Shown here: piece after piece, positions 1 through 64,000 of the stretch | Layout of the letters: the number at the start of each line of letters is the position of its first letter | Position numbering within the stretch: position 1 is the stretch's first letter | DNA from: Hyphomicrobium sp. CS1GBMeth3 | GTDB taxonomy: Bacteria > Pseudomonadota > Alphaproteobacteria > Rhizobiales > Hyphomicrobiaceae | Direction of reading: 5' to 3' | Length of the DNA: 64,000 bases | Assembly (NCBI RefSeq): GCF_900117455.1 | Contig: NZ_FPHO01000002.1 | Coordinates: 620,001-684,000 of the forward strand | Notes under the pieces: generated by a model | Databases searched by the model: none | Told to the model about the DNA's origin: nothing | The model's input: only the letters and a program-made list of their open reading frames with translations | Made by a program: the position numbers and the translations under genes

Positions 1-368
1 AGGTCTTCGACTACCAGACGAACAGCTCGTACACAGCCTCGAACGATTACCGCGAGGGCGAGGAAATTCTCGGCCAGGCGACGCTGCGTCTGACCGATCG
101 CTGGACGCTGTCGGGCTCCATGCGCTACGACCTCGACAACAACGAACGTCTGATGGACTCGATCACGCTCGCCTACCTGGACGAGTGCTTCATGCTGAGC
201 GCCACCTACAGCGAGACGTTCATCACCGACCCGGGCCGCGATATCGAGCCTGACCAGGTTGTGATGCTGCGCTTCGAGTTCAAGCACCTCGGCGGCTTTA
301 ACTATCAGACCAATGTGGTCGACTACCTCGGCGGCGAAGACTCCTCGGCGTTCAAGCAATCGAATTGA
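1..368 (+). CDS. lptD: LPS-assembly protein LptD, C-terminal end (5' truncated by window edge)
   Basis: Only about 121 residues are visible, in the frame opening at base 3; the rest lies outside the window. They form short alternating beta-strands typical of the end of an outer-membrane barrel (for example RLTDRWTLSGSMRYDLD, then CFMLSATYSETF and a final FEFKHLGGF), followed by a short polar tail ending FKQSN. LptD inserts lipopolysaccharide into the outer leaflet of the outer membrane. The assignment rests on this C-terminal barrel pattern and on the neighbours: lptD-surA-pdxA-rsmA is a standard order in alphaproteobacteria and in E. coli. Confidence 0.85.
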   Translation, partial: VFDYQTNSSYTASNDYREGEEILGQATLRLTDRWTLSGSMRYDLDNNERLMDSITLAYLDECFMLSATYSETFITDPGRDIEPDQVVMLRFEFKHLGGFNYQTNVVDYLGGEDSSAFKQSN

Positions 369-376
369 TATCTCTC

Positions 377-424
377 CCTGCCGTGCCGGATTACCGGGTG
401 CATGGTCCCGGATCGGCAGGTTTA
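377..424 (+). terminator. possible weak terminator after lptD
   Basis: CCTGCCG (377-383) pairs with CGGCAGG (414-420) and is followed by only three T. A long loop and a short T-run make it weak. A second small hairpin, CCTTGG-N5-CCAAGG, lies about 15 bases downstream. Confidence 0.3.
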
Positions 425-605
425 GGCTTCGCCGCCTTGGCACTGCCAAGGTTCATGTGGATAAGTTGCTGAGGCGCGTGGCCTTTGCGCCCGAATCCCG
501 CCGGGCTTATGCTGGTGGGCACTTAGCCCCGGAGAGCCGGATGCGCCGGCCCTCGATGTCCAACCGGTCGCGATTTGACCCGTCTGCGCTGACGAGACAG
601 CCTTG

Positions 606-1811
606 ATGTCCAATTTTACCCGTGCCGTCGTTTTAGCTACCGGGGGAGCCCTGCTCGCCACCGGCTTCGGCGTGCTGAGTGCCGCCGCTGAGCCCGGCAA
701 ACCGGTTCTGCTGGCCCAGACCACGGCCAATGCCGAGATCGTCAATCCGGCCCTCAAGGCGGAACGTCCCAAGGGCGGCCTTTCGATTGCCGTTCTCGTC
801 AACGACGAGCCGATCACGGCCTACGAGATCGAACAGCGCGCAGCGTTCCTCGCCCTTCAAGGTGGAGGTGGCGGCGGTGACATGCGCGCCAAAGCCGAGG
901 CGCGCTGGAAGTCGATCATCCAGAACCCGAAGACCAACGAGCGCTTCAAGCAGATTCTGCAGAAGAACAACGTGCAGTCGCAGGAGGAAGCGCAGGCGCT
1001 GCAGACAAAGTTCGTCAAGCAGCTGCAGGCCGACATGATGAACCAGCTCAAGCGCGAGGCCCGCTCCAGCGCGCTCGCCGGATCGAAGGGCAAGGCGCAG
1101 GACGAGCTGATCGAGGAGAAGCTCAAGCTGCAGGCCGCAAAACAGCTCAACGTCGTCGCAGAGGATGCCGAGGTCGACAAGATCGTTGGCGGTATCGCCG
1201 AGCGCAACAAGATGACGCTCGAGCAGTTCGGCCAGCACATGAAGGGCATGGGTGTCGACATCCGCACCATGAAGAGCCGCTTCAAGGCCGAGATGTCCTG
1301 GCGCGAAGTCGTTCGGCGTCGCTTCGGCCATCTGGTTTCGATCACCGAGCGCGACGTGGACCAGCTGATGGCGACCACGTCGGTACAGGCTCAGGGCGAT
1401 GTCGAGTTGCAGGTCCAGCGCATCACGTTTCCGCTGCCGGGCGCCGTCGATCAGTCGGTCATTGCACAACGCATTGCCGAAGCTGACGCGGTAGCGCGGC
1501 AGTTCTCGGGCTGCGCGTCGTTACCATCACTCGCGGCCTCCGCGGGAGGCCGGCACGAGGATCTCGGTGCGCGCAAGCCATCGACCATTCCGGAGCCCAC
1601 CCGTAGCCTGCTGCTTAATGCGCGTGACGGCGATCTCCTTCCGGCAAGCGTCAGCAACGGCGGTGTCGAGCTGTGGGCGCTGTGCGGCCGGAAGGCCGAA
1701 AACTCGGCGCGCGAGAACGCTCAGGCCGAGCTTCGCCAGCAGGAGTTCGACGTGCTTGCCCAGAAGCATCTGAAGGACCTGCGGCAGGACGCGTCCATCG
1801 AGATCCGGTAA
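606..1811 (+). CDS. surA: SurA-like periplasmic chaperone / peptidyl-prolyl isomerase family protein
   Basis: A 401-residue protein with an N-terminal export signal (hydrophobic stretch about residues 7-27, ending around AAAEPG), then a SurA-N type helical domain (about 60-240, beginning IAVLVNDEPITAYEIEQRAAFL) and a C-terminal region at the place of the parvulin domain. It would escort unfolded outer-membrane proteins across the periplasm. ATG at 606 is preferred to the TTG immediately before it. The C-terminal half lacks an obvious intact parvulin signature, so catalytic isomerase activity is doubtful and a chaperone role is likelier. Its stop overlaps the start of pdxA by one base (TAATG), so the two are translationally coupled. 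Confidence 0.8.
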   Translation: MSNFTRAVVLATGGALLATGFGVLSAAAEPGKPVLLAQTTANAEIVNPALKAERPKGGLSIAVLVNDEPITAYEIEQRAAFLALQGGGGGGDMRAKAEARWKSIIQNPKTNERFKQILQKNNVQSQEEAQALQTKFVKQLQADMMNQLKREARSSALAGSKGKAQDELIEEKLKLQAAKQLNVVAEDAEVDKIVGGIAERNKMTLEQFGQHMKGMGVDIRTMKSRFKAEMSWREVVRRRFGHLVSITERDVDQLMATTSVQAQGDVELQVQRITFPLPGAVDQSVIAQRIAEADAVARQFSGCASLPSLAASAGGRHEDLGARKPSTIPEPTRSLLLNARDGDLLPASVSNGGVELWALCGRKAENSARENAQAELRQQEFDVLAQKHLKDLRQDASIEIR

Positions 1812-2848
1812 TGAGCCCCGCTCCTCCCCTCGCCCTGACCGCGGGCGATCCAGCGGGAATCGGACCTGACATCACGCTTATTGCTTGGCTGGCGCGGCGC
1901 GAGCAGGCGCTGGCGCCATTCGCGGTATTCGGCGATGCCGATGTTCTCGCCGCGCGTGCGCAGGCGCTCGGGCTTTCGGTCGACATCGCGGTGATCCCGG
2001 CCGTTTCGCAGGCGGCATCCGTGTTCGAGACGCGCCTCCCTGTCTTTCCTGTTGCGTGCCCGGCGCCTGTGACGGCCGGCCAGCCGGATTCAACCAACGC
2101 GCCGGCGGTCATCGGCTCGATCGAAGCTGCCGTGCTCGCCGTGCGCAAGGGCGATGCGCGGGCGGTGGTGACGAACCCCATCGCGAAATCCGTGCTCATG
2201 ACATCCGGATTTTCGCATCCCGGCCATACCGAGTATCTCGGCGCGTTGGCGGAAGCGCATTTCGGCGCCCTGAACGCGAGGCCCGTCATGCTGCTCGCGT
2301 CCGATGCGCTCAAGGTGGTGCCGCTCACCGTGCACATTCCGCTGGCGCGCGTGCCGGCGGCGATCTCGGCCGAGGCGATCGAGACGACCGCTCGCATTCT
2401 TGACCGCTCGCTCGCTCAAGACTTCGGCATTGCTCAGCCTCGTATCGCGGTGACCGGTCTCAATCCACACGCGGGCGAGGACGGCAGAATTGGAGACGAG
2501 GACGCGCGCATCATCGCGCCGGCGATCGCCGCGCTCGTGCGCGAGGGATTGGCCGTGACCGGCCCGCATCCGGCGGATACGCTGTTCCATGCGGAGGCGC
2601 GGCAGGCCTATGACGCGGTGCTCGCGATGTATCACGATCAGGCGCTGATCCCGATCAAGACGCTGGCCTTCGATACGGGCGTCAATGTCACCATCGGGCT
2701 GCCGTTCGTGCGCACGTCGCCCGATCACGGCACGGCCTTTTCGCTCGCCGGAACGGGGCGTGCGCGCGCTTCGAGCCTCATCGAAGCGCTCAAAGTTGCC
2801 GATGCGATTGCTCGCCGCCGCGCGAGCCACAGCGCCGAGCGCGTCTGA
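1811..2848 (+). CDS. pdxA: 4-hydroxythreonine-4-phosphate dehydrogenase PdxA
   Basis: 345 residues, the normal length. PdxA oxidises 4-phosphohydroxy-L-threonine with NAD in the DXP-dependent pyridoxal phosphate pathway. Family landmarks are [11 protein letters not shown] near the N-terminus, [12 protein letters not shown] in the middle, the metal-binding [10 protein letters not shown] and the C-terminal TSPDHGTAF. It starts at the ATG overlapping the surA stop, and its own TGA overlaps the rsmA ATG (TGATG), giving a tight surA-pdxA-rsmA chain. Confidence 0.95.
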
Positions 2849-3759
2849 TGGGAAGCGCGGCCGACGACGATGCCGAGCATGCGGAGGCACGGCCCGGCGC
2901 AAGCCCCGACGGCCTAGCACCGCTGCGCGACGTTATCCGCCGCTACGACCTCGCCGCCAAGAAGAGCCTCGGGCAGAACTTCATTCTCGACCTAAATCTG
3001 ACGCGCCGTATCGCGCGTGCCGGTGGCTCTATTACAGGGCGCACGGTGGTCGAGGTGGGACCTGGGCCGGGCGGCCTTACGCGCGCCTTGCTGCTCGAGG
3101 GCGCGGCGCGCGTCGTGGCCGTGGAGCGGGATTCCCGCTGCCTGCCGGCGCTCGCTGAAATCAGCGCGCGCTATCCCGGTCAGCTCGAGGTGCACGATGG
3201 CGACGCGCTCGAAGCAGATTGGCGCGGGCTCATCGGCGGGCACACCGGCAAGGCCGTCATCGCCGCGAACCTTCCCTACAACGCCGCGACGACGCTGCTC
3301 GTCGGCTGGCTCGAGACCGAGCCGTGGCCGCCGTGGTGGGACCGCATGGTGCTGATGTTTCAGAAGGAGGTCGCGGAGCGCATCGTCGCTCAGCCGGGAG
3401 GCAAGGACTACGGGCGCCTTTCGGTGATCTCGCAATGGCGGGCGTCGGCGCATATCGCGTTGACGCTGAAGCCGGAAGCCTTCACGCCGCCGCCGAAGGT
3501 GTCTTCGGCCGTCGTCGTGTTCACGCCGCGCGAGGTGCCGCAACCCGCCTGCTCCGTGACGGCGCTCGGACGCGTCACCGCGGCGGCATTCGGCCAGCGG
3601 CGCAAGATGCTGCGGGCGTCGCTCAGAACGCTGGTCGCAAACCCTGAAGAGCTTCTGGACGCCGCCGGCATTGCACCGGATCTCAGGGCCGAACGCTTGT
3701 CTGTGCGCGATTTCGCGCGGCTCGCCCTTGTTTACGAGCGATCGATCGCCGGGCGCTGA
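2848..3759 (+). CDS. rsmA: 16S rRNA (adenine1518-N6/adenine1519-N6)-dimethyltransferase RsmA (KsgA)
   Basis: 303 residues. RsmA dimethylates two adjacent adenines in helix 45 of 16S rRNA using S-adenosylmethionine, a late step of 30S assembly. The KSLGQNF motif, SAM-binding motif [12 protein letters not shown] and catalytic NLPYN motif are all present, followed by the family's [12 protein letters not shown] segment. The start is coupled to the end of pdxA. The first 25 residues (acidic, Ala-rich) extend beyond the usual N-terminus; a later start is possible, but the TGATG overlap supports this one. Confidence 0.95.
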
Positions 3760-3781
3760 GCAGCGCCTTAAGCCACCGCTG

Positions 3782-5223
<1,442 letters not shown>

Positions 5224-5448
5224 CGACGGCCTGCTCCAAGTGCTGCTGCCCCTCCCCTCAAGCGAGGCTGATGCGTGCGTTCCGGACGCTTTCACGGTCC
5301 GAAGCGCTCATCATCTTGTACGGAGCATGATCGCGGCAGGATTAAAGGGCCCGGATGTGAAATTCAAGCACCGGCACTGCCCTGCGTCCGAACGCCGGGA
5401 CACAGTGAAAAGTATTAAATTGCAATAAGTTGTGTGTGCCGCCTGAAA

Positions 5449-5886
5449 TCAGGCGCGGGTTGCATCAGCGGGGAAGACAACCGCGACGTAGCTCTCGACG
5501 GCCTCGCCTGCCGTTTCGAGCTCGGCCAGCACCCGCTCGCGCACCGCCTCGTCGGTCACGCCCGAGGTCTTCTCGGCCTCTTCGGCCAAGCGCGCGATCT
5601 GCCAAGCGCCGACAGCGCGCGCGGAGCCCTTGATGGTGTGGGCCGCGATCTGCCACTCGCGATCGGTCGCTGCGAAGCGCAGCTGTTCGATGCTGAGCGG
5701 AAGCTGCGCCAGGAAAAGGCCGATAATCTCGCGCTCGAGTGTGGCGCTGCCGAGCGTGTAGCGGGCCAGGTGGACGCGGTCGATGGGCTCGCCTGTGGGA
5801 ACGCCAGGAGCGCCGCCCTCGGCGGCGTGACCGGGAATGCGGGTGTCATGGCGGACGAAAAGCGCGCGTTCTCGCAGGTGGGCCAT
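5449..5886 (-). CDS. Hpt domain (histidine phosphotransfer) protein
   Basis: 145 residues. After about 35 unstructured N-terminal residues there is one four-helix Hpt domain. Its phospho-accepting histidine is His83 in AAHTIKGSARAVGA, matching the HxxKG signature. Such proteins relay phosphoryl groups between a hybrid kinase and a response regulator in the cytoplasm. No kinase or response regulator is adjacent, so its partners are unknown. It is transcribed divergently from the large coiled-coil gene at 6333. Confidence 0.85.
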   Translation of the reverse strand: MAHLRERALFVRHDTRIPGHAAEGGAPGVPTGEPIDRVHLARYTLGSATLEREIIGLFLAQLPLSIEQLRFAATDREWQIAAHTIKGSARAVGAWQIARLAEEAEKTSGVTDEAVRERVLAELETAGEAVESYVAVVFPADATRA

Positions 5887-6332
5887 TGGCGTTCAGACCT
5901 ACTCTTGGGAAGGACCTCTGATCCCGGTGCCGGTTCCCGTCGGCACCCAGGATTTGCAGGCGCGGACTGAGAGTCCGCCGCCCTGCTCTAATAAAGTCTG
6001 AACGCAATACGCTAAGTAATTGTTAATTCGTATTATAAGATTGACATTGATTCAACGGCTTCGGCTGGTTTTTTGGAGTTGCAGCGTCCCATTCTGCGAC
6101 ACCGCCGAGGGGCGGGCGAACTTCATTTGGCCCCAAAGGTCTCCTACCCCCGGAACCGGCACCCAGGATCTCAAGGCGCGGCAGACGAACGTCTCCGACG
6201 AGGAGCGGCGGATTGCGACTGCCGAAAAGACGGTTGATTGGGCCGGTTACGGTCAAAATCCCATTTGAGCAAAAGCCTTGAGTTGCAGTAACGTGGTGGT
6301 GGGCGGCCGTTTTTCGGGCGCGGACGGGGTGG
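5887..6332. other. 446-bp divergent intergenic region with two tandem hairpins and a repeated segment
   Basis: No convincing gene. Two perfect hairpins sit side by side: GGTGCCG (5926-5932) with CGGCACC (5941-5947), and GCGGACT (5962-5968) with AGTCCGC (5972-5978). An AT-rich patch at 6010-6050 contains TATAAT on the minus strand (6032-6037), so the hairpins may lie in the leader of the Hpt gene. CGGCACCCAGGAT occurs at 5941-5953 and again at 6157-6169, each followed by a similar 12 bases. Short open frames here lack ribosome sites and family resemblance. Confidence 0.5.
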
Positions 6333-9245
6333 ATGGCTCAGGAACAGAAAACAGGCTCGGCGGCCGCTCCGAAGGGGCCACCCGACGGGGCTGCTCAGGC
6401 GGCTTCGGTTAAGACTTCGCCTGCGTTGCCCCCTCCCCTGCCGGCTGGAGCCGCATCCGGCAGCGGCGATGCTTCCAAATCCAATGCGCCCACGAAGGGC
6501 TCTGGCGACAGCAGCCTCGCGGACTCTCTGGCGCTGGTTCTGCCGGCAAGCTCCGTCGTTAACCTCGGATCGGCCACAGCGTCGGGCAACCACAAGCTTC
6601 CGCCGCCCCTTCCGAACATGGCCGCGCGGGCGCAGGCAGCGCCGCCCGTGGCGAGTGAGCGCCCTGCCGAGCCACCGGTGGAGCCGGTCCGGCGCATGGC
6701 GCGCCGGCGTCCCGCTGGCCCCCCACGCCAGAAGATCGCCGCCAATGACGACGCCCCGTCCATCGGCGGCCTGATTTATGCTCTCGAGCAAAAGCCTTCG
6801 ACGACGCCGTTCAAGTACGCGGCCATGGCGTCAGCGGGCTGGGTCGCGATCTGCCTGGTCTTCGGCTGGATCATCGTCAGTGCTGAACTCGAAGCGGGCG
6901 CGACGCTCGCGACGCTGCTCGCGAAGCCGTCCACCTTCCTCACAGTGACCGCGATCATCGTGCCGATCGCCGTGCTGTGGGCGCTGGCGCTACTCGCCTG
7001 GCGCTCGGACGAATTGCGTCTGCGCTCCTCAACGATGACGGAGGTGGCGATCCGCCTCGCAGAACCCGACCGCATGGCCGAGCAATCGGTGGCGTCGCTC
7101 GGGCAAGCCGTGCGCCGGCAGGTGTCGTTCATGAACGATGCCATCTCCCGGGCGCTCGGCCGCGCAGGAGAGCTCGAAGCTCTGGTGCACAACGAGGTCA
7201 CCGCGCTCGAGCGCTCCTACGAAGAGAACGAGCGGAAGATCAAGAGCCTGATCCAGGAGCTTGCGGGCGAACGCACCTCTCTGCTCTCGACCAGCGAGCG
7301 TGTTACGGAAACGCTGAAGACGCTTGGCACCGACATTCCGACCTTGATCGACCGGCTCTCCAATCAGCAGATCAAGCTGGCTGGCATCATTCAGGGCGCC
7401 GGCGACAACCTGGCCCAACTCGAGACTGCGGTTGGACAGAGCACGGACAGGCTCGAGAGCGCGCTGGGCGGCAAGACACACCAGCTGCAGGTCATGCTCG
7501 AAGGCTACACCTCGGGCCTCGCGACAGCGCTCGGCGCGCGCACGGACCAGCTGCAGGCCGCCATCGCGAGCTACGTCGACACGCTCGATACCTCGCTCAG
7601 CCAGCGCACCGAAAAGTTGCAGAGCGTCTTCGAGGAATACGCACGCGCCCTCGACACGTCGCTGTCCAACAAGGCGCAGGCTCTGGACATCCAGCTCGTC
7701 GAGCGCACCAAGGCGCTTGATGCGGCGTTCGGTGAGCGGCTGCGCTCGTTCGACGAGTCGATCGTACGCTCGACGATGACGATCGACTCCGCCGTGGCCG
7801 AGAAAGCGCGCGCACTGACGAGCGCGCTCGACAGCCACGCGCGCTCGTTCAGCGAAACGATCGCGCGCCAGGCCGTCAACCTCGACGAAAGCGTGATGCA
7901 CGGCATCAACTCCGTGCGGCGCACTAGCGAGAACATCACGCGCCAGTCGCTGAAGGCCATCGAGGGCCTCGCCGGCCAATCCGATATGCTGAAGCGCGTG
8001 TCGGAGAACCTGCTCGGCCAGGTCAACGCCGTCACCAACCGGTTCGAGGGTCAGGGGCAGGCGATCATGCGCGCCGCCAACTCGCTTGAGAACGCCAACT
8101 ACAAGATCGAAGCGACGCTGCAAGGCCGGCACGCCGAGCTGACGCAGACCATGGAGCAGCTGACCGGCAAGGCGGACGAGTTCGGCCGCTTCGTGCAGGG
8201 CTTCTCTTCGACGATGGAGGGCTCGCTCACCAGCGCCGAGCAGCGCGCGCGGGCGGCGGCCGAGGAGCTTCGCGTCAGCACCGAGGCGGCGCAGAGGGCA
8301 GCCCTCGCCGATCTCGAACGCTTCCGGCTCGAAGCCGGGGCCGAAGGCGAGCGAGCGCTCGATGAGCTCAAGAACCGCTTCTCCTCAATCTCAAACGTCG
8401 TGACCGAGCAGCTCTCCTCTCTCACGAGCCGCTTCGACGAGACGTCGGACGAGGTGCGCCAGCGCGCGAGCCGGGCCGCAGCCGACATCGCCGCCGAGCA
8501 GGCGCGCCTCAAGCGCGAGATGGACCAGTTGCCGACGGCAACGCGCGAGAATGCGGAAGCCATGCGGCGCGCTCTGCACGACCAGCTGCGAGCCATCGAG
8601 CAGCTCTCGAACCTCACGACGCGCTCGATCTCCGGCCGCGACGTCTCGTTGCCGCAGCCGTCGCCCTCGCCTTATGGCGGATCCGCGCAGAGCTCTCTCA
8701 CGGGCTCCTATGTTGCAGAAGCACGTGGCGCGCCCCGCCAACCGACATCTCCGTACCAGCAGGCCTTGCCGCGTCCCGGCGGCGCGGGGGGTGGTCCACC
8801 GGACGGACGGGAAGGCTGGTCGCTCGGCGATCTTCTGGCGCGCGCCTCGCGCGACGACGAGGCGCACGGCGCCGGGACTCATCCCCCGCCCCAGCTGCCT
8901 GTTGCGCCGGTTCCGTTTCAAAATCAGATTGACCTCATCGCACGCGCACTCGATCCTGCGACCACGGCTGCCCTTTGGCAGCGCATTGCCGCCGGGCAGC
9001 GCGGTGTGATGGTCCGCAGCATTTACACGCCCGAGGGGCGCGCTATTTTCGACGATCTCAGCATACGCTACCGATCCGATGCCGACCTGCAGCGCACGAT
9101 CAACCACTACTTAATTGATTTCGAGAATATCCGTCGCGACGCCGAGCAGCGAGACCCTTCGGGGCGTGCGGTCAACGCACATCTCCTCTCCGATATGGGA
9201 CGGGTCTATCTGTTCTTGGCGCATCTCAGCGGCCGTATTTCGTAA
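6333..9245 (+). CDS. large membrane-anchored coiled-coil protein, GPR/RgsE (kinesin-like, apolipoprotein-like) family
   Basis: 970 residues. Residues 1-150 are Pro/Ala-rich and unstructured. Two membrane helices lie at about 161-182 and 201-222. A long coiled coil (about 235-760) contains degenerate repeats of the type LDTSLSQRTEKLQSVFEEYA and LDAAFGERLRSFDESI, as in apolipoprotein-like proteins. A Pro-rich linker leads to a globular C-terminal domain (about 860-970; YTPEGRAIFDDLSIRY, then LLSDMGRVYLFLAHLSGR). That architecture and C-terminus resemble, from memory, the growth-pole ring protein GPR of Agrobacterium and RgsE of Sinorhizobium, which organise unipolar growth. The Agrobacterium protein is about twice as long, so this would be a short version. 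It may also be a generic kinesin-like relative. Confidence 0.65.
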   Translation: MAQEQKTGSAAAPKGPPDGAAQAASVKTSPALPPPLPAGAASGSGDASKSNAPTKGSGDSSLADSLALVLPASSVVNLGSATASGNHKLPPPLPNMAARAQAAPPVASERPAEPPVEPVRRMARRRPAGPPRQKIAANDDAPSIGGLIYALEQKPSTTPFKYAAMASAGWVAICLVFGWIIVSAELEAGATLATLLAKPSTFLTVTAIIVPIAVLWALALLAWRSDELRLRSSTMTEVAIRLAEPDRMAEQSVASLGQAVRRQVSFMNDAISRALGRAGELEALVHNEVTALERSYEENERKIKSLIQELAGERTSLLSTSERVTETLKTLGTDIPTLIDRLSNQQIKLAGIIQGAGDNLAQLETAVGQSTDRLESALGGKTHQLQVMLEGYTSGLATALGARTDQLQAAIASYVDTLDTSLSQRTEKLQSVFEEYARALDTSLSNKAQALDIQLVERTKALDAAFGERLRSFDESIVRSTMTIDSAVAEKARALTSALDSHARSFSETIARQAVNLDESVMHGINSVRRTSENITRQSLKAIEGLAGQSDMLKRVSENLLGQVNAVTNRFEGQGQAIMRAANSLENANYKIEATLQGRHAELTQTMEQLTGKADEFGRFVQGFSSTMEGSLTSAEQRARAAAEELRVSTEAAQRAALADLERFRLEAGAEGERALDELKNRFSSISNVVTEQLSSLTSRFDETSDEVRQRASRAAADIAAEQARLKREMDQLPTATRENAEAMRRALHDQLRAIEQLSNLTTRSISGRDVSLPQPSPSPYGGSAQSSLTGSYVAEARGAPRQPTSPYQQALPRPGGAGGGPPDGREGWSLGDLLARASRDDEAHGAGTHPPPQLPVAPVPFQNQIDLIARALDPATTAALWQRIAAGQRGVMVRSIYTPEGRAIFDDLSIRYRSDADLQRTINHYLIDFENIRRDAEQRDPSGRAVNAHLLSDMGRVYLFLAHLSGRIS

Positions 9246-9270
9246 ACGGACGCTTCAGCGAAAGACCCTG

Positions 9271-10263
9271 ATGAGCGCCGAGTTAACGTTTGCGGTTTCT
9301 ATCGACCGATTTCCATTGAGGGTGCCGTTCGTGATCTCGCGCGGCGCCAAGACGGAAGCGGTCGTTGTCTCCGTTACTGTCTCCGATGGCCGCTTCACCG
9401 GCCGCGGTGAGTGCACGCCATATGGCCGTTATGGCGAGACCCCGGAGTACGTCGCGTCCGCGATCTCCGCCGTGGCAGACACCCCGCATCTCCTGGCAAA
9501 CCGGGCGGCGCTCCTCGCCGGAATGCCCGCAGGCGCAGCCCGCAACGCGCTCGATTGCGCGCTGTGGGACCTCGAGGCGAAAGGCAGCGGCGTGGCCGCC
9601 TCCAAGCGCGCCGGCATCACCGGTTCCGTAGCCCCCGTCACGACCTGCTTCACGTTGAGCTTAGACACGCCGGAAGAAATGGCGCGATGCGCCAAGGACG
9701 CCGGTCAGTATGGGCTGCTGAAGCTCAAACTGGGCGGCGATGGCGACATGGACCGCATGGCGGCCGTGCGGCAGGCGCGTCCGGACGCACGCCTCGTCGC
9801 CGATGCCAACGAGGCCTGGAGCGAGGATATGGTGGGGCCGTTCCTGGCAGCCGCGGGCAATGCCGGCTTCGAGCTGATCGAGCAGCCGCTTCCCGCCGGG
9901 GCCGACGACATGCTCGAAGGGCTTGCGCATTCGGTTCCGGTCTGTGCCGATGAGAGCGTGCATACACGCAAGGATCTTCCGGCCGTCCTGCACCGCTATG
10001 ACGCCGTTAACATCAAGCTCGACAAGGCCGGTGGCCTCACAGAAGCGCTGGCGCTGCGGGACGCGGCGCGCGAGGCGGGGCTCCGCGTCATGGTCGGGTC
10101 AATGGTGGCGACATCGCTCGCGGTGGCGCCGGCGTTCATCCTGGCGCAGGGTGCGGAGTGGGTGGATCTTGACGGGCCGTTGCTGCTGTCCGTCGATCGC
10201 GACCCGCCGGCCCGCCTCGATGGCGGTCTACTCTATCCGCCTCCGGCGCGGCTCTGGGGCTGA
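9271..10263 (+). CDS. dipeptide epimerase (L-Ala-D/L-Glu type; possibly N-acetyl-D-Glu racemase DgcA), enolase superfamily
   Basis: 330 residues. Enolase-superfamily catalytic residues are visible: the KLKLGG segment with the acid/base lysine, metal ligands in VADANEAW, IEQPLP and CADES, and the second lysine in NIKLDKAGG. The muconate-lactonising subgroup with this set includes L-Ala-D/L-Glu epimerases of peptidoglycan recycling and DgcA N-acetyl-D-Glu racemase; sequence alone does not separate these. ATG at 9271 is the first that begins the conserved N-terminal domain (AVSIDRFPLRVPFVISRG). It follows the coiled-coil gene by 25 bases. Confidence 0.85.
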   Translation: MSAELTFAVSIDRFPLRVPFVISRGAKTEAVVVSVTVSDGRFTGRGECTPYGRYGETPEYVASAISAVADTPHLLANRAALLAGMPAGAARNALDCALWDLEAKGSGVAASKRAGITGSVAPVTTCFTLSLDTPEEMARCAKDAGQYGLLKLKLGGDGDMDRMAAVRQARPDARLVADANEAWSEDMVGPFLAAAGNAGFELIEQPLPAGADDMLEGLAHSVPVCADESVHTRKDLPAVLHRYDAVNIKLDKAGGLTEALALRDAAREAGLRVMVGSMVATSLAVAPAFILAQGAEWVDLDGPLLLSVDRDPPARLDGGLLYPPPARLWG

Positions 10264-11532
10264 TCAGGCCGGACGCTCCTCGCTCTCGGACCAGAGAAGG
10301 CCGCCACTCCAACGGGCGCGGACGATGATCGCGCCGACGAGACCGACCGCCGCCAGCGCCGCCATCGCGAGGTAGGCCTGGCTGCCGACCCGCGCGTAAA
10401 GCCAGCCTGAGGCCAGGGTCGAAATCCCCATGACGACTCCTGAGGCGACGCTGGCGTAGAGCGCCTGAGCGGTGCCTTGCGCGCTTTCCGGCACGGCGCG
10501 GGCGATAAAGTGCATCGCTGCGAGGTGAGAGCCGCCGTAGGTCAGGGTGTGCAGCATCTGCAACGGGATCAGCGCCGTGAGCGGCGGAGCAAGGCTCATC
10601 AGCGCCCAGCGCGCGATCGCGGCACCCGTCGCGGCGAGCATCAGCGTCACCGGTCCCCACCGACGGATCACGTTGCCGGAGTATGCGAAGAGCGCCACCT
10701 CACCAGCGATGGCGATGGCCCATAGCGTGCCAACCCACGCAGTCGAGATCCCCTGCGCGTGCCAGGAGAGCGCACCGAAGGTGTAGAACATGCCATGGGC
10801 GCCCTGCGCCGCGCCGACGGCGACCAGAAACGCGAGAAAGATCGGCGATCCGACGAGCTTCTGCGCTTCGCGGAGGCCGTATCCGCTAGGTGCTTTCCGT
10901 TCGGGACGCTCGGCCGGGTTTTCTCGGTAGCGATCCGGGCGAGCAGTTGCGCACTCGGGGAGCATCCAGCCGAAACCGGCCGTCACGATCACGCCAGCGA
11001 TGATGCAGCCGATCACGACGCCGGCGCCGACGTGGTCGATCAACCAGCCGCCGATAAAGCCGGCGACGACGAACGTAATCGAGCCCCAGAGCCGCATCCG
11101 CCCATAGTCCAGGCCATGAGTTCGCACGCCCGCCACCGCGATGGTCTCGGTCAGGGGCATGATGGTCGAGAAGGCGATGGCAAGCAGCATGGCAAAAAGC
11201 AGGATCAGCCAGAAACCCTGCAACTGCGAGAGCCCGACCGCGAGCACCACGGCCGTCCACGCCAGCACGTTGATCAGGGTTCTGTGGCTTCCCGTACGGT
11301 CGGCCAGCATGGCGATGGTCGGGGTGATGAAGATGCGCAAAAAGAGCGGCGCGGCGGTGACGATGGCAATCTCCACGGCGCTTAGCCCGCGCACGTCGAG
11401 CCAAACAGGCAGATACGGCAGATGCACGCCGAGGATCAGGAACAGCGCGCCATAGAAGAAACCCAGACGCAGACTGTAGGACGTGCGCGCGGCTGCGGCC
11501 GTTCTTGGTTTGTGATCCTGCACCTGCGCCAC
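10264..11532 (-). CDS. MFS transporter (MFS_1-like, HcaT/nucleoside-permease type)
   Basis: About 422 residues with around twelve hydrophobic helices. The first loop holds VHLPYLPVWLDVRGLS and the loop between helices 2 and 3 holds MLADRTGSHR, the MFS signature. Substrate cannot be inferred. The reading frame stays open to a TTG at 11622, but that TTG lies inside the T-tract of an intrinsic terminator read on the same strand. Translation should therefore begin further in; GTG at 11532 or 11523 is likely, just before the RTSYSLRLGFFYGALF helix. It converges with the epimerase gene, with directly abutting stops. Confidence 0.8.
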   Translation of the reverse strand: MAQVQDHKPRTAAAARTSYSLRLGFFYGALFLILGVHLPYLPVWLDVRGLSAVEIAIVTAAPLFLRIFITPTIAMLADRTGSHRTLINVLAWTAVVLAVGLSQLQGFWLILLFAMLLAIAFSTIMPLTETIAVAGVRTHGLDYGRMRLWGSITFVVAGFIGGWLIDHVGAGVVIGCIIAGVIVTAGFGWMLPECATARPDRYRENPAERPERKAPSGYGLREAQKLVGSPIFLAFLVAVGAAQGAHGMFYTFGALSWHAQGISTAWVGTLWAIAIAGEVALFAYSGNVIRRWGPVTLMLAATGAAIARWALMSLAPPLTALIPLQMLHTLTYGGSHLAAMHFIARAVPESAQGTAQALYASVASGVVMGISTLASGWLYARVGSQAYLAMAALAAVGLVGAIIVRARWSGGLLWSESEERPA

Positions 11533-11622
11533 CGACGCCGCCGCTCTCTGTCCTGCCCGTGCGCGGCGTTTAGCAGAGGTCTCGAAGGGGCGCGAGAGAC
11601 GCACTCTCAGCTTGCTACTCAA

Positions 11623-11927
11623 AAAGAAAAAACCGGCCCGGAGAACCCGGACCGGTTTTTACCGAGCGAACGGCGTCCCTGATCGCCGATCAGCTCCCCC
11701 CAAAAGTAGTAGTGTTGTGCGCTGCTCTATCGCCCCCCGACGTAGGCGCTGCACGAGGGGCAGAGTTGCAGAAGAGGGCAGTGGTGGCAATACGGAGGCG
11801 ACTTTGGGGCACCGCATTCAGAGGATGGCGATGCAAGGAAGCAACATGTCATAACCCGTCCGATTAACCCATTGGTTGACTGCTGTTTTGCGAGGCCCTT
11901 CCGGTCCCGTTGCGCCGTAAACGGATG
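11623..11927 (-). other. 305-bp intergenic region; possible structured RNA ending in a terminator
   Basis: No gene is convincing. CCCCAAAAGT near 11698-11707 can pair with ACTTTGGGG near 11801-11809. The enclosed arms (GTAGTG..GCTGCTCT with AGAGGGCAGTGG..CAATAC) can continue the pairing with interruptions, giving a long rod-like fold of about 110 bases. On the minus strand this would run directly into the terminator at 11626-11657. I could not match it to 4.5S, 6S or tmRNA signatures, so it is only a candidate non-coding RNA or the 3' tail of the thiD transcript. Confidence 0.3.
11626..11657 (-). terminator. intrinsic terminator, effective mainly on the minus strand
   Basis: AAACCGG..CCGG pairs with CCGG..CCGGTTT around a 5-base loop, one mismatch in the stem. 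The minus strand continues TTTTTTCTTTTT. The plus strand also gives five T, so it may work both ways. It closes minus-strand transcripts from thiD or from a small RNA upstream. Confidence 0.75.
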
Positions 11928-12752
11928 TTAGCGCCGCCGGCGGATGCCGTGCAGATGATCGACGGGCCCATTCCCCTTGCCGACAGCCAGCGTTTGGCCG
12001 CCCTTGATGGCAATCCAAACGTAGTCCTTGGCGGCCCCCACTGCGCTTGGCAGCGAGTCCCCCTCAGCGAGGCGCGCGGCGATGGCAGCTGCCAGCGTGC
12101 AGCCGGTGCCGTGCGTGGCGCGCGTTGCGATGCGCGGCGCGGAGAAGCGCAACGATCCTGATTGCAGAACGAGGATGTCTGTGGCCTCCGGCCCCTCCCC
12201 GTGCCCATCCTTCATCAACACCGCCTCGGGTCCGAGCGCCAGCAAGCGGCGGCCTTGCGCCTCCATCTCGTCGGCCGAGGTTGCGATCTCCTCGTCCAGC
12301 AGGCGGGCGGCCTCGCGCAAGTTCGGCGTGACGACTGTTGCCCGCGGGAAAAGGCGCGTGCGGACCGCGTCTATGGCGTCGGGCGCGAGCAGCACGTCGC
12401 CGCTGGTTGCAACCATGACCGGATCGACAACGAGCGGCACACCTCGGAAGGCTGACAACCCGTTGACCACAGTGTCGACGGTCGCCGTGTCGGCGAGCAT
12501 GCCCGTCTTGATGGCACCGACCGCGAGATCCGAGGCGATCGACGTCATCTGCGCGGCGATGATGGCCGGCGGCAGCGTCAGCACGTCCTGCACGCCCTGT
12601 GTGTTCTGGGCCGTGATGGCGGTGAGAACCGACGCGCCATAGACGCCGAGCGCCGTGAACGTCTTGATGTCGGCCTGGATGCCGGCGCCGCCCGAGCTAT
12701 CGGAGCCGGCGATGGTGAGCGCAATCGGCGTGGCGTTCGGCGCGGCGGCCAA
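11928..12752 (-). CDS. thiD: bifunctional hydroxymethylpyrimidine kinase / phosphomethylpyrimidine kinase ThiD
   Basis: 274 residues. ThiD phosphorylates HMP and HMP-P in thiamine synthesis. The ribokinase-fold landmarks are TIAGSDSSGGAGIQADIKTF at the N-terminus, VDPVMVATSG in the middle and the ATHGTGCTLAAAIAA anion hole/catalytic loop near the C-terminus. It begins with TTG at 12752; a strong GGGAGGA seven bases upstream supports this unusual start, and no in-frame ATG competes. Only three bases separate it from the ccdA stop, so the two are coupled. Confidence 0.92.
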   Translation of the reverse strand: MAAAPNATPIALTIAGSDSSGGAGIQADIKTFTALGVYGASVLTAITAQNTQGVQDVLTLPPAIIAAQMTSIASDLAVGAIKTGMLADTATVDTVVNGLSAFRGVPLVVDPVMVATSGDVLLAPDAIDAVRTRLFPRATVVTPNLREAARLLDEEIATSADEMEAQGRRLLALGPEAVLMKDGHGEGPEATDILVLQSGSLRFSAPRIATRATHGTGCTLAAAIAARLAEGDSLPSAVGAAKDYVWIAIKGGQTLAVGKGNGPVDHLHGIRRRR

Positions 12753-12755
12753 GGC

Positions 12756-13568
12756 TCATCCTCCCGGCGTGAAATCGCGCAGGTCGTTCTGCAGCCTTTC
12801 AGGCGTCAGCGTTTCCTCGATGCGCGCGAGGCCCGGGAAGGTCTCGATCAGCCACTGCCCGAGCGCCTGGATGGAGAACCAGTCGAAGACGTTGAGGAAG
12901 GCGATTCCGGTCAGCACGAGAAGCACGCCCATGATCTTCTCCATCGTCACCAGGTGACGCCGGAAGCGCTGCAGGAAGGACAGGAACGGCCGGATCGCGA
13001 CTGCCGCCAACACGAACGGAATGCCGAGCCCCAGCGAATAGACCGCGAGCAGGCGTACGCCCGCGCCGAGGCTCGCCTCATTGGCGGCGAGCGCGAGCAC
13101 GGTCGCCAGGATCGGGCCGATGCACGGTGTCCAGCCGAACGCGAAGGCGAGCCCCATGATGTAGGCGCCGAGGAAGCTCGCGCCTTCGTTGCCGTGGTGG
13201 TAGCGCTTCTCGCTCATCAGGAACGGGATGCGCAACAGGCCGAGGAAGTGCAGGCCGAACAGAATGATCACGATGCCGGCCGCGATCGAGAGCTCGGCGC
13301 GCCAGGTCTGGATGAACTGGCCTACGAGGGATGCGCTGGCACCGAGGGCAATGAACACCGTCGTGAAGCCGAGCACGAAGAAGACTGACGCCAACACGAC
13401 GCGGCGCCAGACTTTTCGCTCGAGGCCCTTCTCGTGCGACAGCTCCTCGAAGGTTGTACCGCCGAGGTAACCTAGATAGGGCGGCACGAGCGGCAGCACG
13501 CATGGCGACAGGAAGCTCACGAGCCCCGCGAGCGCCACGCCGAGATAGAGATGGGCTTCGGCGAACAC
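12756..13568 (-). CDS. ccdA: CcdA-family cytochrome c biogenesis / thiol-disulfide interchange membrane protein
   Basis: 270 residues, six or so membrane helices. The first helix carries SFLSPCVLPLVPPYLGYLGG and a later one GWTPCIGPILATVLALA, the two conserved cysteine-proline motifs that shuttle electrons from cytoplasmic thioredoxin to the periplasm. This serves haem ligation in cytochrome c or other periplasmic thiol proteins. GTG start at 13568 with AAGGAG upstream. It lies 9 bases after pgk and directly before thiD in the same direction. Confidence 0.9.
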   Translation of the reverse strand: MFAEAHLYLGVALAGLVSFLSPCVLPLVPPYLGYLGGTTFEELSHEKGLERKVWRRVVLASVFFVLGFTTVFIALGASASLVGQFIQTWRAELSIAAGIVIILFGLHFLGLLRIPFLMSEKRYHHGNEGASFLGAYIMGLAFAFGWTPCIGPILATVLALAANEASLGAGVRLLAVYSLGLGIPFVLAAVAIRPFLSFLQRFRRHLVTMEKIMGVLLVLTGIAFLNVFDWFSIQALGQWLIETFPGLARIEETLTPERLQNDLRDFTPGG

Positions 13569-13577
13569 ATTCGCTCC

Positions 13578-14777
13578 TTATCGCGTGAGCGCAGCGACGC
13601 CGGGAAGCTCGCGGCCTTCGAGCCACTCGAGGAAGGCGCCGCCGGCGCTCGATACGTAGGTGAAATCGCCCGTGACGCCGGCCGAGTTGAGAGCCGCCAC
13701 CGTATCACCGCCGCCTGCCACGGAGACCAGGTTGCCCGCCTTGGTGCGCTCCGCGGCAGCGCGGGCGAGCGCGAACGTGCCCTCGCCGAAGGGGGCGATC
13801 TCGAAGGCGCCGAGCGGGCCATTCCACAGCAGCGTCTCGCAGCGCGACAGAACGTCGACGTAGTGCGCGACTGTCTTCGGGCCCACGTCAAGGATCATCT
13901 GATCGGACGGCACATCGATTGTCAGCACGGTGCGCGACGGCGCGCCGGGCTCGAAGCGCTCGGCCACAACCAGATCCTGCGGCAACACGATCTCGCAGCT
14001 CCGCGACTTTGCCGCGTGCATGATCTCGTGCACGGTATCGAGCAGGTCCGGCTCGGCGAGGGACTTGCCGATCTCGACGCCGCCCGCGAGCAGGAACGTG
14101 TTGGCCATGCCGCCGCCGATGATCAGCTTGTCGACCTTGGCGGAGAGATTGGTCAGGACTGGGATCTTGGTCGAGACCTTGGCGCCGCCGACGACGGCTG
14201 CCACCGGCCGCCTCGGCTCCTCGAGCGCGGTGCGCAGCGCGTTGATCTCTTCCGTCATCAGCGGTCCGGCGTAGGCCGGCAGCAGGCGCGCGATCCCCTC
14301 TGTCGTCGCATGAGCGCGATGGGCCGCCGAGAACGCGTCATTGACGAAGATGTCGCCCAGCCTGGCGATTGCCTTGGCGAGCTCAGGATCGTTCTTCTCC
14401 TCGCCCTTATGAAAGCGCGTATTCTCGAGTACGATGACGCCGCCCTCGGGAAGCGACGCAACGGCTTTTTCCGCCGGCTCTCCAATGCAATCGGGCGCAA
14501 ACGCCACCGGCAGACCGGCGAGCTTGCCGAGCGCATCGGCGATCGGGGCTAGGGAGTTCTCAGTGTCGGGTCCGTTCTTCGGGCGGCCGAAGTGCGAGAG
14601 CACAATGACGCGCGCGCCGCGGCTCGCGAGATCCTTGAGGCCGGGGACGACACGCTCGAGCCGCGTGGCATCCGTCACGGTGCCGTTCTTGGCGGGCACG
14701 TTGAGATCGGCGCGCACGAGCACGCGCTTGCCTTTGAGATCGAGGCCGTCCGTCGTCTTCAGCTTGTCGAGGTTCAT
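13578..14777 (-). CDS. pgk: phosphoglycerate kinase
   Basis: 399 residues, normal length. It moves a phosphate between 1,3-bisphosphoglycerate and ADP. Landmarks are [26 protein letters not shown], the hinge region and the C-terminal [13 protein letters not shown] with [19 protein letters not shown] at 14777 follows GAAGGA. The usual alphaproteobacterial order is tkt-gap-pgk; here pgk follows tkt with only 97 non-coding bases, so gap is missing from its usual place. Confidence 0.97.
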
Positions 14778-14874
14778 GCCATCCTTCCGATCGAGATCGA
14801 TGCGCTCCGTTCGCCCCCTTCGACGGAGAACGGGTCCGCGCTGCCGCGGGCCCGGAGATGCCTCTGTCTCTAGC

Positions 14875-16896
14875 TCAGCTCTTGGCCGACACCACGGCAC
14901 GGGCGGCGTCGGCCACCTTGGCGGCCGTCAGGCCGAAGTGCTCGAACACCTTGGTGCCCGGTGCCGAGACGCCGAAGTCCGACAGGCCGATGAACTGATC
15001 GCCCGGACGCAGCCATTCGTACCAGCCTTGAGCGACGCCGGCTTCTACCGCAATGCGCGGCGCTTCGCCGAGGACCTCGTCACGATAGGGCGCAGGCTGG
15101 GCGCGGAACAGCTCGAACGACGGCATCGAGACGACCGTCGCGTGGATCCCCTCTTTCGCCAGCGCCGCGGCCGCTTCTGCGATGAGCCCGACCTCGGAGC
15201 CGGTCGCGATCAACGTCACGTCGCGCTTCTTCTCTCCGCCGCTCGCGATGTAGCCGCCCTTCTCGGTGGCGTTCTCTGCGGGCGTTCCGACGCGCAGCAC
15301 CGTCGGCACCGCCTGGCGCGACAGCGCGAGGATGGTCGGGCGCGTCGGATTGGACAGCGCGATCTCCCAGGCTTCTGCCGTCTCCAGCGCGTCGGCGGGG
15401 CGGATCACTGCAAGGTTCGGGATGGCACGCAGCGAAGCCAGATGCTCGATCGGCTGATGCGTCGGGCCGTCCTCGCCGAGGCCGATGCTATCGTGCGTCA
15501 TCACGTAGACGACGCGCTGGTGCATCAGCGCCGACAGGCGGATCGACGGGCGGCAGTAATCCGTGAAGACGAGGAACGTGGCGCCGTACGGGATGAAACC
15601 GCCGTGCAGCGCGATGCCGTTCATGGCGGCGGCCATGCCGTGCTCGCGCACGCCGTAATGGATGTAGTCGCCGGCGAAGTCCCCCGGTGAGACGGCCTTG
15701 TGATGCTTCGTGCGCGTGCCGTTGGACGGTGTGAGGTCGGCCGAGCCGCCGAGCAGCTCCGGTACGGCCGGCACCAGATGCTCGAGCGTCAACTGCGACC
15801 AGACGCGGGTGGCGCGCTTGGCAGTATCGGCCACGAACTGCGTCTTGGCGGCGGCGATGGCATCCGCGATGGTTTTCGTGCGCGAGGATGCGACGGGTGC
15901 TTCGAAAGCGGCCTTCGCCGCATCGGGCGCCTTGGCGAGGCGCTGCTTCCAGGCGGCGCTTTCGGCCTTGCCCTTGGCGCCCAGCGCGCGCCAAGCGTCA
16001 AGGATGGGCGACGGGATTTCGAACGGCGCCGCGCTCCAGCCAAGCTTCTCGCGCGTGCCCTTGATCTCCTCGACGCCGAGCGGCTCGCCGTGCGTGGAGG
16101 CTTTTCCGGCCTTCGTCGGCGCGCCGTAGCCGATCACGGTCTTGCAGGCGATGAGCCAGGGCGCGGACTGATCGGCGCGGGCGGTCTTCAACGCGGCCGA
16201 TATCGCCTCCGGATCGTGACCGTCGATGGCGATCGTATTCCAGCCTGCGGCCTTGAAGCGCGCGACCTGGTCGTCGGACATGGCGAGGCTCGTCGGGCCG
16301 TCGATGGAGATCGAGTTGTCGTCCCAGAGCACGATGAGCTTGCCGAGCTTCAGGTGGCCGGCGAGCGAGATGGCTTCGTGGCTGATGCCTTCCATCAGGC
16401 AGCCGTCGCCGGCCAGGCAGTAGGTGTGATGGCTGACGAGGTCGTCGCCGAGGCGCGCATTCAGCAAACGCTCGGCCAGAGCCATGCCGACGGCGTTGCC
16501 GATCCCCTGCCCCAGCGGGCCGGTCGTGGTCTCGATGCCGGGCGCGTAGCCGTACTCGGGGTGGCCAGCCGTCTTGGAGCCGAGCTGGCGGAAGTTCTCG
16601 AGCTGGCCGATCTCCATCTCCGGATAGCCGGTGAGATAGAGCAGCGAATAGAGCAGCATGGAGCCGTGGCCGGCAGACAGCACGAACCGGTCGCGGTCGG
16701 GCCAGGCCGGGTCCGTCGGATCGAAGCGCAGGGCTTCCGAAAAAAGCACGGTCGCCACGTCCGCCATGCCCATCGGCATGCCTGGATGACCGGAATTGGC
16801 TTTCTGTACGGCGTCCATCGCAAGGGCGCGGATCGCGTTAGCCATATCCCGGATGCCGACCGTCGCCACCGGCGTTTTTTCCTGCACTTCGCCCAT
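14875..16896 (-). CDS. tkt: transketolase
   Basis: 673 residues. A thiamine-diphosphate enzyme moving two-carbon units in the pentose phosphate and Calvin-type pathways. The N-terminal [16 protein letters not shown], the ThDP motif around [13 protein letters not shown]...[11 protein letters not shown] and the C-terminal [19 protein letters not shown] are intact. ATG at 16896 is preceded by GGAAGGA; an ATG 24 bases further upstream is possible. Confidence 0.97.
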
Positions 16897-17180
16897 TCCC
16901 GGTCCTTCCCGCGCTTTCAATCGTGGCGCACATTTAACGGTGCGGGGGCGCGGCGTCTACCGCCGAGGCCATCGTGCGGAAAACCCCTTGTGCACCGCAA
17001 AATGTCGCGCGGCAGATCTGGCCAGGAGCGCCCTGCGTATGGACCCCATAGCCGGCAGGACGGGCGGCTCGGGTCGGCGTTGCATGCCGTCGCTGGGATT
17101 GGCAGCGAGGTTCAGCTATGCTTCGTGTTCTCGAAGAGGGCCGCTCAGGTCGGCCTCTCGCGGTAAAATCTCCGAGGACG

Positions 17181-17714
17181 ATGGCTGATCTTCTGCAGCG
17201 GGTCGCAGCAAACGGCGACGTGGAGGCCTTCAGGGCGCTCTTCGATACGTACGCGCCGCGCGTCAAATCCTACATGCTGCGCCAAGGCGCAGACGCTGCG
17301 ACAGCGGAAGAGCTGGCGCAGGAGACGCTGCTTGCCGTCTGGCGGAAGGCAGGGCTCTATTCCAACGATAAGGGCAGCGCGTCGACGTGGATCTTCACTA
17401 TCGCGCGCAACTTGCGCATCGACCGGCTGCGCAGAGAGGTGGCCTGGCAGCCGCTGCCGGAGAACAACGACGAGCGTCCCTCCGAGGACCCAGCGCCCGA
17501 TGAGGAGCTTTCGGAGCGAGAGCGCGCCGCGCGTGTGCGCGCCGTGCTGGCCGAATTGCCGCCGGACCAATCCGAAGTGGTGAAATTGGCGTTTATCGAA
17601 GGTCTGTCGCATAGCGAGATCGCGACGCGCCTGAGCTTGCCACTGGGCACCGTCAAATCGCGCATGCGGCTTGCCTACCAGAAGGTACGCGATGCGCTCG
17701 AGGATTTGAGATAG
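17181..17714 (+). CDS. rpoE: ECF RNA polymerase sigma factor, RpoE/ChrR-associated group
   Basis: 177 residues. Region 2 (FRALFDTYAPRVKSYMLRQG to TIARNLRIDRLRRE) and region 4 (LAELPPDQSEVVKLAFIEGLSHSEIA) are both clear. It resembles the Rhodobacter RpoE family, which answers singlet oxygen and related oxidants. The next gene is its ChrR-type anti-sigma factor, with start and stop abutting (TAGATG). ATG at 17181 follows GAGGAC; an ATG at 17118 would add 21 residues. I did not find a clear self-recognition promoter in the 284 bases upstream. Confidence 0.9.
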   Translation: MADLLQRVAANGDVEAFRALFDTYAPRVKSYMLRQGADAATAEELAQETLLAVWRKAGLYSNDKGSASTWIFTIARNLRIDRLRREVAWQPLPENNDERPSEDPAPDEELSERERAARVRAVLAELPPDQSEVVKLAFIEGLSHSEIATRLSLPLGTVKSRMRLAYQKVRDALEDLR

Positions 17715-18368
17715 ATGGAGAAGACGATCACGCATCACCCGGACGTGGCAACGCTGATGTGCTGCTCGGCAGGCAGCCAGCCCGAAGCGTGTGCCGCTGT
17801 GATTGCGTCGCATCTGGCCGTGTGTTCGCAGTGCCGCGCCGAGGTTCGCCGGATGCAGAAGATCGGCGTGGCGCTGTTCGATACGCTGGAACCCGAATGT
17901 TTGGCCGCTCCCCCTCCGATCGTGTCTATGAGGGCCGCCGAAGCGGACAATCCTGACAAGAAAGAGCCCTGCGTGATCAGCGCGGGCGAGATCCCACAGT
18001 TTCTCGTCTCCTGCGTCGGGCCGTGTCTCGACAAGATGTCGTGGGATCCGGTCGGGCGCGGTGTCTGGACGCACGCGATTGCGCTCTCGCCGGGCGCTTG
18101 CGGCGATCTACGCCTGCTGAAAGTCGAACCGGGTGCCGAGCTCCCCGAACATGACCATCCGGGATGGGAGCTGACGCTCATCCTTCGCGGAAGCTATACC
18201 GACGAGCTTGGGACGTTCCGACCCGGAGACGTCGCGGATCTCGACGCGGAGGTAAAGCATCGCCCCGTGGCCTGTCCGAAGGACGGTTGCATCTGCCTGA
18301 TGGCGAGCGAGCACAAGCTGTCATTGTTCGAGCGCGTCGACCACGCGAGGTCGGCCGGCGACCGCTAG
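17715..18368 (+). CDS. chrR: ChrR-type zinc anti-sigma factor with C-terminal cupin
   Basis: 217 residues. The N-terminal ZAS domain has His8, His33, Cys37 and Cys40 at the positions of the zinc ligands of Rhodobacter ChrR. The C-terminal cupin (about 90-205) has His146, His148, Glu152 and His182, in spacing like the second ChrR zinc site. It would hold the upstream sigma factor inactive until an oxidant signal releases it. Its last bases overlap the stop of the converging kdsA gene by four. Confidence 0.9.
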   Translation: MEKTITHHPDVATLMCCSAGSQPEACAAVIASHLAVCSQCRAEVRRMQKIGVALFDTLEPECLAAPPPIVSMRAAEADNPDKKEPCVISAGEIPQFLVSCVGPCLDKMSWDPVGRGVWTHAIALSPGACGDLRLLKVEPGAELPEHDHPGWELTLILRGSYTDELGTFRPGDVADLDAEVKHRPVACPKDGCICLMASEHKLSLFERVDHARSAGDR

Positions 18369-19222
18369 AGCGCAGAGCGCTCCTTCGTCAGGGCATCGAG
18401 CGCCATCAACTCGCGCATCAGCGGCTCGAAATTTTTCAAGGGCATCATGTTGGGACCATCGGATGGCGCCGTGTCGGGGGCTTCGTGCGTCTCGATGAAA
18501 AGGCCGGCCACTCCGACTGCGACCGCGGCGCGTGCCAACACCGGCACGAAACGACGATCTCCGCCCGAGCTTCCACCGAGGCCGCCCGGCTGCTGCACGG
18601 CGTGGGTGGCGTCGAAAATCACGGGCGCGCCGGTCTCCGCCATCTGCGGCAGGCCCCGCATGTCGACAACGAGCGTGTTATAGCCGAACGACGAGCCGCG
18701 CTCGGTCAGAAGCACGTTCGGATTGCCGGAGCCCACGACCTTGGCGACGACATTTTTCATGTCCCACGGCGCGAGGAACTGGCCCTTCTTGACCTTCACC
18801 ACCCGCCCGGTCTCGGCAGCGGCGACGAGCAGATCCGTTTGGCGGCAGAGGAAGGCCGGGATCTGCAGCACGTCGGCGACGGGGGCCACGGCGGCGCACT
18901 GGGCCGGCTCGTGCACGTCGGTGACGACCGGGAGCCCGAGGCTTTCGCGGATCTCAGCAAAGACGGGGATTGCCGCCTCGAGCCCGATGCCGCGCTTGCC
19001 CCCGAGGGACGTGCGATTTGCCTTGTCGAAGGACGACTTGTAGACCAGCCCGAACCCCAGCCGCCCGGCGATCTCCTTGAGCGCGCCCGCCATTTCGAGG
19101 GCGTGGGCGCGGCTTTCCATCTGACAGGGGCCGGCGAACACGACGATGGGCGCGTCGTTGGCGACAGTGTGGCCGCCGATGGCGACGCGCGGGTTCGGTT
19201 TCATGGCATCGAACTGGGTCAT
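18365..19222 (-). CDS. kdsA: 3-deoxy-8-phosphooctulonate synthase (KDO-8-P synthase)
   Basis: 285 residues. KdsA condenses phosphoenolpyruvate with arabinose 5-phosphate on the way to the KDO of LPS inner core. Landmarks are FAGPCQMESRAHALEMA, YKSSFDKANRTS, LPVVTDVHEP, DVLQIPAFLCRQTDLL and DATHAVQQPGG. The cysteine near the N-terminus within AGPC is shared by both metal-dependent and independent types. The start at 19222 is the first ATG in front of the conserved core; ATG at 19204 is an alternative. Confidence 0.95.
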   Translation of the reverse strand: MTQFDAMKPNPRVAIGGHTVANDAPIVVFAGPCQMESRAHALEMAGALKEIAGRLGFGLVYKSSFDKANRTSLGGKRGIGLEAAIPVFAEIRESLGLPVVTDVHEPAQCAAVAPVADVLQIPAFLCRQTDLLVAAAETGRVVKVKKGQFLAPWDMKNVVAKVVGSGNPNVLLTERGSSFGYNTLVVDMRGLPQMAETGAPVIFDATHAVQQPGGLGGSSGGDRRFVPVLARAAVAVGVAGLFIETHEAPDTAPSDGPNMMPLKNFEPLMRELMALDALTKERSAL

Positions 19223-19431
19223 GGCGGCGGTTATAGTGAATTTTGGCGCCAGGAGCGAGGCCCCGAGCCTGCTTCCGCACAGCCGATCTGGGCGGGCTAC
19301 CATGCGGGTCGGGGGCGCTCGAAGCTTGCTGCTTCTTATTTTGTCGCAAGCTTGACGCTTGCTCCGGGGGTTTCTACACCCACATCTGGCTATTTCCGGC
19401 ACTTCCGCCGCACCGAGAGGCCGCCCTTCCC

Positions 19432-20046
19432 ATGCTCGTTCTGATCGATAACTACGACAGCTTCACATACAATCTCGTGCATTTTCTGGGCGAGCTCGGC
19501 ACCACGAGCGAGGTGATCCGCAATGACAAGGTCACGGCCGACGAAGTCATCGCCATGAAGCCGAAGGCGATCGTGCTCTCGCCGGGCCCCTGCACGCCCA
19601 ACGAAGCCGGCGTCTGCCTCGATCTCATCGCCAAGGCCGGGTCCAAGATCCCGCTGCTCGGCGTCTGCCTCGGCCACCAGGCCATCGGGCAGGCCTACGG
19701 CGGCAAGGTGATCCGCGCGCCGGAGCCCATGCACGGCAAGCTCTCGACCATCACGCATTCGGACACCGGCGTCTTCAAGGGCCTGCCGCCGCGCATCGAG
19801 GTGACGCGCTATCACTCGCTGATCGTCGAGCGTTCGAGCCTGCCCGACTGCCTCGAGGTCAACGCCCAGACCGAGGACGGCATCATCATGGGGCTCATGC
19901 ACAAGACGCATCCCGTGCACGGCGTGCAGTTCCACCCGGAAAGCATCGCCTCCGAGCAGGGGCACGCGCTGCTTGCGAACTTCCTCGACATCGCGGGCCT
20001 CTCGCCGCGCCGGCGCAACGCGCCGCGTCCGCGCGACGCGGCGTGA
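19432..20046 (+). CDS. trpG: anthranilate synthase component II / aminodeoxychorismate glutaminase (TrpG/PabA)
   Basis: 204 residues, class I glutamine amidotransferase. The catalytic triad is Cys79 ([17 protein letters not shown]), His169 and Glu171 (GVQFHPESI). It supplies ammonia to TrpE, or PabB, for anthranilate or aminodeoxychorismate formation. No trpE is in the window. trpD and trpC follow directly, so a tryptophan role is clear, with possible dual folate use as in other bacteria. The Ala/Arg-rich tail after LANFLDIAG is not conserved. Confidence 0.93.
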
Positions 20047-20068
20047 TCATCGGGAGGCGCGGGGGAGC

Positions 20069-21094
20069 ATGAGCAGCGCAATCGGGGTCAAGCAGCTTCT
20101 GCAGACGATCGCCGCTGGGCACAAGCTCTCCGCGGACGCGATGGCGGAGGCCGTCGACGTCATGACGGCCGAGGCGACGCCGGCGCAGATGGCGGCGTTC
20201 CTCATGGGCCTACGCGTGCGCGGCGAGACCGTGGACGAGATCGCAGGCGCTGCGCGGGCGCTCCGCGCGCGCATGACGCCGGTCTCCGTATCCGACGACG
20301 CCATCGACATTGTCGGCACGGGCGGCGACGGGCACGGCACGTTCAACGTCTCGACGGGTGCCGCGCTCGTGGCGGCGGGTGCCGGCCTCAAGGTTGCAAA
20401 GCACGGCAACCGCTCCGTCTCGTCGCTTTCGGGGGCCTCCGATGTTCTCTCTGCGCTCGGCGTGAAGCTCGACAGCGGACCGGAGCTGATCGCGCGTGCC
20501 GTCGAGGAAGCGGGCGTCGGCTTTCTCTGGGCGCCGATGCACCATCCGGCCATGAAAGCGTGGGCGCCAGCGCGGGCCGAGCTCGGCGTGCGTACGCTGT
20601 TCAACCTGCTCGGGCCGATCTGCAATCCCGCCAGCGTGAAGTATCACCTGATCGGCGTGTTCGCGCCCGAATGGCAGCGTCCCATCGCTGAGGCACTCAG
20701 CGCGCTGGGCTCGAGGCGCGCCTGGATCGTGCACGGCCACGACGGCCTCGACGAACTGTCCACGACGGGGCCTTCGACCGTTGTCGCGCTGGATGACGGC
20801 GAGATCCGGACGTTCGAGGTGACGCCGGAAGAGGCTGGCCTCAAGCGCGTCTCTCTCACTGACCTCAAGGGCGGTGACGGCACCCACAACGCGGAGGCCC
20901 TGCGCCGTCTGCTCGCCGGCGAGCCGGGGCCGTATCGCGATATCGTGCTTTTGAATGCAGGCGCGGCGCTGGTCGTCGCCGGACGCGCGGGCACGCTCGC
21001 AGACGGCGTCAAGCTCGCCGAGGAGGCCATCCGCTCGGGCCGGGCGGCGGCGGCGCTCGACAAGCTCGTCGCGATCAGCAAGCTCGCGACCTAG
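20069..21094 (+). CDS. trpD: anthranilate phosphoribosyltransferase
   Basis: 341 residues. TrpD attaches phosphoribose from PRPP to anthranilate. The diphosphate-binding GTGGDGHGTFNVST and KHGNRSVSS loops and the NLLGPICNPA segment are present. ATG at 20069 follows a GGGGGAG ribosome site; 22 bases separate it from trpG. Confidence 0.96.
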   Translation: MSSAIGVKQLLQTIAAGHKLSADAMAEAVDVMTAEATPAQMAAFLMGLRVRGETVDEIAGAARALRARMTPVSVSDDAIDIVGTGGDGHGTFNVSTGAALVAAGAGLKVAKHGNRSVSSLSGASDVLSALGVKLDSGPELIARAVEEAGVGFLWAPMHHPAMKAWAPARAELGVRTLFNLLGPICNPASVKYHLIGVFAPEWQRPIAEALSALGSRRAWIVHGHDGLDELSTTGPSTVVALDDGEIRTFEVTPEEAGLKRVSLTDLKGGDGTHNAEALRRLLAGEPGPYRDIVLLNAGAALVVAGRAGTLADGVKLAEEAIRSGRAAAALDKLVAISKLAT

Positions 21095-21171
21095 TGTGAC
21101 GAAGACCGGTAACCTTGACCGGCGGATGGGTGGTCGATCGCACCTCTCACGCCTCTATGATAAGTTTTGAA

Positions 21172-21972
21172 ATGGCAGACATCCTCGAAAAGATCACCCA
21201 GTACAAACGCGAGGAAGTCGCGGCCGCGCAGGCTGCGATGCCATTGCAGGTCGTGGCCGAGTATGCGCGCAGCGCGCCCCGCGTGCGCTCGTTCGCCGGC
21301 GCGCTCGAAGCCAAGCACACGGCCGGCCAGACGGCGCTGATCGCAGAGATCAAGAAGGCGTCACCTTCCAAAGGGCTGATCCGCGAAGACTTCGACCCCC
21401 CTCACCTCGCCCAGGCCTACGAGGCGGGGGGCGCTGCGTGCCTCTCGATCCTGACCGACGGGCCGTCGTTCCAGGGCGCGCCGGAGTTCCTGACGCGCGC
21501 ACGGGAGGCCGTCTCGCTGCCGGTGCTGCGCAAGGACTTCATGATCGACACCTATCAGGTGGTGGAAGCGCGCGCGTGGGGCGCCGATTGCATTCTGATC
21601 ATCATGGCGGAGGTGGACGACGCGCTCGCCGCCGACCTTGCTGGCGCGGCGCGCGACTGGGGCATGGACGCCATCGTCGAGGTGCATGACTCGTCCGAGC
21701 TCGACCGCGCGCTCCGCCTCGACTGCCGCCTGATCGGCATCAACAATCGCAACCTCAAGACGTTCGAGACGACGCTCGCGACGACGGAAGCGCTCGCGCC
21801 GCGTGTCCCAAAGGATCGCATCGTCATCGGCGAGAGCGGCATCTTTACCCCGGCCGACATCGCGCGGCTCAGCCGTGTCGGCGTCGAGACGTTCCTGGTC
21901 GGCGAGAGCCTCATGCGCCAGGCCGACGTGACGGCCGCGACGCGCGCGCTTCTCACACCGGAGGCCGCGTGA
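21172..21972 (+). CDS. trpC: indole-3-glycerol-phosphate synthase
   Basis: 266 residues, a TIM barrel. It cyclises carboxyphenylamino-deoxyribulose phosphate. Conserved pieces are [15 protein letters not shown] with the catalytic lysine, [20 protein letters not shown] and [13 protein letters not shown] at 21172 starts the conserved [16 protein letters not shown]; an upstream ATG at 21115 would add an unrelated leader. The stop overlaps moaC by one base. Confidence 0.96.
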
Positions 21973-22466
21973 TGAGCAAGCTCACTCATCTCGACGAGGC
22001 CGGCAACGCGCGCATGGTCGATGTCGGTGAGAAGCACGTCACGTCCCGCACCGCCGTCGCCGAGGGCTTCATTGCCATGACGCCCGAGACGCTCGCACTC
22101 GCGCTTTCAGGCGACGCCAAGAAGGGCGATGTGCTCGCGGCCGCGCGCATCGCCGGTATCATGGCGGCCAAGAAGACCAGCGAGCTGATCCCGCTGTGTC
22201 ATCCGCTAGCGCTCTCCAAGGCGTCCGTCGATTTCACGCCATCCGATGATCCGGCCGGGTTGCAGATCCGCGCGGAAGTCCGCGTCACGGGGCAGACGGG
22301 CGTCGAGATGGAAGCCCTGACGGCGGTCTCCGTGGCTGCGCTCACGATCTACGACATGCTGAAGGCCGTCGACCGCGGCATGGAGATCGGTGGCGTGCGG
22401 CTCGTTTCGAAATCGGGCGGGCGGTCCGGCGACTACGCGGCTCGGCCGCGTAAGACGGAGCGCTAG
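21972..22466 (+). CDS. moaC: cyclic pyranopterin monophosphate synthase MoaC
   Basis: 164 residues. MoaC works with MoaA in the first step of molybdopterin synthesis. Signatures are [16 protein letters not shown], the [12 protein letters not shown] motif, [20 protein letters not shown] and [13 protein letters not shown]. It starts at an ATG overlapping the trpC stop (TGATG), linking the trp and moa genes in one transcript, a common alphaproteobacterial arrangement. Confidence 0.97.
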
Positions 22467-22470
22467 TTCG

Positions 22471-23682
22471 ATGGCGCTGCTTCCGGTCGCGACCGCGCTC
22501 ACCGAAGTGCTCGATGGCATCGGGCCGCCCATCGCAGAAACGGTGTCGCTTGGCGAAGCGGACGGGCGCGTGCTCGCGGACGACATCGCCGCACGGCTTA
22601 CGCAGCCGCCGTTCAACGCCTCCGCCATGGATGGCTATGCCGTGTTCGGCGACGGGCCTGCCGCTGTCGGAGACCGCTGGACGGTCGTCGGCGAATCCGC
22701 GGCTGGTCACGCGTTTACCGGCACGGTGGAACGTGGTCAGGCTGTGCGCATCTTCACCGGCGCTCCGGTGCCGGCGGGCTGCGGCACGGTCGTGATCCAG
22801 GAAAACGTCTCGCGCACGGGCGATCTCGTCACCGCCATCGACGCGACGCGTGGCGGCGCTAACATTCGCCTAACTGGCTGCGATTTTGCCGATGGCGACG
22901 TGCTGCTCGCGCGCGGCCGCCGGCTCGACGCCCACACGCTGACGCTCGCGGCTGCCATGGGTCACGCTGACCTCCCGGTCGCGCGCCGGCCGGTGGTAGC
23001 CATCCTTGCGACCGGCGACGAGTTGGTGGCGCCCGGCACGCTGCCCGGCCCGGATCAGATCATCTCCTCAAACCCTGTTGGTATCGGCGCGCTCGTACGG
23101 CGTGCGGGCGGCGTCCCGCGCGAGCTCGGCATCGCGCCGGACCGTATGGAAGACCTTGCGGCGTGCATCGCGGAGGCAAAGGACGCCGACGTGCTGGTCA
23201 CCATCGGCGGAGCGTCCGTCGGCGATCACGATCTCGTCGCCGAGGTGCTGAAGCGCGAAGGCCTCAACCTCGCGTTCTGGAAGATCGCGCTTCGTCCCGG
23301 CAAGCCGCTGATGTTCGGGCGGCTCGGCACGACGCGCGTGCTCGGGCTACCGGGCAATCCCGTCTCGGCGCTGATCACGGCGCGCGTGTTTCTCGTGCCG
23401 CTGATCCACGCGCTGCTTGGCGAGAAGCGGCAGGGGCCCGCGACGGAGACGGCTCGTCTCACGGCTCCGCTCGAAGCCAACGGCCCGCGCCTGCATTTGA
23501 TGCGGGGCACGCTCGGGCGACGGACGGACGGGGCGCTGACCGTCACGCCGCTGCCGTCGCAAGACAGCTCGCTTCTCAGCGCGCTGGCGGCTGCCGACTG
23601 CCTGATCTGGCGCGCGCCGGGCGCGGCCGCGGCCGCGGCCGGCGAGCCCGTGCTGGTGGAGCGCCTCGAGTTGTCGTGGTGA
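22471..23682 (+). CDS. moeA: molybdopterin molybdenumtransferase MoeA
   Basis: 403 residues. MoeA inserts molybdate into adenylylated molybdopterin. The N-terminal NASAMDGYAV, IFTGAPVPAGCGTVVIQE, the central ILATGDELVAPGT, ISSNPVG and TIGGASVGDHD are all family features. ATG at 22471, four bases after moaC. A short run coding for Ala (AAAAAAGE) near the end comes from a CGCGGC repeat and looks harmless. Confidence 0.96.
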   Translation: MALLPVATALTEVLDGIGPPIAETVSLGEADGRVLADDIAARLTQPPFNASAMDGYAVFGDGPAAVGDRWTVVGESAAGHAFTGTVERGQAVRIFTGAPVPAGCGTVVIQENVSRTGDLVTAIDATRGGANIRLTGCDFADGDVLLARGRRLDAHTLTLAAAMGHADLPVARRPVVAILATGDELVAPGTLPGPDQIISSNPVGIGALVRRAGGVPRELGIAPDRMEDLAACIAEAKDADVLVTIGGASVGDHDLVAEVLKREGLNLAFWKIALRPGKPLMFGRLGTTRVLGLPGNPVSALITARVFLVPLIHALLGEKRQGPATETARLTAPLEANGPRLHLMRGTLGRRTDGALTVTPLPSQDSSLLSALAAADCLIWRAPGAAAAAAGEPVLVERLELSW

Positions 23683-23898
23683 TTAGAGCCCGCTCGAGCT
23701 CGGTCTGCGGAACTCGTCGATAGACAACGGCCGCACCGGGTAGATGCGCTCGCCCGGCACCGAGCCGGCGCGTCTACGCACGAAGGCCATCGCGCGCGCA
23801 AGATCGGGCAGCTCGACGTTCATGAAGACCGACGCCGTCAGATCATGCTCCGCATACTGCGGCATGATCTGGATCCGCCAACCCGCTACCTTGCTCAT
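23683..23898 (-). CDS. hypothetical small protein (71 aa)
   Basis: Not recognised. 71 residues without a membrane helix or Cys motif: MSKVAGWRIQIMPQYAEHD, then FMNVELPDLARAMAFVRRR and a C-terminal PVRPLSIDEFRR. Its composition looks like a folded soluble protein rather than a chance frame. The stop directly abuts the convergent moeA stop. The start codon is preceded by a modest GAGG. It is divergent from lexA, and the SOS boxes at 24019-24044 lie about 120 bases upstream of it, so LexA could affect it; that is inference. Confidence 0.5.
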   Translation of the reverse strand: MSKVAGWRIQIMPQYAEHDLTASVFMNVELPDLARAMAFVRRRAGSVPGERIYPVRPLSIDEFRRPSSSGL

Positions 23899-24018
23899 CC
23901 TGCGACCTCGCTATTGCGCTCGCGCGCACTAAGGGCACGAGCGCCGCCGAGACGCCACCGGGATGCTCTGGTACCGTAAAGATGCACCGCCCCGACCAAT
24001 TCGGGGGCGGCCCTTGCG

Positions 24019-24044
24019 GAACCTTGCGAGAACGATTAGGGTAC
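24019..24044. promoter_or_regulatory. LexA operator: triple SOS half-site array
   Basis: GAAC (24019-24022), seven bases, GAAC (24030-24033), seven bases, GTAC (24041-24044). GAAC-N7-GAAC is the direct-repeat SOS box of alphaproteobacteria; the third element is one base off and keeps the same spacing. It lies 150-175 bases before the lexA ATG, so lexA is probably self-repressed. Confidence 0.8.
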
Positions 24045-24194
24045 ATTCACGATTTGTTTAGGTGAGTCTCGCCAAGCACCCGGTTGCAGCATCATCGGGT
24101 TGCGGAAGGTTCGCATGCTGTGCTTTTCAGCATTTCGCGGGCCGTCATTCATAACTCTCGGCCTTCGCGTAACGGGCCTTGCACGGGAGGCACA

Positions 24195-24926
24195 ATGCTG
24201 ACTTCGAAGCAGAAGGAACTGCTGCTTTTCATCCACGAGCGCATGCAGGCTGACGGCGTGCCGCCGTCCTTCGACGAAATGAAGGATGCGCTCGACCTCA
24301 AAAGCAAATCAGGCATCCACCGGCTGATCACGGCGCTGGTCGAGCGCGGCTTCATTCGCCGCCTGCCGCACCGGGCGCGTGCCATCGAGGTGCTGAAGCT
24401 GCCGGAAAGCTCGACGGCGTCGAGCGTGGCGGCCGTTTCCGGTGGCGGCGAAACGCAGCGGCGGATCGGCTTCCAGCCGAGCGTCATCGAGGGGGCGAAG
24501 GCGCGCAACATCGCGGCTCCCCCCTCGCACATGCTCGACAGCCGCACGGTGTCGGTGCCTGTCATGGGCCGCATCGCGGCCGGCGTGCCGATCTCCGCCA
24601 TCCAGAACCATACCCACGACATCGCCTGCCCGCCCGACCTTCTGACCAACGGCGAGCACTTTGCGCTCGAGGTGCGTGGCGATTCGATGATCGAGGCCGG
24701 CATCCATGACGGCGACACGGTCATCATCCGGCGCTGCGACACGGCCGAGAACGGCGACATCGTCGTGGCGCTCGTCGAGCAGGAAGAGGCGACGCTGAAG
24801 CGGCTGCGCAAGAAGGGCTCGACGATTGCGCTCGAAGCCGCGAACCCCGAGTTCAAGACGCGCATCTTCGGGCCCGACCAGATCGACATTCAGGGCCGGC
24901 TCGTCGGGCTTATCCGCCGGTATTGA
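24195..24926 (+). CDS. lexA: transcriptional repressor LexA
   Basis: 243 residues. The N-terminal winged helix ([18 protein letters not shown]) is followed by a linker and the S24 peptidase domain. The self-cleavage bond is Ala129-Gly130 in [12 protein letters not shown], with Ser164 in [13 protein letters not shown] and Lys202 in ATLKRLRKK as catalytic dyad. It represses DNA-damage genes and is cleaved when RecA is active. ATG at 24195 has GGGAGG upstream. The linker of about 45 residues is longer than in E. coli but usual in alphaproteobacteria. Confidence 0.97.
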
Positions 24927-25042
24927 TTACGCTGCGCTGCCGCTCAAGGGAGCACGATGGGAGGTTCACTTTCATCACCGCTCCCTTGGTTGCCCGTGGC
25001 GCGCTGTTGAAGGTGCACGAGGTGCACTAGGCACACCGAACG

Positions 25043-25621
25043 ATGCTGTTCCGGAACGCCGTTCTCGAGAAGATCAAGACCGGCGACGTCACCCTCGCCT
25101 TTCGGCGGTGGCGACGCCCGACCGTCAAGGCCGGTGGCATGCTGCGCACGCCGGTGGGTGTGCTGGCTATCGTTGCCGTTGAGGTCTGCTCAGCACAGGA
25201 GGTCTCGGAGCGCGAGGCGCGGGCTGCGGGTTTCGCGAGCCGCGCCGATGCACTCACGGATATTGCTAAGCAGCGCGACGGGCAGCTCTACCGCATCCGG
25301 TTTCATCTTGCCGGCGCGGATCCGCGGCATGCGCTTCGCGCGCGGTCTGCGCCGTCGCAGGCCGAACTCGACGACGTTCTCCGGGCGCTCGACCGATTGG
25401 ACACGGCCGCCGGGGCCGTCCCGTGGACTCGGCGCTTGCTCAATCTCATTTCCGACCGGGACGGCGTGCTGGCGGGGGACCTCGCCGCAGAGATCGGAGT
25501 CGAGAAGGATGTGCTCAAGCGGCGCGTGCGCAAGCTCAAGGAGCTTGGTCTGACCGAGAGCCTCACTCGCGGCTATCGTCTCTCTCCGCGCGGCGCGACC
25601 GTTCTCGCGCGGTTGAAATGA
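25043..25621 (+). CDS. hypothetical protein: ASCH/PUA-like N-terminus with C-terminal winged helix
   Basis: 192 residues. The first ~100 (FRNAVLEKIKTGDVTLAFRRW, then GGMLRTPVGVLAIVAVEVC) look like an ASCH/PUA-type beta-barrel, a fold tied to RNA or nucleotide binding. The last ~70 (GVLAGDLAAEIGVEKDVLKR to YRLSPRG) resemble a MarR/Lrp-like winged helix. A nucleic-acid-linked role is inferred; the function is unknown. Its last 59 bases overlap the 3' end of the convergent comEC gene. Confidence 0.65.
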   Translation: MLFRNAVLEKIKTGDVTLAFRRWRRPTVKAGGMLRTPVGVLAIVAVEVCSAQEVSEREARAAGFASRADALTDIAKQRDGQLYRIRFHLAGADPRHALRARSAPSQAELDDVLRALDRLDTAAGAVPWTRRLLNLISDRDGVLAGDLAAEIGVEKDVLKRRVRKLKELGLTESLTRGYRLSPRGATVLARLK

Positions 25622-27860
25622 CGCGCTCGTGGCGCCCAGTGTCCGGGCGCTTGGTCCAAGGCCGCGCGCCGCGCTGGCCGACCACCGTCTCGATCCGCGC
25701 GATGCGCGCTTTCCCCGCCCCGTCCTGCTCCAGATAGATCGCGTGGGTGCCCTCGCGGCGCAGCGTCCAGCGGTCGATGACGGCCATTGGCGCCGTACAG
25801 CCGCGCGGCGGACGCGGTTCGCTGATCACGATATCGGCCTTTGCGCAGTCCTCTGCTATGGCCGCGGGATGTCGCGCTATGGCGACGCGTAATCCACGCG
25901 TCGCGGCCGTGCAGCCCGTGCCGTCGCAGCGGAAGGCGCGGTCGCGCAGCACATCGCGTGGTGTGCGACCGTCGCCGTCGTGCTGAAGCCAGCGCGAGAG
26001 CTCGAAGCTGCTGGCGCGGCCACCGATTGCCGTAAGGCGGCCGTCTGCGCCGCGCACGGCGACCAGCTCACCACCTCTGCCCGCCAGGATATCGGGCCGT
26101 ACGCCGCCGCCCGCTAGCAGCACACCACCGCCGATGGCGGCGAGGCCCATCGCGCGCCAGCGCGTCCGCCACAGCGTCAGCCAAAGGCCGCCCGCGATCA
26201 TTAGCGCGAAGCTTACTTGCGATATCTCCCGCACAAAGCCGACGGCGCCGGGAAGACTGGCGACCCAGTAAGCCGTCGCCGTCATGGCGTCGATGCCGAA
26301 CGCCATGAACTTCAGCGCTATCGCTTCGAGCCCGAGCGGCATCAGCACCAACGTCATCAGCGCACCCGGCATCACGACCAGGTTGCAGACCGGAACCGCG
26401 ATCAGATTGGCAAGCAGCGCATACTGCTGGCTGCGCTGAAAATGAAAAAGCCCGAACGGCGTCACCGCGAGGCTCGCAATGATGGTCGAGCCGACGATGC
26501 CGCCGAAGAACATCACGACGCTTCCGACCCAGGTGCCGCGGTCGCGCGCGCCCGAGGTGGCGCGGATGGTCTCGTACGCCGCGATCAGCGAGACGACGGC
26601 CGCGAACGACATCTGGAAGCCGGCGTCGAGCAGGCTTTCGGGCGTCGCGACGAGCACGAGCAGCGCGGCGATGGCAACGTTGCGCATGGCGAGCGCCTGC
26701 CGGTCCACCATCACGGCGATGAACATGATGGCGATCATCACGAACGCGCGAATGGTGGGGATCGAGCCGCCGGAAATCATGAGATAGCAGAAGCCCCCCG
26801 CCATAGCGGTGGCCGCGGCCCATTTCTTTGTCGGAAAGCTCAGGGCAATGGCGGGAAAGAGCGCGAACACGAGCCGCGCCGTCACGAACACCGAGCCCGC
26901 CATGATGACCATGTGCAAGCCCGAGATCGAGAGAATGTGCACGAGGCCGGAGTCGCGGTAAGCGTCGTTCGTGGCTTCCGTGATGGCGCCGCGCTCGCCC
27001 GTGATCAGCGATACGGCGATGGCGCCCGTCTCTCCTGGTACGGCCGCCCGCACCCGCTCGGCAATGCCTTGGCGCAGGCGCTCGAGCGCGCTTCGCATCT
27101 TCTGGTATAGGCTATCCGGATCCGCGGCCGTGACAATTTCCGGCGGATTGATCGCGTAGCCCGTCGCTCCGATCCCCTGGAACCACGCCCAGCGCGAAAA
27201 ATCATATCCGCCAGGCAGCGCTGGGATCGCGGGCGGCCGGAGCGCCGCCCGCAAGCGCACCGTGTCCCCAGGCTTCAATCCCTCGCGCTTCGTCATGATG
27301 CGCACGCGGACCCGGGCCGGCCGTGCCTCGGGCGCGAGACCCGCGATGTCCGTGACGCGGATCGTGAGCCGCTCGCCCCGCGTCGCCCGCGGCTCGACCA
27401 GCTCCACCACGCCCGTGATGTCGGCGCGGCGCATCTCCTTGGCGAGCACCGGTGCGCGCGTCCATTCCGTGCGCGTCTTCGCCGCCGCAAATCCGAGGGA
27501 GGCTGCAAAAAGGGCCAGCGTGAGGAGGTGGACGAGCCCTGTCCGTGGGCTCGCAACGGCGAGACCGAACGCGATCACCGGCAGCGCCAGCGCAGTCCAC
27601 GTGCCGGGCTCGGCTGCGAGCGAGAAATAGACGGCGATCCCGCTTCCGAAGGCCACGGGCAGCCAAAGAAACCAGCGCGACCGCTCCGCCTCGAGGCGCT
27701 CGGCGAGCCCGCCTTCGAGGCCGCGCGCGACTATCCTTCGCAGGGCCGCCCCGAGCGAGCCCTGCCGCCGTCCGCTGTCGCGCGCTGCGTCCACGCCCTC
27801 CCCCCGAAAACGCTCCGCCCGAGATCCGGCCTCACGGCTGGCCTCTGGGTGGCTCGCCAT
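25563..27860 (-). CDS. comEC: ComEC/Rec2-family competence membrane protein
   Basis: 765 residues. An N-terminal pair of helices, an OB-like periplasmic region (ADITGVVELVEPRATRGERL), then the competence domain with many helices including DSGLVHILSISGLHMVIMAG, the family signature. The C-terminal part (about 620-765) is a soluble segment where longer ComEC proteins carry a metallo-beta-lactamase domain; no HxHxDH motif is visible, as in many alphaproteobacterial forms. ComEC passes single-stranded DNA across the inner membrane. Start ATG at 27860, 44 bases from divergent gltX. Confidence 0.9.
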   Translation of the reverse strand: MASHPEASREAGSRAERFRGEGVDAARDSGRRQGSLGAALRRIVARGLEGGLAERLEAERSRWFLWLPVAFGSGIAVYFSLAAEPGTWTALALPVIAFGLAVASPRTGLVHLLTLALFAASLGFAAAKTRTEWTRAPVLAKEMRRADITGVVELVEPRATRGERLTIRVTDIAGLAPEARPARVRVRIMTKREGLKPGDTVRLRAALRPPAIPALPGGYDFSRWAWFQGIGATGYAINPPEIVTAADPDSLYQKMRSALERLRQGIAERVRAAVPGETGAIAVSLITGERGAITEATNDAYRDSGLVHILSISGLHMVIMAGSVFVTARLVFALFPAIALSFPTKKWAAATAMAGGFCYLMISGGSIPTIRAFVMIAIMFIAVMVDRQALAMRNVAIAALLVLVATPESLLDAGFQMSFAAVVSLIAAYETIRATSGARDRGTWVGSVVMFFGGIVGSTIIASLAVTPFGLFHFQRSQQYALLANLIAVPVCNLVVMPGALMTLVLMPLGLEAIALKFMAFGIDAMTATAYWVASLPGAVGFVREISQVSFALMIAGGLWLTLWRTRWRAMGLAAIGGGVLLAGGGVRPDILAGRGGELVAVRGADGRLTAIGGRASSFELSRWLQHDGDGRTPRDVLRDRAFRCDGTGCTAATRGLRVAIARHPAAIAEDCAKADIVISEPRPPRGCTAPMAVIDRWTLRREGTHAIYLEQDGAGKARIARIETVVGQRGARPWTKRPDTGRHERVISTARERSRRAERDDSRE

Positions 27861-27904
27861 GCTACATGGCGGGCCGAACCTCCGAAACACGAGCCTGATC
27901 AAAC

Positions 27905-29449
27905 ATGACGGATACGAAACGGAGCGAGGACGGCACACCCGTCGTCGTGCGCTTCGCCCCCTCGCCTACCGGCTATCTGCACATCGGCGGGGCCCGCACC
28001 GCGCTTTTCAACTGGCTCTACGCCCGCGGGCGCGGTGGCAAGTATCTGTTGCGTATCGAGGATACGGACCGCGAGCGCAATAACCCGGAGGCGGTGGCAG
28101 CCATCCTCGACGGGCTCACCTGGCTTGGCCTCGACTGGGACGGCGAGCCGATCTCGCAGTTTTCACGTGCCGACCGACACCGCGAGGTGGCAGAGGCGCT
28201 GCTCGCGAGCGGAAACGCCTACCGCTGCTACATGACTCCCGCCGAGATCGATACCATGCGCAAAGAAGCCGAGGCCGAGAAGCGGCCCTTCACGGTGCTC
28301 TCGCCGTGGCGCGACCGCGATCCGTCGGAGGCGCCGGCGGGTGCGCCGTTCGCGGTGCGACTGCGCGCGCCGCGTGAGGGCGAGACGGTGATCGAGGATC
28401 ATGTGCAGGGTCGGGTCGTGTTCCAGAACAAGGAGCTCGACGATCTCATCATTCTGCGAAGCGACGGCAATCCGACGTACAATCTCGCTGTCGTCGTCGA
28501 TGACCACGACATGGGCATCACGCATGTGATCCGCGGCGTCGACCACCTGACCAATGCGGCGCGTCAGACGCAGATCTATCGCGGCATGGGCTGGACCGTG
28601 CCGGAATGGGCGCACGTGCCGCTGATCCACGGCGCGGACGGCGCCAAGCTTTCCAAGCGCCACGGCGCGCAGGGCGTCGAGGAGTATCGCGCCATGGGCT
28701 ACCTGCCGGCAGCGCTGCGCAATTACCTCGTGCGGCTCGGCTGGAGCCACGGCGACGACGAGATCATCGCGCCCGAGGACCTGATCCGCTGGTTCGATAT
28801 CGACGGCATCAACAAGAGCGCGGCGCGCTTCGACTTCAAGAAGCTGGACGACCTCAACGGCCACTATCTCCGCAACTCGCCCGACGCCGAGCTTTTGAGC
28901 GCCATTCAGGGACTGCTACCGCATCTCGATTTCGCGACGCTGCGGGCGATCGCGGTCGATCCAAAGGCGCCGCCACGGTCGGACATTGTACTTTCGCACG
29001 AGATTGAGGCCCAGGTGCCCGGCGTCGCGACGGGCACCGAGCTCGTGGCGCTGTTCGAGGCCAAAGGATGGGATCGGCTGGCAGCGGCGCTGCCGGCTCT
29101 CAAGGAGCGTGCCAAGACGCTGGCGGACCTTGTTGCGCAGGCGTTGTTTCTGGTGGCCGCGCGGCCGCTCAAACTCGACGATAAGGCCGCAAAACAAATG
29201 GATTCCGACGCCAAAGGGCACGTAGCGGCGCTCATTACGCGGCTCGAGGCGTCTTCCGATTGGACAGCGAGCGCCCTCGAAGCTCTGGTGCGCGGTTATG
29301 CAGAAGAGACAGGCGCCAAGCTCGGCAAGATCGCACAACCCCTGCGGGCGGCGCTGACCGGGCGGACCGTGTCGCCGCCCGTGTTCGATGTGATGGCGGT
29401 TCTGGGACGCGAGGAGTCGCTGGCCCGGCTTAGCGACGGAATTCGCTAG
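27905..29449 (+). CDS. gltX: glutamyl-tRNA synthetase
   Basis: 514 residues, class I synthetase. The HIGH element is in [17 protein letters not shown] and the KMSKS element is [14 protein letters not shown]. Alphaproteobacteria often have two GltX proteins, one non-discriminating and charging tRNA-Gln for later amidation; which this is cannot be told here. The short AT-poor gap to comEC holds divergent promoters. Confidence 0.95.
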
Positions 29450-29597
29450 CGGGTTTTGCAGTTCTTCGCCACTTCGGCGTTTCGTGGAATAGCATATTCG
29501 CTATACTGCGGTGCAGCAAGGCTCCGGGGGGTGCTCGCGGCAGGGCCATCCGTCAGGAAGCTGAGTAATCCGGCAATGCCTCTAAAGGAGACGCGGC

Positions 29598-30920
29598 ATG
29601 AGCATCCATGACAGCTCAACCCCCGGTGCGGACGCCACCCATCAGGCAGAGCTTACGCTCAACGGAAAGGCGGTGTCGCTGCAAGTCCGGAAGGGGACCA
29701 TCGGGCCGGACGTGATGGACATCGGGCGCGTGTACCGCGACACGGGCTGCTTCACCTACGATCCGGGCTTTACCTCGACGGCGAACTGCTCGTCGTCGAT
29801 CACCTACATCGACGGCGACAAGGGCGAGCTGCTCTATCGCGGCTATTCGATCGATGAGCTCGCCGAGAATTCCAACTTCCTCGCCATCTGCTACCTGCTG
29901 CTGCACGGGGAGCTGCCAACCAACGACGAGTTCAAAACATTCCGTCGCACCATCACGCGCCACACCATGGTGCACGAACAGATGACGCGGTTCTTCAGCG
30001 GCTTCCGCCGCGACGCGCATCCTATGTCGATCATGGTCGGCGTGGTGGGCGCTCTCAGCGCGTTTTATCACGACTCGACGGACATCAATGACCCGAAGCA
30101 GCGCGAGACTGCCAGCCACCGCATGATCGCCAAGATGCCGACCATCGCGGCCATGGCGTACAAGTATTCGATCGGGCAGCCGTTCATCTATCCGCGCAAC
30201 GATCTCGACTACACGTCGAACTTCCTGCAGATGTGCTTCTCGGTGCCGTGCGAGCCGTACATCGTCAATCCGGTGGTGGCGCGCGCGCTCGACCGTATTT
30301 TCATCCTGCATGCCGACCACGAGCAGAACGCCTCCACGTCGACGGTGCGTCTCGCGGGATCGTCGGGCGCCAACCCGTTCGCGTGCATCGCGGCCGGCAT
30401 TGCCTGCCTCTGGGGTCCGGCACACGGCGGCGCCAATGAGGCCGCGCTCAACATGCTGGAGGAGATCGGCACCGTCGATCGCATCCCGGAGTACATCAAG
30501 AAGGCCAAAGACAAGACGTCCGGCTTCCGGCTCATGGGCTTCGGGCATCGCGTCTACAAGAACTACGATCCGCGCGCCAAGGTGATGCAGAAGACGGCGC
30601 ATCAGGTTCTCGACGAGCTAAACAAGCGCGACGAGCCGCTGCTCAAGGTGGCGATGGAACTCGAGCGGATCGCGCTCGAAGACGAGTACTTCGTCGAGAA
30701 GAAGCTCTATCCCAACATCGATTTCTATTCGGGCATCACGCTGCGCGCGATGGGCTTCCCGGTGTCGATGTTCACGGTGCTGTTTGCGGTCGCGCGCACG
30801 GTGGGCTGGATCGCGCAGTGGAAAGAGATGATCGAGGATCCGGAGCAGCGCATCGGGCGCCCGCGTCAGCTCTACGTCGGCCCTGCCCGGCGCTCGTTCC
30901 CGCGTCCGAGCACCGAGTAA
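29598..30920 (+). CDS. gltA: citrate synthase
   Basis: 440 residues, type II hexameric length. Catalytic residues are in [10 protein letters not shown] (His), [13 protein letters not shown] (His) and the [26 protein letters not shown] segment with the aspartate. It forms citrate from acetyl-CoA and oxaloacetate. A strong AAAGGAG lies before the ATG. TATACT at 29502-29507 is a possible -10 element. It converges on lpxB with 13 bases between stops. Confidence 0.97.
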
Positions 30921-30933
30921 CGCCGGTGGGCGC

Positions 30934-32142
30934 TTAAGCCCGCGATTTAGATTTTAGCGCGTAGTCCAGAACGATATCGGCGGCGGCCTCGCTGGGGCTG
31001 CCGCTTTCAATGTGCATGAGATCGGGAACGCGCGCCAGCGCCGCGAGTTGGGCCCGCCGCTCGGGCGTGTCGGACAGGAGCGGCGCGAGAGCGCCGGCGA
31101 GGTTTTCGGGCGAGCTCTTCTCCTGATGAAACTCGGGAAACGCATTCTCGCCGAGCACGAGGTTGGCGAGAACGGTGGTCGGCGCCTTGATCAGGCGGCG
31201 CAGAAAGGGCGCGGCGATAGGGTCGACACGGTAGGCGACGACCATCGGCACGCCCGCAAGCGCAAGCTCCAGCGTCACGGTGCCGGATGCCGCGAGTGCT
31301 GCCGACGCGAGCTTGAAGGCACGAAATTTGTCCTCCTCGCCCTCGACGATATGGGCTGGCACCGGCCATGTGCGGCGGCCGCGCTCGATCATGGCGCGCA
31401 CGTGCGGGACGCACGGCACGACGACCTCCGGCTCCACGCCGCGCTCGATCAGGCGGCGTAGCGTGTCGCCGAAGGGCTCGATCAGGCGGCCCACCTCGGA
31501 CGAGCGGCTGCCGGGCAGCACGACCACGACGGGGCGCGCGGGATTGAGACCGAGGCGCGTGCGCAGCGGCTCGGCATCCAACTCCCGAAGCCAGTCGAGG
31601 CGCTCGATCAGGGAGTGGCCGACGTAGCTGCAGGGGGGGCCGCCCAGGCGGACGTGCGCCTCGGGCTCGAACGGCAGGATGCCGAGGATATGGTCCACGT
31701 AAGGACGCATCTTGCGCGCGCGCCCTGGCCGCCAGGCCCAGACGCTGGGGCTCACGTAGTCGATGATCGGGATCTCGGGCCGGCGCTTTCTGATGCGCTT
31801 GGCGATAGGGTGCGTGAATTCCGGGCTGTCGATGATGACGACGGCGTGCGGATCGCAGCGAAGCGCGCTGTCCACGGTTGCATAGACGCGGCGCATGATG
31901 CGCGGGAGATGGCGCAGGATCGATAGTGGGCCCATGACGGCAACGTCGGACATCGGGAAATCGGACGCGAAGACGCCTTCCGCCTCCATTCCAGCGCCGC
32001 CGACGCCCGCCAAGCGCAGGCGATCGCCGAGACGGTTTCTCAATGCCGCGATCAGCTTGGCGCCAAGGGCATCGCCCGAATGCTCGCCGGCGACCAGGAA
32101 CAGGCGCACCTCTTCGGCAGCTGCGGACTCAGCGTTACTCAT
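30934..32142 (-). CDS. lpxB: lipid-A-disaccharide synthase
   Basis: 402 residues. LpxB joins UDP-diacylglucosamine and lipid X to form the lipid A disaccharide at the inner membrane. Landmarks are LVAGEHSGDALGAKLI, SPEFTHPIAKRIRKR, IDYVSPSVWAWRPGRARKM and VLPGSRSSEVGRL. ATG at 32142 overlaps the end of lpxI by eight bases; a GTG six bases earlier is possible. Confidence 0.95.
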   Translation of the reverse strand: MSNAESAAAEEVRLFLVAGEHSGDALGAKLIAALRNRLGDRLRLAGVGGAGMEAEGVFASDFPMSDVAVMGPLSILRHLPRIMRRVYATVDSALRCDPHAVVIIDSPEFTHPIAKRIRKRRPEIPIIDYVSPSVWAWRPGRARKMRPYVDHILGILPFEPEAHVRLGGPPCSYVGHSLIERLDWLRELDAEPLRTRLGLNPARPVVVVLPGSRSSEVGRLIEPFGDTLRRLIERGVEPEVVVPCVPHVRAMIERGRRTWPVPAHIVEGEEDKFRAFKLASAALAASGTVTLELALAGVPMVVAYRVDPIAAPFLRRLIKAPTTVLANLVLGENAFPEFHQEKSSPENLAGALAPLLSDTPERRAQLAALARVPDLMHIESGSPSEAAADIVLDYALKSKSRA

Positions 32143-33442
32143 GCGCACTCCCCCCTGCTCCGATGCGCTGAACGATGAAGATGCCTGTCTTGTCGGCGGC
32201 CTCGATCAACTCCCTGGATCCGCCAGCACCTTGTGGGGCGACGTCGGCGATCACGATGCCAGCGTATCCGGCCGCGCCCGCGTCGGAAATGGCGCCTGGC
32301 GTTAGGTCATCGAAGTTGCGCAGCCCTACGACGCCGCGACGGCGGTGGGTCAGGCTCGCCCATTGGCGCAGGTTCGTTGCACGCTCGATTGTGGCGCCCA
32401 CGCCTTCGTTGCCCGCTTCCACCGACAGCACATGATTGCGCACGACGACGACGGCACGTCCGACAGCGAACGGCGCCAGCGCTTCAATCGTCTTCGCTGC
32501 CTTGATGGCGTCGAGCGTCGCATGGGGCACGGGATTGGCGCGACCCAAGCATCGAAAGCCCATCGCGATGCTGCGCGGATCGAACTTTCGCAGGTTTTCA
32601 GTTACCTCCTGATCAATGACGCCTTCGACGAACACATGCGCAGCGTCCGCGCGCTGCAAGGTTTCCGCCCGATCGGCAACCAGAACCTTCTCCGCCTCCA
32701 CGGCAATGCCCGCGAGTCCGGCTGCACGCACGCCGTCGATGGTCGCGGGGCCGATGGCCGGCATGTCGACGCGCAGATCCTGGCTCGGCTTCGAGCGTTT
32801 GACGAGGACGCCGCGGGTGGTGCTGCCCTCGCCTGCGGTGCGCGCGGCGCGGGCCAGCATGCGATCCGTGCCCTCGGCGCCCTCGATGGCTAGCACGCGT
32901 CCACCACGCACGATCACGCTCTGGCCGATGTCATACGAGCCGAGGGCGCGGACAACGGAGAGCCCCTTGTTGATATCGGCTGCATCTTCCGGGGCGGCGC
33001 GCTCGCCGCCGAAGGGGCCCTTGTGCACCACGATCTCCGGCGCCGCGTCGCCGGGGCCGATAACGCGCAGGCCCTGCTCCTCGAAGAAGCGCACTACGCG
33101 GCGCAGCACGCTGTCATCGCCGCCGGAGGCGACGATGCGGATCAGCTTCGGCAGATAGCGGAAGAATCCGAGATCGGGCTTGAGCCCACTTAGTTCGGGG
33201 CGATGCACGCGGCCGACGATGACGAGGTCGGTTGTGCCAGCCGTCTTCAGCGCCCGCACCATGGCGCCGATCTGGCCCCAATTGACGACGGTGACCGGGT
33301 GAGGGCCGAAGTCGGCATCCGCCTCGCCGTCGATGGCGACGATGGACACCGGCAGGCCGCGGGACGCGGCGCTGTCGGCGATCTCGCGCGGCACGCCACC
33401 GCCTCCAGCCAGTATTCCGAGCCGCCGTATGCCGCTTGTCAT
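32135..33442 (-). CDS. lpxI: UDP-2,3-diacylglucosamine pyrophosphatase LpxI
   Basis: 435 residues if started at 33442 (MTSGIRRLGILAGGGGVPRE). LpxI hydrolyses UDP-2,3-diacylglucosamine to lipid X in bacteria lacking LpxH. The conserved GGGGVPREI near the N-terminus and a long C-terminal domain with GPATIDGVRAAGLAGIAVEA mark the family. This frame continues upstream to 33505, but the internal ATG begins the conserved part. Its C-terminus is longer than usual: residues 290-435 (KFDPRSIAMGFRCLGRANP onward) continue past the usual end of about 280 residues. Confidence 0.88.
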   Translation of the reverse strand: MTSGIRRLGILAGGGGVPREIADSAASRGLPVSIVAIDGEADADFGPHPVTVVNWGQIGAMVRALKTAGTTDLVIVGRVHRPELSGLKPDLGFFRYLPKLIRIVASGGDDSVLRRVVRFFEEQGLRVIGPGDAAPEIVVHKGPFGGERAAPEDAADINKGLSVVRALGSYDIGQSVIVRGGRVLAIEGAEGTDRMLARAARTAGEGSTTRGVLVKRSKPSQDLRVDMPAIGPATIDGVRAAGLAGIAVEAEKVLVADRAETLQRADAAHVFVEGVIDQEVTENLRKFDPRSIAMGFRCLGRANPVPHATLDAIKAAKTIEALAPFAVGRAVVVVRNHVLSVEAGNEGVGATIERATNLRQWASLTHRRRGVVGLRNFDDLTPGAISDAGAAGYAGIVIADVAPQGAGGSRELIEAADKTGIFIVQRIGAGGSAHE

Positions 33443-33523
33443 GGGTTCCTGTCGCCTGCCGCTCGTCCCGGCAAGGCTATAGGATAGGCGGACGCTTGCA
33501 GGCAACGGTTAGCGGCTTGGTCA

Positions 33524-33561
33524 TAAAAGAAAAACCGGCAGCGGCGGTGCGCTGCCGGTTT
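33524..33561 (-). terminator. intrinsic terminator of the mgsABC-gmaS transcript
   Basis: AAACCGGCAGC (33532-33542) pairs perfectly with GCTGCCGGTTT (33551-33561) around an 8-base loop. On the minus strand it is followed by TTTTTCTTTT. It lies about 300 bases past the gmaS stop, beyond the tandem repeats. Confidence 0.9.
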
Positions 33562-33620
33562 GCTGTCGCCCGCTGCCGATCCATGCAGACCGATGATTCA
33601 CGCCTCGGGGGTTTTCTTGC

Positions 33621-33837
33621 GCCGCCGATTCACGTCGCGCCTGATAGGCGGCGCGACGATCAGGGACTGTTCGGCGCCGCCGATTCACGTCACGCCTGAT
33701 AGGCGGCGCGACGATCGGGGACTGTTCGGCGCCGCCGATTCACGTCGCGCCTGGTAGGTGGCGCGACGATCGGGGACTGTTCGGCGCCGCCGATTCACGT
33801 CGCGCCTGGTAGGTGGCGCGACGATCGGGGCGACTCG
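33621..33837 (-). repeat. four tandem 55-bp repeats, each with a GTCGCGCC/GGCGCGAC hairpin
   Basis: Units start at 33621, 33676, 33731 and 33786 with exact 55-base spacing and no variable spacers. Each begins GCCGCCGATTCACG and contains GTCGCGCC-N8-GGCGCGAC. Unit 2 has one stem mismatch (GTCACGCC). Units 1-2 share the loop TGATAGGC, units 3-4 the loop TGGTAGGT. Unit 4 is cut short at its end. Just before unit 1, a degenerate partial copy (CGATGATTCACGCC then TCGGGGG) lacks the hairpin. On the minus strand they lie in the 3' untranslated region of gmaS. Confidence 0.92.
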
Positions 33838-33856
33838 GGCCCGAGGCGATCATGGT

Positions 33857-35212
33857 CTAGACGTCGAGCGTGTGGTCGCGCTCCCACTGCGTGAAGTGGG
33901 TGGCGAAGCTGTTCCACTCGCCTTGCTTGAGCTTAATGTAAGACGCCGAGAACTCCTCGCCGAGCGCCTGCTTGAGGCCCGTGTCCTTGTCGAAGGCGCG
34001 GATCGCGTCGAGCAAGTTGAGCGGCAGCTTCGGCGCGTCTTTGACGGTATGGCCGTCCTGGTACATGTCAATGTCGAGGCGCTTACCCGGATGGGCGTTG
34101 CGCTCGATACCGTTCAGGCCGGCCGCGATGACGACGGCCTGCAGCAGGTACGGATTGACCGCGCCGTCCGGCAGGCGGAGCTCGAAGCGGCCCTTGCCCG
34201 GCACGCGCACCATGTGGGTGCGGTTGTTGCCGGTCCAGGTCACGCTGTTTGGGGACCATGTCGCGCCCGAGATGGTCCGCGGCGCGTTGATGCGCTTGTA
34301 GGAGTTGACGGTGGGGTTGGTGATGGCCGCAAGCGCTTCCGCGTGCTGCATGATGCCGCCGAGGAAGTTGTAGCCCTGCTGAGACAGGCCCATCTCGTCG
34401 GACTGCTCGTAGAACTTGTTGGTCTTGCCCGTCGGCGCATCCCATACCGAGATGTGGACGTGGCAGCCGTTGCCGGTAAGGTTCGAGAAGGGCTTCGGCA
34501 TGAAGGTGGCGCGAAGGCCGTGCTTCTCGGCGATCGTCTTCACCATGTACTTGAAGAACGAGTGCCGGTCGGCGGTGATAAGCGCATCGTCGAAGTTCCA
34601 GTTCATCTCGAACTGGCCGTTGGCGTCCTCGTGATCGTTCTGGTAGGGGCCCCAGCCCAGCTCCAGCATGTAATCGCAGATTTCGGCGATGACATCGTAG
34701 CGTCGCGTCAGGGCCTGCTGATCGTAGCAGGGCTTGGACGCCTGATCCTTCGAGTCCGAGATCGCGGTGCCGTCCGCGTTGATCAGGAAGTATTCACATT
34801 CGACGCCGGTCTTGACGCGCAGGCCCTTCTCAGCGGCCTTGTCGACGAGCTTCTTGAGCACGACGCGGGGAGCCTGGGCAACGTGCTTGTCCTCCATCAC
34901 AAGGTAAGAGGGAACCCAGGCAACTTCGGGCTTCCAGGGGAGCTGGATCAATCCCGTTGGATCGGGCATGCCGAACATGTCGGGATGCGCCGGCGTCATG
35001 TCGAGCCAGGTCGCGAAACCTGCGAAGCCCGCGCCGTCCTTCTGGATCTCAGCGATCGCCGCGGCCGGCACCAGCTTGGCGCGTTGGAAGCCGAACAAGT
35101 CAGTGAAGGAGATCATGAAGTAGCGGATGCCGCGCTCTTTCGCGATCGCAGCCAAATCGTCGACAGCCTTTATGCTGTGTTCTTTGCCAATAGAGGCGAG
35201 GTCTTGTGTCAT
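33857..35212 (-). CDS. gmaS: gamma-glutamylmethylamide synthetase GmaS (glutamine synthetase type III/GlnT-like)
   Basis: 451 residues of glutamine synthetase fold. The beta-grasp part holds RYFMISFTDLFGFQRAKLVP; the catalytic part holds VECEYFLI, NGQFEMNWNFDDAL, the ATP-binding FMPKPFSNLTGNGCHVHIS and RTHMVRVPGKGRFELRLPDG. GmaS ligates methylamine to glutamate with ATP. It is told from GlnT mainly by context: it follows mgsABC and an Amt gene. The spacing to mgsC is 120 bases and includes a large palindrome. The ribosome site is weak (GGGGAA, distant). If no N-methylglutamate dehydrogenase exists in the genome, GlnT-like glutamine synthesis is the alternative. Confidence 0.75.
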   Translation of the reverse strand: MTQDLASIGKEHSIKAVDDLAAIAKERGIRYFMISFTDLFGFQRAKLVPAAAIAEIQKDGAGFAGFATWLDMTPAHPDMFGMPDPTGLIQLPWKPEVAWVPSYLVMEDKHVAQAPRVVLKKLVDKAAEKGLRVKTGVECEYFLINADGTAISDSKDQASKPCYDQQALTRRYDVIAEICDYMLELGWGPYQNDHEDANGQFEMNWNFDDALITADRHSFFKYMVKTIAEKHGLRATFMPKPFSNLTGNGCHVHISVWDAPTGKTNKFYEQSDEMGLSQQGYNFLGGIMQHAEALAAITNPTVNSYKRINAPRTISGATWSPNSVTWTGNNRTHMVRVPGKGRFELRLPDGAVNPYLLQAVVIAAGLNGIERNAHPGKRLDIDMYQDGHTVKDAPKLPLNLLDAIRAFDKDTGLKQALGEEFSASYIKLKQGEWNSFATHFTQWERDHTLDV

Positions 35213-35250
35213 AGCCTATTGTTCCCCAAACCTGGGTTGTCGTTTCCCCT

Positions 35251-35296
35251 AGAATTTCGAAATTCTTCGCTCGTTATTTTTAGGAGTCGAAGAATT
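35251..35296 (-). promoter_or_regulatory. palindrome and hairpin between mgsC and gmaS
   Basis: AGAATTTCGAAATTCT (35251-35266) is a perfect 16-base palindrome. Its right arm AATTCTTCG (35261-35269) also pairs with CGAAGAATT (35288-35296) across 18 bases. The two pairings are mutually exclusive in RNA. It could be an operator, an RNA processing site or an internal attenuator between mgsC and gmaS. It lies in an AT-rich island within GC-rich DNA. Confidence 0.5.
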
Positions 35297-35332
35297 TTGT
35301 TCGCCCCGGACTGGTGCCCGAGGCGAACGCGC

Positions 35333-36661
35333 TTAAAGTTTATCCTGTCCGGGTATCCAACCCGTGCCAGCGAGTGGCACCCGCGCCATGGCGGCCGCCT
35401 CGATGGTCAACGCGCAGAGATCTTCCGGCTCCAAGTTGTGCACGTGATTGTGGCCTGCCGCGCGGGCGATGGTCTGCAGCTCGAGCGTCATGACCTTGAG
35501 GTAATTGGCCAGGCGGCGACCGGCACGGATCGGATCGAGGCGCTGGGACAGCTCCGGATCCTGCGTCGTGATGCCGGCCGGATCGCGTCCCTCGTGCCAG
35601 TCGTCGTAGGCACCAGCCGTGGTGTTGAGCTTCTCGTAGTCACCCTCGAGCGACGGGTCGTTGTCACCGAGAGCCACAAGCGCCGCGGTGCCGATGGCCA
35701 CGGCGTCCGCACCGAGTGCCAGCGCCTTTGCGACATCCGCGCCGTTGCGGATGCCGCCCGAGACGATCAGCTGCACCTTGCGGTGCATGCCGAGGTCCTG
35801 CAGCGCCTGAACAGCGGGACGGATGCATGCGAGCGTCGGCTGGCCGACGTGCTCGATGAAGACTTCCTGAGTGGCCGCGGTGCCGCCCTGCATGCCGTCA
35901 ACGACGACGACATCGGCGCCAGCCTTCACGGCGAGGGCGACGTCGTAGTACGGGCGCGCGCCGCCGACCTTGATGTATATCGGCTTCTCCCAGTCGGTAA
36001 TCTCGCGCAACTCGAGGATCTTGATCTCGAGATCGTCGGGGCCGGTCCAGTCGGGATGGCGGCACGACGAGCGCTGGTCGATGCCCTTCGGCAGCGTGCG
36101 CATCTCGGCGACGCGATCGGAGATCTTCTGTCCGAGAAGCATGCCGCCGCCACCGGGCTTCGCGCCCTGACCGACGACGACCTCGATGGCATCGGCGCGG
36201 CGCAGGTCGTCCGGGTTCATACCATAGCGCGACGGCAGGTACTGATAGACCAGCTTCTCGGAATGGCCACGCTCCTCGGGCGTCATACCGCCGTCACCCG
36301 TCGTGGTCGAGGTGCCGGCGAGTGTTGCGCCACGGCCGAGCGCTTCCTTCGCGTTGCCCGACAACGCGCCGAAGCTCATGCCGGCAATGGTGATCGGGAT
36401 CTTGAGCTCGATCGGCTTCTTGGCGTAGCGGGTGCCCAGCGTAACGGCCGTCGAGCACTTCTCGCGATAGCCTTCCAGCGGGTAGCGCGACATGGACGCG
36501 CCAAGGAAGAGCAGATCATCGAAGTGCGGAAGCCTGCGCTTGGCGCCGCCACCGCGGATGTCATAGATGCCCGTCTGAGCGGCGCGGCGGATCTCCGACA
36601 GCGTGTAGTCGTCGAAGGTTGCGGACTTGCGGGGCGTGGTCGGCGGGTTCTGGTAGCTCAT
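35333..36661 (-). CDS. mgsC: N-methylglutamate synthase subunit C (glutamate synthase FMN domain, GlxD-like)
   Basis: 442 residues, matching the FMN-binding synthase domain of GltB. Visible are ITIAGMSFGALSGNAKEALGRGA, GQGAKPGGGGMLLGQKI, KVGGARPYYDVALAVKAGADVVVVDGMQGGT and the phosphate-binding LIVSGGIRNGADVAKALALGADAVAIG. I see no clustered cysteines like the 3Fe-4S site of GltB. With MgsA and MgsB it transfers the methylamino group of gamma-glutamylmethylamide to 2-oxoglutarate. Its ATG overlaps the mgsB stop by one base. Confidence 0.78.
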   Translation of the reverse strand: MSYQNPPTTPRKSATFDDYTLSEIRRAAQTGIYDIRGGGAKRRLPHFDDLLFLGASMSRYPLEGYREKCSTAVTLGTRYAKKPIELKIPITIAGMSFGALSGNAKEALGRGATLAGTSTTTGDGGMTPEERGHSEKLVYQYLPSRYGMNPDDLRRADAIEVVVGQGAKPGGGGMLLGQKISDRVAEMRTLPKGIDQRSSCRHPDWTGPDDLEIKILELREITDWEKPIYIKVGGARPYYDVALAVKAGADVVVVDGMQGGTAATQEVFIEHVGQPTLACIRPAVQALQDLGMHRKVQLIVSGGIRNGADVAKALALGADAVAIGTAALVALGDNDPSLEGDYEKLNTTAGAYDDWHEGRDPAGITTQDPELSQRLDPIRAGRRLANYLKVMTLELQTIARAAGHNHVHNLEPEDLCALTIEAAAMARVPLAGTGWIPGQDKL

Positions 36662-37347
36662 CAGTAGGCGTCCGCGTTGTCGATGTTGAAGTTGTATAGC
36701 TTGCGGGCAGAGCCGAAGCGCTTGAACTCGGAAGTCTTCACGCTGTTGACGCCTGCCTTTTTCAGGAGCTCGGACAGCACGTCGTGGTGCTCCTGGCGCA
36801 TCTCCTTCTCGATACAATCGGCGCCGAGACTCTTGACGCTTCCGCGCACGAAGAGCTTAGCCTCGTAGATCGAATCTCCGAGGGCATCGCCTGCGTCACC
36901 GAGCACAACGAGGTTGCCGGTCTGCGCCATGAAGGCGGACATGTGGCCGATGTTGCCTTTGACGATGATGTCGATACCCTTCATCGAGATGCCGCAGCGC
37001 GACGAAGCATTGCCCTCGATAAGGAGCAGGCCGCCGCGTCCGGTGGCGCCAGCGTACTGGCTGGCGTCACCTTTGATGATCACGCGGCCCGACATCATAT
37101 TTTCCGCGGTGCCGGGGCCAGACGAGCCGTGGACAACCACGGTCGCCTTCTTGTTCATGCCGGCGCAATAATATCCGACCGGTCCGCGAATATTGACCGT
37201 GACGGGTGCGTCGAGGCCGACTGCGACGGCGTGCCTGCCGCGCGGATTGAGCACTTCCCATTCGGTCTCGTTGGTACCGTCTTGAATTTTGTGCAGGCTC
37301 TCGTTGAGCTCGCGGAGCGGAGTGGTTTCGAGGTCGATAGATGGCAT
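36661..37347 (-). CDS. mgsB: N-methylglutamate synthase subunit B (GXGXG domain, GlxC-like)
   Basis: 228 residues. A right-handed beta-helix of the GltB C-terminal type: G-rich turns in GPVGYYCAGMNKKATVVVHG, SGRVIIKGDASQYAGATGRGG and GNLVVLGDAGDALGDSIYEA. It joins the amidotransferase and FMN subunits structurally. Six bases after mgsA and overlapping mgsC, so clearly one operon. Confidence 0.78.
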   Translation of the reverse strand: MPSIDLETTPLRELNESLHKIQDGTNETEWEVLNPRGRHAVAVGLDAPVTVNIRGPVGYYCAGMNKKATVVVHGSSGPGTAENMMSGRVIIKGDASQYAGATGRGGLLLIEGNASSRCGISMKGIDIIVKGNIGHMSAFMAQTGNLVVLGDAGDALGDSIYEAKLFVRGSVKSLGADCIEKEMRQEHHDVLSELLKKAGVNSVKTSEFKRFGSARKLYNFNIDNADAY

Positions 37348-37353
37348 AGTTTC

Positions 37354-38250
37354 TCAGCGCTCCCAGAAGTAGACGGTCGCGGGCTCTGGCTCCCAGACTT
37401 TGGCGTTCTCGATGCCGGGAAGACCGGCAAGAGCGCGGTACTCGGAGCCGAAGGCCACGTATTGATCGGTTTCGGCCAGCACGGCCGGCTTGCAGGCGAT
37501 CGGATCGCGCACAACGCCGAAGCCATTCTTGGTACCGACGACGAAGGTGAAGAAGCCGTCGAGGTCCTCAAGGCTCTTCTCGAGCGCCTCGCCGAGGTTC
37601 AGGCCCTGGTTCATGCGCCATGTCAGGTAGGCGGCCGCGACCTCGCTATCGTTGGCCGTCTCGAAGGTGATCCCGTCATGACGCAGCTCGCGACGCAGGT
37701 TGTTGTGGTTCGACAGCGAGCCATTGTGCACCAGGCACTGGTCGGTGCCGGTCGAGAAGGGATGCGCGCCGAGCGTGGTGACAGCGCTCTCCGTGGCCAT
37801 GCGGGTGTGGCCGATGGCGTGTGTGCCCTTCATCTTCGAAAGCTCGAACTGGCGCGCGACCTCGGTCGGATAGCCGACCTCCTTGTAGATCTCGATCGCC
37901 TCGCCGGAGCCCATGATGCGCACGCTCGGGAATTTTTCGCGCACTGCCTGGCGGACGGAGTCGGCATCCTCGGCCGGGACCGTCAGAACGGCGTGGGTCG
38001 ACTTGACGTCGAGCTTCACCTTGGTATCGACCTCGCGCTCAATGGCCTTGGCGAGATCGGCGAAGTCCTTGTCGGGCGTCGCCGACTGCAGCGTGATCTT
38101 GACCTTACCCGACTTCGGCGCTCCGTAGACGGCAAAGCCTGCCGAATCCGGACCGCGCTCGCACATCGTGGCAAGCATCCCGGCTGTCAGCTCTCCGAGC
38201 CGCGGCTCGAGCGCCTTGTCCTTAATGAATAGTCCGACAATTCCACACAT
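37354..38250 (-). CDS. mgsA: N-methylglutamate synthase subunit A (class II glutamine amidotransferase-like, GlxB-like)
   Basis: 298 residues. N-terminal nucleophile hydrolase: MCGIVGLFIKDK exposes Cys2 after Met removal. HAIGHTRMATES, LVHNGSLSNHNNLRREL and ANDSEVAAAYL are amidotransferase motifs. In N-methylglutamate synthase it would cleave the gamma-glutamyl bond of gamma-glutamylmethylamide and release methylamine for transfer. First gene of the mgsABC-gmaS unit, with its own promoter region upstream. Confidence 0.78.
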   Translation of the reverse strand: MCGIVGLFIKDKALEPRLGELTAGMLATMCERGPDSAGFAVYGAPKSGKVKITLQSATPDKDFADLAKAIEREVDTKVKLDVKSTHAVLTVPAEDADSVRQAVREKFPSVRIMGSGEAIEIYKEVGYPTEVARQFELSKMKGTHAIGHTRMATESAVTTLGAHPFSTGTDQCLVHNGSLSNHNNLRRELRHDGITFETANDSEVAAAYLTWRMNQGLNLGEALEKSLEDLDGFFTFVVGTKNGFGVVRDPIACKPAVLAETDQYVAFGSEYRALAGLPGIENAKVWEPEPATVYFWER

Positions 38251-38292
38251 GGTCTGGCGGTCCCCGTAACTCCTCAGTCGATCATGAAATGG

Positions 38293-38321
38293 ATGTTAAC
38301 AGGCCCACCCCGCGAATTCAA
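38293..38321 (-). promoter_or_regulatory. putative sigma70-type promoter of mgsABC-gmaS
   Basis: On the minus strand TTGAAT (38316-38321) and TAACAT (38293-38298) are separated by 17 bases, about 43 bases from the mgsA ATG. Each hexamer matches four of six consensus bases. No sigma54 GG-N10-GC element was found there. Confidence 0.4.
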
Positions 38322-38454
38322 CTGTCACGAATAAAGTTTTCCTGTGAGGATAGAAACCGGCGCGTGTTTCGAGGGCTACGGAGCGATCGGACGTGGCATC
38401 GGAGGCCCATGCGCTCATGTCCGGGAGGCCGCTTCGGCCCGCGGAGAGTCGCAG

Positions 38455-38486
38455 AAAAAAGGGCGCGCACCGTTCCGTCCGCGCCC
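38455..38486 (-). terminator. intrinsic terminator after the amt-small protein unit
   Basis: On the minus strand GGGCGCG (from 38486) pairs with CGCGCCC (to 38461) around a 12-base loop, followed by TTTTTT. It lies 29 bases after the 72-residue protein, separating this unit from mgsABC. Confidence 0.85.
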
Positions 38487-38514
38487 TCAGTTTGCAATGC
38501 GTTCGCGGCCGTTA

Positions 38515-38733
38515 TCAGTACTCGTCGATCGCCTGCTCGATGAGCTGCTTCTTGTTGGCGTGCTGCTCATCGTATTTCAGGTCGGCTGCTTCCTGACGCA
38601 TCTGGACGATGTGCCAGCCAAGCCAGAACGCGACGCCGGCTATAACCAGGATCGTCTCCGTTCCCTGGAACGGATAAATGGCGCCGACGTCCTTGAGATC
38701 GACCGCCCAGCTCGTAATTCCGTTCGTCGACAT
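38515..38733 (-). CDS. small single-pass membrane protein downstream of amt (72 aa)
   Basis: Not a family I can name. 72 residues: an N-terminal ~27 residues (MSTNGITSWAVDLKDVGAIY) that may be amphipathic, one membrane helix at about 30-47 (ILVIAGVAFWLGWHIVQ) and a charged C-terminal helix rich in K, E, D and Q ending QLIEQAIDEY. A strong GAGGAG precedes the ATG. It sits 83 bases after amt and before a terminator, so it is probably co-transcribed only with amt. The site is where glnK or a similar Amt partner usually lies; a role as Amt accessory subunit is inferred. Confidence 0.75.
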   Translation of the reverse strand: MSTNGITSWAVDLKDVGAIYPFQGTETILVIAGVAFWLGWHIVQMRQEAADLKYDEQHANKKQLIEQAIDEY

Positions 38734-38816
38734 GCTCTTCTCCTCATGAAGCTCGGTTGTCGGTTGCGCCGGCGGAGCGGAGCGCGCGGTCGCCCGCCCC
38801 GCCGGCATCATTCACG

Positions 38817-40226
38817 TCATCGTGCGATGCCGTTGTAGGCTGCCTTTTCCGCGGCCTGCACTTCGAGGATCGAGGCCCGGCGGCTCTCCTCGGTGGAGAA
38901 ATCGAGGCCCATCAGCTCAACGTCTCGCGGCACGCGCAGCAAGCCGAACAGGTTGAGGGTCCATGCCACGATGAACCCGGGGAAGAACCCGAGCACAAAG
39001 AACATGATCAACGCGCCGACGAAATTGCCGAGCGGGTTGATGGCGGCAAAGCCCTCGAACGGCGAGGACGGTTGCCCCCACAGCATGAAGCCCGCGATGA
39101 CCAAACCGGCGAAGCCCGAGTACCCGTGCACCGCGACGGCGCCTACCGCATCGTCGATCTTGAAGCGACGCTCGACGAAGTAGTGCATTTTGTTGGCGAT
39201 TATCGCGCCAGCTGCGCCGATGAACATGGCCTGGATCGGATGATAGAGGTCGTTGCCGGCCGAGGCGCAGATGATGCCCGCAAGCCCGCCGGAGTAGGTC
39301 CAGAATGGATCACCCTTTGAGATAATGTAGGCTGCCAAAAGCCCGCCCGAAAGCGACATCAGGAAGTTGAAGGTGATGGCGCTCAATGTTGTCGGGGCAA
39401 GGTAGATGTTGGTCGCCGTCCAGGTCTGGCCAGTGATCTGGCCGCCGATCGCCTCGGGGTTGATCAATGGCACGTTGCAGGCCGCGTAGAAGCCCCAGAA
39501 GCCGGTGTAGATCAGGAACAGGCCGATCGTGACCAGCCACGGGTTGCGCGGCGGGATATCGCGTGGGGTGCCGTCCGGGCGGAACTTGCCGATGCGCGGC
39601 CCGAGCACGATCAGCACGCCGAGCGCGAAGCCGCCGGCGATGGCGTGAATGACACCCGACGCGTAGGCATCGTGGTAGCCGAGCAGCTTCACCATCCAGC
39701 CCTGAGAGCTCCAGCCCCAGGCCGCGTCGACGATCCAGGCGAAGGAGCCGATGACGACGGCGAGAATCCAGAAGGCGCCGGAACGGATCCGCTCGATGAG
39801 CGAACCCGAGACGATAGAAGCCGCCGTCCAGGAAAACAGCAGGAATGCTGCCCAGAACACGCCATTCAGCCTGTGCCAGAGGGCGGCCTGCTCAGCATCG
39901 ACGCCGAGGTTTGGGCTCGGGCCGGAAAGATGCGTGCCCATCAACGCGTTCCACGGCTCGGCCTGCGGCGCGTCGATCAAGCCGCCGGTGATGCCCGGGC
40001 CGTTCTGAAAGGCAAAATAGATCCACCAGCCGAAGAAGAAGAACGTGATGGTGACCAGCGGGATCGCCATCGTGTTCTTCATCAGCGTGTGGAGGTGGTT
40101 CCGTTGGCGGCTGACCCCGACCTCGTACATGCAAAAGCCCACGTGGATCAGGAACATCAGGACAACGGTTACCCAATAGTAAAACTCCGTGAAAATGACG
40201 TTCACGGCGTCCATGTTGGTATCCAT
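38817..40226 (-). CDS. amt: Amt-family ammonium/methylammonium transporter
   Basis: 469 residues, eleven or so helices. The conserved aspartate and pore histidines are kept: Asp186 and His194 in HDAYASGVIHAIAGG (E. coli AmtB D160, H168) and His367 in VAVHGYSGFAG (H318). SLIERIRSGAF and GDPFWTYSGGLAGI follow the family. Around the second gating phenylalanine the sequence is GFYAACN instead of GFNAGSA, and the loop at residues 80-110 is long. Together with mgsABC-gmaS next door this suggests methylammonium as substrate. There is no glnK partner; a 72-residue membrane protein follows instead. Confidence 0.88.
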   Translation of the reverse strand: MDTNMDAVNVIFTEFYYWVTVVLMFLIHVGFCMYEVGVSRQRNHLHTLMKNTMAIPLVTITFFFFGWWIYFAFQNGPGITGGLIDAPQAEPWNALMGTHLSGPSPNLGVDAEQAALWHRLNGVFWAAFLLFSWTAASIVSGSLIERIRSGAFWILAVVIGSFAWIVDAAWGWSSQGWMVKLLGYHDAYASGVIHAIAGGFALGVLIVLGPRIGKFRPDGTPRDIPPRNPWLVTIGLFLIYTGFWGFYAACNVPLINPEAIGGQITGQTWTATNIYLAPTTLSAITFNFLMSLSGGLLAAYIISKGDPFWTYSGGLAGIICASAGNDLYHPIQAMFIGAAGAIIANKMHYFVERRFKIDDAVGAVAVHGYSGFAGLVIAGFMLWGQPSSPFEGFAAINPLGNFVGALIMFFVLGFFPGFIVAWTLNLFGLLRVPRDVELMGLDFSTEESRRASILEVQAAEKAAYNGIAR

Positions 40227-40735
40227 GGGTGTCTCCCCCGTTTTTCTTTGTTCAGAGTTGACTGTGCTGAAACATTTTTTGACACGCGGAAAACTGCGGC
40301 AACTTGGCGCGTTGAGTCAAGGGGCGCCAGACAAAGAAGCAGCACATTGCTTATCCTCTGGGCATATGGAGGCCAGCGGATGGCTTTTGCTTTAATTTAA
40401 GTAAATATTTTTTCTTATTGTGAAATCCGGTGGCGATGGTTTTGCCCGATATTTCATCAGCGGCCGGCTAAGTTCGTCCCGTTGCGATAGCGAGAGCCCC
40501 CTCCCCTTCAGCCACTGCTCCATTCCATCGCCGGACGGGTGTCGGTTGGCCTGCGCGCCCGGCCACGTGTCGAGGGGCACCAGGACATCCAGCCTCTACC
40601 GCGCCCGTCCTCGATGCGGCGGTTGCCACGTGCGCACAGTCGCCGTTCGGTGTAACGTTTTTTTGTTTGCTGTCGGCTTGGCGTAAGTGTCAGTAATTGA
40701 ACGGGTCACAGTTTTTTTTTTGAAGCAAGGGGCGC
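40227..40735. other. 509-bp divergent control region between amt and the XRE-cupin regulator
   Basis: No gene seen. It holds a nested palindrome at 40305-40329, an AT-rich stretch at 40371-40430, and a run of about ten T at 40712-40721, fifteen bases before the regulator start. Both promoters must lie here; no clear sigma54 box was found on either strand. Confidence 0.6.
40305..40329. promoter_or_regulatory. nested palindrome, candidate operator upstream of amt
   Basis: TGGCGC (40305-40310) and GCGCCA (40324-40329) flank TTGAGTCAA (40312-40320), itself a palindrome. It lies 79-103 bases upstream of the amt start. The XRE-cupin protein encoded across the gap is the obvious candidate ligand, by inference. 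Confidence 0.4.
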
Positions 40736-41491
40736 ATGAGCCAGAAATCCGAAGCTACCGCCCGCAAATCCGCCAAGGCGCAAACGGCGTCCACTGATAG
40801 CTGCGCCGAGATCCCGGGGCGCAAGCTGCTCTCTCAAGAAGAGTTCGTCGAGGCGCTGCAATCGGTTGGCGGCAAGGATCAGGATCCCCACTCGCTGCAG
40901 GGCGCGCGCGACGGCATGCTCGAGGTGGCCATCGGCCGAGAGGTGCGCGCCTTCCGCAACAAGCTCGGCATCACGGCCTCCGACCTCGCTAAGGCGGCGG
41001 GCCTGTCGCTCGGCATGCTGTCCAAGATCGAGAATGGCGTCACCAGCGCTTCGCTGACGACGCTGCAGCGGCTCTCTCGCGCGCTCGGCGTGCCGGTGAC
41101 GGCGCTGTTCCGCCGCTTCGAGGAGCGGCGCGACGCGGTGTTCGTGTCAGCCGGGCAAGGCCTGCTGATCGAGCGGCGCGGCACGCGGGCCGGGCATCAA
41201 TATCAGCTTCTTGGTCACACGGGCGGCATCTCCGGGGGTGTCGTAGTCGAGCCCTATCTCATTACGCTGACGGAAGAGTCGGACGTCTTCCCACTGTTTC
41301 AGCATGCCGGGCTCGAGCTCATCTATATTCTCGAGGGTGAAGTGGTTTATCGCCACGCCGACAAGCTCTATCCGATGAGGCCCGGTGACAGTCTCTTCTT
41401 CGACGCGGATGCACCGCATGGGCCTGAAGAGCTTATCAAGCTGCCGGCTCGCTTCCTCTCGGTGATCAGCTACGCGCGCGAGCTGCCCTGA
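40736..41491 (+). CDS. XRE-family transcriptional regulator with C-terminal cupin sensor
   Basis: 251 residues. A basic, Ser/Ala-rich N-terminus of about 60 residues is followed by an HTH_3 domain (about 66-125: IGREVRAFRNKLGITASDLA, LSLGMLSKIENGVTSASLTT) and a cupin (about 175-250: GLELIYILEGEVVYRHADKL, PGDSLFFDADAPHGPE). Such proteins sense small metabolites and often flank the genes they control. It is divergent from amt and close to mgsABC-gmaS. Similar regulators sit beside glxBCD/gmaS clusters in other alphaproteobacteria, so control of this module is likely. Confidence 0.85.
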   Translation: MSQKSEATARKSAKAQTASTDSCAEIPGRKLLSQEEFVEALQSVGGKDQDPHSLQGARDGMLEVAIGREVRAFRNKLGITASDLAKAAGLSLGMLSKIENGVTSASLTTLQRLSRALGVPVTALFRRFEERRDAVFVSAGQGLLIERRGTRAGHQYQLLGHTGGISGGVVVEPYLITLTEESDVFPLFQHAGLELIYILEGEVVYRHADKLYPMRPGDSLFFDADAPHGPEELIKLPARFLSVISYARELP

Positions 41492-41500
41492 GCTTTCGCT

Positions 41501-41998
41501 TCATTCTTGCTCTTCAAGCCCATCGAATGCCGGCGGGTAGGCAACGCGGCCGGACTTGGCCCGCAAGCTTTCGTTGCTCAAGCTGGTCGCCATGAAGTAA
41601 GGGCCCGCGTAGGGCGATGAAAATCCTGTGGCTGTGTCGGTTTCAAATCCGAAGCGGTGGTAATAGGCGGGATATCCGAGGACGAAAACGGCTTGCCAAC
41701 CGGCTGCCTTGGCATGTTCAAGGCCGGCCCGGATCAACGCGCTGCCCACTCCGCCTCTCTGCCGCTCAGGCACGACCGCGACCGGTCCGAGGCCCAAGGC
41801 CTTGATCGGCGCGTCCAAGCGTGAAAACGCGATATAGCCGATAACGGCAGCCTCTTCGATCGACACGAGGCCGATCTCAATATCGCCAGCCTCGCGCAGG
41901 CGATCCACGAGATCCGCTTCGAGGCTGGTCGGAAATGCGGCGAGCAGTGTTGTCCGGATCGCGTTGCGCAAGGCGAGCGTTTCAGGAGCGATCCGCAT
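41501..41998 (-). CDS. GNAT-family N-acetyltransferase (YhbS-like)
   Basis: 165 residues. The acetyl-CoA loop is VVPERQRGGVGSALIRAGLEHA, followed by GWQAVFVLGYPAYYHRFGFE, which typifies the YhbS/UPF group. Substrate unknown. It ends nine bases from the convergent XRE-cupin gene. ATG at 41998 is used rather than the GTG in front of it. gmk lies 13 bases upstream in the same direction. Confidence 0.85.
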   Translation of the reverse strand: MRIAPETLALRNAIRTTLLAAFPTSLEADLVDRLREAGDIEIGLVSIEEAAVIGYIAFSRLDAPIKALGLGPVAVVPERQRGGVGSALIRAGLEHAKAAGWQAVFVLGYPAYYHRFGFETDTATGFSSPYAGPYFMATSLSNESLRAKSGRVAYPPAFDGLEEQE

Positions 41999-42011
41999 CA
42001 CTCTCGCGGTC

Positions 42012-42662
42012 CTATTTCAGGGACGCCTGCAGCCCGCGCACGAAAGCCGACAGGCCCGTCATGCGGTCGCGGCGCAGCCGCTCGGCCGCGAGGATGGCGT
42101 GTAGCGCGGCGCTGCTCGCCTCGAGATCCTGGTTGATGATCACGTAGTCGTACTCGGCCCAGTGGCTGATTTCCGAAGAGGCCTCGGCCATGCGCCGCGC
42201 AACGACCTGATCCGGGTCCTGGGCGCGGGTGCGCAACCGCGTCTCGAGCATCTCCGCCGAAGGCGGTAGCACGAACACGCGCACGAGGTCGCCAGCCATG
42301 CGTTCCGCGAGCTGCTGCGTACCCTGCCAATCGATGTCGAACAAAACGTCACGGCCCTCGGCAATGGCCCGCTCGATGGGCGCACGGGGGGTGCCGTAGT
42401 AGTTGCCGAACACGGTTGCCCATTCGAGCAGCTCCTCGGCGGCAATCATGGCCTTGAATTTTGCTTCATCGACGAACCAGTAGTCGCGTCCGTCGACCTC
42501 GCCTGGACGCGGCTTGCGAGTCGTCGCCGACACCGAAAGGGTAATCTCGGGATCCGCGTCAAGCAGCGAGCGCGAGAGCGACGTTTTTCCGGCTCCGGAC
42601 GGCGAGGACAGGACCAGCAAAAGCCCCCGCCGCTCGATTTTCGGATTTCCGCTCGTGGTCAT
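42012..42662 (-). CDS. gmk: guanylate kinase
   Basis: 216 residues. P-loop SSPSGAGKTSL, GMP-binding SVSATTRKPRPGEVDGRDYWFV and lid RRMAEASSEI are normal. It makes GDP from GMP. In other alphaproteobacteria gmk follows a YicC-family gene; here 179 non-coding bases with a GTTTTCC/GGAAAAC hairpin precede it instead. Confidence 0.96.
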   Translation of the reverse strand: MTTSGNPKIERRGLLLVLSSPSGAGKTSLSRSLLDADPEITLSVSATTRKPRPGEVDGRDYWFVDEAKFKAMIAAEELLEWATVFGNYYGTPRAPIERAIAEGRDVLFDIDWQGTQQLAERMAGDLVRVFVLPPSAEMLETRLRTRAQDPDQVVARRMAEASSEISHWAEYDYVIINQDLEASSAALHAILAAERLRRDRMTGLSAFVRGLQASLK

Positions 42663-42710
42663 TGCCCTTCCCCGCCGCCGCGTTCGTCGCGTCCGCGGGG
42701 GTTAGAGCAT

Positions 42711-42730
42711 GTTTTCCGAGATTGGAAAAC
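42711..42730. repeat. short hairpin, possible relic of a Rhizobiales palindromic repeat
   Basis: GTTTTCC (42711-42717) and GGAAAAC (42724-42730) enclose six bases and are preceded by GAGCAT. The layout recalls the GAGCATG...GGAAACC palindromic elements scattered in Hyphomicrobiales genomes, but only half is present. Confidence 0.3.
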
Positions 42731-42841
42731 CGGCTGACGCGCACCGGATTGCGAGCGCCGCCCCGCGACCATCGCATCTTGCGTTGCCGCAAAGCTTAAG
42801 TGGCCGTTAACCGCCGCTGCCTAGTGTCGGCGCCTGTCAGT

Positions 42842-44470
42842 ATGCGTCCCGTGTGCATCGTTGTGCGGTTCATCCATGAGGACGCCCCCGTGGCGGTGGT
42901 CTGGCGGCTCGGCTTGATTTTGTTCGGGTTTGCGGCGGCAACGCTTGTCGCTGCGCTCATCCATGCGCCGACGGCGCGTGCAAGCGAGTCTCTCGATGCG
43001 TACGAAACGCAGCCTCGCCTCAGAGGTGCGGCCGCCGACTCCCTCTACGATCTCGACGTCGATCCCACAGACGATGCAGAGCCGGGGGAGGATTCTTTCT
43101 CGGACTCTGCCCACGAAGCCGGCGACGGCGAGGCTCCCATGCCGGCCGACGGGCTCGTCGCCGAGGACGGCGTGATCGATCTCGGAGAGCCCGAGGTGCC
43201 GGAGGATGGTGCCGATCCGTTCCGCGACACGCGCCCACCCGCCGACCGCGACGCGTTTGTCAACCCGCCGGCCGGATACGATCCGCTACTGTTTCAGATC
43301 GAGGATATCGATCCCACGATCACCGACCGCCGGCCGGCCCGGCTCGCGCGCTTCGAGCCTTACGATCCGGTCGGCATCCGCATTGGCAGCTTCGTCTTCT
43401 TCCCCGAGGTCGAGCTCGGCGGGCTGTGGACTGACAACGTGCTGAGCTCGCCGGATGCTCAATCCGATGTCGCCGCCGAGATCCGCTCCTCGGCGCGCCT
43501 CGTCTCCAACTGGTCGACGCACGCGCTCGAGCTGCGCGGGACGACGCTTTCGACCTTCCACGACGATTTTTCTTCCGAAGACGACCGCGCCTGGAGCGTC
43601 GAAGCGCGCGGGCGTCTCGACATCTCGCGGCGCACGAACCTGCAGGGCGTGGCCGGACACGACGTGAGCCAGGAATCCCGCACGGCGATCGACGCCAACC
43701 AGACCGGCCAACGCGCTGACGTGACGACCGACCGGGTCGAGCTCGCGTTCAACCACCGCTTCAACCGGCTCTCGGTGCAGCTTCGGGGCGGTGTCAGCGA
43801 TACGCGCTACTCGGATACCAACGGCATGAGCAATGCCGATCGCGATACGCTCGAAACCGTAGAAGCCGTGCGCGCTGCCTGGGAGTTCAAGCCGACGCTC
43901 GCGGTGTTCGCGGAGCAGGAGCTCAACCAGCGCGAGAACCGCGCGCTGCCTCCCGACGGCATCTCGCGTGACAGCCATGGCACGCGCACGCGCATCGGCC
44001 TCGACTTCGGCTCAACGGGCGCCGTGCTGCGCGGCACGATCAGCGTCGGCTATGGGCGGCAGATGCCGGACGACAATCGCCTGTCGAATGTGGACGCATT
44101 CCTGTTCGATGCCAATCTCGCCTGGCGGCCGACGGAGATCACCTCGTTCCTGCTGACGGCGCAGAGCGACATCTTCGAGACGACGACGGTGGAGTCGGGC
44201 GGCGTGATTTCGCACACGGTTGGGCTCGAAGCCCGCCATGCGCTGCGTCGCTATCTCGTGGCGTCGGCGGGGGTCGCCTATACGCACTACGACTATGATG
44301 CGACACCCTTCACCGAGCAGCAGTGGCTCGCCTTCACGGGGCTCGAGTATTACGCGAGCCCGTGGCTGGTGCTGTTCGCGCGCTATCAGCACCTCGACTT
44401 TGCCTCAAACGACCTCGATGGTGACTACACGAGCGACGAGATTCGCGCCGGCGTGCGGGTGCGCAGATAG
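42842..44470 (+). CDS. outer-membrane beta-barrel protein (BBP2/exopolysaccharide-export-like)
   Basis: 542 residues. A hydrophobic signal segment (VVWRLGLILFGFAAATLVAAL) ends near PTARASES. Residues about 50-160 are very acidic and disordered (DLDVDPTDDAEPGEDSFSD). From about 180 on, strands of barrel type follow (IGSFVFFPEVELGGLWTDNV to the final TSDEIRAGVRVRR). The LGGLWTDNV start of the barrel is typical of the outer-membrane BBP2 group often found with polysaccharide genes. No polysaccharide genes are adjacent. The start is uncertain; GTG at 42890 or 42800 are alternatives. Confidence 0.7.
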   Translation: MRPVCIVVRFIHEDAPVAVVWRLGLILFGFAAATLVAALIHAPTARASESLDAYETQPRLRGAAADSLYDLDVDPTDDAEPGEDSFSDSAHEAGDGEAPMPADGLVAEDGVIDLGEPEVPEDGADPFRDTRPPADRDAFVNPPAGYDPLLFQIEDIDPTITDRRPARLARFEPYDPVGIRIGSFVFFPEVELGGLWTDNVLSSPDAQSDVAAEIRSSARLVSNWSTHALELRGTTLSTFHDDFSSEDDRAWSVEARGRLDISRRTNLQGVAGHDVSQESRTAIDANQTGQRADVTTDRVELAFNHRFNRLSVQLRGGVSDTRYSDTNGMSNADRDTLETVEAVRAAWEFKPTLAVFAEQELNQRENRALPPDGISRDSHGTRTRIGLDFGSTGAVLRGTISVGYGRQMPDDNRLSNVDAFLFDANLAWRPTEITSFLLTAQSDIFETTTVESGGVISHTVGLEARHALRRYLVASAGVAYTHYDYDATPFTEQQWLAFTGLEYYASPWLVLFARYQHLDFASNDLDGDYTSDEIRAGVRVRR

Positions 44471-44601
44471 CGCTGCGCTTTATACTCAAAGCGAGCGTTG
44501 CTTCCGCTCCGAAGCGCGGTACCCTCTTTGCAAGCTGATTCGCCTTGGGATTTGCACCCATGTCGTTTGCCGAACGCCAATTCGAACGTAGGGAGCCTGC
44601 C

Positions 44602-44883
44602 ATGTCAGACCGCACTCAGTTCGCCGTCGGCCGCCACAAGGTTCCGATGCCGCGCGTGATGAAACGTTCGCTGCAGGTGGTTTCGGCCGCAGCGCTGACG
44701 GCCGCCGTCGTGCTGTTCGTGATGATGCTGAACGGTTTCCTCGTGGGCCGCGGCGGGTCGCTCGGCGGCATCGACGTCTGGCTCGCCTTCATCAAGCGCA
44801 GCGACATCATCGGCACCATCATCCTTACCGCGTTGGTGACGACGTTCTTCCTCTACTGGCAGCGCGACAAGGAACGCCGCTAG
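44602..44883 (+). CDS. small inner-membrane protein (93 aa, two helices)
   Basis: 93 residues. A basic N-terminus (MSDRTQFAVGRHKVPMPRVM) and two membrane helices at about 24-48 (VVSAAALTAAVVLFVMMLNGFL) and 67-87 (IIGTIILTALVTTFFLYWQ), ending in a charged tail. No family recognised. GGGAGCC in front of the ATG supports this start over the one at 44545. It ends 22 bases from the convergent MBL gene. Confidence 0.65.
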   Translation: MSDRTQFAVGRHKVPMPRVMKRSLQVVSAAALTAAVVLFVMMLNGFLVGRGGSLGGIDVWLAFIKRSDIIGTIILTALVTTFFLYWQRDKERR

Positions 44884-44905
44884 GCGCCGCACGGCTCAGG
44901 CCGTA

Positions 44906-45700
44906 TCAGAGCTCAATGACCATATTGTCGTAGGCCGGCTCGACGTGGGGCGGAAGCTCACGCTTCAGCGCCTCATAGTCGAGGTCGCCCGTCATGTGGG
45001 TCAGCACGGCGCGCTTGGCACGCAGGCGCTCGACGTGCTCCAGCGCCTCCTTCACCGAGAAGTGGCTCGGATGCGCCGTGTAGCGCAGCGCGTCCACGAT
45101 CCAAAGATCGAGCTCCTCGAGCAACGGCACGGAATCGAGCGGCAGCGCGGAGACGTCCGGCGAGTACGCGACCTTGCCGAAGCGGAAAGCCAGCGTTTCG
45201 ATATCGCCATGGAACTGCTTGATCGGAAGCGCCTCGATCGCGCCGCCGGCGCCCTCGATGCGCACGGGCACGCCGGGCCGCAGCAGCTCCGCGCTCAAGA
45301 TCGGCGGGTAGGTGGAGCCTTCTGGCTGCACGAAGCAATAGGCAAACCGGGTGACGATGCTCGATTGCGTCGCGGCGTCGAAATAGCAGGGCACGCGCCG
45401 CTTCATGGCGTAGGCGACCATGCGCAAATCATCGATGCCGTGAGTGTGATCGGCGTGGTCGTGCGTGAAGAGCACCGCGTCCAAACCATCCGCGCGCACG
45501 GAGAGAAGCTGCTCGCGCAGATCCGGCGGCGTATCGATCAGAACGCTCGTGCGCCCGCGCGGGCCAGTCCGCTCGACGAGCAGCGCGCAGCGGCGGCGGC
45601 GGTTCTTGGGGTTTTGCGGGTCGCACTTCCCCCACCCCGCGCCAATGCGCGGCACGCCGCCGGATGAGCCGCAGCCCAGAATCGTGATGCGCAGGCTCAT
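44906..45700 (-). CDS. MBL-fold metallo-hydrolase (PhnP-like)
   Basis: 264 residues. GCGSSGGVPRIGAGWGKCDP, LIDTPPDLREQLL and the zinc motif THDHADHTHGIDDLR place it in the PhnP-like phosphodiesterase group. Substrate unknown. Its ATG overlaps the tatD stop by four bases (ATGA), and metG-tatD-MBL is a conserved alphaproteobacterial order. Confidence 0.9.
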   Translation of the reverse strand: MSLRITILGCGSSGGVPRIGAGWGKCDPQNPKNRRRRCALLVERTGPRGRTSVLIDTPPDLREQLLSVRADGLDAVLFTHDHADHTHGIDDLRMVAYAMKRRVPCYFDAATQSSIVTRFAYCFVQPEGSTYPPILSAELLRPGVPVRIEGAGGAIEALPIKQFHGDIETLAFRFGKVAYSPDVSALPLDSVPLLEELDLWIVDALRYTAHPSHFSVKEALEHVERLRAKRAVLTHMTGDLDYEALKRELPPHVEPAYDNMVIEL

Positions 45701-46500
45701 GAAGCGGCGGGCTCCGCTGCGACGGGCGGGCGCGCCTTCGTGTAGAGACGGAAGAAATTCTCGGTCGTGGCGCGGGCAACGTCGGCTTCCGAGATGCCGC
45801 GGATGCGCGCCAGCGTCGCTGCCGTGTGCACGACAAAGGCCGGCTCGTTGGTCTTGCCGCGGTAAGGCACGGGGGCAAGGAACGGAGCGTCGGTCTCGAC
45901 CAGGATGCGGTCGAGCGGAACGTCGCGGGCGATCTCCTGCAGCGCCTCGGTCTTCTTGAAGCTGATGACGCCCGAGAACGATACGTAAAGCCCGAGATCG
46001 ACGGCACGCATGGCAAGTTCACGCCCACCCGTGTAGCAGTGCAGCACGGCGGGAAAGGCACCCTTCGCGTGCTGCTCCTCGAGGATGGCGAGCGTATCGG
46101 CGTCCGCGTCGCGCGTATGGATCTCAAGCGGCAGTCCCGTCTCGCGCGCGGCGGCGATGTGAGTGCGGAAGCCCTGCGCCTGTGCGGCGGGCGTGCCGTT
46201 CTTATAATGATAATCGAGGCCCGCCTCGCCCACCGCGACCACCTTCGGATGCTGCGCGAGGCGGATGATCTCGCTCGCCGGGATGTCGAGCTCCTCGTCG
46301 GCATTGTGCGGGTGCGTGCCCACCGAGCAGTAGACATCCGGGAAGCGCTCGGCGACGGCGCGGACCTGATCGAACTTGCGGATGCGCGTCGAGATCGTCA
46401 CGAGCGTGCCGACGCCGGCCGCCTTTGCGCGCGCCACCACGCCGTCGAGGTCGGCGGCGAACTCCGGGAAATCCAGGTGGCAGTGGTGGTCAACGAGCAT
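45697..46500 (-). CDS. tatD: TatD-family metal-dependent hydrolase (DNase-like)
   Basis: 267 residues, TIM barrel. Metal ligands are in LVDHHCHLDFP, GEAGLDYH, HTRDADADT, LHCYTGG and ETDAPFLAP. TatD proteins are 3'-5' exonucleases with a suggested role in DNA repair; the physiological substrate is not settled. Starts eight bases after metG. Confidence 0.93.
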   Translation of the reverse strand: MLVDHHCHLDFPEFAADLDGVVARAKAAGVGTLVTISTRIRKFDQVRAVAERFPDVYCSVGTHPHNADEELDIPASEIIRLAQHPKVVAVGEAGLDYHYKNGTPAAQAQGFRTHIAAARETGLPLEIHTRDADADTLAILEEQHAKGAFPAVLHCYTGGRELAMRAVDLGLYVSFSGVISFKKTEALQEIARDVPLDRILVETDAPFLAPVPYRGKTNEPAFVVHTAATLARIRGISEADVARATTENFFRLYTKARPPVAAEPAAS

Positions 46501-46508
46501 CGGGAACT

Positions 46509-48125
46509 CTAGGTCTGCGGCTTCTCGCCCTTTGCCTTCTTCTGCTTCGGGGCAGATTGCTGCTGCTTCTGCTCCTCCTTAGGGTCGACGTAGCGCGGGA
46601 ACACGCCTTGCGGCTCGGGGATCGGCGTTCCCGGCACGAGGCGGCCAGCGGCGCCGAGCTTCGCGAACACGCGGCTCTCATCGTCACCCGGCAATATAAG
46701 ATCGAGCAGCTTGCCGGCCAGCTCCGGCATCGCCGGCTGCGCCAAAATGCCGAACTGGCGCACGATCTCGGCCGTCACATAGAGGATCGTCTCCATGCGC
46801 TTGGGATCGGTCTTCTTCTTCGCCCACGGCTCCTCGGCCGCAAAGTAGCGGTTGGCGTCGGCGATGACGCTCCATACGGCGTCGAGGTAGCGCGTGACGG
46901 CCTGCTTATCCATCACCGCGCGCGCTTCGGCGTAGAGCGCATCCGTCGCGTCGAGGATCGTCTTGTCCTCGGCCGTGAACTCGCCGGGCTCCGGTATCTT
47001 GCCGTCGCAGTTCTTGTAGATCATCGACAGCGAGCGCTGAGCCAGGTTGCCGAGGTTGTTGGCGAGATCGGCGTTGATGCGGTTGGCCAAAGCCTCGGGC
47101 GAATAATTGCCGTCCTGACCGAACATCACCTCGCGCAAAAGGAAGTAGCGCAGCTGATCGCGTCCGTAGGCTTTGACAAGGTCGAACGGATCGACGACGT
47201 TGCCGACCGATTTCGATATCTTCTCGCCTTTGTTGTTCACGTGCCCGTGCGAAAAGATGCGCTTCGGCAGCGCGAGCCCGGCTGACATCAAGAAGGCCGG
47301 CCAATAGACGGCGTGGTGGCGAATGATGTCCTTGCCGATGAGGTGCACGTTGGCCGGCCAGAAATCGGCACGTTCGCCTTTCGGAGTGTTGAGGAGACCG
47401 GTTGCGGTGACATAGTTCGTCAGCGCGTCGACCCACACATACATGACGTGGCCGGGCGCGTTCGGAACCGGGATGCCCCAATCCAGCGTCGTGCGCGAGA
47501 TCGAAAGGTCCTCGAGGCCGCTTTTGACGAAGCTTACAACCTCGTTCTTGCGCTCGGGCGGCAGGATGAAATCCGGGTCGGCCTCGTAGAGGGCGAGCAG
47601 CCGATCCTGATAAGCGGAAAGTCGAAAGAAGAACGTCTCCTCCTCCGTCCACTCGACGAGCGTGCCGTTCTCGGTCTCGTAGCGCTGGCCGTCGCGGACT
47701 TCCGTCTCGCTTTCCTTGTAGTAGGTCTCCTGGCGCGTCGAATACCAGCCGCCGTATTTCTTCGAGTAGATGTCGCCGGCCGCGTCCATGCGCCGCCAGA
47801 TCTCGGCGCACGCCTCGTAGTGGCGCTGCTCTGTCGTGCGGATAAAATCGTCGTTCGAGATCCCAAGCGCCTCCACCATCTCAACGAAGCGGGCGGCGTT
47901 GCGGTCGGCGAGCGCGCGAGGGCTCAAGCCTTCCTGAGCGGCCGTCTGCTTCATCTTGAGCCCGTGCTCGTCGGTGCCGGTCAGGAAGAACACGTTCTTA
48001 CCGTCGAGGCGCTCGAAGCGCGCGATGGCATCGGTGGCGATGGCCTCATAGGCATGCCCGATATGCGGCACGCCGTTAGGATAGGAGATGGCCGTGGTGA
48101 TGTAGAATTTCGTTCGGTCGCTCAT
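46509..48125 (-). CDS. metG: methionyl-tRNA synthetase
   Basis: 538 residues. HIGH at 21-24 ([13 protein letters not shown]) and KISKS ([13 protein letters not shown]) are intact. The zinc-knuckle cysteines of the E. coli type and the C-terminal tRNA-binding domain are absent, as usual for this shorter form. The tail is Gln/Lys-rich ([19 protein letters not shown]). It is followed closely by tatD. Confidence 0.97.
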
Positions 48126-48259
48126 GTGACCTCGTGGACTATAAAATGACCAGGTTCAATCGCCGGATGCGCGTGGGGACAGATCCCATCACATTCGGAC
48201 GGCGTCGATCGGCTCTCTCATCAACCGGGTCATTCTCGAGCGAGCTTCCGAAAAATAGT

Positions 48260-49387
48260 TCAGGTGCGGGATGCCGCCTCCAGCCGGGAGAAGACATCCA
48301 GGATCAAGGCCTTACGGTCCAGGTTCAGGGCCGCGGTCTCGGCCTTGTCCGCGGCCACTCTTTCCCACAAGCCGGCCCAGGTGGCAAGCCGCGCCGGCCC
48401 GATCAGCCGAGCCGCCACTGCCACGTCGCTGGGCTGCCCCTCGCCGCGGGCCTCGGCGGCAACGAGATGGGCGATGGCACCCGTCAACAGCTCGAAGAAC
48501 AGCTCGTAGCGCTGGTCGGCCGCTTGGCCGGAGAGCTCGTCTCCGAGCGCGTGGACAGCTCCCCAGTCAACCGTTGGCAAGCCGTTCAAGATAGCGGAGA
48601 TGCGGTCGTGCAGGGCCAGACCTTTGGCGGCATGCAATGACAGCAGCCGGCGCACGCTGCCCTCCGCGAGGTGCGCCAATCGCTCCCAGTCGGACGGGAC
48701 TGGCGCGCCGCCGGCAACCTCGTCGCCGCTTTCTGCATAAGCCTGGGTCACCGCACGGCGTAGCGCCTCGTCGCCGAGCGGCGCCAGATCGAGCGTGCGC
48801 ACGCGCGAGCGGATGGTGACCAGCAGGCGGCCCGGCGCGGACGTTACGAGCAGGAAGATGGTGCGCGGCGGCGGCTCCTCGAGCGATTTCAGGAGCGCGT
48901 TGGCGGCGTTGACATTCAGCTCCTCGGCGCGGTCGACGACGACGACACGCCATGCATTGTCGCCCGCCGTGCGGCCGAGAAAGGCTTTCAGGCGCCGCAC
49001 CTCATCGACAGGGATCGTTGAGGGAAAACGCTTGGTCTTCGTGTCCCAGGCGCGGCGGATGACGAGCAGGCCAGGATGCGACAACGCGAGCACCTGGCGC
49101 GCGGCGCGCGCCTCGGGCGCGACGTCGAGCGTGTTGACGGCACGCTCGGAGGGATCGGCGAGGATATGGCGCGCCAAGCGATAGGCGAGCGTCGCCTTGC
49201 CGATGCCCTCAGGTCCAGCGATCAGCCAGCCGTGGTGCATGCGCCCCGATGCGAACGCTTCCCGTAGAGCGCGCTCAGCCTCCTCGTGGCCGTAAAGGTT
49301 GTGTGTCGCACGTGGATGCGGAAAGCCATCGAGGCGGTCGGCCTCGGGGAGCTCCTCGATTTCCTGCACTGCGGGCGCGCGGGCCAT
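48260..49387 (-). CDS. holB: DNA polymerase III subunit delta'
   Basis: 375 residues, AAA+ clamp-loader fold. GPEGIGKATLA is a P-loop with Ala at the Thr/Ser position, as expected in the non-hydrolysing delta' subunit. VVVDRAEELNVNAANALLKSLEEPP is the conserved Walker B/sensor region. It lies five bases after tmk. Confidence 0.93.
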   Translation of the reverse strand: MARAPAVQEIEELPEADRLDGFPHPRATHNLYGHEEAERALREAFASGRMHHGWLIAGPEGIGKATLAYRLARHILADPSERAVNTLDVAPEARAARQVLALSHPGLLVIRRAWDTKTKRFPSTIPVDEVRRLKAFLGRTAGDNAWRVVVVDRAEELNVNAANALLKSLEEPPPRTIFLLVTSAPGRLLVTIRSRVRTLDLAPLGDEALRRAVTQAYAESGDEVAGGAPVPSDWERLAHLAEGSVRRLLSLHAAKGLALHDRISAILNGLPTVDWGAVHALGDELSGQAADQRYELFFELLTGAIAHLVAAEARGEGQPSDVAVAARLIGPARLATWAGLWERVAADKAETAALNLDRKALILDVFSRLEAASRT

Positions 49388-49392
49388 TGCGG

Positions 49393-50016
49393 TCAGCCCT
49401 CGGCGAGGAGGCGTGTCTCGACGGCGCGCCAGACCTCGTCGCCGATCTCGTCGGGCTTCTTCGTGCCGTCGATGACGAGGCAGCGTTGGGGTTCGGCGCG
49501 GGCGATGTCACGGAAGGCCTGGCGCAGCCGCTCGTGGTACTCGCCGTCCGCGGCGTCGAAGCGCGAAAGGGCACCGCGCGCTTCCGTGCGCCGTTGCCCC
49601 TCGCCGATCGGTATGTCGAGGATCAACGTCAGGTCGGGAAACGTCGGCGCGACGCTCCCGGCCTCGACGGCCTCGATCAGCGACTGCGGCACGCCGGCGA
49701 GCACGCCCTGATAGACGCGGGTCGAATCTGCAAAGCGGTCCGAGACCACCCACGTCCCGTGCTCGAGCGCCGGGCGAATGACTTTGGCCACGTGCTCGGC
49801 GCGTGCGGCGGCGAACAGGAGCAACTCAGTCACGGGGTCCGGCTCGGCTTGGAGCACCACGTCGCGAATGGCCTCGCCTAGCGCCGTGCCGCCCGGCTCG
49901 CGGGTGATGACAGTCTCGATGCCGGCGCCGCGCAGGCGCTCTGCGAGCAGCGCCACCTGCGTGGACTTGCCCGCGCCCTCGCCGCCTTCGAAGGTGATGA
50001 ATTTTCCGCGCCTCAT
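49393..50016 (-). CDS. tmk: thymidylate kinase
   Basis: 207 residues from MRRGKFITFEGGEGAGKST, with the P-loop GGEGAGKST, the DRY-like SDRFADSTRVYQG and the LID region GEGQRRTEARG. It makes dTDP. A GTG twelve bases upstream is possible. dac-tmk-holB run in the same direction with short gaps. Confidence 0.96.
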   Translation of the reverse strand: MRRGKFITFEGGEGAGKSTQVALLAERLRGAGIETVITREPGGTALGEAIRDVVLQAEPDPVTELLLFAAARAEHVAKVIRPALEHGTWVVSDRFADSTRVYQGVLAGVPQSLIEAVEAGSVAPTFPDLTLILDIPIGEGQRRTEARGALSRFDAADGEYHERLRQAFRDIARAEPQRCLVIDGTKKPDEIGDEVWRAVETRLLAEG

Positions 50017-50085
50017 GGCGGCGGACACTAGAGGGAGATCGGGTGAGATGGAAGCGACCTGACGTTTCAGGCCTGCATAACGCCG

Positions 50086-51297
50086 CTAGCGGCTCAGCAT
50101 GGCGCGCACGTCCGGCAGCACGCGCAGCCCGAGGTGCAGGAGCGAATCCACCCCCTGCCAATAGAACGTCGCTTCGTCGACGTCGTTCTCGGCGTAAAGC
50201 GGGGTCTCGCTGACGGCGATCGGCTCGTTGCTGCCCGGCGCCGTGCTGGTGACGCGGAACATGGCAATCTGGTCGCCCTTCTTGACAGGCGGCTTGATCG
50301 GACCTTCGTAGACGATCTCGCCGCGGATCTTCTGGTTCACGGGAAATTTCGGCAGGATGACCTCAAGGTCGCCATCTCCCGTGAGCGGGACGTAGAGGTC
50401 CTGGCCACCCCAGATGCGCGCGTATCCGACCGCCTCGCCGGCATCGAACAGCTTGGCGGTGGCAACGCTCTTGGCGCCCCACTGAAGCATGCGGCGCGTC
50501 TCGTTCTGGCGCTCCTTTTCGTTCTCGAAGCCCATGACGACGCCGATCAGCCGGCGCCCGTCGGCGATCGCCGACACCACCATGCCGTAGCCCGCTTCGC
50601 GCGTGTGGCCCGTCTTCATGCCGTCGACACCTATGTCGGCCGAAAGCAGCGGATTGCGGTTGTAGAACTTGTGCCGGCGATACTGGAATTCGCGCTGGCT
50701 GAAGACTTTGTACTGGTCGGGGTAGTTCTTGATGATGTGGCGGGCGAGCATCGCCAGCTCGCGCGCCGTCATCAAGTGCTCGGGGTGCGGCAAGCCGGTG
50801 GGGTTACGGAACGTCGACTTCTCGAGCCCGATGCTGCGCGCTTCCGCTTCCATAATCTTGGCGAATGCGTCGACCGAGCCCGCCATGCCCTCCGCTACCG
50901 TGATCGCTGCGTCGTTGCCCGACTGTACGGCGATGCCCTGGATCAGCTCGCTGACTGGCGTCTTGTTGTGGATCGGGATGAACATGGCGGCGGTGCCCGA
51001 AGGCGCGCCGCCCGTGCGCCAGGCGTGCTCGCTGGTCTGAAACTCGTCCTCGGGCTTCAGCTTGCCGTCCTTCAGCGCCTTGAACAGCACGGCGAGCGTC
51101 ATCAGCTTGCTCATGCTCGCGGGCGACACAAGCTGGTCTGCAGCCTTCTGATAGATGATCGATCCCGAGTCGAAATCCATCAGGATGGCGTTGCGAGCCG
51201 TGGTCGAGAAGCCGCCCGACTGCTGCGCCACGGCGCGCCCGGCCCAGGCCGAGGCCAGGGCCAGCAGCACAGCGGCGACCGTCAGCGACCGTCTCAT
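50086..51297 (-). CDS. dacC: D-alanyl-D-alanine carboxypeptidase (PBP5/DacC family)
   Basis: 403 residues with a signal peptide (about 1-25, cut after AVAQ). The active-site motifs are Ser61-x-x-Lys64 (SPASMSKLM), Ser126-Gly-Asn128 and Lys228-Thr-Gly230. A C-terminal PBP5-type beta domain (about 285-375) and an amphipathic end (VDSLLHLGLRVLPDVRAML) tether it to the inner membrane. It trims the terminal D-Ala of peptidoglycan stems. An upstream ATG at 51360 would place residues before the signal peptide and is rejected. Confidence 0.93.
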   Translation of the reverse strand: MRRSLTVAAVLLALASAWAGRAVAQQSGGFSTTARNAILMDFDSGSIIYQKAADQLVSPASMSKLMTLAVLFKALKDGKLKPEDEFQTSEHAWRTGGAPSGTAAMFIPIHNKTPVSELIQGIAVQSGNDAAITVAEGMAGSVDAFAKIMEAEARSIGLEKSTFRNPTGLPHPEHLMTARELAMLARHIIKNYPDQYKVFSQREFQYRRHKFYNRNPLLSADIGVDGMKTGHTREAGYGMVVSAIADGRRLIGVVMGFENEKERQNETRRMLQWGAKSVATAKLFDAGEAVGYARIWGGQDLYVPLTGDGDLEVILPKFPVNQKIRGEIVYEGPIKPPVKKGDQIAMFRVTSTAPGSNEPIAVSETPLYAENDVDEATFYWQGVDSLLHLGLRVLPDVRAMLSR

Positions 51298-51392
51298 GGC
51301 GGAAATCCTCGCGCCGGAGGTAGGAAAAGCGTCGTTAACTATGGTACCGTCCCACAGCAAGTCAATGCCGGCCGTCCCTCTGGGTTCGGGAC

Positions 51393-52094
51393 CTATTGCG
51401 GATCGCTGGAAGAGGACGTCCAGTCCTTGGCGTGCATGTGGATGGCGCCGTTCTCGAAGGCGCGTGCGTCGTAGAACGGCAGCATGCGCTCGAAGCTCAC
51501 GGATACTGTCTTCGGCTCCTGGCTGCGCAGCCCGAGGGCCTCGATGCCGCCACCGCTCTCAGCCTGGGTGATCGTCAGCGTGAACTGGTAGGGGCCCACC
51601 TCGCGGATGATCTGATCCGGCTTCTCGCCGTCGCCGCGCGTGTAGAACAACACCGATTCCGTGCGGCTCGTGCGCCCGGCAAGCGGCAGCGGTGCAAAGC
51701 CCTGGTAGCTGCGGGTCCGTGTGCGCTCCATGGACCAGACGCCGAGCTCGGAGGCGTAGAAATGCTTGGTCTGGTTTGTGCGCGGATCGGTGACCGCCAG
51801 GTCTATGTGCAGCACCGTGCCCGTCTGCGCGCCCTCGTTCGAAAGCGTGACGGGTATCTGGATCATCTCGAAGTTGCTGTTGGTATAGGGCGCGGCGTAC
51901 GAAACGACGCGCGGCACGTAAACCCGCAGCTCCGGACTTTTCAGCGACGTTTCCCACAGGCTGTAGCCCGAAAACAGAACCGCCACGGCTGACAGGAGCG
52001 TTGCGCCGAGACCGCCGTTTGAGACGTGGCGCGCCGTGTCGGTCGTAATATCGGCGGCGTCGCGGGTGACATCACCCGTCCTGAAAAGTTTCAT
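51393..52094 (-). CDS. hypothetical membrane-anchored protein
   Basis: 233 residues. A soluble N-terminus (MKLFRTGDVTRDAADITT), one membrane helix at about 29-46 (GATLLSAVAVLFSGYSLWE) and an exported beta-rich part (residues 55-225, for example IQIPVTLSNEGAQTGTVLHI). Such folds resemble immunoglobulin-like domains, but I do not recognise the family. A strong GGGGGAGGG before the ATG supports the start. It precedes dacC with 95 bases between. Confidence 0.7.
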   Translation of the reverse strand: MKLFRTGDVTRDAADITTDTARHVSNGGLGATLLSAVAVLFSGYSLWETSLKSPELRVYVPRVVSYAAPYTNSNFEMIQIPVTLSNEGAQTGTVLHIDLAVTDPRTNQTKHFYASELGVWSMERTRTRSYQGFAPLPLAGRTSRTESVLFYTRGDGEKPDQIIREVGPYQFTLTITQAESGGGIEALGLRSQEPKTVSVSFERMLPFYDARAFENGAIHMHAKDWTSSSSDPQ

Positions 52095-52383
52095 TTTCCC
52101 TCCCCCAAGGCTGATCCGCACTGCGGCCAGGCCCTGCAAAAGGCCGTTCAATTCCGGCGAAGGTGTGGCTCACGGCTCTCTGGCCGGCGCAAGGGACTCC
52201 TCCACAGGGTGGGTAGGTTTCGGATCACCCTCTTGAGTAGGACGATTGGCTGCGCGTTCGGGGCGTTGCCCCCAAGCGGATTACTCACGTATCTTTCGCC
52301 CGGAAAATCAGAGCATTCCACCGATCGTTCCGCTCTCGCCCAGCGGAAAGAACAGAGTGGAAGCCACCCTCGGGGGAAACAAA

Positions 52384-54324
52384 ATGAAAACCAACAAGGT
52401 CTTCTCGGCCGATGAAGCCATCGCGCGTATCGGCAACGGCGATGTCATCGCAACCACGGGTTTCGTCCAGAGCTGCATCCCGGAGATGCTGCACGCTGCA
52501 CTCGAGAAGCGCTTCGTCGAGACCGGAAACCCACGTGACCTCACGCTCATCATGTGCGCCGGCGCGGGCGACAGTAAAGGGCTCGGCACCGGGCGCCTGC
52601 ATCACGAGGGCCTTCTGAAGCGCGTAATCGCGGCCAACTTCGGCCGCATGCCGAAAGTCGCGGAAGCGGCGCAGAACAACAAGATCCAGGGCTACAACCT
52701 GCCCCAGGGCGTCATCTCGAAGCTTTACCGCAGCTGCGCTTCCGGCAGCCCGGGACTATTCACGAAAGTCGGACTGCACACCTACGTCGATCCGCGTCTC
52801 GGCGGCGGCAAGGTCAACACCGTGACCAAGGAAGACCTCGTCAAGCTGGTCGAGGTCGATGGCAAGGAGTGGCTGTTCTACAAGGCCACGCCGATCAACG
52901 TGGCATTGATCCGCGCCACGAGCGCCGATCCGCTCGGCAACCTCAGCATGGAAAAGGAAGCGCTGACGCTCGATTGCCTGGCGCAGGCGATGGCCGCCCA
53001 CAACAATGGCGGTGTCGTCATTGCGCAGGTCGAGCGGCTTGTCGCGGACGGGTCGATCAAGCCGAAAGACGTCAAGGTGCCCGGCATTCTCGTCGATTGC
53101 GTGGTCGTCGCCGATCCGCCCGAGATGCATCGCATGAACTACGGCGTCGTCTATGATCCGGCGCTCGCGGGCGAAGTGCGTGTGACGGTCGACAGTCTGC
53201 CCTGCATGAAACTCGACGAGCGCAAGATCATCGCGCGCCGCGCAGCATTCGAGCTGCCGCCGAACGGCGTCATCAATCTCGGCGTGGGCGCGCCGGACGG
53301 CGTTGCCAACGTCGCCAACGAAGAGAAGGTCACACCCTACCTCGTGATGACGACGGAAGCCGGCGCCATCGGCGGCGTGCTGGCGGGCGGCTCGAGCTTC
53401 GGCTCCTCAGCGAACGCGCATTCGGTCATCGACCAGAATGAGATGTTCGACTTCTATCATGGCGGCGGCCTCGATCTCACCTGCCTCGGGATGGCGGAGT
53501 GCGACAGCCTCGGCAACGTCAACACCAGCAAGTTCGGCGGGAAGCTCAACGGCTGCGGCGGCTTCATCGACATTTCGCAGAACGCACGCGCGGTGGTGTT
53601 TGCAGGCACCTTTACGGCTGGCGGCCTCAAGGTTGCGGTCGAGGACGGCAAGCTCAAGATCGTCCAGGAAGGGCGCGCCAAGAAGTTCGTGAAGCAGGTG
53701 GAGCAGGTGACCTTCTCTGGCCAATACGCGGCGGAGAAGGGTCAGCCCGTCATCTACGTCACCGAGCGCTGTGTGTTCCAGCTCACCGACCACGGGCTCG
53801 AGCTGATCGAGGTGGCGCCCGGTATTGACATCGAGCGGGACATCCTTCCGCACATGGCGTTCAAACCGCACATCCACAGTCCGATCCAAATGAACCCGGC
53901 GCTGTTCCGCGACGCGCCCATGGGCCTGCTCGCGGATCTGTTGAACGAAGGACTCAGGGATCGCATCAGCTACGACGCAAAGCGCAACATTCTCTCGGTC
54001 AATCTCGAAGCCTGGAGCGTGCGCAAGAAGGCTGATGTCGTTGATCTGCAGAAGGCAATCTCTGAGGCCTGCATGGCTGCGGGAAAGCGCGTCAACGCCG
54101 TCGTCAATCAGAACGGCTGTCGGATCGCCGAAGACCTCTATGAGGCTTACGCCGACATGGTCGCGCACGTGAACAAAAACTACTACGCGAAGATGGCGCG
54201 CTACGCGACGAGTGCCCTCACGCGTCAGAAGCTGCAGGAGGCCCTGCGCCGCCGCGGGCTCGAGACGCGCGTCTACGAGAGCGCGGAGGACGCGCTCGCG
54301 GTGCTCGAGCAGGAACCGGCCTGA
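52384..54324 (+). CDS. fused alpha-beta acyl-CoA:acid CoA-transferase with extra C-terminal domain (propionate CoA-transferase-like)
   Basis: 646 residues. Residues 1-270 and 275-515 are the alpha and beta halves of a family I CoA-transferase fused in one chain. Glu325 in MTTEAGAIGGVLAGG is the expected catalytic glutamate. Residues 520-646 (YDAKRNILSVNLEAWSVR to YESAEDALAVLEQEPA) form an added alpha/beta domain that the usual 520-residue Pct/YdiF proteins lack. It swaps CoA between acyl-CoA and a free acid; the acid is unknown. ATG at 52384 after GGGGGAA. A strong terminator follows. Confidence 0.85.
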   Translation: MKTNKVFSADEAIARIGNGDVIATTGFVQSCIPEMLHAALEKRFVETGNPRDLTLIMCAGAGDSKGLGTGRLHHEGLLKRVIAANFGRMPKVAEAAQNNKIQGYNLPQGVISKLYRSCASGSPGLFTKVGLHTYVDPRLGGGKVNTVTKEDLVKLVEVDGKEWLFYKATPINVALIRATSADPLGNLSMEKEALTLDCLAQAMAAHNNGGVVIAQVERLVADGSIKPKDVKVPGILVDCVVVADPPEMHRMNYGVVYDPALAGEVRVTVDSLPCMKLDERKIIARRAAFELPPNGVINLGVGAPDGVANVANEEKVTPYLVMTTEAGAIGGVLAGGSSFGSSANAHSVIDQNEMFDFYHGGGLDLTCLGMAECDSLGNVNTSKFGGKLNGCGGFIDISQNARAVVFAGTFTAGGLKVAVEDGKLKIVQEGRAKKFVKQVEQVTFSGQYAAEKGQPVIYVTERCVFQLTDHGLELIEVAPGIDIERDILPHMAFKPHIHSPIQMNPALFRDAPMGLLADLLNEGLRDRISYDAKRNILSVNLEAWSVRKKADVVDLQKAISEACMAAGKRVNAVVNQNGCRIAEDLYEAYADMVAHVNKNYYAKMARYATSALTRQKLQEALRRRGLETRVYESAEDALAVLEQEPA

Positions 54325-54335
54325 TCGAATTTCCC

Positions 54336-54356
54336 AAATCCGGAGTTTCCGGATTT
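54336..54356 (+). terminator. hairpin after the CoA-transferase gene
   Basis: AAATCCGG (54336-54343) and CCGGATTT (54349-54356) form a perfect stem with a 5-base loop, without a T-run. It stands just in front of a stronger terminator and may protect the 3' end. Confidence 0.45.
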
Positions 54357-54366
54357 CCATCTGGCG

Positions 54367-54415
54367 AAACCGGCGGCGGTGTTGGGCTTCGGCCTCTCAT
54401 CCCGCCGGTTTTTTT
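54367..54415 (+). terminator. intrinsic terminator after the CoA-transferase gene
   Basis: AAACCGGCGG (54367-54376) pairs with CCGCCGGTTT (54402-54411) and runs into seven T in total. The next gene starts only 15 bases later, so that gene needs a promoter within or before this element, or depends on read-through. Confidence 0.85.
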
Positions 54416-54429
54416 CTTCGGCTTACCCT

Positions 54430-55368
54430 ATGCCAATGCGTGCTCACGGCCTGATCTGGTGCGCAACATTCGTCGTGCTCGACGCGGCGCAAGCGGTGCT
54501 GTTCGGCAGCTTCCTGCAACGTATGGACTCGCTTCTGCTCGGTCTCCTCGTCTTCGGGATGTCGTCGCTGGCGTGTCTCGCCTTCGTGGTTTGGCGCTCG
54601 GCGGACGAGGTGCGCGCCGCGCTCGCCGCGCCAAGGCTGCTCGCTCAGCTCAACATCTCGACGGCAACGGGATGGCTCGCCTACCTCGGCGCTCTCCAGC
54701 TCATCGAACCCGCGGTCGCCTTCACGATCTTCTCGGGTATCATTCCGGTGACGATCGTGGCGGCGCGCGTGTGGGGCGATGGAGCGGGAGCGCGGCTGCA
54801 CGGCTGGGAGGCCCGCGGGCTTGCCATCCTGGTGCTGGGTCTCGTGGTACTTGCGGTGTCGACGCTTGCAGGATTTTCCGGCTTCGTACGCGGTGGCGGC
54901 GTGGTGGCGCTCGTGGGACTCTCGCTTGCGGCGTTTTCCGGCGTTGCCATGAGCTGGATGCTGCTCGTCAGCTTCAAGCTGAACAGGATCGGCGTCAGCC
55001 CCGCCGGCGTGTTCGCCGCCCGCTTCCCGCTTTATCTACTGCTTGCGGTCGCGGGCTATCTCGTGGGCCTCGACAACAAAGGACCGGTGGCCGCCGACGA
55101 TATGATCGTGGCGGTCGCGCTCGGACTCGTCGTGCTGGCCTTTCCGATCTACGCCGTGCAACAGGCTGTCGCGCTCACCTCTGCGTTGACCGTTGGCGCG
55201 GCGACCGCCTTGATCCCCGTGGTCGTGCTCGCGTTGCAGATGCTCGAAGGCCGCGTCGCCTATTCCTCCGCTACGGCCATGGGTCTCGCGATCTACACCG
55301 TGGGGGCGGTCATCGCCGCGGCGGGGCGTGCGCGCACTGCTGCCTCTGCATCGGCCCACGCTCGTTAG
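54430..55368 (+). CDS. EamA/DMT-family transporter
   Basis: 312 residues, ten hydrophobic helices in two EamA halves (WCATFVVLDAAQAVLFGSFL to YTVGAVIAAAGRA). Substrate unknown. ATG at 54430 lies just outside the preceding terminator; the earlier in-frame ATG at 54379 falls inside the terminator stem and is rejected. It converges on the MocR gene with a 3-base gap. Confidence 0.82.
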   Translation: MPMRAHGLIWCATFVVLDAAQAVLFGSFLQRMDSLLLGLLVFGMSSLACLAFVVWRSADEVRAALAAPRLLAQLNISTATGWLAYLGALQLIEPAVAFTIFSGIIPVTIVAARVWGDGAGARLHGWEARGLAILVLGLVVLAVSTLAGFSGFVRGGGVVALVGLSLAAFSGVAMSWMLLVSFKLNRIGVSPAGVFAARFPLYLLLAVAGYLVGLDNKGPVAADDMIVAVALGLVVLAFPIYAVQQAVALTSALTVGAATALIPVVVLALQMLEGRVAYSSATAMGLAIYTVGAVIAAAGRARTAASASAHAR

Positions 55369-55371
55369 CGG

Positions 55372-56745
55372 TCAGACGACGATCTCGTTGGGGGCGCTCT
55401 GATCGAGCACCTCCGCGAGGATCTCGAGCGCCTTCGCGAGCTCCGTACGGCTGTGGGCTGCACCGAGGGCCAAGCGGATCGCGTTCGGCGGCGGCTGATC
55501 CGTCGCGAAGGCGTCGCTCGTCACCACGGCCAAGCCGCGGCCCTGGAGTTGCGCGGCGAAGCGGGCCGCGGGCCACCGGCCCGGTAGCGGCAGCCAGACG
55601 TGATGGCCGGCCGGATGCGCGGCGTAAGCGTGCTTGGCGAGCGCCGCGTGAGCAATCGTCTGGCGCGCCGCAGCCTCTGTGCGGATCGCGTCAACTATGG
55701 CGTTCGCGGTACCGTCGCGCATCCAGCGGACGGCGATCGCCGTCATCAGCGGCGCCGGCATCTGCAGCGTTGCGCGCAAGAGGCCGCAGAGTCTTTCGGC
55801 GGCGGTCTGGTCGGGCGCGACGACGAGCGACATGCGCAAGCCCGGCGCGATGCATTTCGACAGGCTGGCCGCGAGATAGGTCCGTTCCGGGATCAGGCTC
55901 GAAACCGGCGGCAGGCCGGGCGCGAGAAACGTGTAAGGATCGTCCTCGATCAGCGTCAGTCCACGGCGACGCACGACCGTCGCCACGCGCTTGCGCCGCT
56001 CGGCGCTCATGGTGGCTGTCGTCGGATTGTGCATGGTCGGCATAAGGAACACGATGTTCGCGTCTCCGGCCCGTGCTGCTTTGTCGAGCGCGGCGGGCAC
56101 GATGCCCTCGTCGTCCATCTCGACGCCGATCAAACGCACACCGACTGCCGCGGCGGCGGACTTGAAGCCGGGATAGGTGATCCGCTCGGTCAGCACGGTG
56201 CTGCCCGGCGCCGCGAGAGCCAACAGCAGAGCGAACAACGCCGACTGCGTGCCGGGCGTCACCAGAAGCCGCTGGGGCGCCACGTCGAGCGCGAGTTGCT
56301 CGTTGAGCCACGCGGCCGCGGCCTGCCGCTCGGTCGGCGTGCCGCCCGGCTGCTGATAGGTGAGATAGGCTGCGAGACCAGCGTCAGCACGCACATCGGA
56401 CAGCGCCTTGGCCAGCCGGACGTCGAGGTCGGCCTGCTGCGGTTGCGGCGGCAGGTTCATGGACAGATCGATGCCGGGCGATGCCGTCGTGCGCGCGCCG
56501 ATCGGGCGCCCTTTCACGAACGTGCCGCGCCCGACGGTCGCTTCTGTCAGTCCCTGGCGGTGGGCTTCCGCGTAGGCGCGCGTCACCGTCGTGAGGTCGA
56601 CGCCAAGCGCGTGCGCCAGCATGCGATGCGTCGGGAGCATCTGGCCCCGATGCAGGCGACCGGCGGCGATGTCCTCGGCCAGGGCGCCGACAATGCGCAA
56701 ATACAATGGCCCCTGGCGCTCATGAATTGTAGGTAGCCATTCCAT
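55372..56745 (-). CDS. MocR-type regulator: GntR winged helix fused to a PLP aminotransferase-like domain
   Basis: 457 residues. The N-terminal winged helix (GPLYLRIVGALAEDIAAGRL, GVDLTTVTRAYAEAHRQGL) is fused to a fold type I aminotransferase domain (about 95-455) with NPTTATMSAERRKRV, EDDPYTFLAP and the PLP lysine in SLSKCIAPGLRMS. MocR proteins use the enzyme-like part to sense PLP or amino compounds. Flanking exporter genes of the EamA type are likely targets. Two CCATACAA repeats lie at its start. Confidence 0.92.
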   Translation of the reverse strand: MEWLPTIHERQGPLYLRIVGALAEDIAAGRLHRGQMLPTHRMLAHALGVDLTTVTRAYAEAHRQGLTEATVGRGTFVKGRPIGARTTASPGIDLSMNLPPQPQQADLDVRLAKALSDVRADAGLAAYLTYQQPGGTPTERQAAAAWLNEQLALDVAPQRLLVTPGTQSALFALLLALAAPGSTVLTERITYPGFKSAAAAVGVRLIGVEMDDEGIVPAALDKAARAGDANIVFLMPTMHNPTTATMSAERRKRVATVVRRRGLTLIEDDPYTFLAPGLPPVSSLIPERTYLAASLSKCIAPGLRMSLVVAPDQTAAERLCGLLRATLQMPAPLMTAIAVRWMRDGTANAIVDAIRTEAAARQTIAHAALAKHAYAAHPAGHHVWLPLPGRWPAARFAAQLQGRGLAVVTSDAFATDQPPPNAIRLALGAAHSRTELAKALEILAEVLDQSAPNEIVV

Positions 56746-56782
56746 ACAAGTGGGTCACTTCGGCTATTGCGAAGCCATACAA
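56742..56782. promoter_or_regulatory. direct repeats CCATACAA, candidate MocR operator
   Basis: CCATACAA occurs at 56742-56749, overlapping the MocR start codon, and at 56775-56782, 33 bases apart (about three helical turns). ATACAATGG at 56701-56709 may be a third, more distant copy. Related MocR proteins bind spaced direct repeats. Confidence 0.45.
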
Positions 56783-56832
56783 TCCAACTTATTCGTGTAG
56801 ACATCAAGAGAGCAAACACACGGGAGGTCGCT

Positions 56833-57240
56833 ATGAACGCCACAGAGCCAACCACGGGTGTCACCCTCCTCCGCGGCACGATGTGCCGCTGCCCCGCCTG
56901 CGGCGAGGGCGCTCTCTTCCGTAAGTTCCTCAAGGTCAGCGAGACGTGCGAGGCGTGCGGCGAGGAACTCTATCATCATCGCGCCGACGACATGCCGGCC
57001 TACATCGTGATGTCCATCGTCGGGCACATCGTCGTCGGGCTCGTGCTGTGGGTTGAATTCCAGTACGGATGGCCGACGTGGCTCCACCTGTCCATCTGGC
57101 TGCCGCTGACGCTGGGACTCACGCTCGCGCTACTGCAGCCGGTCAAAGGCTTCATCGTCGCGCTGCAGTGGTCGCTGCGCATGCACGGGTTCGCGACCAG
57201 CCGGCCCGCGCGTGTGGCGACCGTCGCCGTCCATCCCTAG
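56833..57240 (+). CDS. DUF983 family membrane protein
   Basis: 135 residues. A zinc-ribbon-like N-terminus (MCRCPACGEGALFRKFLKV, then CEACGEELYHH) followed by two membrane helices (IVMSIVGHIVVGLVLWVEF; LHLSIWLPLTLGLTLALLQP). The DUF983 family is widespread in alphaproteobacteria, sometimes near cytochrome oxidase genes; the role is unknown. Divergent from the MocR gene, with an 87-base shared control region. Confidence 0.88.
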   Translation: MNATEPTTGVTLLRGTMCRCPACGEGALFRKFLKVSETCEACGEELYHHRADDMPAYIVMSIVGHIVVGLVLWVEFQYGWPTWLHLSIWLPLTLGLTLALLQPVKGFIVALQWSLRMHGFATSRPARVATVAVHP

Positions 57241-57308
57241 CAGTCAATAACCTTCACCTTCTTGCCTGCCCTGCCCCGTCGGCGCGGGCGAAATGAAAGC
57301 ACGCCTCT

Positions 57309-58214
57309 TTGAGCGTTTCATCGGACAGCCTGCCGCTGCGCCACGCGCTTCTTGCGCTCGCGGTGACGGCCGTCTGGGGCTCCAATTTTGTGGTCATTCA
57401 CGTCGGCCTTGAGCATCTGCCGCCGTTGCTGTTCGCGGCGTTGCGGTTCTTGTTCTCGCTGCTGCCTGCCGTCTTGCTGCTGCCACGCCCGGCGGTGCCG
57501 TGGCGAAACCTCGCCGCCTACGGCATGCTTGTCGGCGCCGGGCAATTCGGCCTTCTCTACATCGCCATGAACGGGCATATCACGCCGGGGCTTGCCTCGC
57601 TCGTGGTGCAGACGCAGGTGTTCTTTACCATCGGGCTCGCGATGGTGCTCAGTGGGGAGCGCGTGCGCCCGTTCCAGATCGTGGCGCTTTTGATCACGCT
57701 CGGCGGTCTCGGCATCATTCTCGTGCATACCGACAGCCATACGACGCCATTCGGGCTAGCGCTCGTGCTGCTCGCTGCAGCGGCGTGGGCGGGCAGCAAT
57801 ATCGTCGTACGCGCGACGCCGGGCGTCGACATGCTGGCCTATGTCGTCTGGGCGAGCCTGTTCGCCATTCCGCCTTTGCTCGCCACATCTCTGATTCTCG
57901 AAGGCTGGCCCGCCATCCGCGACGGGCTGGCGGCGGCTGACGCGGCGACTTGGGGTGCTGTCGCCTGGCAGGCGCTCGGCAACACGATGTTCGGCTACGC
58001 GTCGTGGGGCTGGCTGCTGTCGCGCTATCCGGTGGCGGCGGTCGCGCCGATGGCGCTTCTGGTGCCGGTGTTCGGCATGGGCGCCTCGGCGCTGGCGCTC
58101 GGCGAGCCGCTCGATGACTGGAAGCTCGCCGCGGCCGGCCTCGTCATGACGGGGCTCGCGTTGAACCTGCTCTGGCCGAGGGTCAGCGCCCGCTTACGCG
58201 CGCGCACCGTTTAG
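57309..58214 (+). CDS. eamA: EamA-type amino-acid metabolite exporter
   Basis: 301 residues, ten helices. The sequence follows E. coli EamA (YdeD, cysteine/O-acetylserine exporter) closely in places: VTAVWGSNFVVIHVGLEHLP, PGLASLVVQTQVFFTI and YPVAAVAPMALLVPVFGM. The frame opens with TTG at 57309; no ATG precedes the first helix, so TTG is likely. Substrate similar to EamA is inferred. Confidence 0.82.
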   Translation: MSVSSDSLPLRHALLALAVTAVWGSNFVVIHVGLEHLPPLLFAALRFLFSLLPAVLLLPRPAVPWRNLAAYGMLVGAGQFGLLYIAMNGHITPGLASLVVQTQVFFTIGLAMVLSGERVRPFQIVALLITLGGLGIILVHTDSHTTPFGLALVLLAAAAWAGSNIVVRATPGVDMLAYVVWASLFAIPPLLATSLILEGWPAIRDGLAAADAATWGAVAWQALGNTMFGYASWGWLLSRYPVAAVAPMALLVPVFGMGASALALGEPLDDWKLAAAGLVMTGLALNLLWPRVSARLRARTV

Positions 58215-58253
58215 GCGGTGCGCCGAGGGATTCGGCCAAGCGGCACCACTCGA

Positions 58254-60026
58254 TCAACTCGGCGCTTCGGGTGAGCGCTCCACCTCTTCCTCGAGCTCCT
58301 TCGGCACCGTGAAGCCGCCCTCGGCGACCATGCGCGCGAACAGGCCACCGGCCTCGACCAGCTCTCCGAAGCGGCCGCGCTCGACAACACGGCCCTGGTC
58401 GAGCACCAGGATCTCGTCGGCGTCCGCCACGGTCGACAGACGATGTGCGATAATGAAGGTTGTACGTCCTGCGCGCAGGCGATCGAGCGCGCGCTTGATG
58501 CGAGCTTCCGTCTCGGCGTCGAGCGCGCTCGTTGCCTCGTCGAGCACGAGGATCGGTGCATCCTTCAGCATGGCGCGTGCGATGGCGATGCGTTGGCGCT
58601 CGCCGCCCGAAAGCGCCGCGCCGCGCTCGCCGATGACAGAGCCGTAGCCGTCCGGCTTTTTCATGATGAAATCGTGTGCCTCGGCGAGGCGGGCCGCAGC
58701 CTCGACCCCGGCGACAGTGGCATCGGGTTTTCCGATGGCGATATTGTCCGCGATCGAGCGGTTGAAGAGGCCCGCATCCTGGAACACGACCGAGATCTGG
58801 TGGCGAAGCGAAGCCAGCGTCACGTCCGCGATGTCATGGCCATCCACCAGAATGCGTCCGGCGTCGGGCGTGCGCAGGCGCATCAAAAGCGACAACGTCG
58901 TCGACTTTCCCGATCCCGTGGGTCCGACGAGCGCGACGGTCGTCCCGGCTCTGGCCGTCACCGCCAGGTCGTGCACGCCCTGCCCCGTTCCGGGCAAGCG
59001 GAAGCTCACGCCCTCGTAGCGCACCTCGCCTTTGACTGGCGGCAGCGGGTGCGCGTTAGCCTTCTCGATCGTGCCTTCCGGCTCGTCGATCAGCGCGAAA
59101 TAGCTTGTCAGCGTCGGGGCGCTGCGGTGGAGGGCCGTGGCGAAGCCGGAGATCTGGTCGAGCTTGCCGATCAAGAGGTTTGCGAAGCCGACGAACGAGA
59201 CGATCTCGCCGACCGTCATCTCGCCGCGGCCGGCCAGGAGCGCGCCCATGGCGAACACGGCAACCATAGTGCTTGTGGCCGCCGCCCGCTGCAGCACGGT
59301 AAGAAGGCCCCACCAGGTCAACACCGGATACTGCGCGGCCAGAAGGTCGCTCATCACGGCGCGCATGGCATCGGCCTCGGCCTTGAAACGCACAAAGCTC
59401 TGCACCACGGTCACGTTGCCGATCACGTCGCCGACGCGGCTGAACACGGCCGCGTTGTAACGCTCGACGCTCATCTGTCCGCTCATCGTCTTGCGCATGA
59501 CGAACATGTTCATGATCACGTAGGCGACGGCCAGAAGTGCCAGGATCGCCGCCATGCGCATGTCCATGCCGAAGGCCGTCGGCACCAGCAGAATGATGCC
59601 CGCGACGGCCGTCACCTGCTCGCGCATGGCGCGCAGCCAGACGGAGAACAGCACGCCCGTTCCCTCAACGATCGAGCGGATGACGGCGCCCGAGCCGCGG
59701 TCGGCGTGGTAGCCCTGCGGCAAGATCATGGCGCGCTCGAAGGCCTCGGCCATGGCGGCGAGGCGACGGCGGTGGGCCAAGCGATCGGCGTAGACCGCGA
59801 CGATGACGCTGGCCAGGATCCCAAACAGGCCGATCGCGGCCCAGAGTGCGATGGTGGGAAACGCCTCCTCGCCCCGCGACAGGGCGTCGACCACGCGGCC
59901 GAACAGGATCGGCTCGGCGAGCTGCACCAGGCTTATGGCAACAGAGGCAACGGCAAGCAGAATGGCGAGCGCGCGCTCTGCCGCGAGCATACCGAGCGCG
60001 CGCGTGTAAAGGCGAGTAAGGCTCAT
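58254..60026 (-). CDS. ndvA: ABC transporter, fused permease/ATPase, cyclic beta-1,2-glucan exporter type (NdvA/Cgt)
   Basis: 590 residues. Six membrane helices (about 1-310), then an ATPase with VALVGPTGSGKSTT (Walker A), ALSGGERQRIAIARAM (signature) and ILVLDEATSALD (Walker B). Whole-length resemblance to Brucella Cgt and Rhizobium NdvA is seen in RLAHRRRL, MRMAAILALLAVAYVIMN, FQDAGLFNRSIADNI and TTFIIAHRLSTV. NdvA exports cyclic glucans to the periplasm. No ndvB glucan synthase is in the window, so another glucan-like substrate is possible. Confidence 0.85.
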   Translation of the reverse strand: MSLTRLYTRALGMLAAERALAILLAVASVAISLVQLAEPILFGRVVDALSRGEEAFPTIALWAAIGLFGILASVIVAVYADRLAHRRRLAAMAEAFERAMILPQGYHADRGSGAVIRSIVEGTGVLFSVWLRAMREQVTAVAGIILLVPTAFGMDMRMAAILALLAVAYVIMNMFVMRKTMSGQMSVERYNAAVFSRVGDVIGNVTVVQSFVRFKAEADAMRAVMSDLLAAQYPVLTWWGLLTVLQRAAATSTMVAVFAMGALLAGRGEMTVGEIVSFVGFANLLIGKLDQISGFATALHRSAPTLTSYFALIDEPEGTIEKANAHPLPPVKGEVRYEGVSFRLPGTGQGVHDLAVTARAGTTVALVGPTGSGKSTTLSLLMRLRTPDAGRILVDGHDIADVTLASLRHQISVVFQDAGLFNRSIADNIAIGKPDATVAGVEAAARLAEAHDFIMKKPDGYGSVIGERGAALSGGERQRIAIARAMLKDAPILVLDEATSALDAETEARIKRALDRLRAGRTTFIIAHRLSTVADADEILVLDQGRVVERGRFGELVEAGGLFARMVAEGGFTVPKELEEEVERSPEAPS

Positions 60027-60152
60027 GGGCGTGCGGAGATCCCCGTGGCGCCCTCGTTCTCGGGCGTCCGGGTAGTCTAGTCCGATCTCGGCGCGGCGAG
60101 AATACGCTCCGCAGGGTGTGCCTGTCGGACGCGGAAGGCAAAGGATGCCGCC

Positions 60153-60539
60153 CTAGACAAAGATCGCCGCACGGATGGCCTCGACGCTGTACGGCTTGGT
60201 CACCATGCGCGCATTCGCCAAGTGCGGTGGAAACGCAAAATTGTCGCCATAGCCCGTCGTGAAGACGAACGGCACGCCAAGCTCGATGAGCCGTTCGGCG
60301 ACCGGGAAGCTCTTTTCGCCGCCAAGGTTCACGTCGATGAGGCCGAACTGCGGCGTGGCCGCCGTGATCGCCGCGAGCGCGTGGGTCACATTATTCGCCG
60401 TCCGCACATTTGCAACCCCGAGCCCGCGCAAGATGTCCTCGAGATCAAGGGCAATGATGAAGTCGTCTTCCACAATCAGGATGTCGTGAGGAAGCGGGCT
60501 CTGGCTCATCGCCTCGTTCGTAATGTCAGACGTGATCAT
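60153..60539 (-). CDS. single-domain response regulator
   Basis: 128 residues, one CheY-like receiver. Acidic pocket in LIVEDDFIIA, phospho-acceptor Asp69 in GLIDVNLGG, Thr/Ser switch in FTTGYGD and Lys115 in MVTKPYS. Receivers with FATGYGD-like loops often pair with HWE/HisKA2 kinases in Rhizobiales. No kinase is near. ATG at 60539 (GAGGCT upstream) or 60509 (GAGGCG upstream). Divergent from the Crp/Fnr gene, 112 bases between. Confidence 0.85.
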   Translation of the reverse strand: MITSDITNEAMSQSPLPHDILIVEDDFIIALDLEDILRGLGVANVRTANNVTHALAAITAATPQFGLIDVNLGGEKSFPVAERLIELGVPFVFTTGYGDNFAFPPHLANARMVTKPYSVEAIRAAIFV

Positions 60540-60651
60540 CAATAGCCTCTGGCCAGTGTTCAGCTTGAGGACGCACCCAATCAGAACGCACTTGCCCTGT
60601 CTGTGCACTTGTGCACACAAGAAGGGGAGGTCCCTAACATGTGAGGTATGC

Positions 60652-61410
60652 GTGACGATCGGAGATGAGATCTCCAATACGGATCTCGATGAGCGGTGCG
60701 ACAGCAATCTTTTGCGGGCATTGCGACCGGCCGATTACGCGCTGATCGCGCCGCATCTCGAGTTTTCGACGCGACAATCGGGCGAACTCCTCTACAAACC
60801 GCGCGACGACGTGGCGACGGTGTACTTCCCGTGTGGGCCGAGCCTTGTGTCGTTTCTCGTGACCAACGAGGACGGCCACGATGTCGAAACGGTTCTTATC
60901 GGCCGTGAAGGCGCGGTCGGCGGCATCGTCAGCTCGGGGCATCTGCCGGCTTACTGCCGCATCGTCGTGAAGTTCGGCGGGCCGTTCGCCATTCTCCCGA
61001 TCGAGATGCTCGAAGCCGCGAAGCGCCAATCGCCGTCGTTGCGCGGGCTATTCGCTCGCTATGCCGACTGTGTGCTGGCTCAGATCCTCCAATCCACGGC
61101 GTGCAACGCTATCCACTCCATCGAGCAGCGTACTGCCAAGTGGATCATCTCGGCGATGGAGCGCACGGGCGATTCCATCGTGCCGCTCACGCACGAGGAG
61201 CTGGCCTCGATGCTCGGGGTCGGGCGCAGCTATGCAAGCCGCGTCGTGCAGACATTCAAGACCGACGGCATCCTGGATACGCGGCGCGGCGCCCTTGTCA
61301 TTCAGGACCGCGCCGCGCTCGAGGCGCGCTCGTGCGCCTGCAATGAAAGCGTCAAGGAGCACTTCGACGAGGTGCTCCGCGGGGTGTATCCTGAAGATTT
61401 CCGCTCTTAG
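60652..61410 (+). CDS. Crp/Fnr-family transcriptional regulator
   Basis: 252 residues from GTG at 60652, which follows GAGG at good spacing; the in-frame ATG at 60523 would add 43 residues lying in the divergent control region. A cyclic-nucleotide-binding-like domain (about 20-140) and a HTH_Crp domain (HEELASMLGVGRSYASRVVQ). No N-terminal Fnr-type cysteine cluster for an Fe-S sensor. Target genes unknown; the divergent response regulator is a candidate. Confidence 0.88.
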   Translation: MTIGDEISNTDLDERCDSNLLRALRPADYALIAPHLEFSTRQSGELLYKPRDDVATVYFPCGPSLVSFLVTNEDGHDVETVLIGREGAVGGIVSSGHLPAYCRIVVKFGGPFAILPIEMLEAAKRQSPSLRGLFARYADCVLAQILQSTACNAIHSIEQRTAKWIISAMERTGDSIVPLTHEELASMLGVGRSYASRVVQTFKTDGILDTRRGALVIQDRAALEARSCACNESVKEHFDEVLRGVYPEDFRS

Positions 61411-61438
61411 CGGGCGGGCGTGCGACGCGGCTTTGCCG

Positions 61439-62092
61439 TCAATCCCGATCCGGTGCGCCGGGCGGGAAGTTCTTGCGGTATGGACGCGCTTCCTCGGCAC
61501 AGCGGGCGAATGACGGGCGCGCCAGCAGGCGTGCGCGGTAGGCTTTCAGCGTTGGAAACCGCATGCCGATCTCATGCGCCCAATCGGCGTAGAATAATGA
61601 CGGGGCGGCCGAGCAATCAGCCAAGCTGAACGTGTCTCCGGCGGCCCATTCGCGCTTGGCGAGCTTGCCGTCGAGCCAGCCGTAGGCGGTGTCCAGCATC
61701 TCGCGCGCCTGCTTGACGCCATAGGCATCGCGCTCTGTCGGCGGGCGCAGGTGGTCGAGCACGATCTTCTGCATCGGTGTCATGACGTAGTTGTCGAAGA
61801 TGCGAACCATGGTGCGTGCTTCGAGGGCCGTGTCGGCGTCTGCGGGGACGAGCTTCTGCTCTGCCGTGTGGCGCCGGTCCAGGTATTCGATGATGCTGCT
61901 GGACTCCAGCACGGTTCGGCTTCCATCGACGAGAACCGGCATGCGTTTCAACGGCCAGAGTTTTGCCCACTCGGCGCCCGTTGCAGGGTCGTCGGGCCCG
62001 AGCAACCGGTAGGTAAAGGGCGTCGCGGTTTCGTAGAGCGCGATCAGTACCTTCTGGCAGTAGGAGGAAAAGGGATGGGCGTAGAGTTGCAT
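61439..62092 (-). CDS. glutathione S-transferase family protein
   Basis: 217 residues from MQLYAHPFSSYCQKVLIALY, supported by GGAGG seven bases upstream. The thioredoxin-like half has RMPVLVDGSRTVLESSSIIEYLD, the glutathione-binding beta-turn; the helical half has WAAGDTFSLADCSAAPSLFYAD. Substrate unknown; similar proteins handle electrophiles. Confidence 0.9.
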   Translation of the reverse strand: MQLYAHPFSSYCQKVLIALYETATPFTYRLLGPDDPATGAEWAKLWPLKRMPVLVDGSRTVLESSSIIEYLDRRHTAEQKLVPADADTALEARTMVRIFDNYVMTPMQKIVLDHLRPPTERDAYGVKQAREMLDTAYGWLDGKLAKREWAAGDTFSLADCSAAPSLFYADWAHEIGMRFPTLKAYRARLLARPSFARCAEEARPYRKNFPPGAPDRD

Positions 62093-62254
62093 CGGCCGGC
62101 CTCCGTGCTGCTTGCTAGCTTCCTCTCCAAGACGGCTGGGCGGCACCAGATCCGACATAGGACACCGCGCATCTTACCGAAGCTGCGGCCTGTAAAAATA
62201 CGGCGTGCGATCCGCGAGGATGGCACGCCGCTGTCAACTGTTGCTGCTGGGTTC

Positions 62255-63916
<1,662 letters not shown>

Positions 63917-64000
63917 TCGGGGCGCCTCTTTCGTGATTTGGTTTCGGGAGTTGCCGGGGTTTTAGCTGATCGCCCGGGCAATCTCAATCGTCGGCGCCTG

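Follow-up and report, generated by a model that had tools for sequence, protein, structure and literature searches.

The window analysed here is a stretch of 64,000 nucleotides from Hyphomicrobium sp. CS1GBMeth3, and its positions 33857-41491 hold seven genes. All seven are open frames, with coordinates exactly or nearly as a first-pass annotation of this DNA had given them. That annotation named an Amt, a small membrane protein, MgsABC, GmaS and an XRE-cupin regulator, and the open frames together with the domain matches bear this gene set out. The features are as follows.

33857..35212, minus strand: gmaS, gamma-glutamylmethylamide synthetase, 451 aa (TIGR03105; solved GmaS 7cql; catalytic and ATP/methylamine-site residues)
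35333..36661, minus strand: mgsC, FMN-domain subunit of N-methylglutamate synthase (PF01645; D-W-D instead of three Cys)
36661..37347, minus strand: mgsB, GXGXG subunit (PF01493)
37354..38250, minus strand: mgsA, class-II glutamine amidotransferase-like subunit with N-terminus MCGIVG (PF13522 and PF13537)
38315..38353, minus strand: conserved element 5' of mgsA, candidate promoter or operator (same-genus alignment)
38453..38488, minus strand: terminator-like hairpin at the boundary of the amt and mgs units (hairpin and T run)
38515..38733, minus strand: single-helix small protein, 72 aa, likely Amt partner (homologues; conserved position 3' of amt)
38817..40226, minus strand: amt, (methyl)ammonium transporter of divergent sequence, Cys in place of AmtB Ser219 (PF00909; clade and pore residues)
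40227..40735, no strand: divergent promoter region of amt and the XRE-cupin gene (upstream blocks kept in three genomes)
40736..41491, plus strand: XRE-cupin regulator (HTH_3 and Cupin_2)

The start of mgsC overlaps the stop of mgsB (TGATG), and the order amt, small gene, mgsABC, gmaS is also found in Ruegeria conchae and Ponticoccus. In the profile search, GmaS scores 677 bits against TIGR03105 (cut-off 470), and it scores 635 bits against the solved GmaS 7cql. The ten functional GmaS residues listed in PMC7948447 (K30, A48, Y147, Q175, D177, E179, E186, N188, W300, R312) are all conserved under anchored numbering. The catalytic Asp177, Glu186 and Arg312 correspond to D193, E202 and R331 of the window protein, and W319 and A64 occupy the positions of Glu304 and Asp50 of GS, with the Trp and Ala of GmaS. 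Could the module nevertheless be a GlnT/GlxBCD system of another reaction, such as plain glutamine and glutamate synthesis? The database names 'type III glutamate--ammonia ligase' and 'FMN-binding glutamate synthase' would suit such a system, but it appears very improbable given the Trp and Ala at the GS base Glu304 and Asp50 positions, an MgsC without the GOGAT cluster ligands, and the sox and dmm genes that neighbour glnT-glxBCD on plasmids of two rhizobia, S. meliloti and R. leguminosarum. A reading as GS/GOGAT for ammonium only was also rejected. In the tree, the GlnT of these two rhizobia group with the GmaS of P. aminophilus and Aminobacter (96/94), so the contrast of GmaS with GlnT that had been proposed as a check fails to separate two functions; with this grouping and the plasmid neighbours, the earlier option of a GlxBCD/GlnT system of unknown reaction did not hold up.

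The domains found are Glu_synthase in MgsC, GXGXG in MgsB and class-II GATase in MgsA; the three subunits are homologous to GOGAT domains and their genes stand in a row with gmaS. The amidotransferase, GXGXG and FMN domains of the GOGAT large subunit are the counterparts of MgsA, MgsB and MgsC, but here they form three separate chains, and MgsC is without the [3Fe-4S] ligands. MgsC is encoded by the single MgsC-like gene of the whole genome (G000) and is 82-88% identical to six plasmid references, including those of P. aminophilus and Methylobacterium DM1. The [3Fe-4S] cysteines of glutamate synthase, C-x5-C-x4-C, are all three missing in 47 of 47 scorable MgsC rows, many of them close relatives; the window MgsC has D-W-D at these positions, and the GltB of the same genome keeps the motif. 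The loss of the cluster cysteines favours, on the evidence of sequence, a redox-neutral exchange with FMN only: because the iron-sulfur ligands are missing, N-methylglutamate and ammonia would be formed without external reductant. An alternative is that MgsABC uses an external reductant which reaches FMN directly, with no iron-sulfur relay. The absence of all three cysteines speaks against it, and so does Pollock and Hersh 1973, whose title reportedly names FMN in 'oxidative catalysis'. On its side, the accessible text of PMC6237917 argues for 2-oxoglutarate and a reductant as the substrates of NMGS, leaving the reductant open, and describes N-methylglutamate made by P. putida with mgsABC alone. 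We consider the external reductant unlikely and prefer the exchange on FMN alone. The missing ligands make the reductant and cofactor question left open in that text accessible to a simple assay.

The transporter matches PF00909, and it is called a divergent Amt because its score against TIGR00836, 187 bits, is under the cut-off of 343. In AmtB numbering, which we take to apply to the pore positions (twin His, Asp160, Ser219), the twin histidines H194 and H367 and D186 at the Asp160 position are kept; at the Ser219 position, 20 of the 22 paired Amts have Cys and all 5 unpaired ones have Ser. The small ORF beside it (start 38733, 72 aa) looks real, judging from 727 homologues at E <= 0.01 (the best 120 of the 727 listed) and from dN 0.052 against dS 0.746 relative to its nearest named relative. 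Its N-terminal half is nearly invariant in 25 aligned rows, hydropathy alone places a hydrophobic stretch at residues 27-45, and charge gives a weak topology signal in both directions. The small gene lies directly 3' of an Amt of this type in 76 of 76 loci with readable neighbouring DNA. In the reverse test, a small partner was present for 10 of 10 Amts of the clade, which were collected without use of the small protein, and for 0 of 5 other Amts. The literature searched held no description of the small protein, and it is apparently an undescribed component of amine uptake. Most likely the Amt would work in a complex with this 72-aa single-helix protein. Or is the latter an independent membrane protein, a regulator or insertion chaperone encoded behind amt, and not a lasting subunit? 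The link to Amt consists of gene order and co-occurrence, which leaves this alternative a serious one, but it is weakened by a pairing that is kept across one Amt clade although the small protein comes in several sequence types, including a paralogous pair in the same genome; we rate it as doubtful.

The proposed complex of Amt and small protein resembles AmtB-GlnK of Escherichia coli in having an Amt with an adjacent small partner gene, the twin histidines and the Asp160 position. It differs in its partner, a membrane protein of one helix where AmtB has PII (no module gene matches a PII family, and the small ORF stands at that spot), and in the Ser219 position, which is mostly Cys. The sP36-AmtB1 pair of Methanosarcina mazei also has a small protein acting on Amt; according to PMC10714827, sP36 lacks a transmembrane helix and works as an adaptor for GlnK1, which is PII-like, features that set it apart from the window protein with its hydrophobic stretch. 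Among 58 fetched loci that extend 3.6 kb to either side of the small gene, 19 have the Amt-small pair without an MgsC of >75% nearby (6 of the 19 with a divergent set), so the substrate of the pair need not be methylamine everywhere. Behind the pair at one locus without mgs, L071, lies a saccharopine-dehydrogenase-like gene, and L060, L061, L075 and L096, also without mgs, have ORFs of equal length.

A relative of the XRE-cupin regulator (>60%) is present in 36 of the same 58 loci, and the regulator is predicted to control, probably, the two diverging units. Where the amt unit borders the mgs unit, a segment of 61 nt within 38440-38500 folds into a hairpin of -26.7 kcal/mol (z -2.7), a value matched by 5 of 200 shuffles. 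The terminator that had been placed at this boundary thus agrees with the folded hairpin and its T run, although a simple terminator scan did not list the hairpin. In the same-genus alignment, the element upstream of mgsA reads TATCCTNNCAGGAAA, then ATTCNTNNCAGTTGAAT; its first half is found in 6/7 (<=2 mismatches) and its second half in 7/7 (<=3), at similar distance, the patterns having been derived from the very alignment in which they were counted. Conserved blocks also lie 5' of amt in three genomes. As a shared operator, the mgsA element was absent upstream of amt, XREc, orf135 and mgdA with 2-3 mismatches allowed. The promoter scan found 0 sigma-70-like sites against 1.8 expected, and the interval 33400-41700 had no Rfam match.

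Where is the oxidising enzyme of the pathway? A tblastn of SoxB, SoxD, SoxA and SoxG of the same genome gave no match in the window, in line with the earlier statement that MgdABCD is absent from it. A candidate mgdABCD set runs from G000:C3:200462 on, on a different one of the three contigs of the assembly than the module, in the order LysR, soxBDAG, fae (SoxD family at C3:201817; fae paralogue at C3:205734). By domain alone it could be sarcosine oxidase (TIGR01372); its SoxD scores 95.7 bits against an NCBIfam cut-off of 116.5 and its SoxG 102.8 against 144, both above the Pfam cut-offs. Its orthologues adjoin mgsABC-gmaS in four relatives (G138, G049, G182, G207), and we name it candidate mgdABCD from this neighbourhood. 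The methylamine dehydrogenase route was rejected, since mauA was not found in G000 by a search positive in 5 of 60 family genomes, one of them of the same genus. The genome search advised by the first-pass annotation for both gene sets therefore turned up the candidate mgdABCD and no mauA; the locus on another contig fits the first of its options, with the pathway divided over the genome, and contradicts its description of the module as self-contained. Would the module supply nitrogen only, from methylamine or ammonium, with no link to carbon use? The Amt family serves primarily for ammonium, and two ordinary Amts and one GOGAT are also encoded in the genome. Non-methylotrophs use the N-methylglutamate pathway for nitrogen, according to the accessible part of PMC5023228. 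However, the genome has the mgdABCD candidate with its fae paralogue; it also encodes a main fae and gives 11 matches above cut-off to PQQ alcohol dehydrogenase, as expected of a methylotroph. Together these make a role in nitrogen supply only quite improbable.

Wherever both sides are readable in the genus (5/8 genomes), the module has gltA-lpxB on one side and gmk on the other. At this site G182, G207 and G205 carry an APC permease set in place of Amt-small, and G204 has APC and mem226 there at a cut contig; with four genomes carrying the APC set, Amt-small is not required for the module everywhere. Within the genus, Amt-small occupies this site only in G000, G206 and L107. The comparison of same-genus genomes suggests that a second mgs-gmaS copy once stood beside mgd and that its loss produced the split. 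Insertion at the mgd locus was rejected in favour of loss, which is inferred from the linked cluster of another genus, g3, and from the orphan XRE2 that G194 and G206 retain in the stretch from mgd to sixA.

The N-methylglutamate pathway itself is already known, and in Ruegeria, Methylobacterium, Paracoccus aminophilus and Methyloversatilis it has the same GmaS, MgsABC and MgdABCD families and the mgsABC-gmaS order. Marine clusters of the pathway already include amt and XRE genes (PMC7574528; amtB also in PMC5520151), and the small partner gene is unnamed in the figure legends of these two papers. The present case differs in that its mgd candidate stands apart, next to a fae paralogue at a second locus, and in the site between gltA-lpxB and gmk. 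Gene families and the kept GmaS residues bear out the earlier view of the module as the uptake and assimilation end of this pathway. We put at roughly 80% the probability that it makes up the front half of a functional N-methylglutamate methylamine pathway in a Hyphomicrobium-type methylotroph, with the proposed Amt-small uptake, FMN-only MgsC, separate MgdABCD and XRE-cupin control; the computed support lies in the gene families, active-site conservation, second locus, amt-small pairing and cysteine loss. In this pathway, methylammonium would enter via the divergent Amt, and GmaS would couple methylamine to glutamate at the expense of ATP. Within the MgsABC complex, MgsA would free methylamine from the gamma-glutamyl amide, and MgsC, with FMN alone and no external reductant, would put it in place of the amino group of glutamate, so that N-methylglutamate and ammonia are formed. 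MgdABCD, encoded on the other contig with the fae paralogue, would oxidise N-methylglutamate to glutamate and a C1 unit, and the XRE-cupin protein would control both diverging units.

More tentatively, and at somewhat less than even odds, Amts of the clade tied to methylated-amine use might all be two-subunit transporters, in which a dedicated one-helix subunit, with its gene immediately 3' of that of the pore protein, replaces PII control or tunes the Ser219-to-Cys outer substrate site for methylammonium, and at the same time the N-methylglutamate synthase that the transporter supplies in this module, its iron-sulfur relay lost, might run on FMN alone without outside reductant. The conserved Amt partner offers a simple handle on the discrimination of methylammonium from ammonium, in an amine uptake system that is widely spread. 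The genus comparison indicates that a pathway may become split via loss of a redundant copy, and it cautions that pathway completeness is not to be called from one cluster.

All seven genes that the first-pass annotation placed in the module were found in place, and a hairpin with a T run lies between the amt and mgs units, where a terminator had been proposed. The mgsB and mgsC reading frames overlap in a shared TGATG. The GmaS of the window matches the solved Rhodovulum enzyme (7cql) at 635 bits. With the mapping anchored on the YQNDHED and SGATW motifs, the residues listed in passages of PMC7948447 correspond to K46, A64, E138, Y163, Y190, Q191, D193, E195, E202, N204, W205, H253, S255, K306, W319, R331 and R336 of the window protein; the deviations among the residues compared are Tyr191, here F207, and the loop-end Ile305, here V324. 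GmaS was matched at E <= 1e-60 in 60 of 150 genomes of the order, own genome counted, one of them (G089) at 35% identity at best. The organisms named among the 120 matches listed are Hyphomicrobium, and the GmaS of genome G206 is identical to that of Hyphomicrobium sp. SJ665; the near relatives of the source are of Hyphomicrobium type. Just behind gmaS, 3.9 tandem copies of 55 bases (33619-33830), in each of which an internal inverted repeat can be seen by eye, are followed by a terminator-like hairpin (33532-33561).

Where, then, might the oxidation step be encoded? The source genome (4.03 Mb, three contigs) carries the window at C2:620001-684000 and has a single PF04267 match, at C3:201817, and the search for mgdABCD suggested by the first-pass annotation gave a candidate soxBDAG set on that contig:

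L004 (C3:193001-213000): LysR (minus strand), soxB, soxD, soxA, soxG, fae, sixA, in this order
L004:12683-13261: fae paralogue, immediately following the mgd-like set; of the six readable genomes of the genus, five have it and G206 lacks it

SoxB and SoxA score above the NCBIfam cut-offs; SoxD and SoxG fall below these, yet both are above those of Pfam. The closest matches of SoxA are in G138 (75%) and G049 (73%), two genomes in which the orthologous sox set adjoins mgsABC-gmaS. The fae paralogue lies at C3:205734 and the main fae at C2:1114756; passages of PMC5023235 report for Methyloversatilis fae3 an induction of about 12-fold on methylamine, and normal growth of the single fae3 mutant. 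Upstream of the LysR-mgd locus there is a weakly integrase-like gene (L004:4759-6144; 48 bits against a cut-off of 434). The mauA search, likewise suggested, found none in the source genome; 5 of the 60 family genomes were positive, G168 of the same genus among them. The source genome encodes a single MgsC-like protein and, separately, a GOGAT.

A GlnT/GlxBCD system had been set against GmaS and MgsABC as a rival identity for these genes. That contrast does not hold: the glnT-glxBCD genes carried by pSymB of S. meliloti and by a plasmid of R. leguminosarum adjoin sox and dimethylamine monooxygenase genes, and the rhizobial GlnT cluster with the GmaS of Aminobacter and P. aminophilus (96/94), in a tree whose root is unsure because the ordinary GS rows are on very long branches. 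The glnT-glxBCD genes belong to the same pathway family as gmaS-mgsABC.

The small protein is paired with the divergent Amt. When named genome contigs were scanned with an alignment of this protein by itself, 118 relatives were obtained and 80 kept, many closely related (Mesorhizobium, Ruegeria), with four loci set aside as cut. In all 76 loci with upstream DNA, the next gene upstream, on the same strand, encodes the divergent Amt, at a gap of 14-98 bp (median 35). Where 3.6 kb could be read on both sides (58 loci), neighbours include MgsC (>75%) in 39, GmaS (>60%) in 39, DmmC in 29 and SoxA in 26; a divergent gmaS-mgsABC-like set occurs in 6 of the 19 loci without MgsC (>75%). In reverse, a plasmid search with Amt alone gave 51 records, 40 listed and 11 examined (H64, H65 and H68, all >41% identical to Amt, are outside these 11). 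A small ORF follows Amt directly in 8/8 records of at least 33.9% identity (H61, H62, H63, H66, H67, H69, H70, H71) and in 0/3 below 30% (H72, H79, H80), H72 having an 88-aa ORF about 460 bp beyond. The source genome has another such pair:

L202:5617-7310: second divergent Amt, 49.6% identical to that of the window, with its own 63-aa one-helix small partner

The second Amt of Lutibaculum (L126) also has a partner, which makes 10/10 in all for divergent-type Amts found independently of the small protein. Behind the two ordinary Amts of the source genome no small ORF was seen by eye in three frames over 500 bases; with the three plasmid records below 30%, the count outside this type is 0/5. The Amt tree unites the 22 paired rows in a single clade (100/100) and places the 5 unpaired ones outside it, a count that is not independent because 11 of the 22 were picked through the small protein. 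At the position of Ser219 in AmtB, 20/22 paired Amts have Cys and 5/5 unpaired have Ser; Val and Thr stand there in the rows of Aminobacter and Methylobacterium, which are on long branches with unsure places. Homology among the most distant small-protein types is doubtful from their sequences, because they have little in common beyond an aromatic stretch ahead of the helix. At L071, a saccharopine-dehydrogenase-like protein (6140-7570) follows an Amt-small pair, and no mgs genes were found there; a polyamine link of this pair is possible.

Literature listings and passages of PMC7574528, PMC5520151, PMC10433425 and PMC10714827 together show amt and XRE genes in methylamine clusters and, in PMC10714827, a different Amt adaptor, sP36; none of these listings and passages describes the small partner found here. 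XRE-cupin relatives recur at Amt-small loci (36/58), whereas the Ruegeria master regulator TmaR is of AraC type according to passages of PMC13390433. Within the genus, the DNA ahead of mgsA keeps a conserved 39-base element, which was not found upstream of amt.

The cluster motif in the GltB of the source genome is CIMMRKCHLNTC. In an alignment of 59 rows, not independent since 15 are Mesorhizobium, 0/47 scorable MgsC rows have Cys at the cluster positions (one more row being unscorable), the residues being D-W-D in 45, E-W-D in 1 and D-W-T in 1 that ends early. All three Cys are present in 8/8 scorable rows of a divergent MgsC-like set (52-53% identity), two more of its rows being unscorable. 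Passages of PMC6237917 state the NMGS redox cofactor as unknown, with NADH, NADPH or ferredoxin as candidates, and our literature search found no paper on NMGS with iron-sulfur and FMN. Loss of the iron-sulfur relay fits, without proving, a redox-neutral swap of methylamine for the glutamate amino group. The divergent gmaS-mgsABC-like sets (GmaS about 30%) lie near Amt-small pairs on several alphaproteobacterial contigs (L063:48-4836, L099:418-5165, L106:455-5121, L120:11929-16100) and are possibly synthases for another amine.

How did the pathway become split? All eight same-genus genomes have gmaS; the gltA-lpxB flank of the module is visible in 7/8 and both flanks, with gmk, in 5/8, the remaining ones being interrupted by contig or fragment ends. 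Upstream of mgsA, the source genome and G206 have Amt and the small gene; G182, G207 and G205 have orf135, an APC permease and mem226; G204 has APC and mem226 before its contig is cut; G168 has a divergent sox pair; and G194 is cut. Both transporter types occur in Hyphomicrobium sp. RBC040 (L107). In other genomes, a 135-aa ORF, APC permease and 226-aa ORF occupy the transporter place (L178:3238-6101, L177, L181, L052, L053). A divergent soxB/soxA-like pair, 36-46% identical to the source set, adjoins mgsABC-gmaS in some Hyphomicrobiaceae (L182:13991-18433, L173, L174, L175) and could be another type of N-methylglutamate dehydrogenase. The mgd locus is readable in six same-genus genomes, G204 being cut and G168 having only a divergent soxB (43%). 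It carries a second mgsABC-gmaS with its own XRE-cupin regulator in G182 and G207, the regulator of that copy alone in G194 and G206, and nothing between fae and sixA in the source genome and G205. In the GmaS tree, the mgd-locus copies and the genus g3 copies form their own clade (100/99), separate from that of the window (99/98). The simplest reading is that the pathway of this organism was split by loss of the second mgsABC-gmaS copy at the mgd locus.
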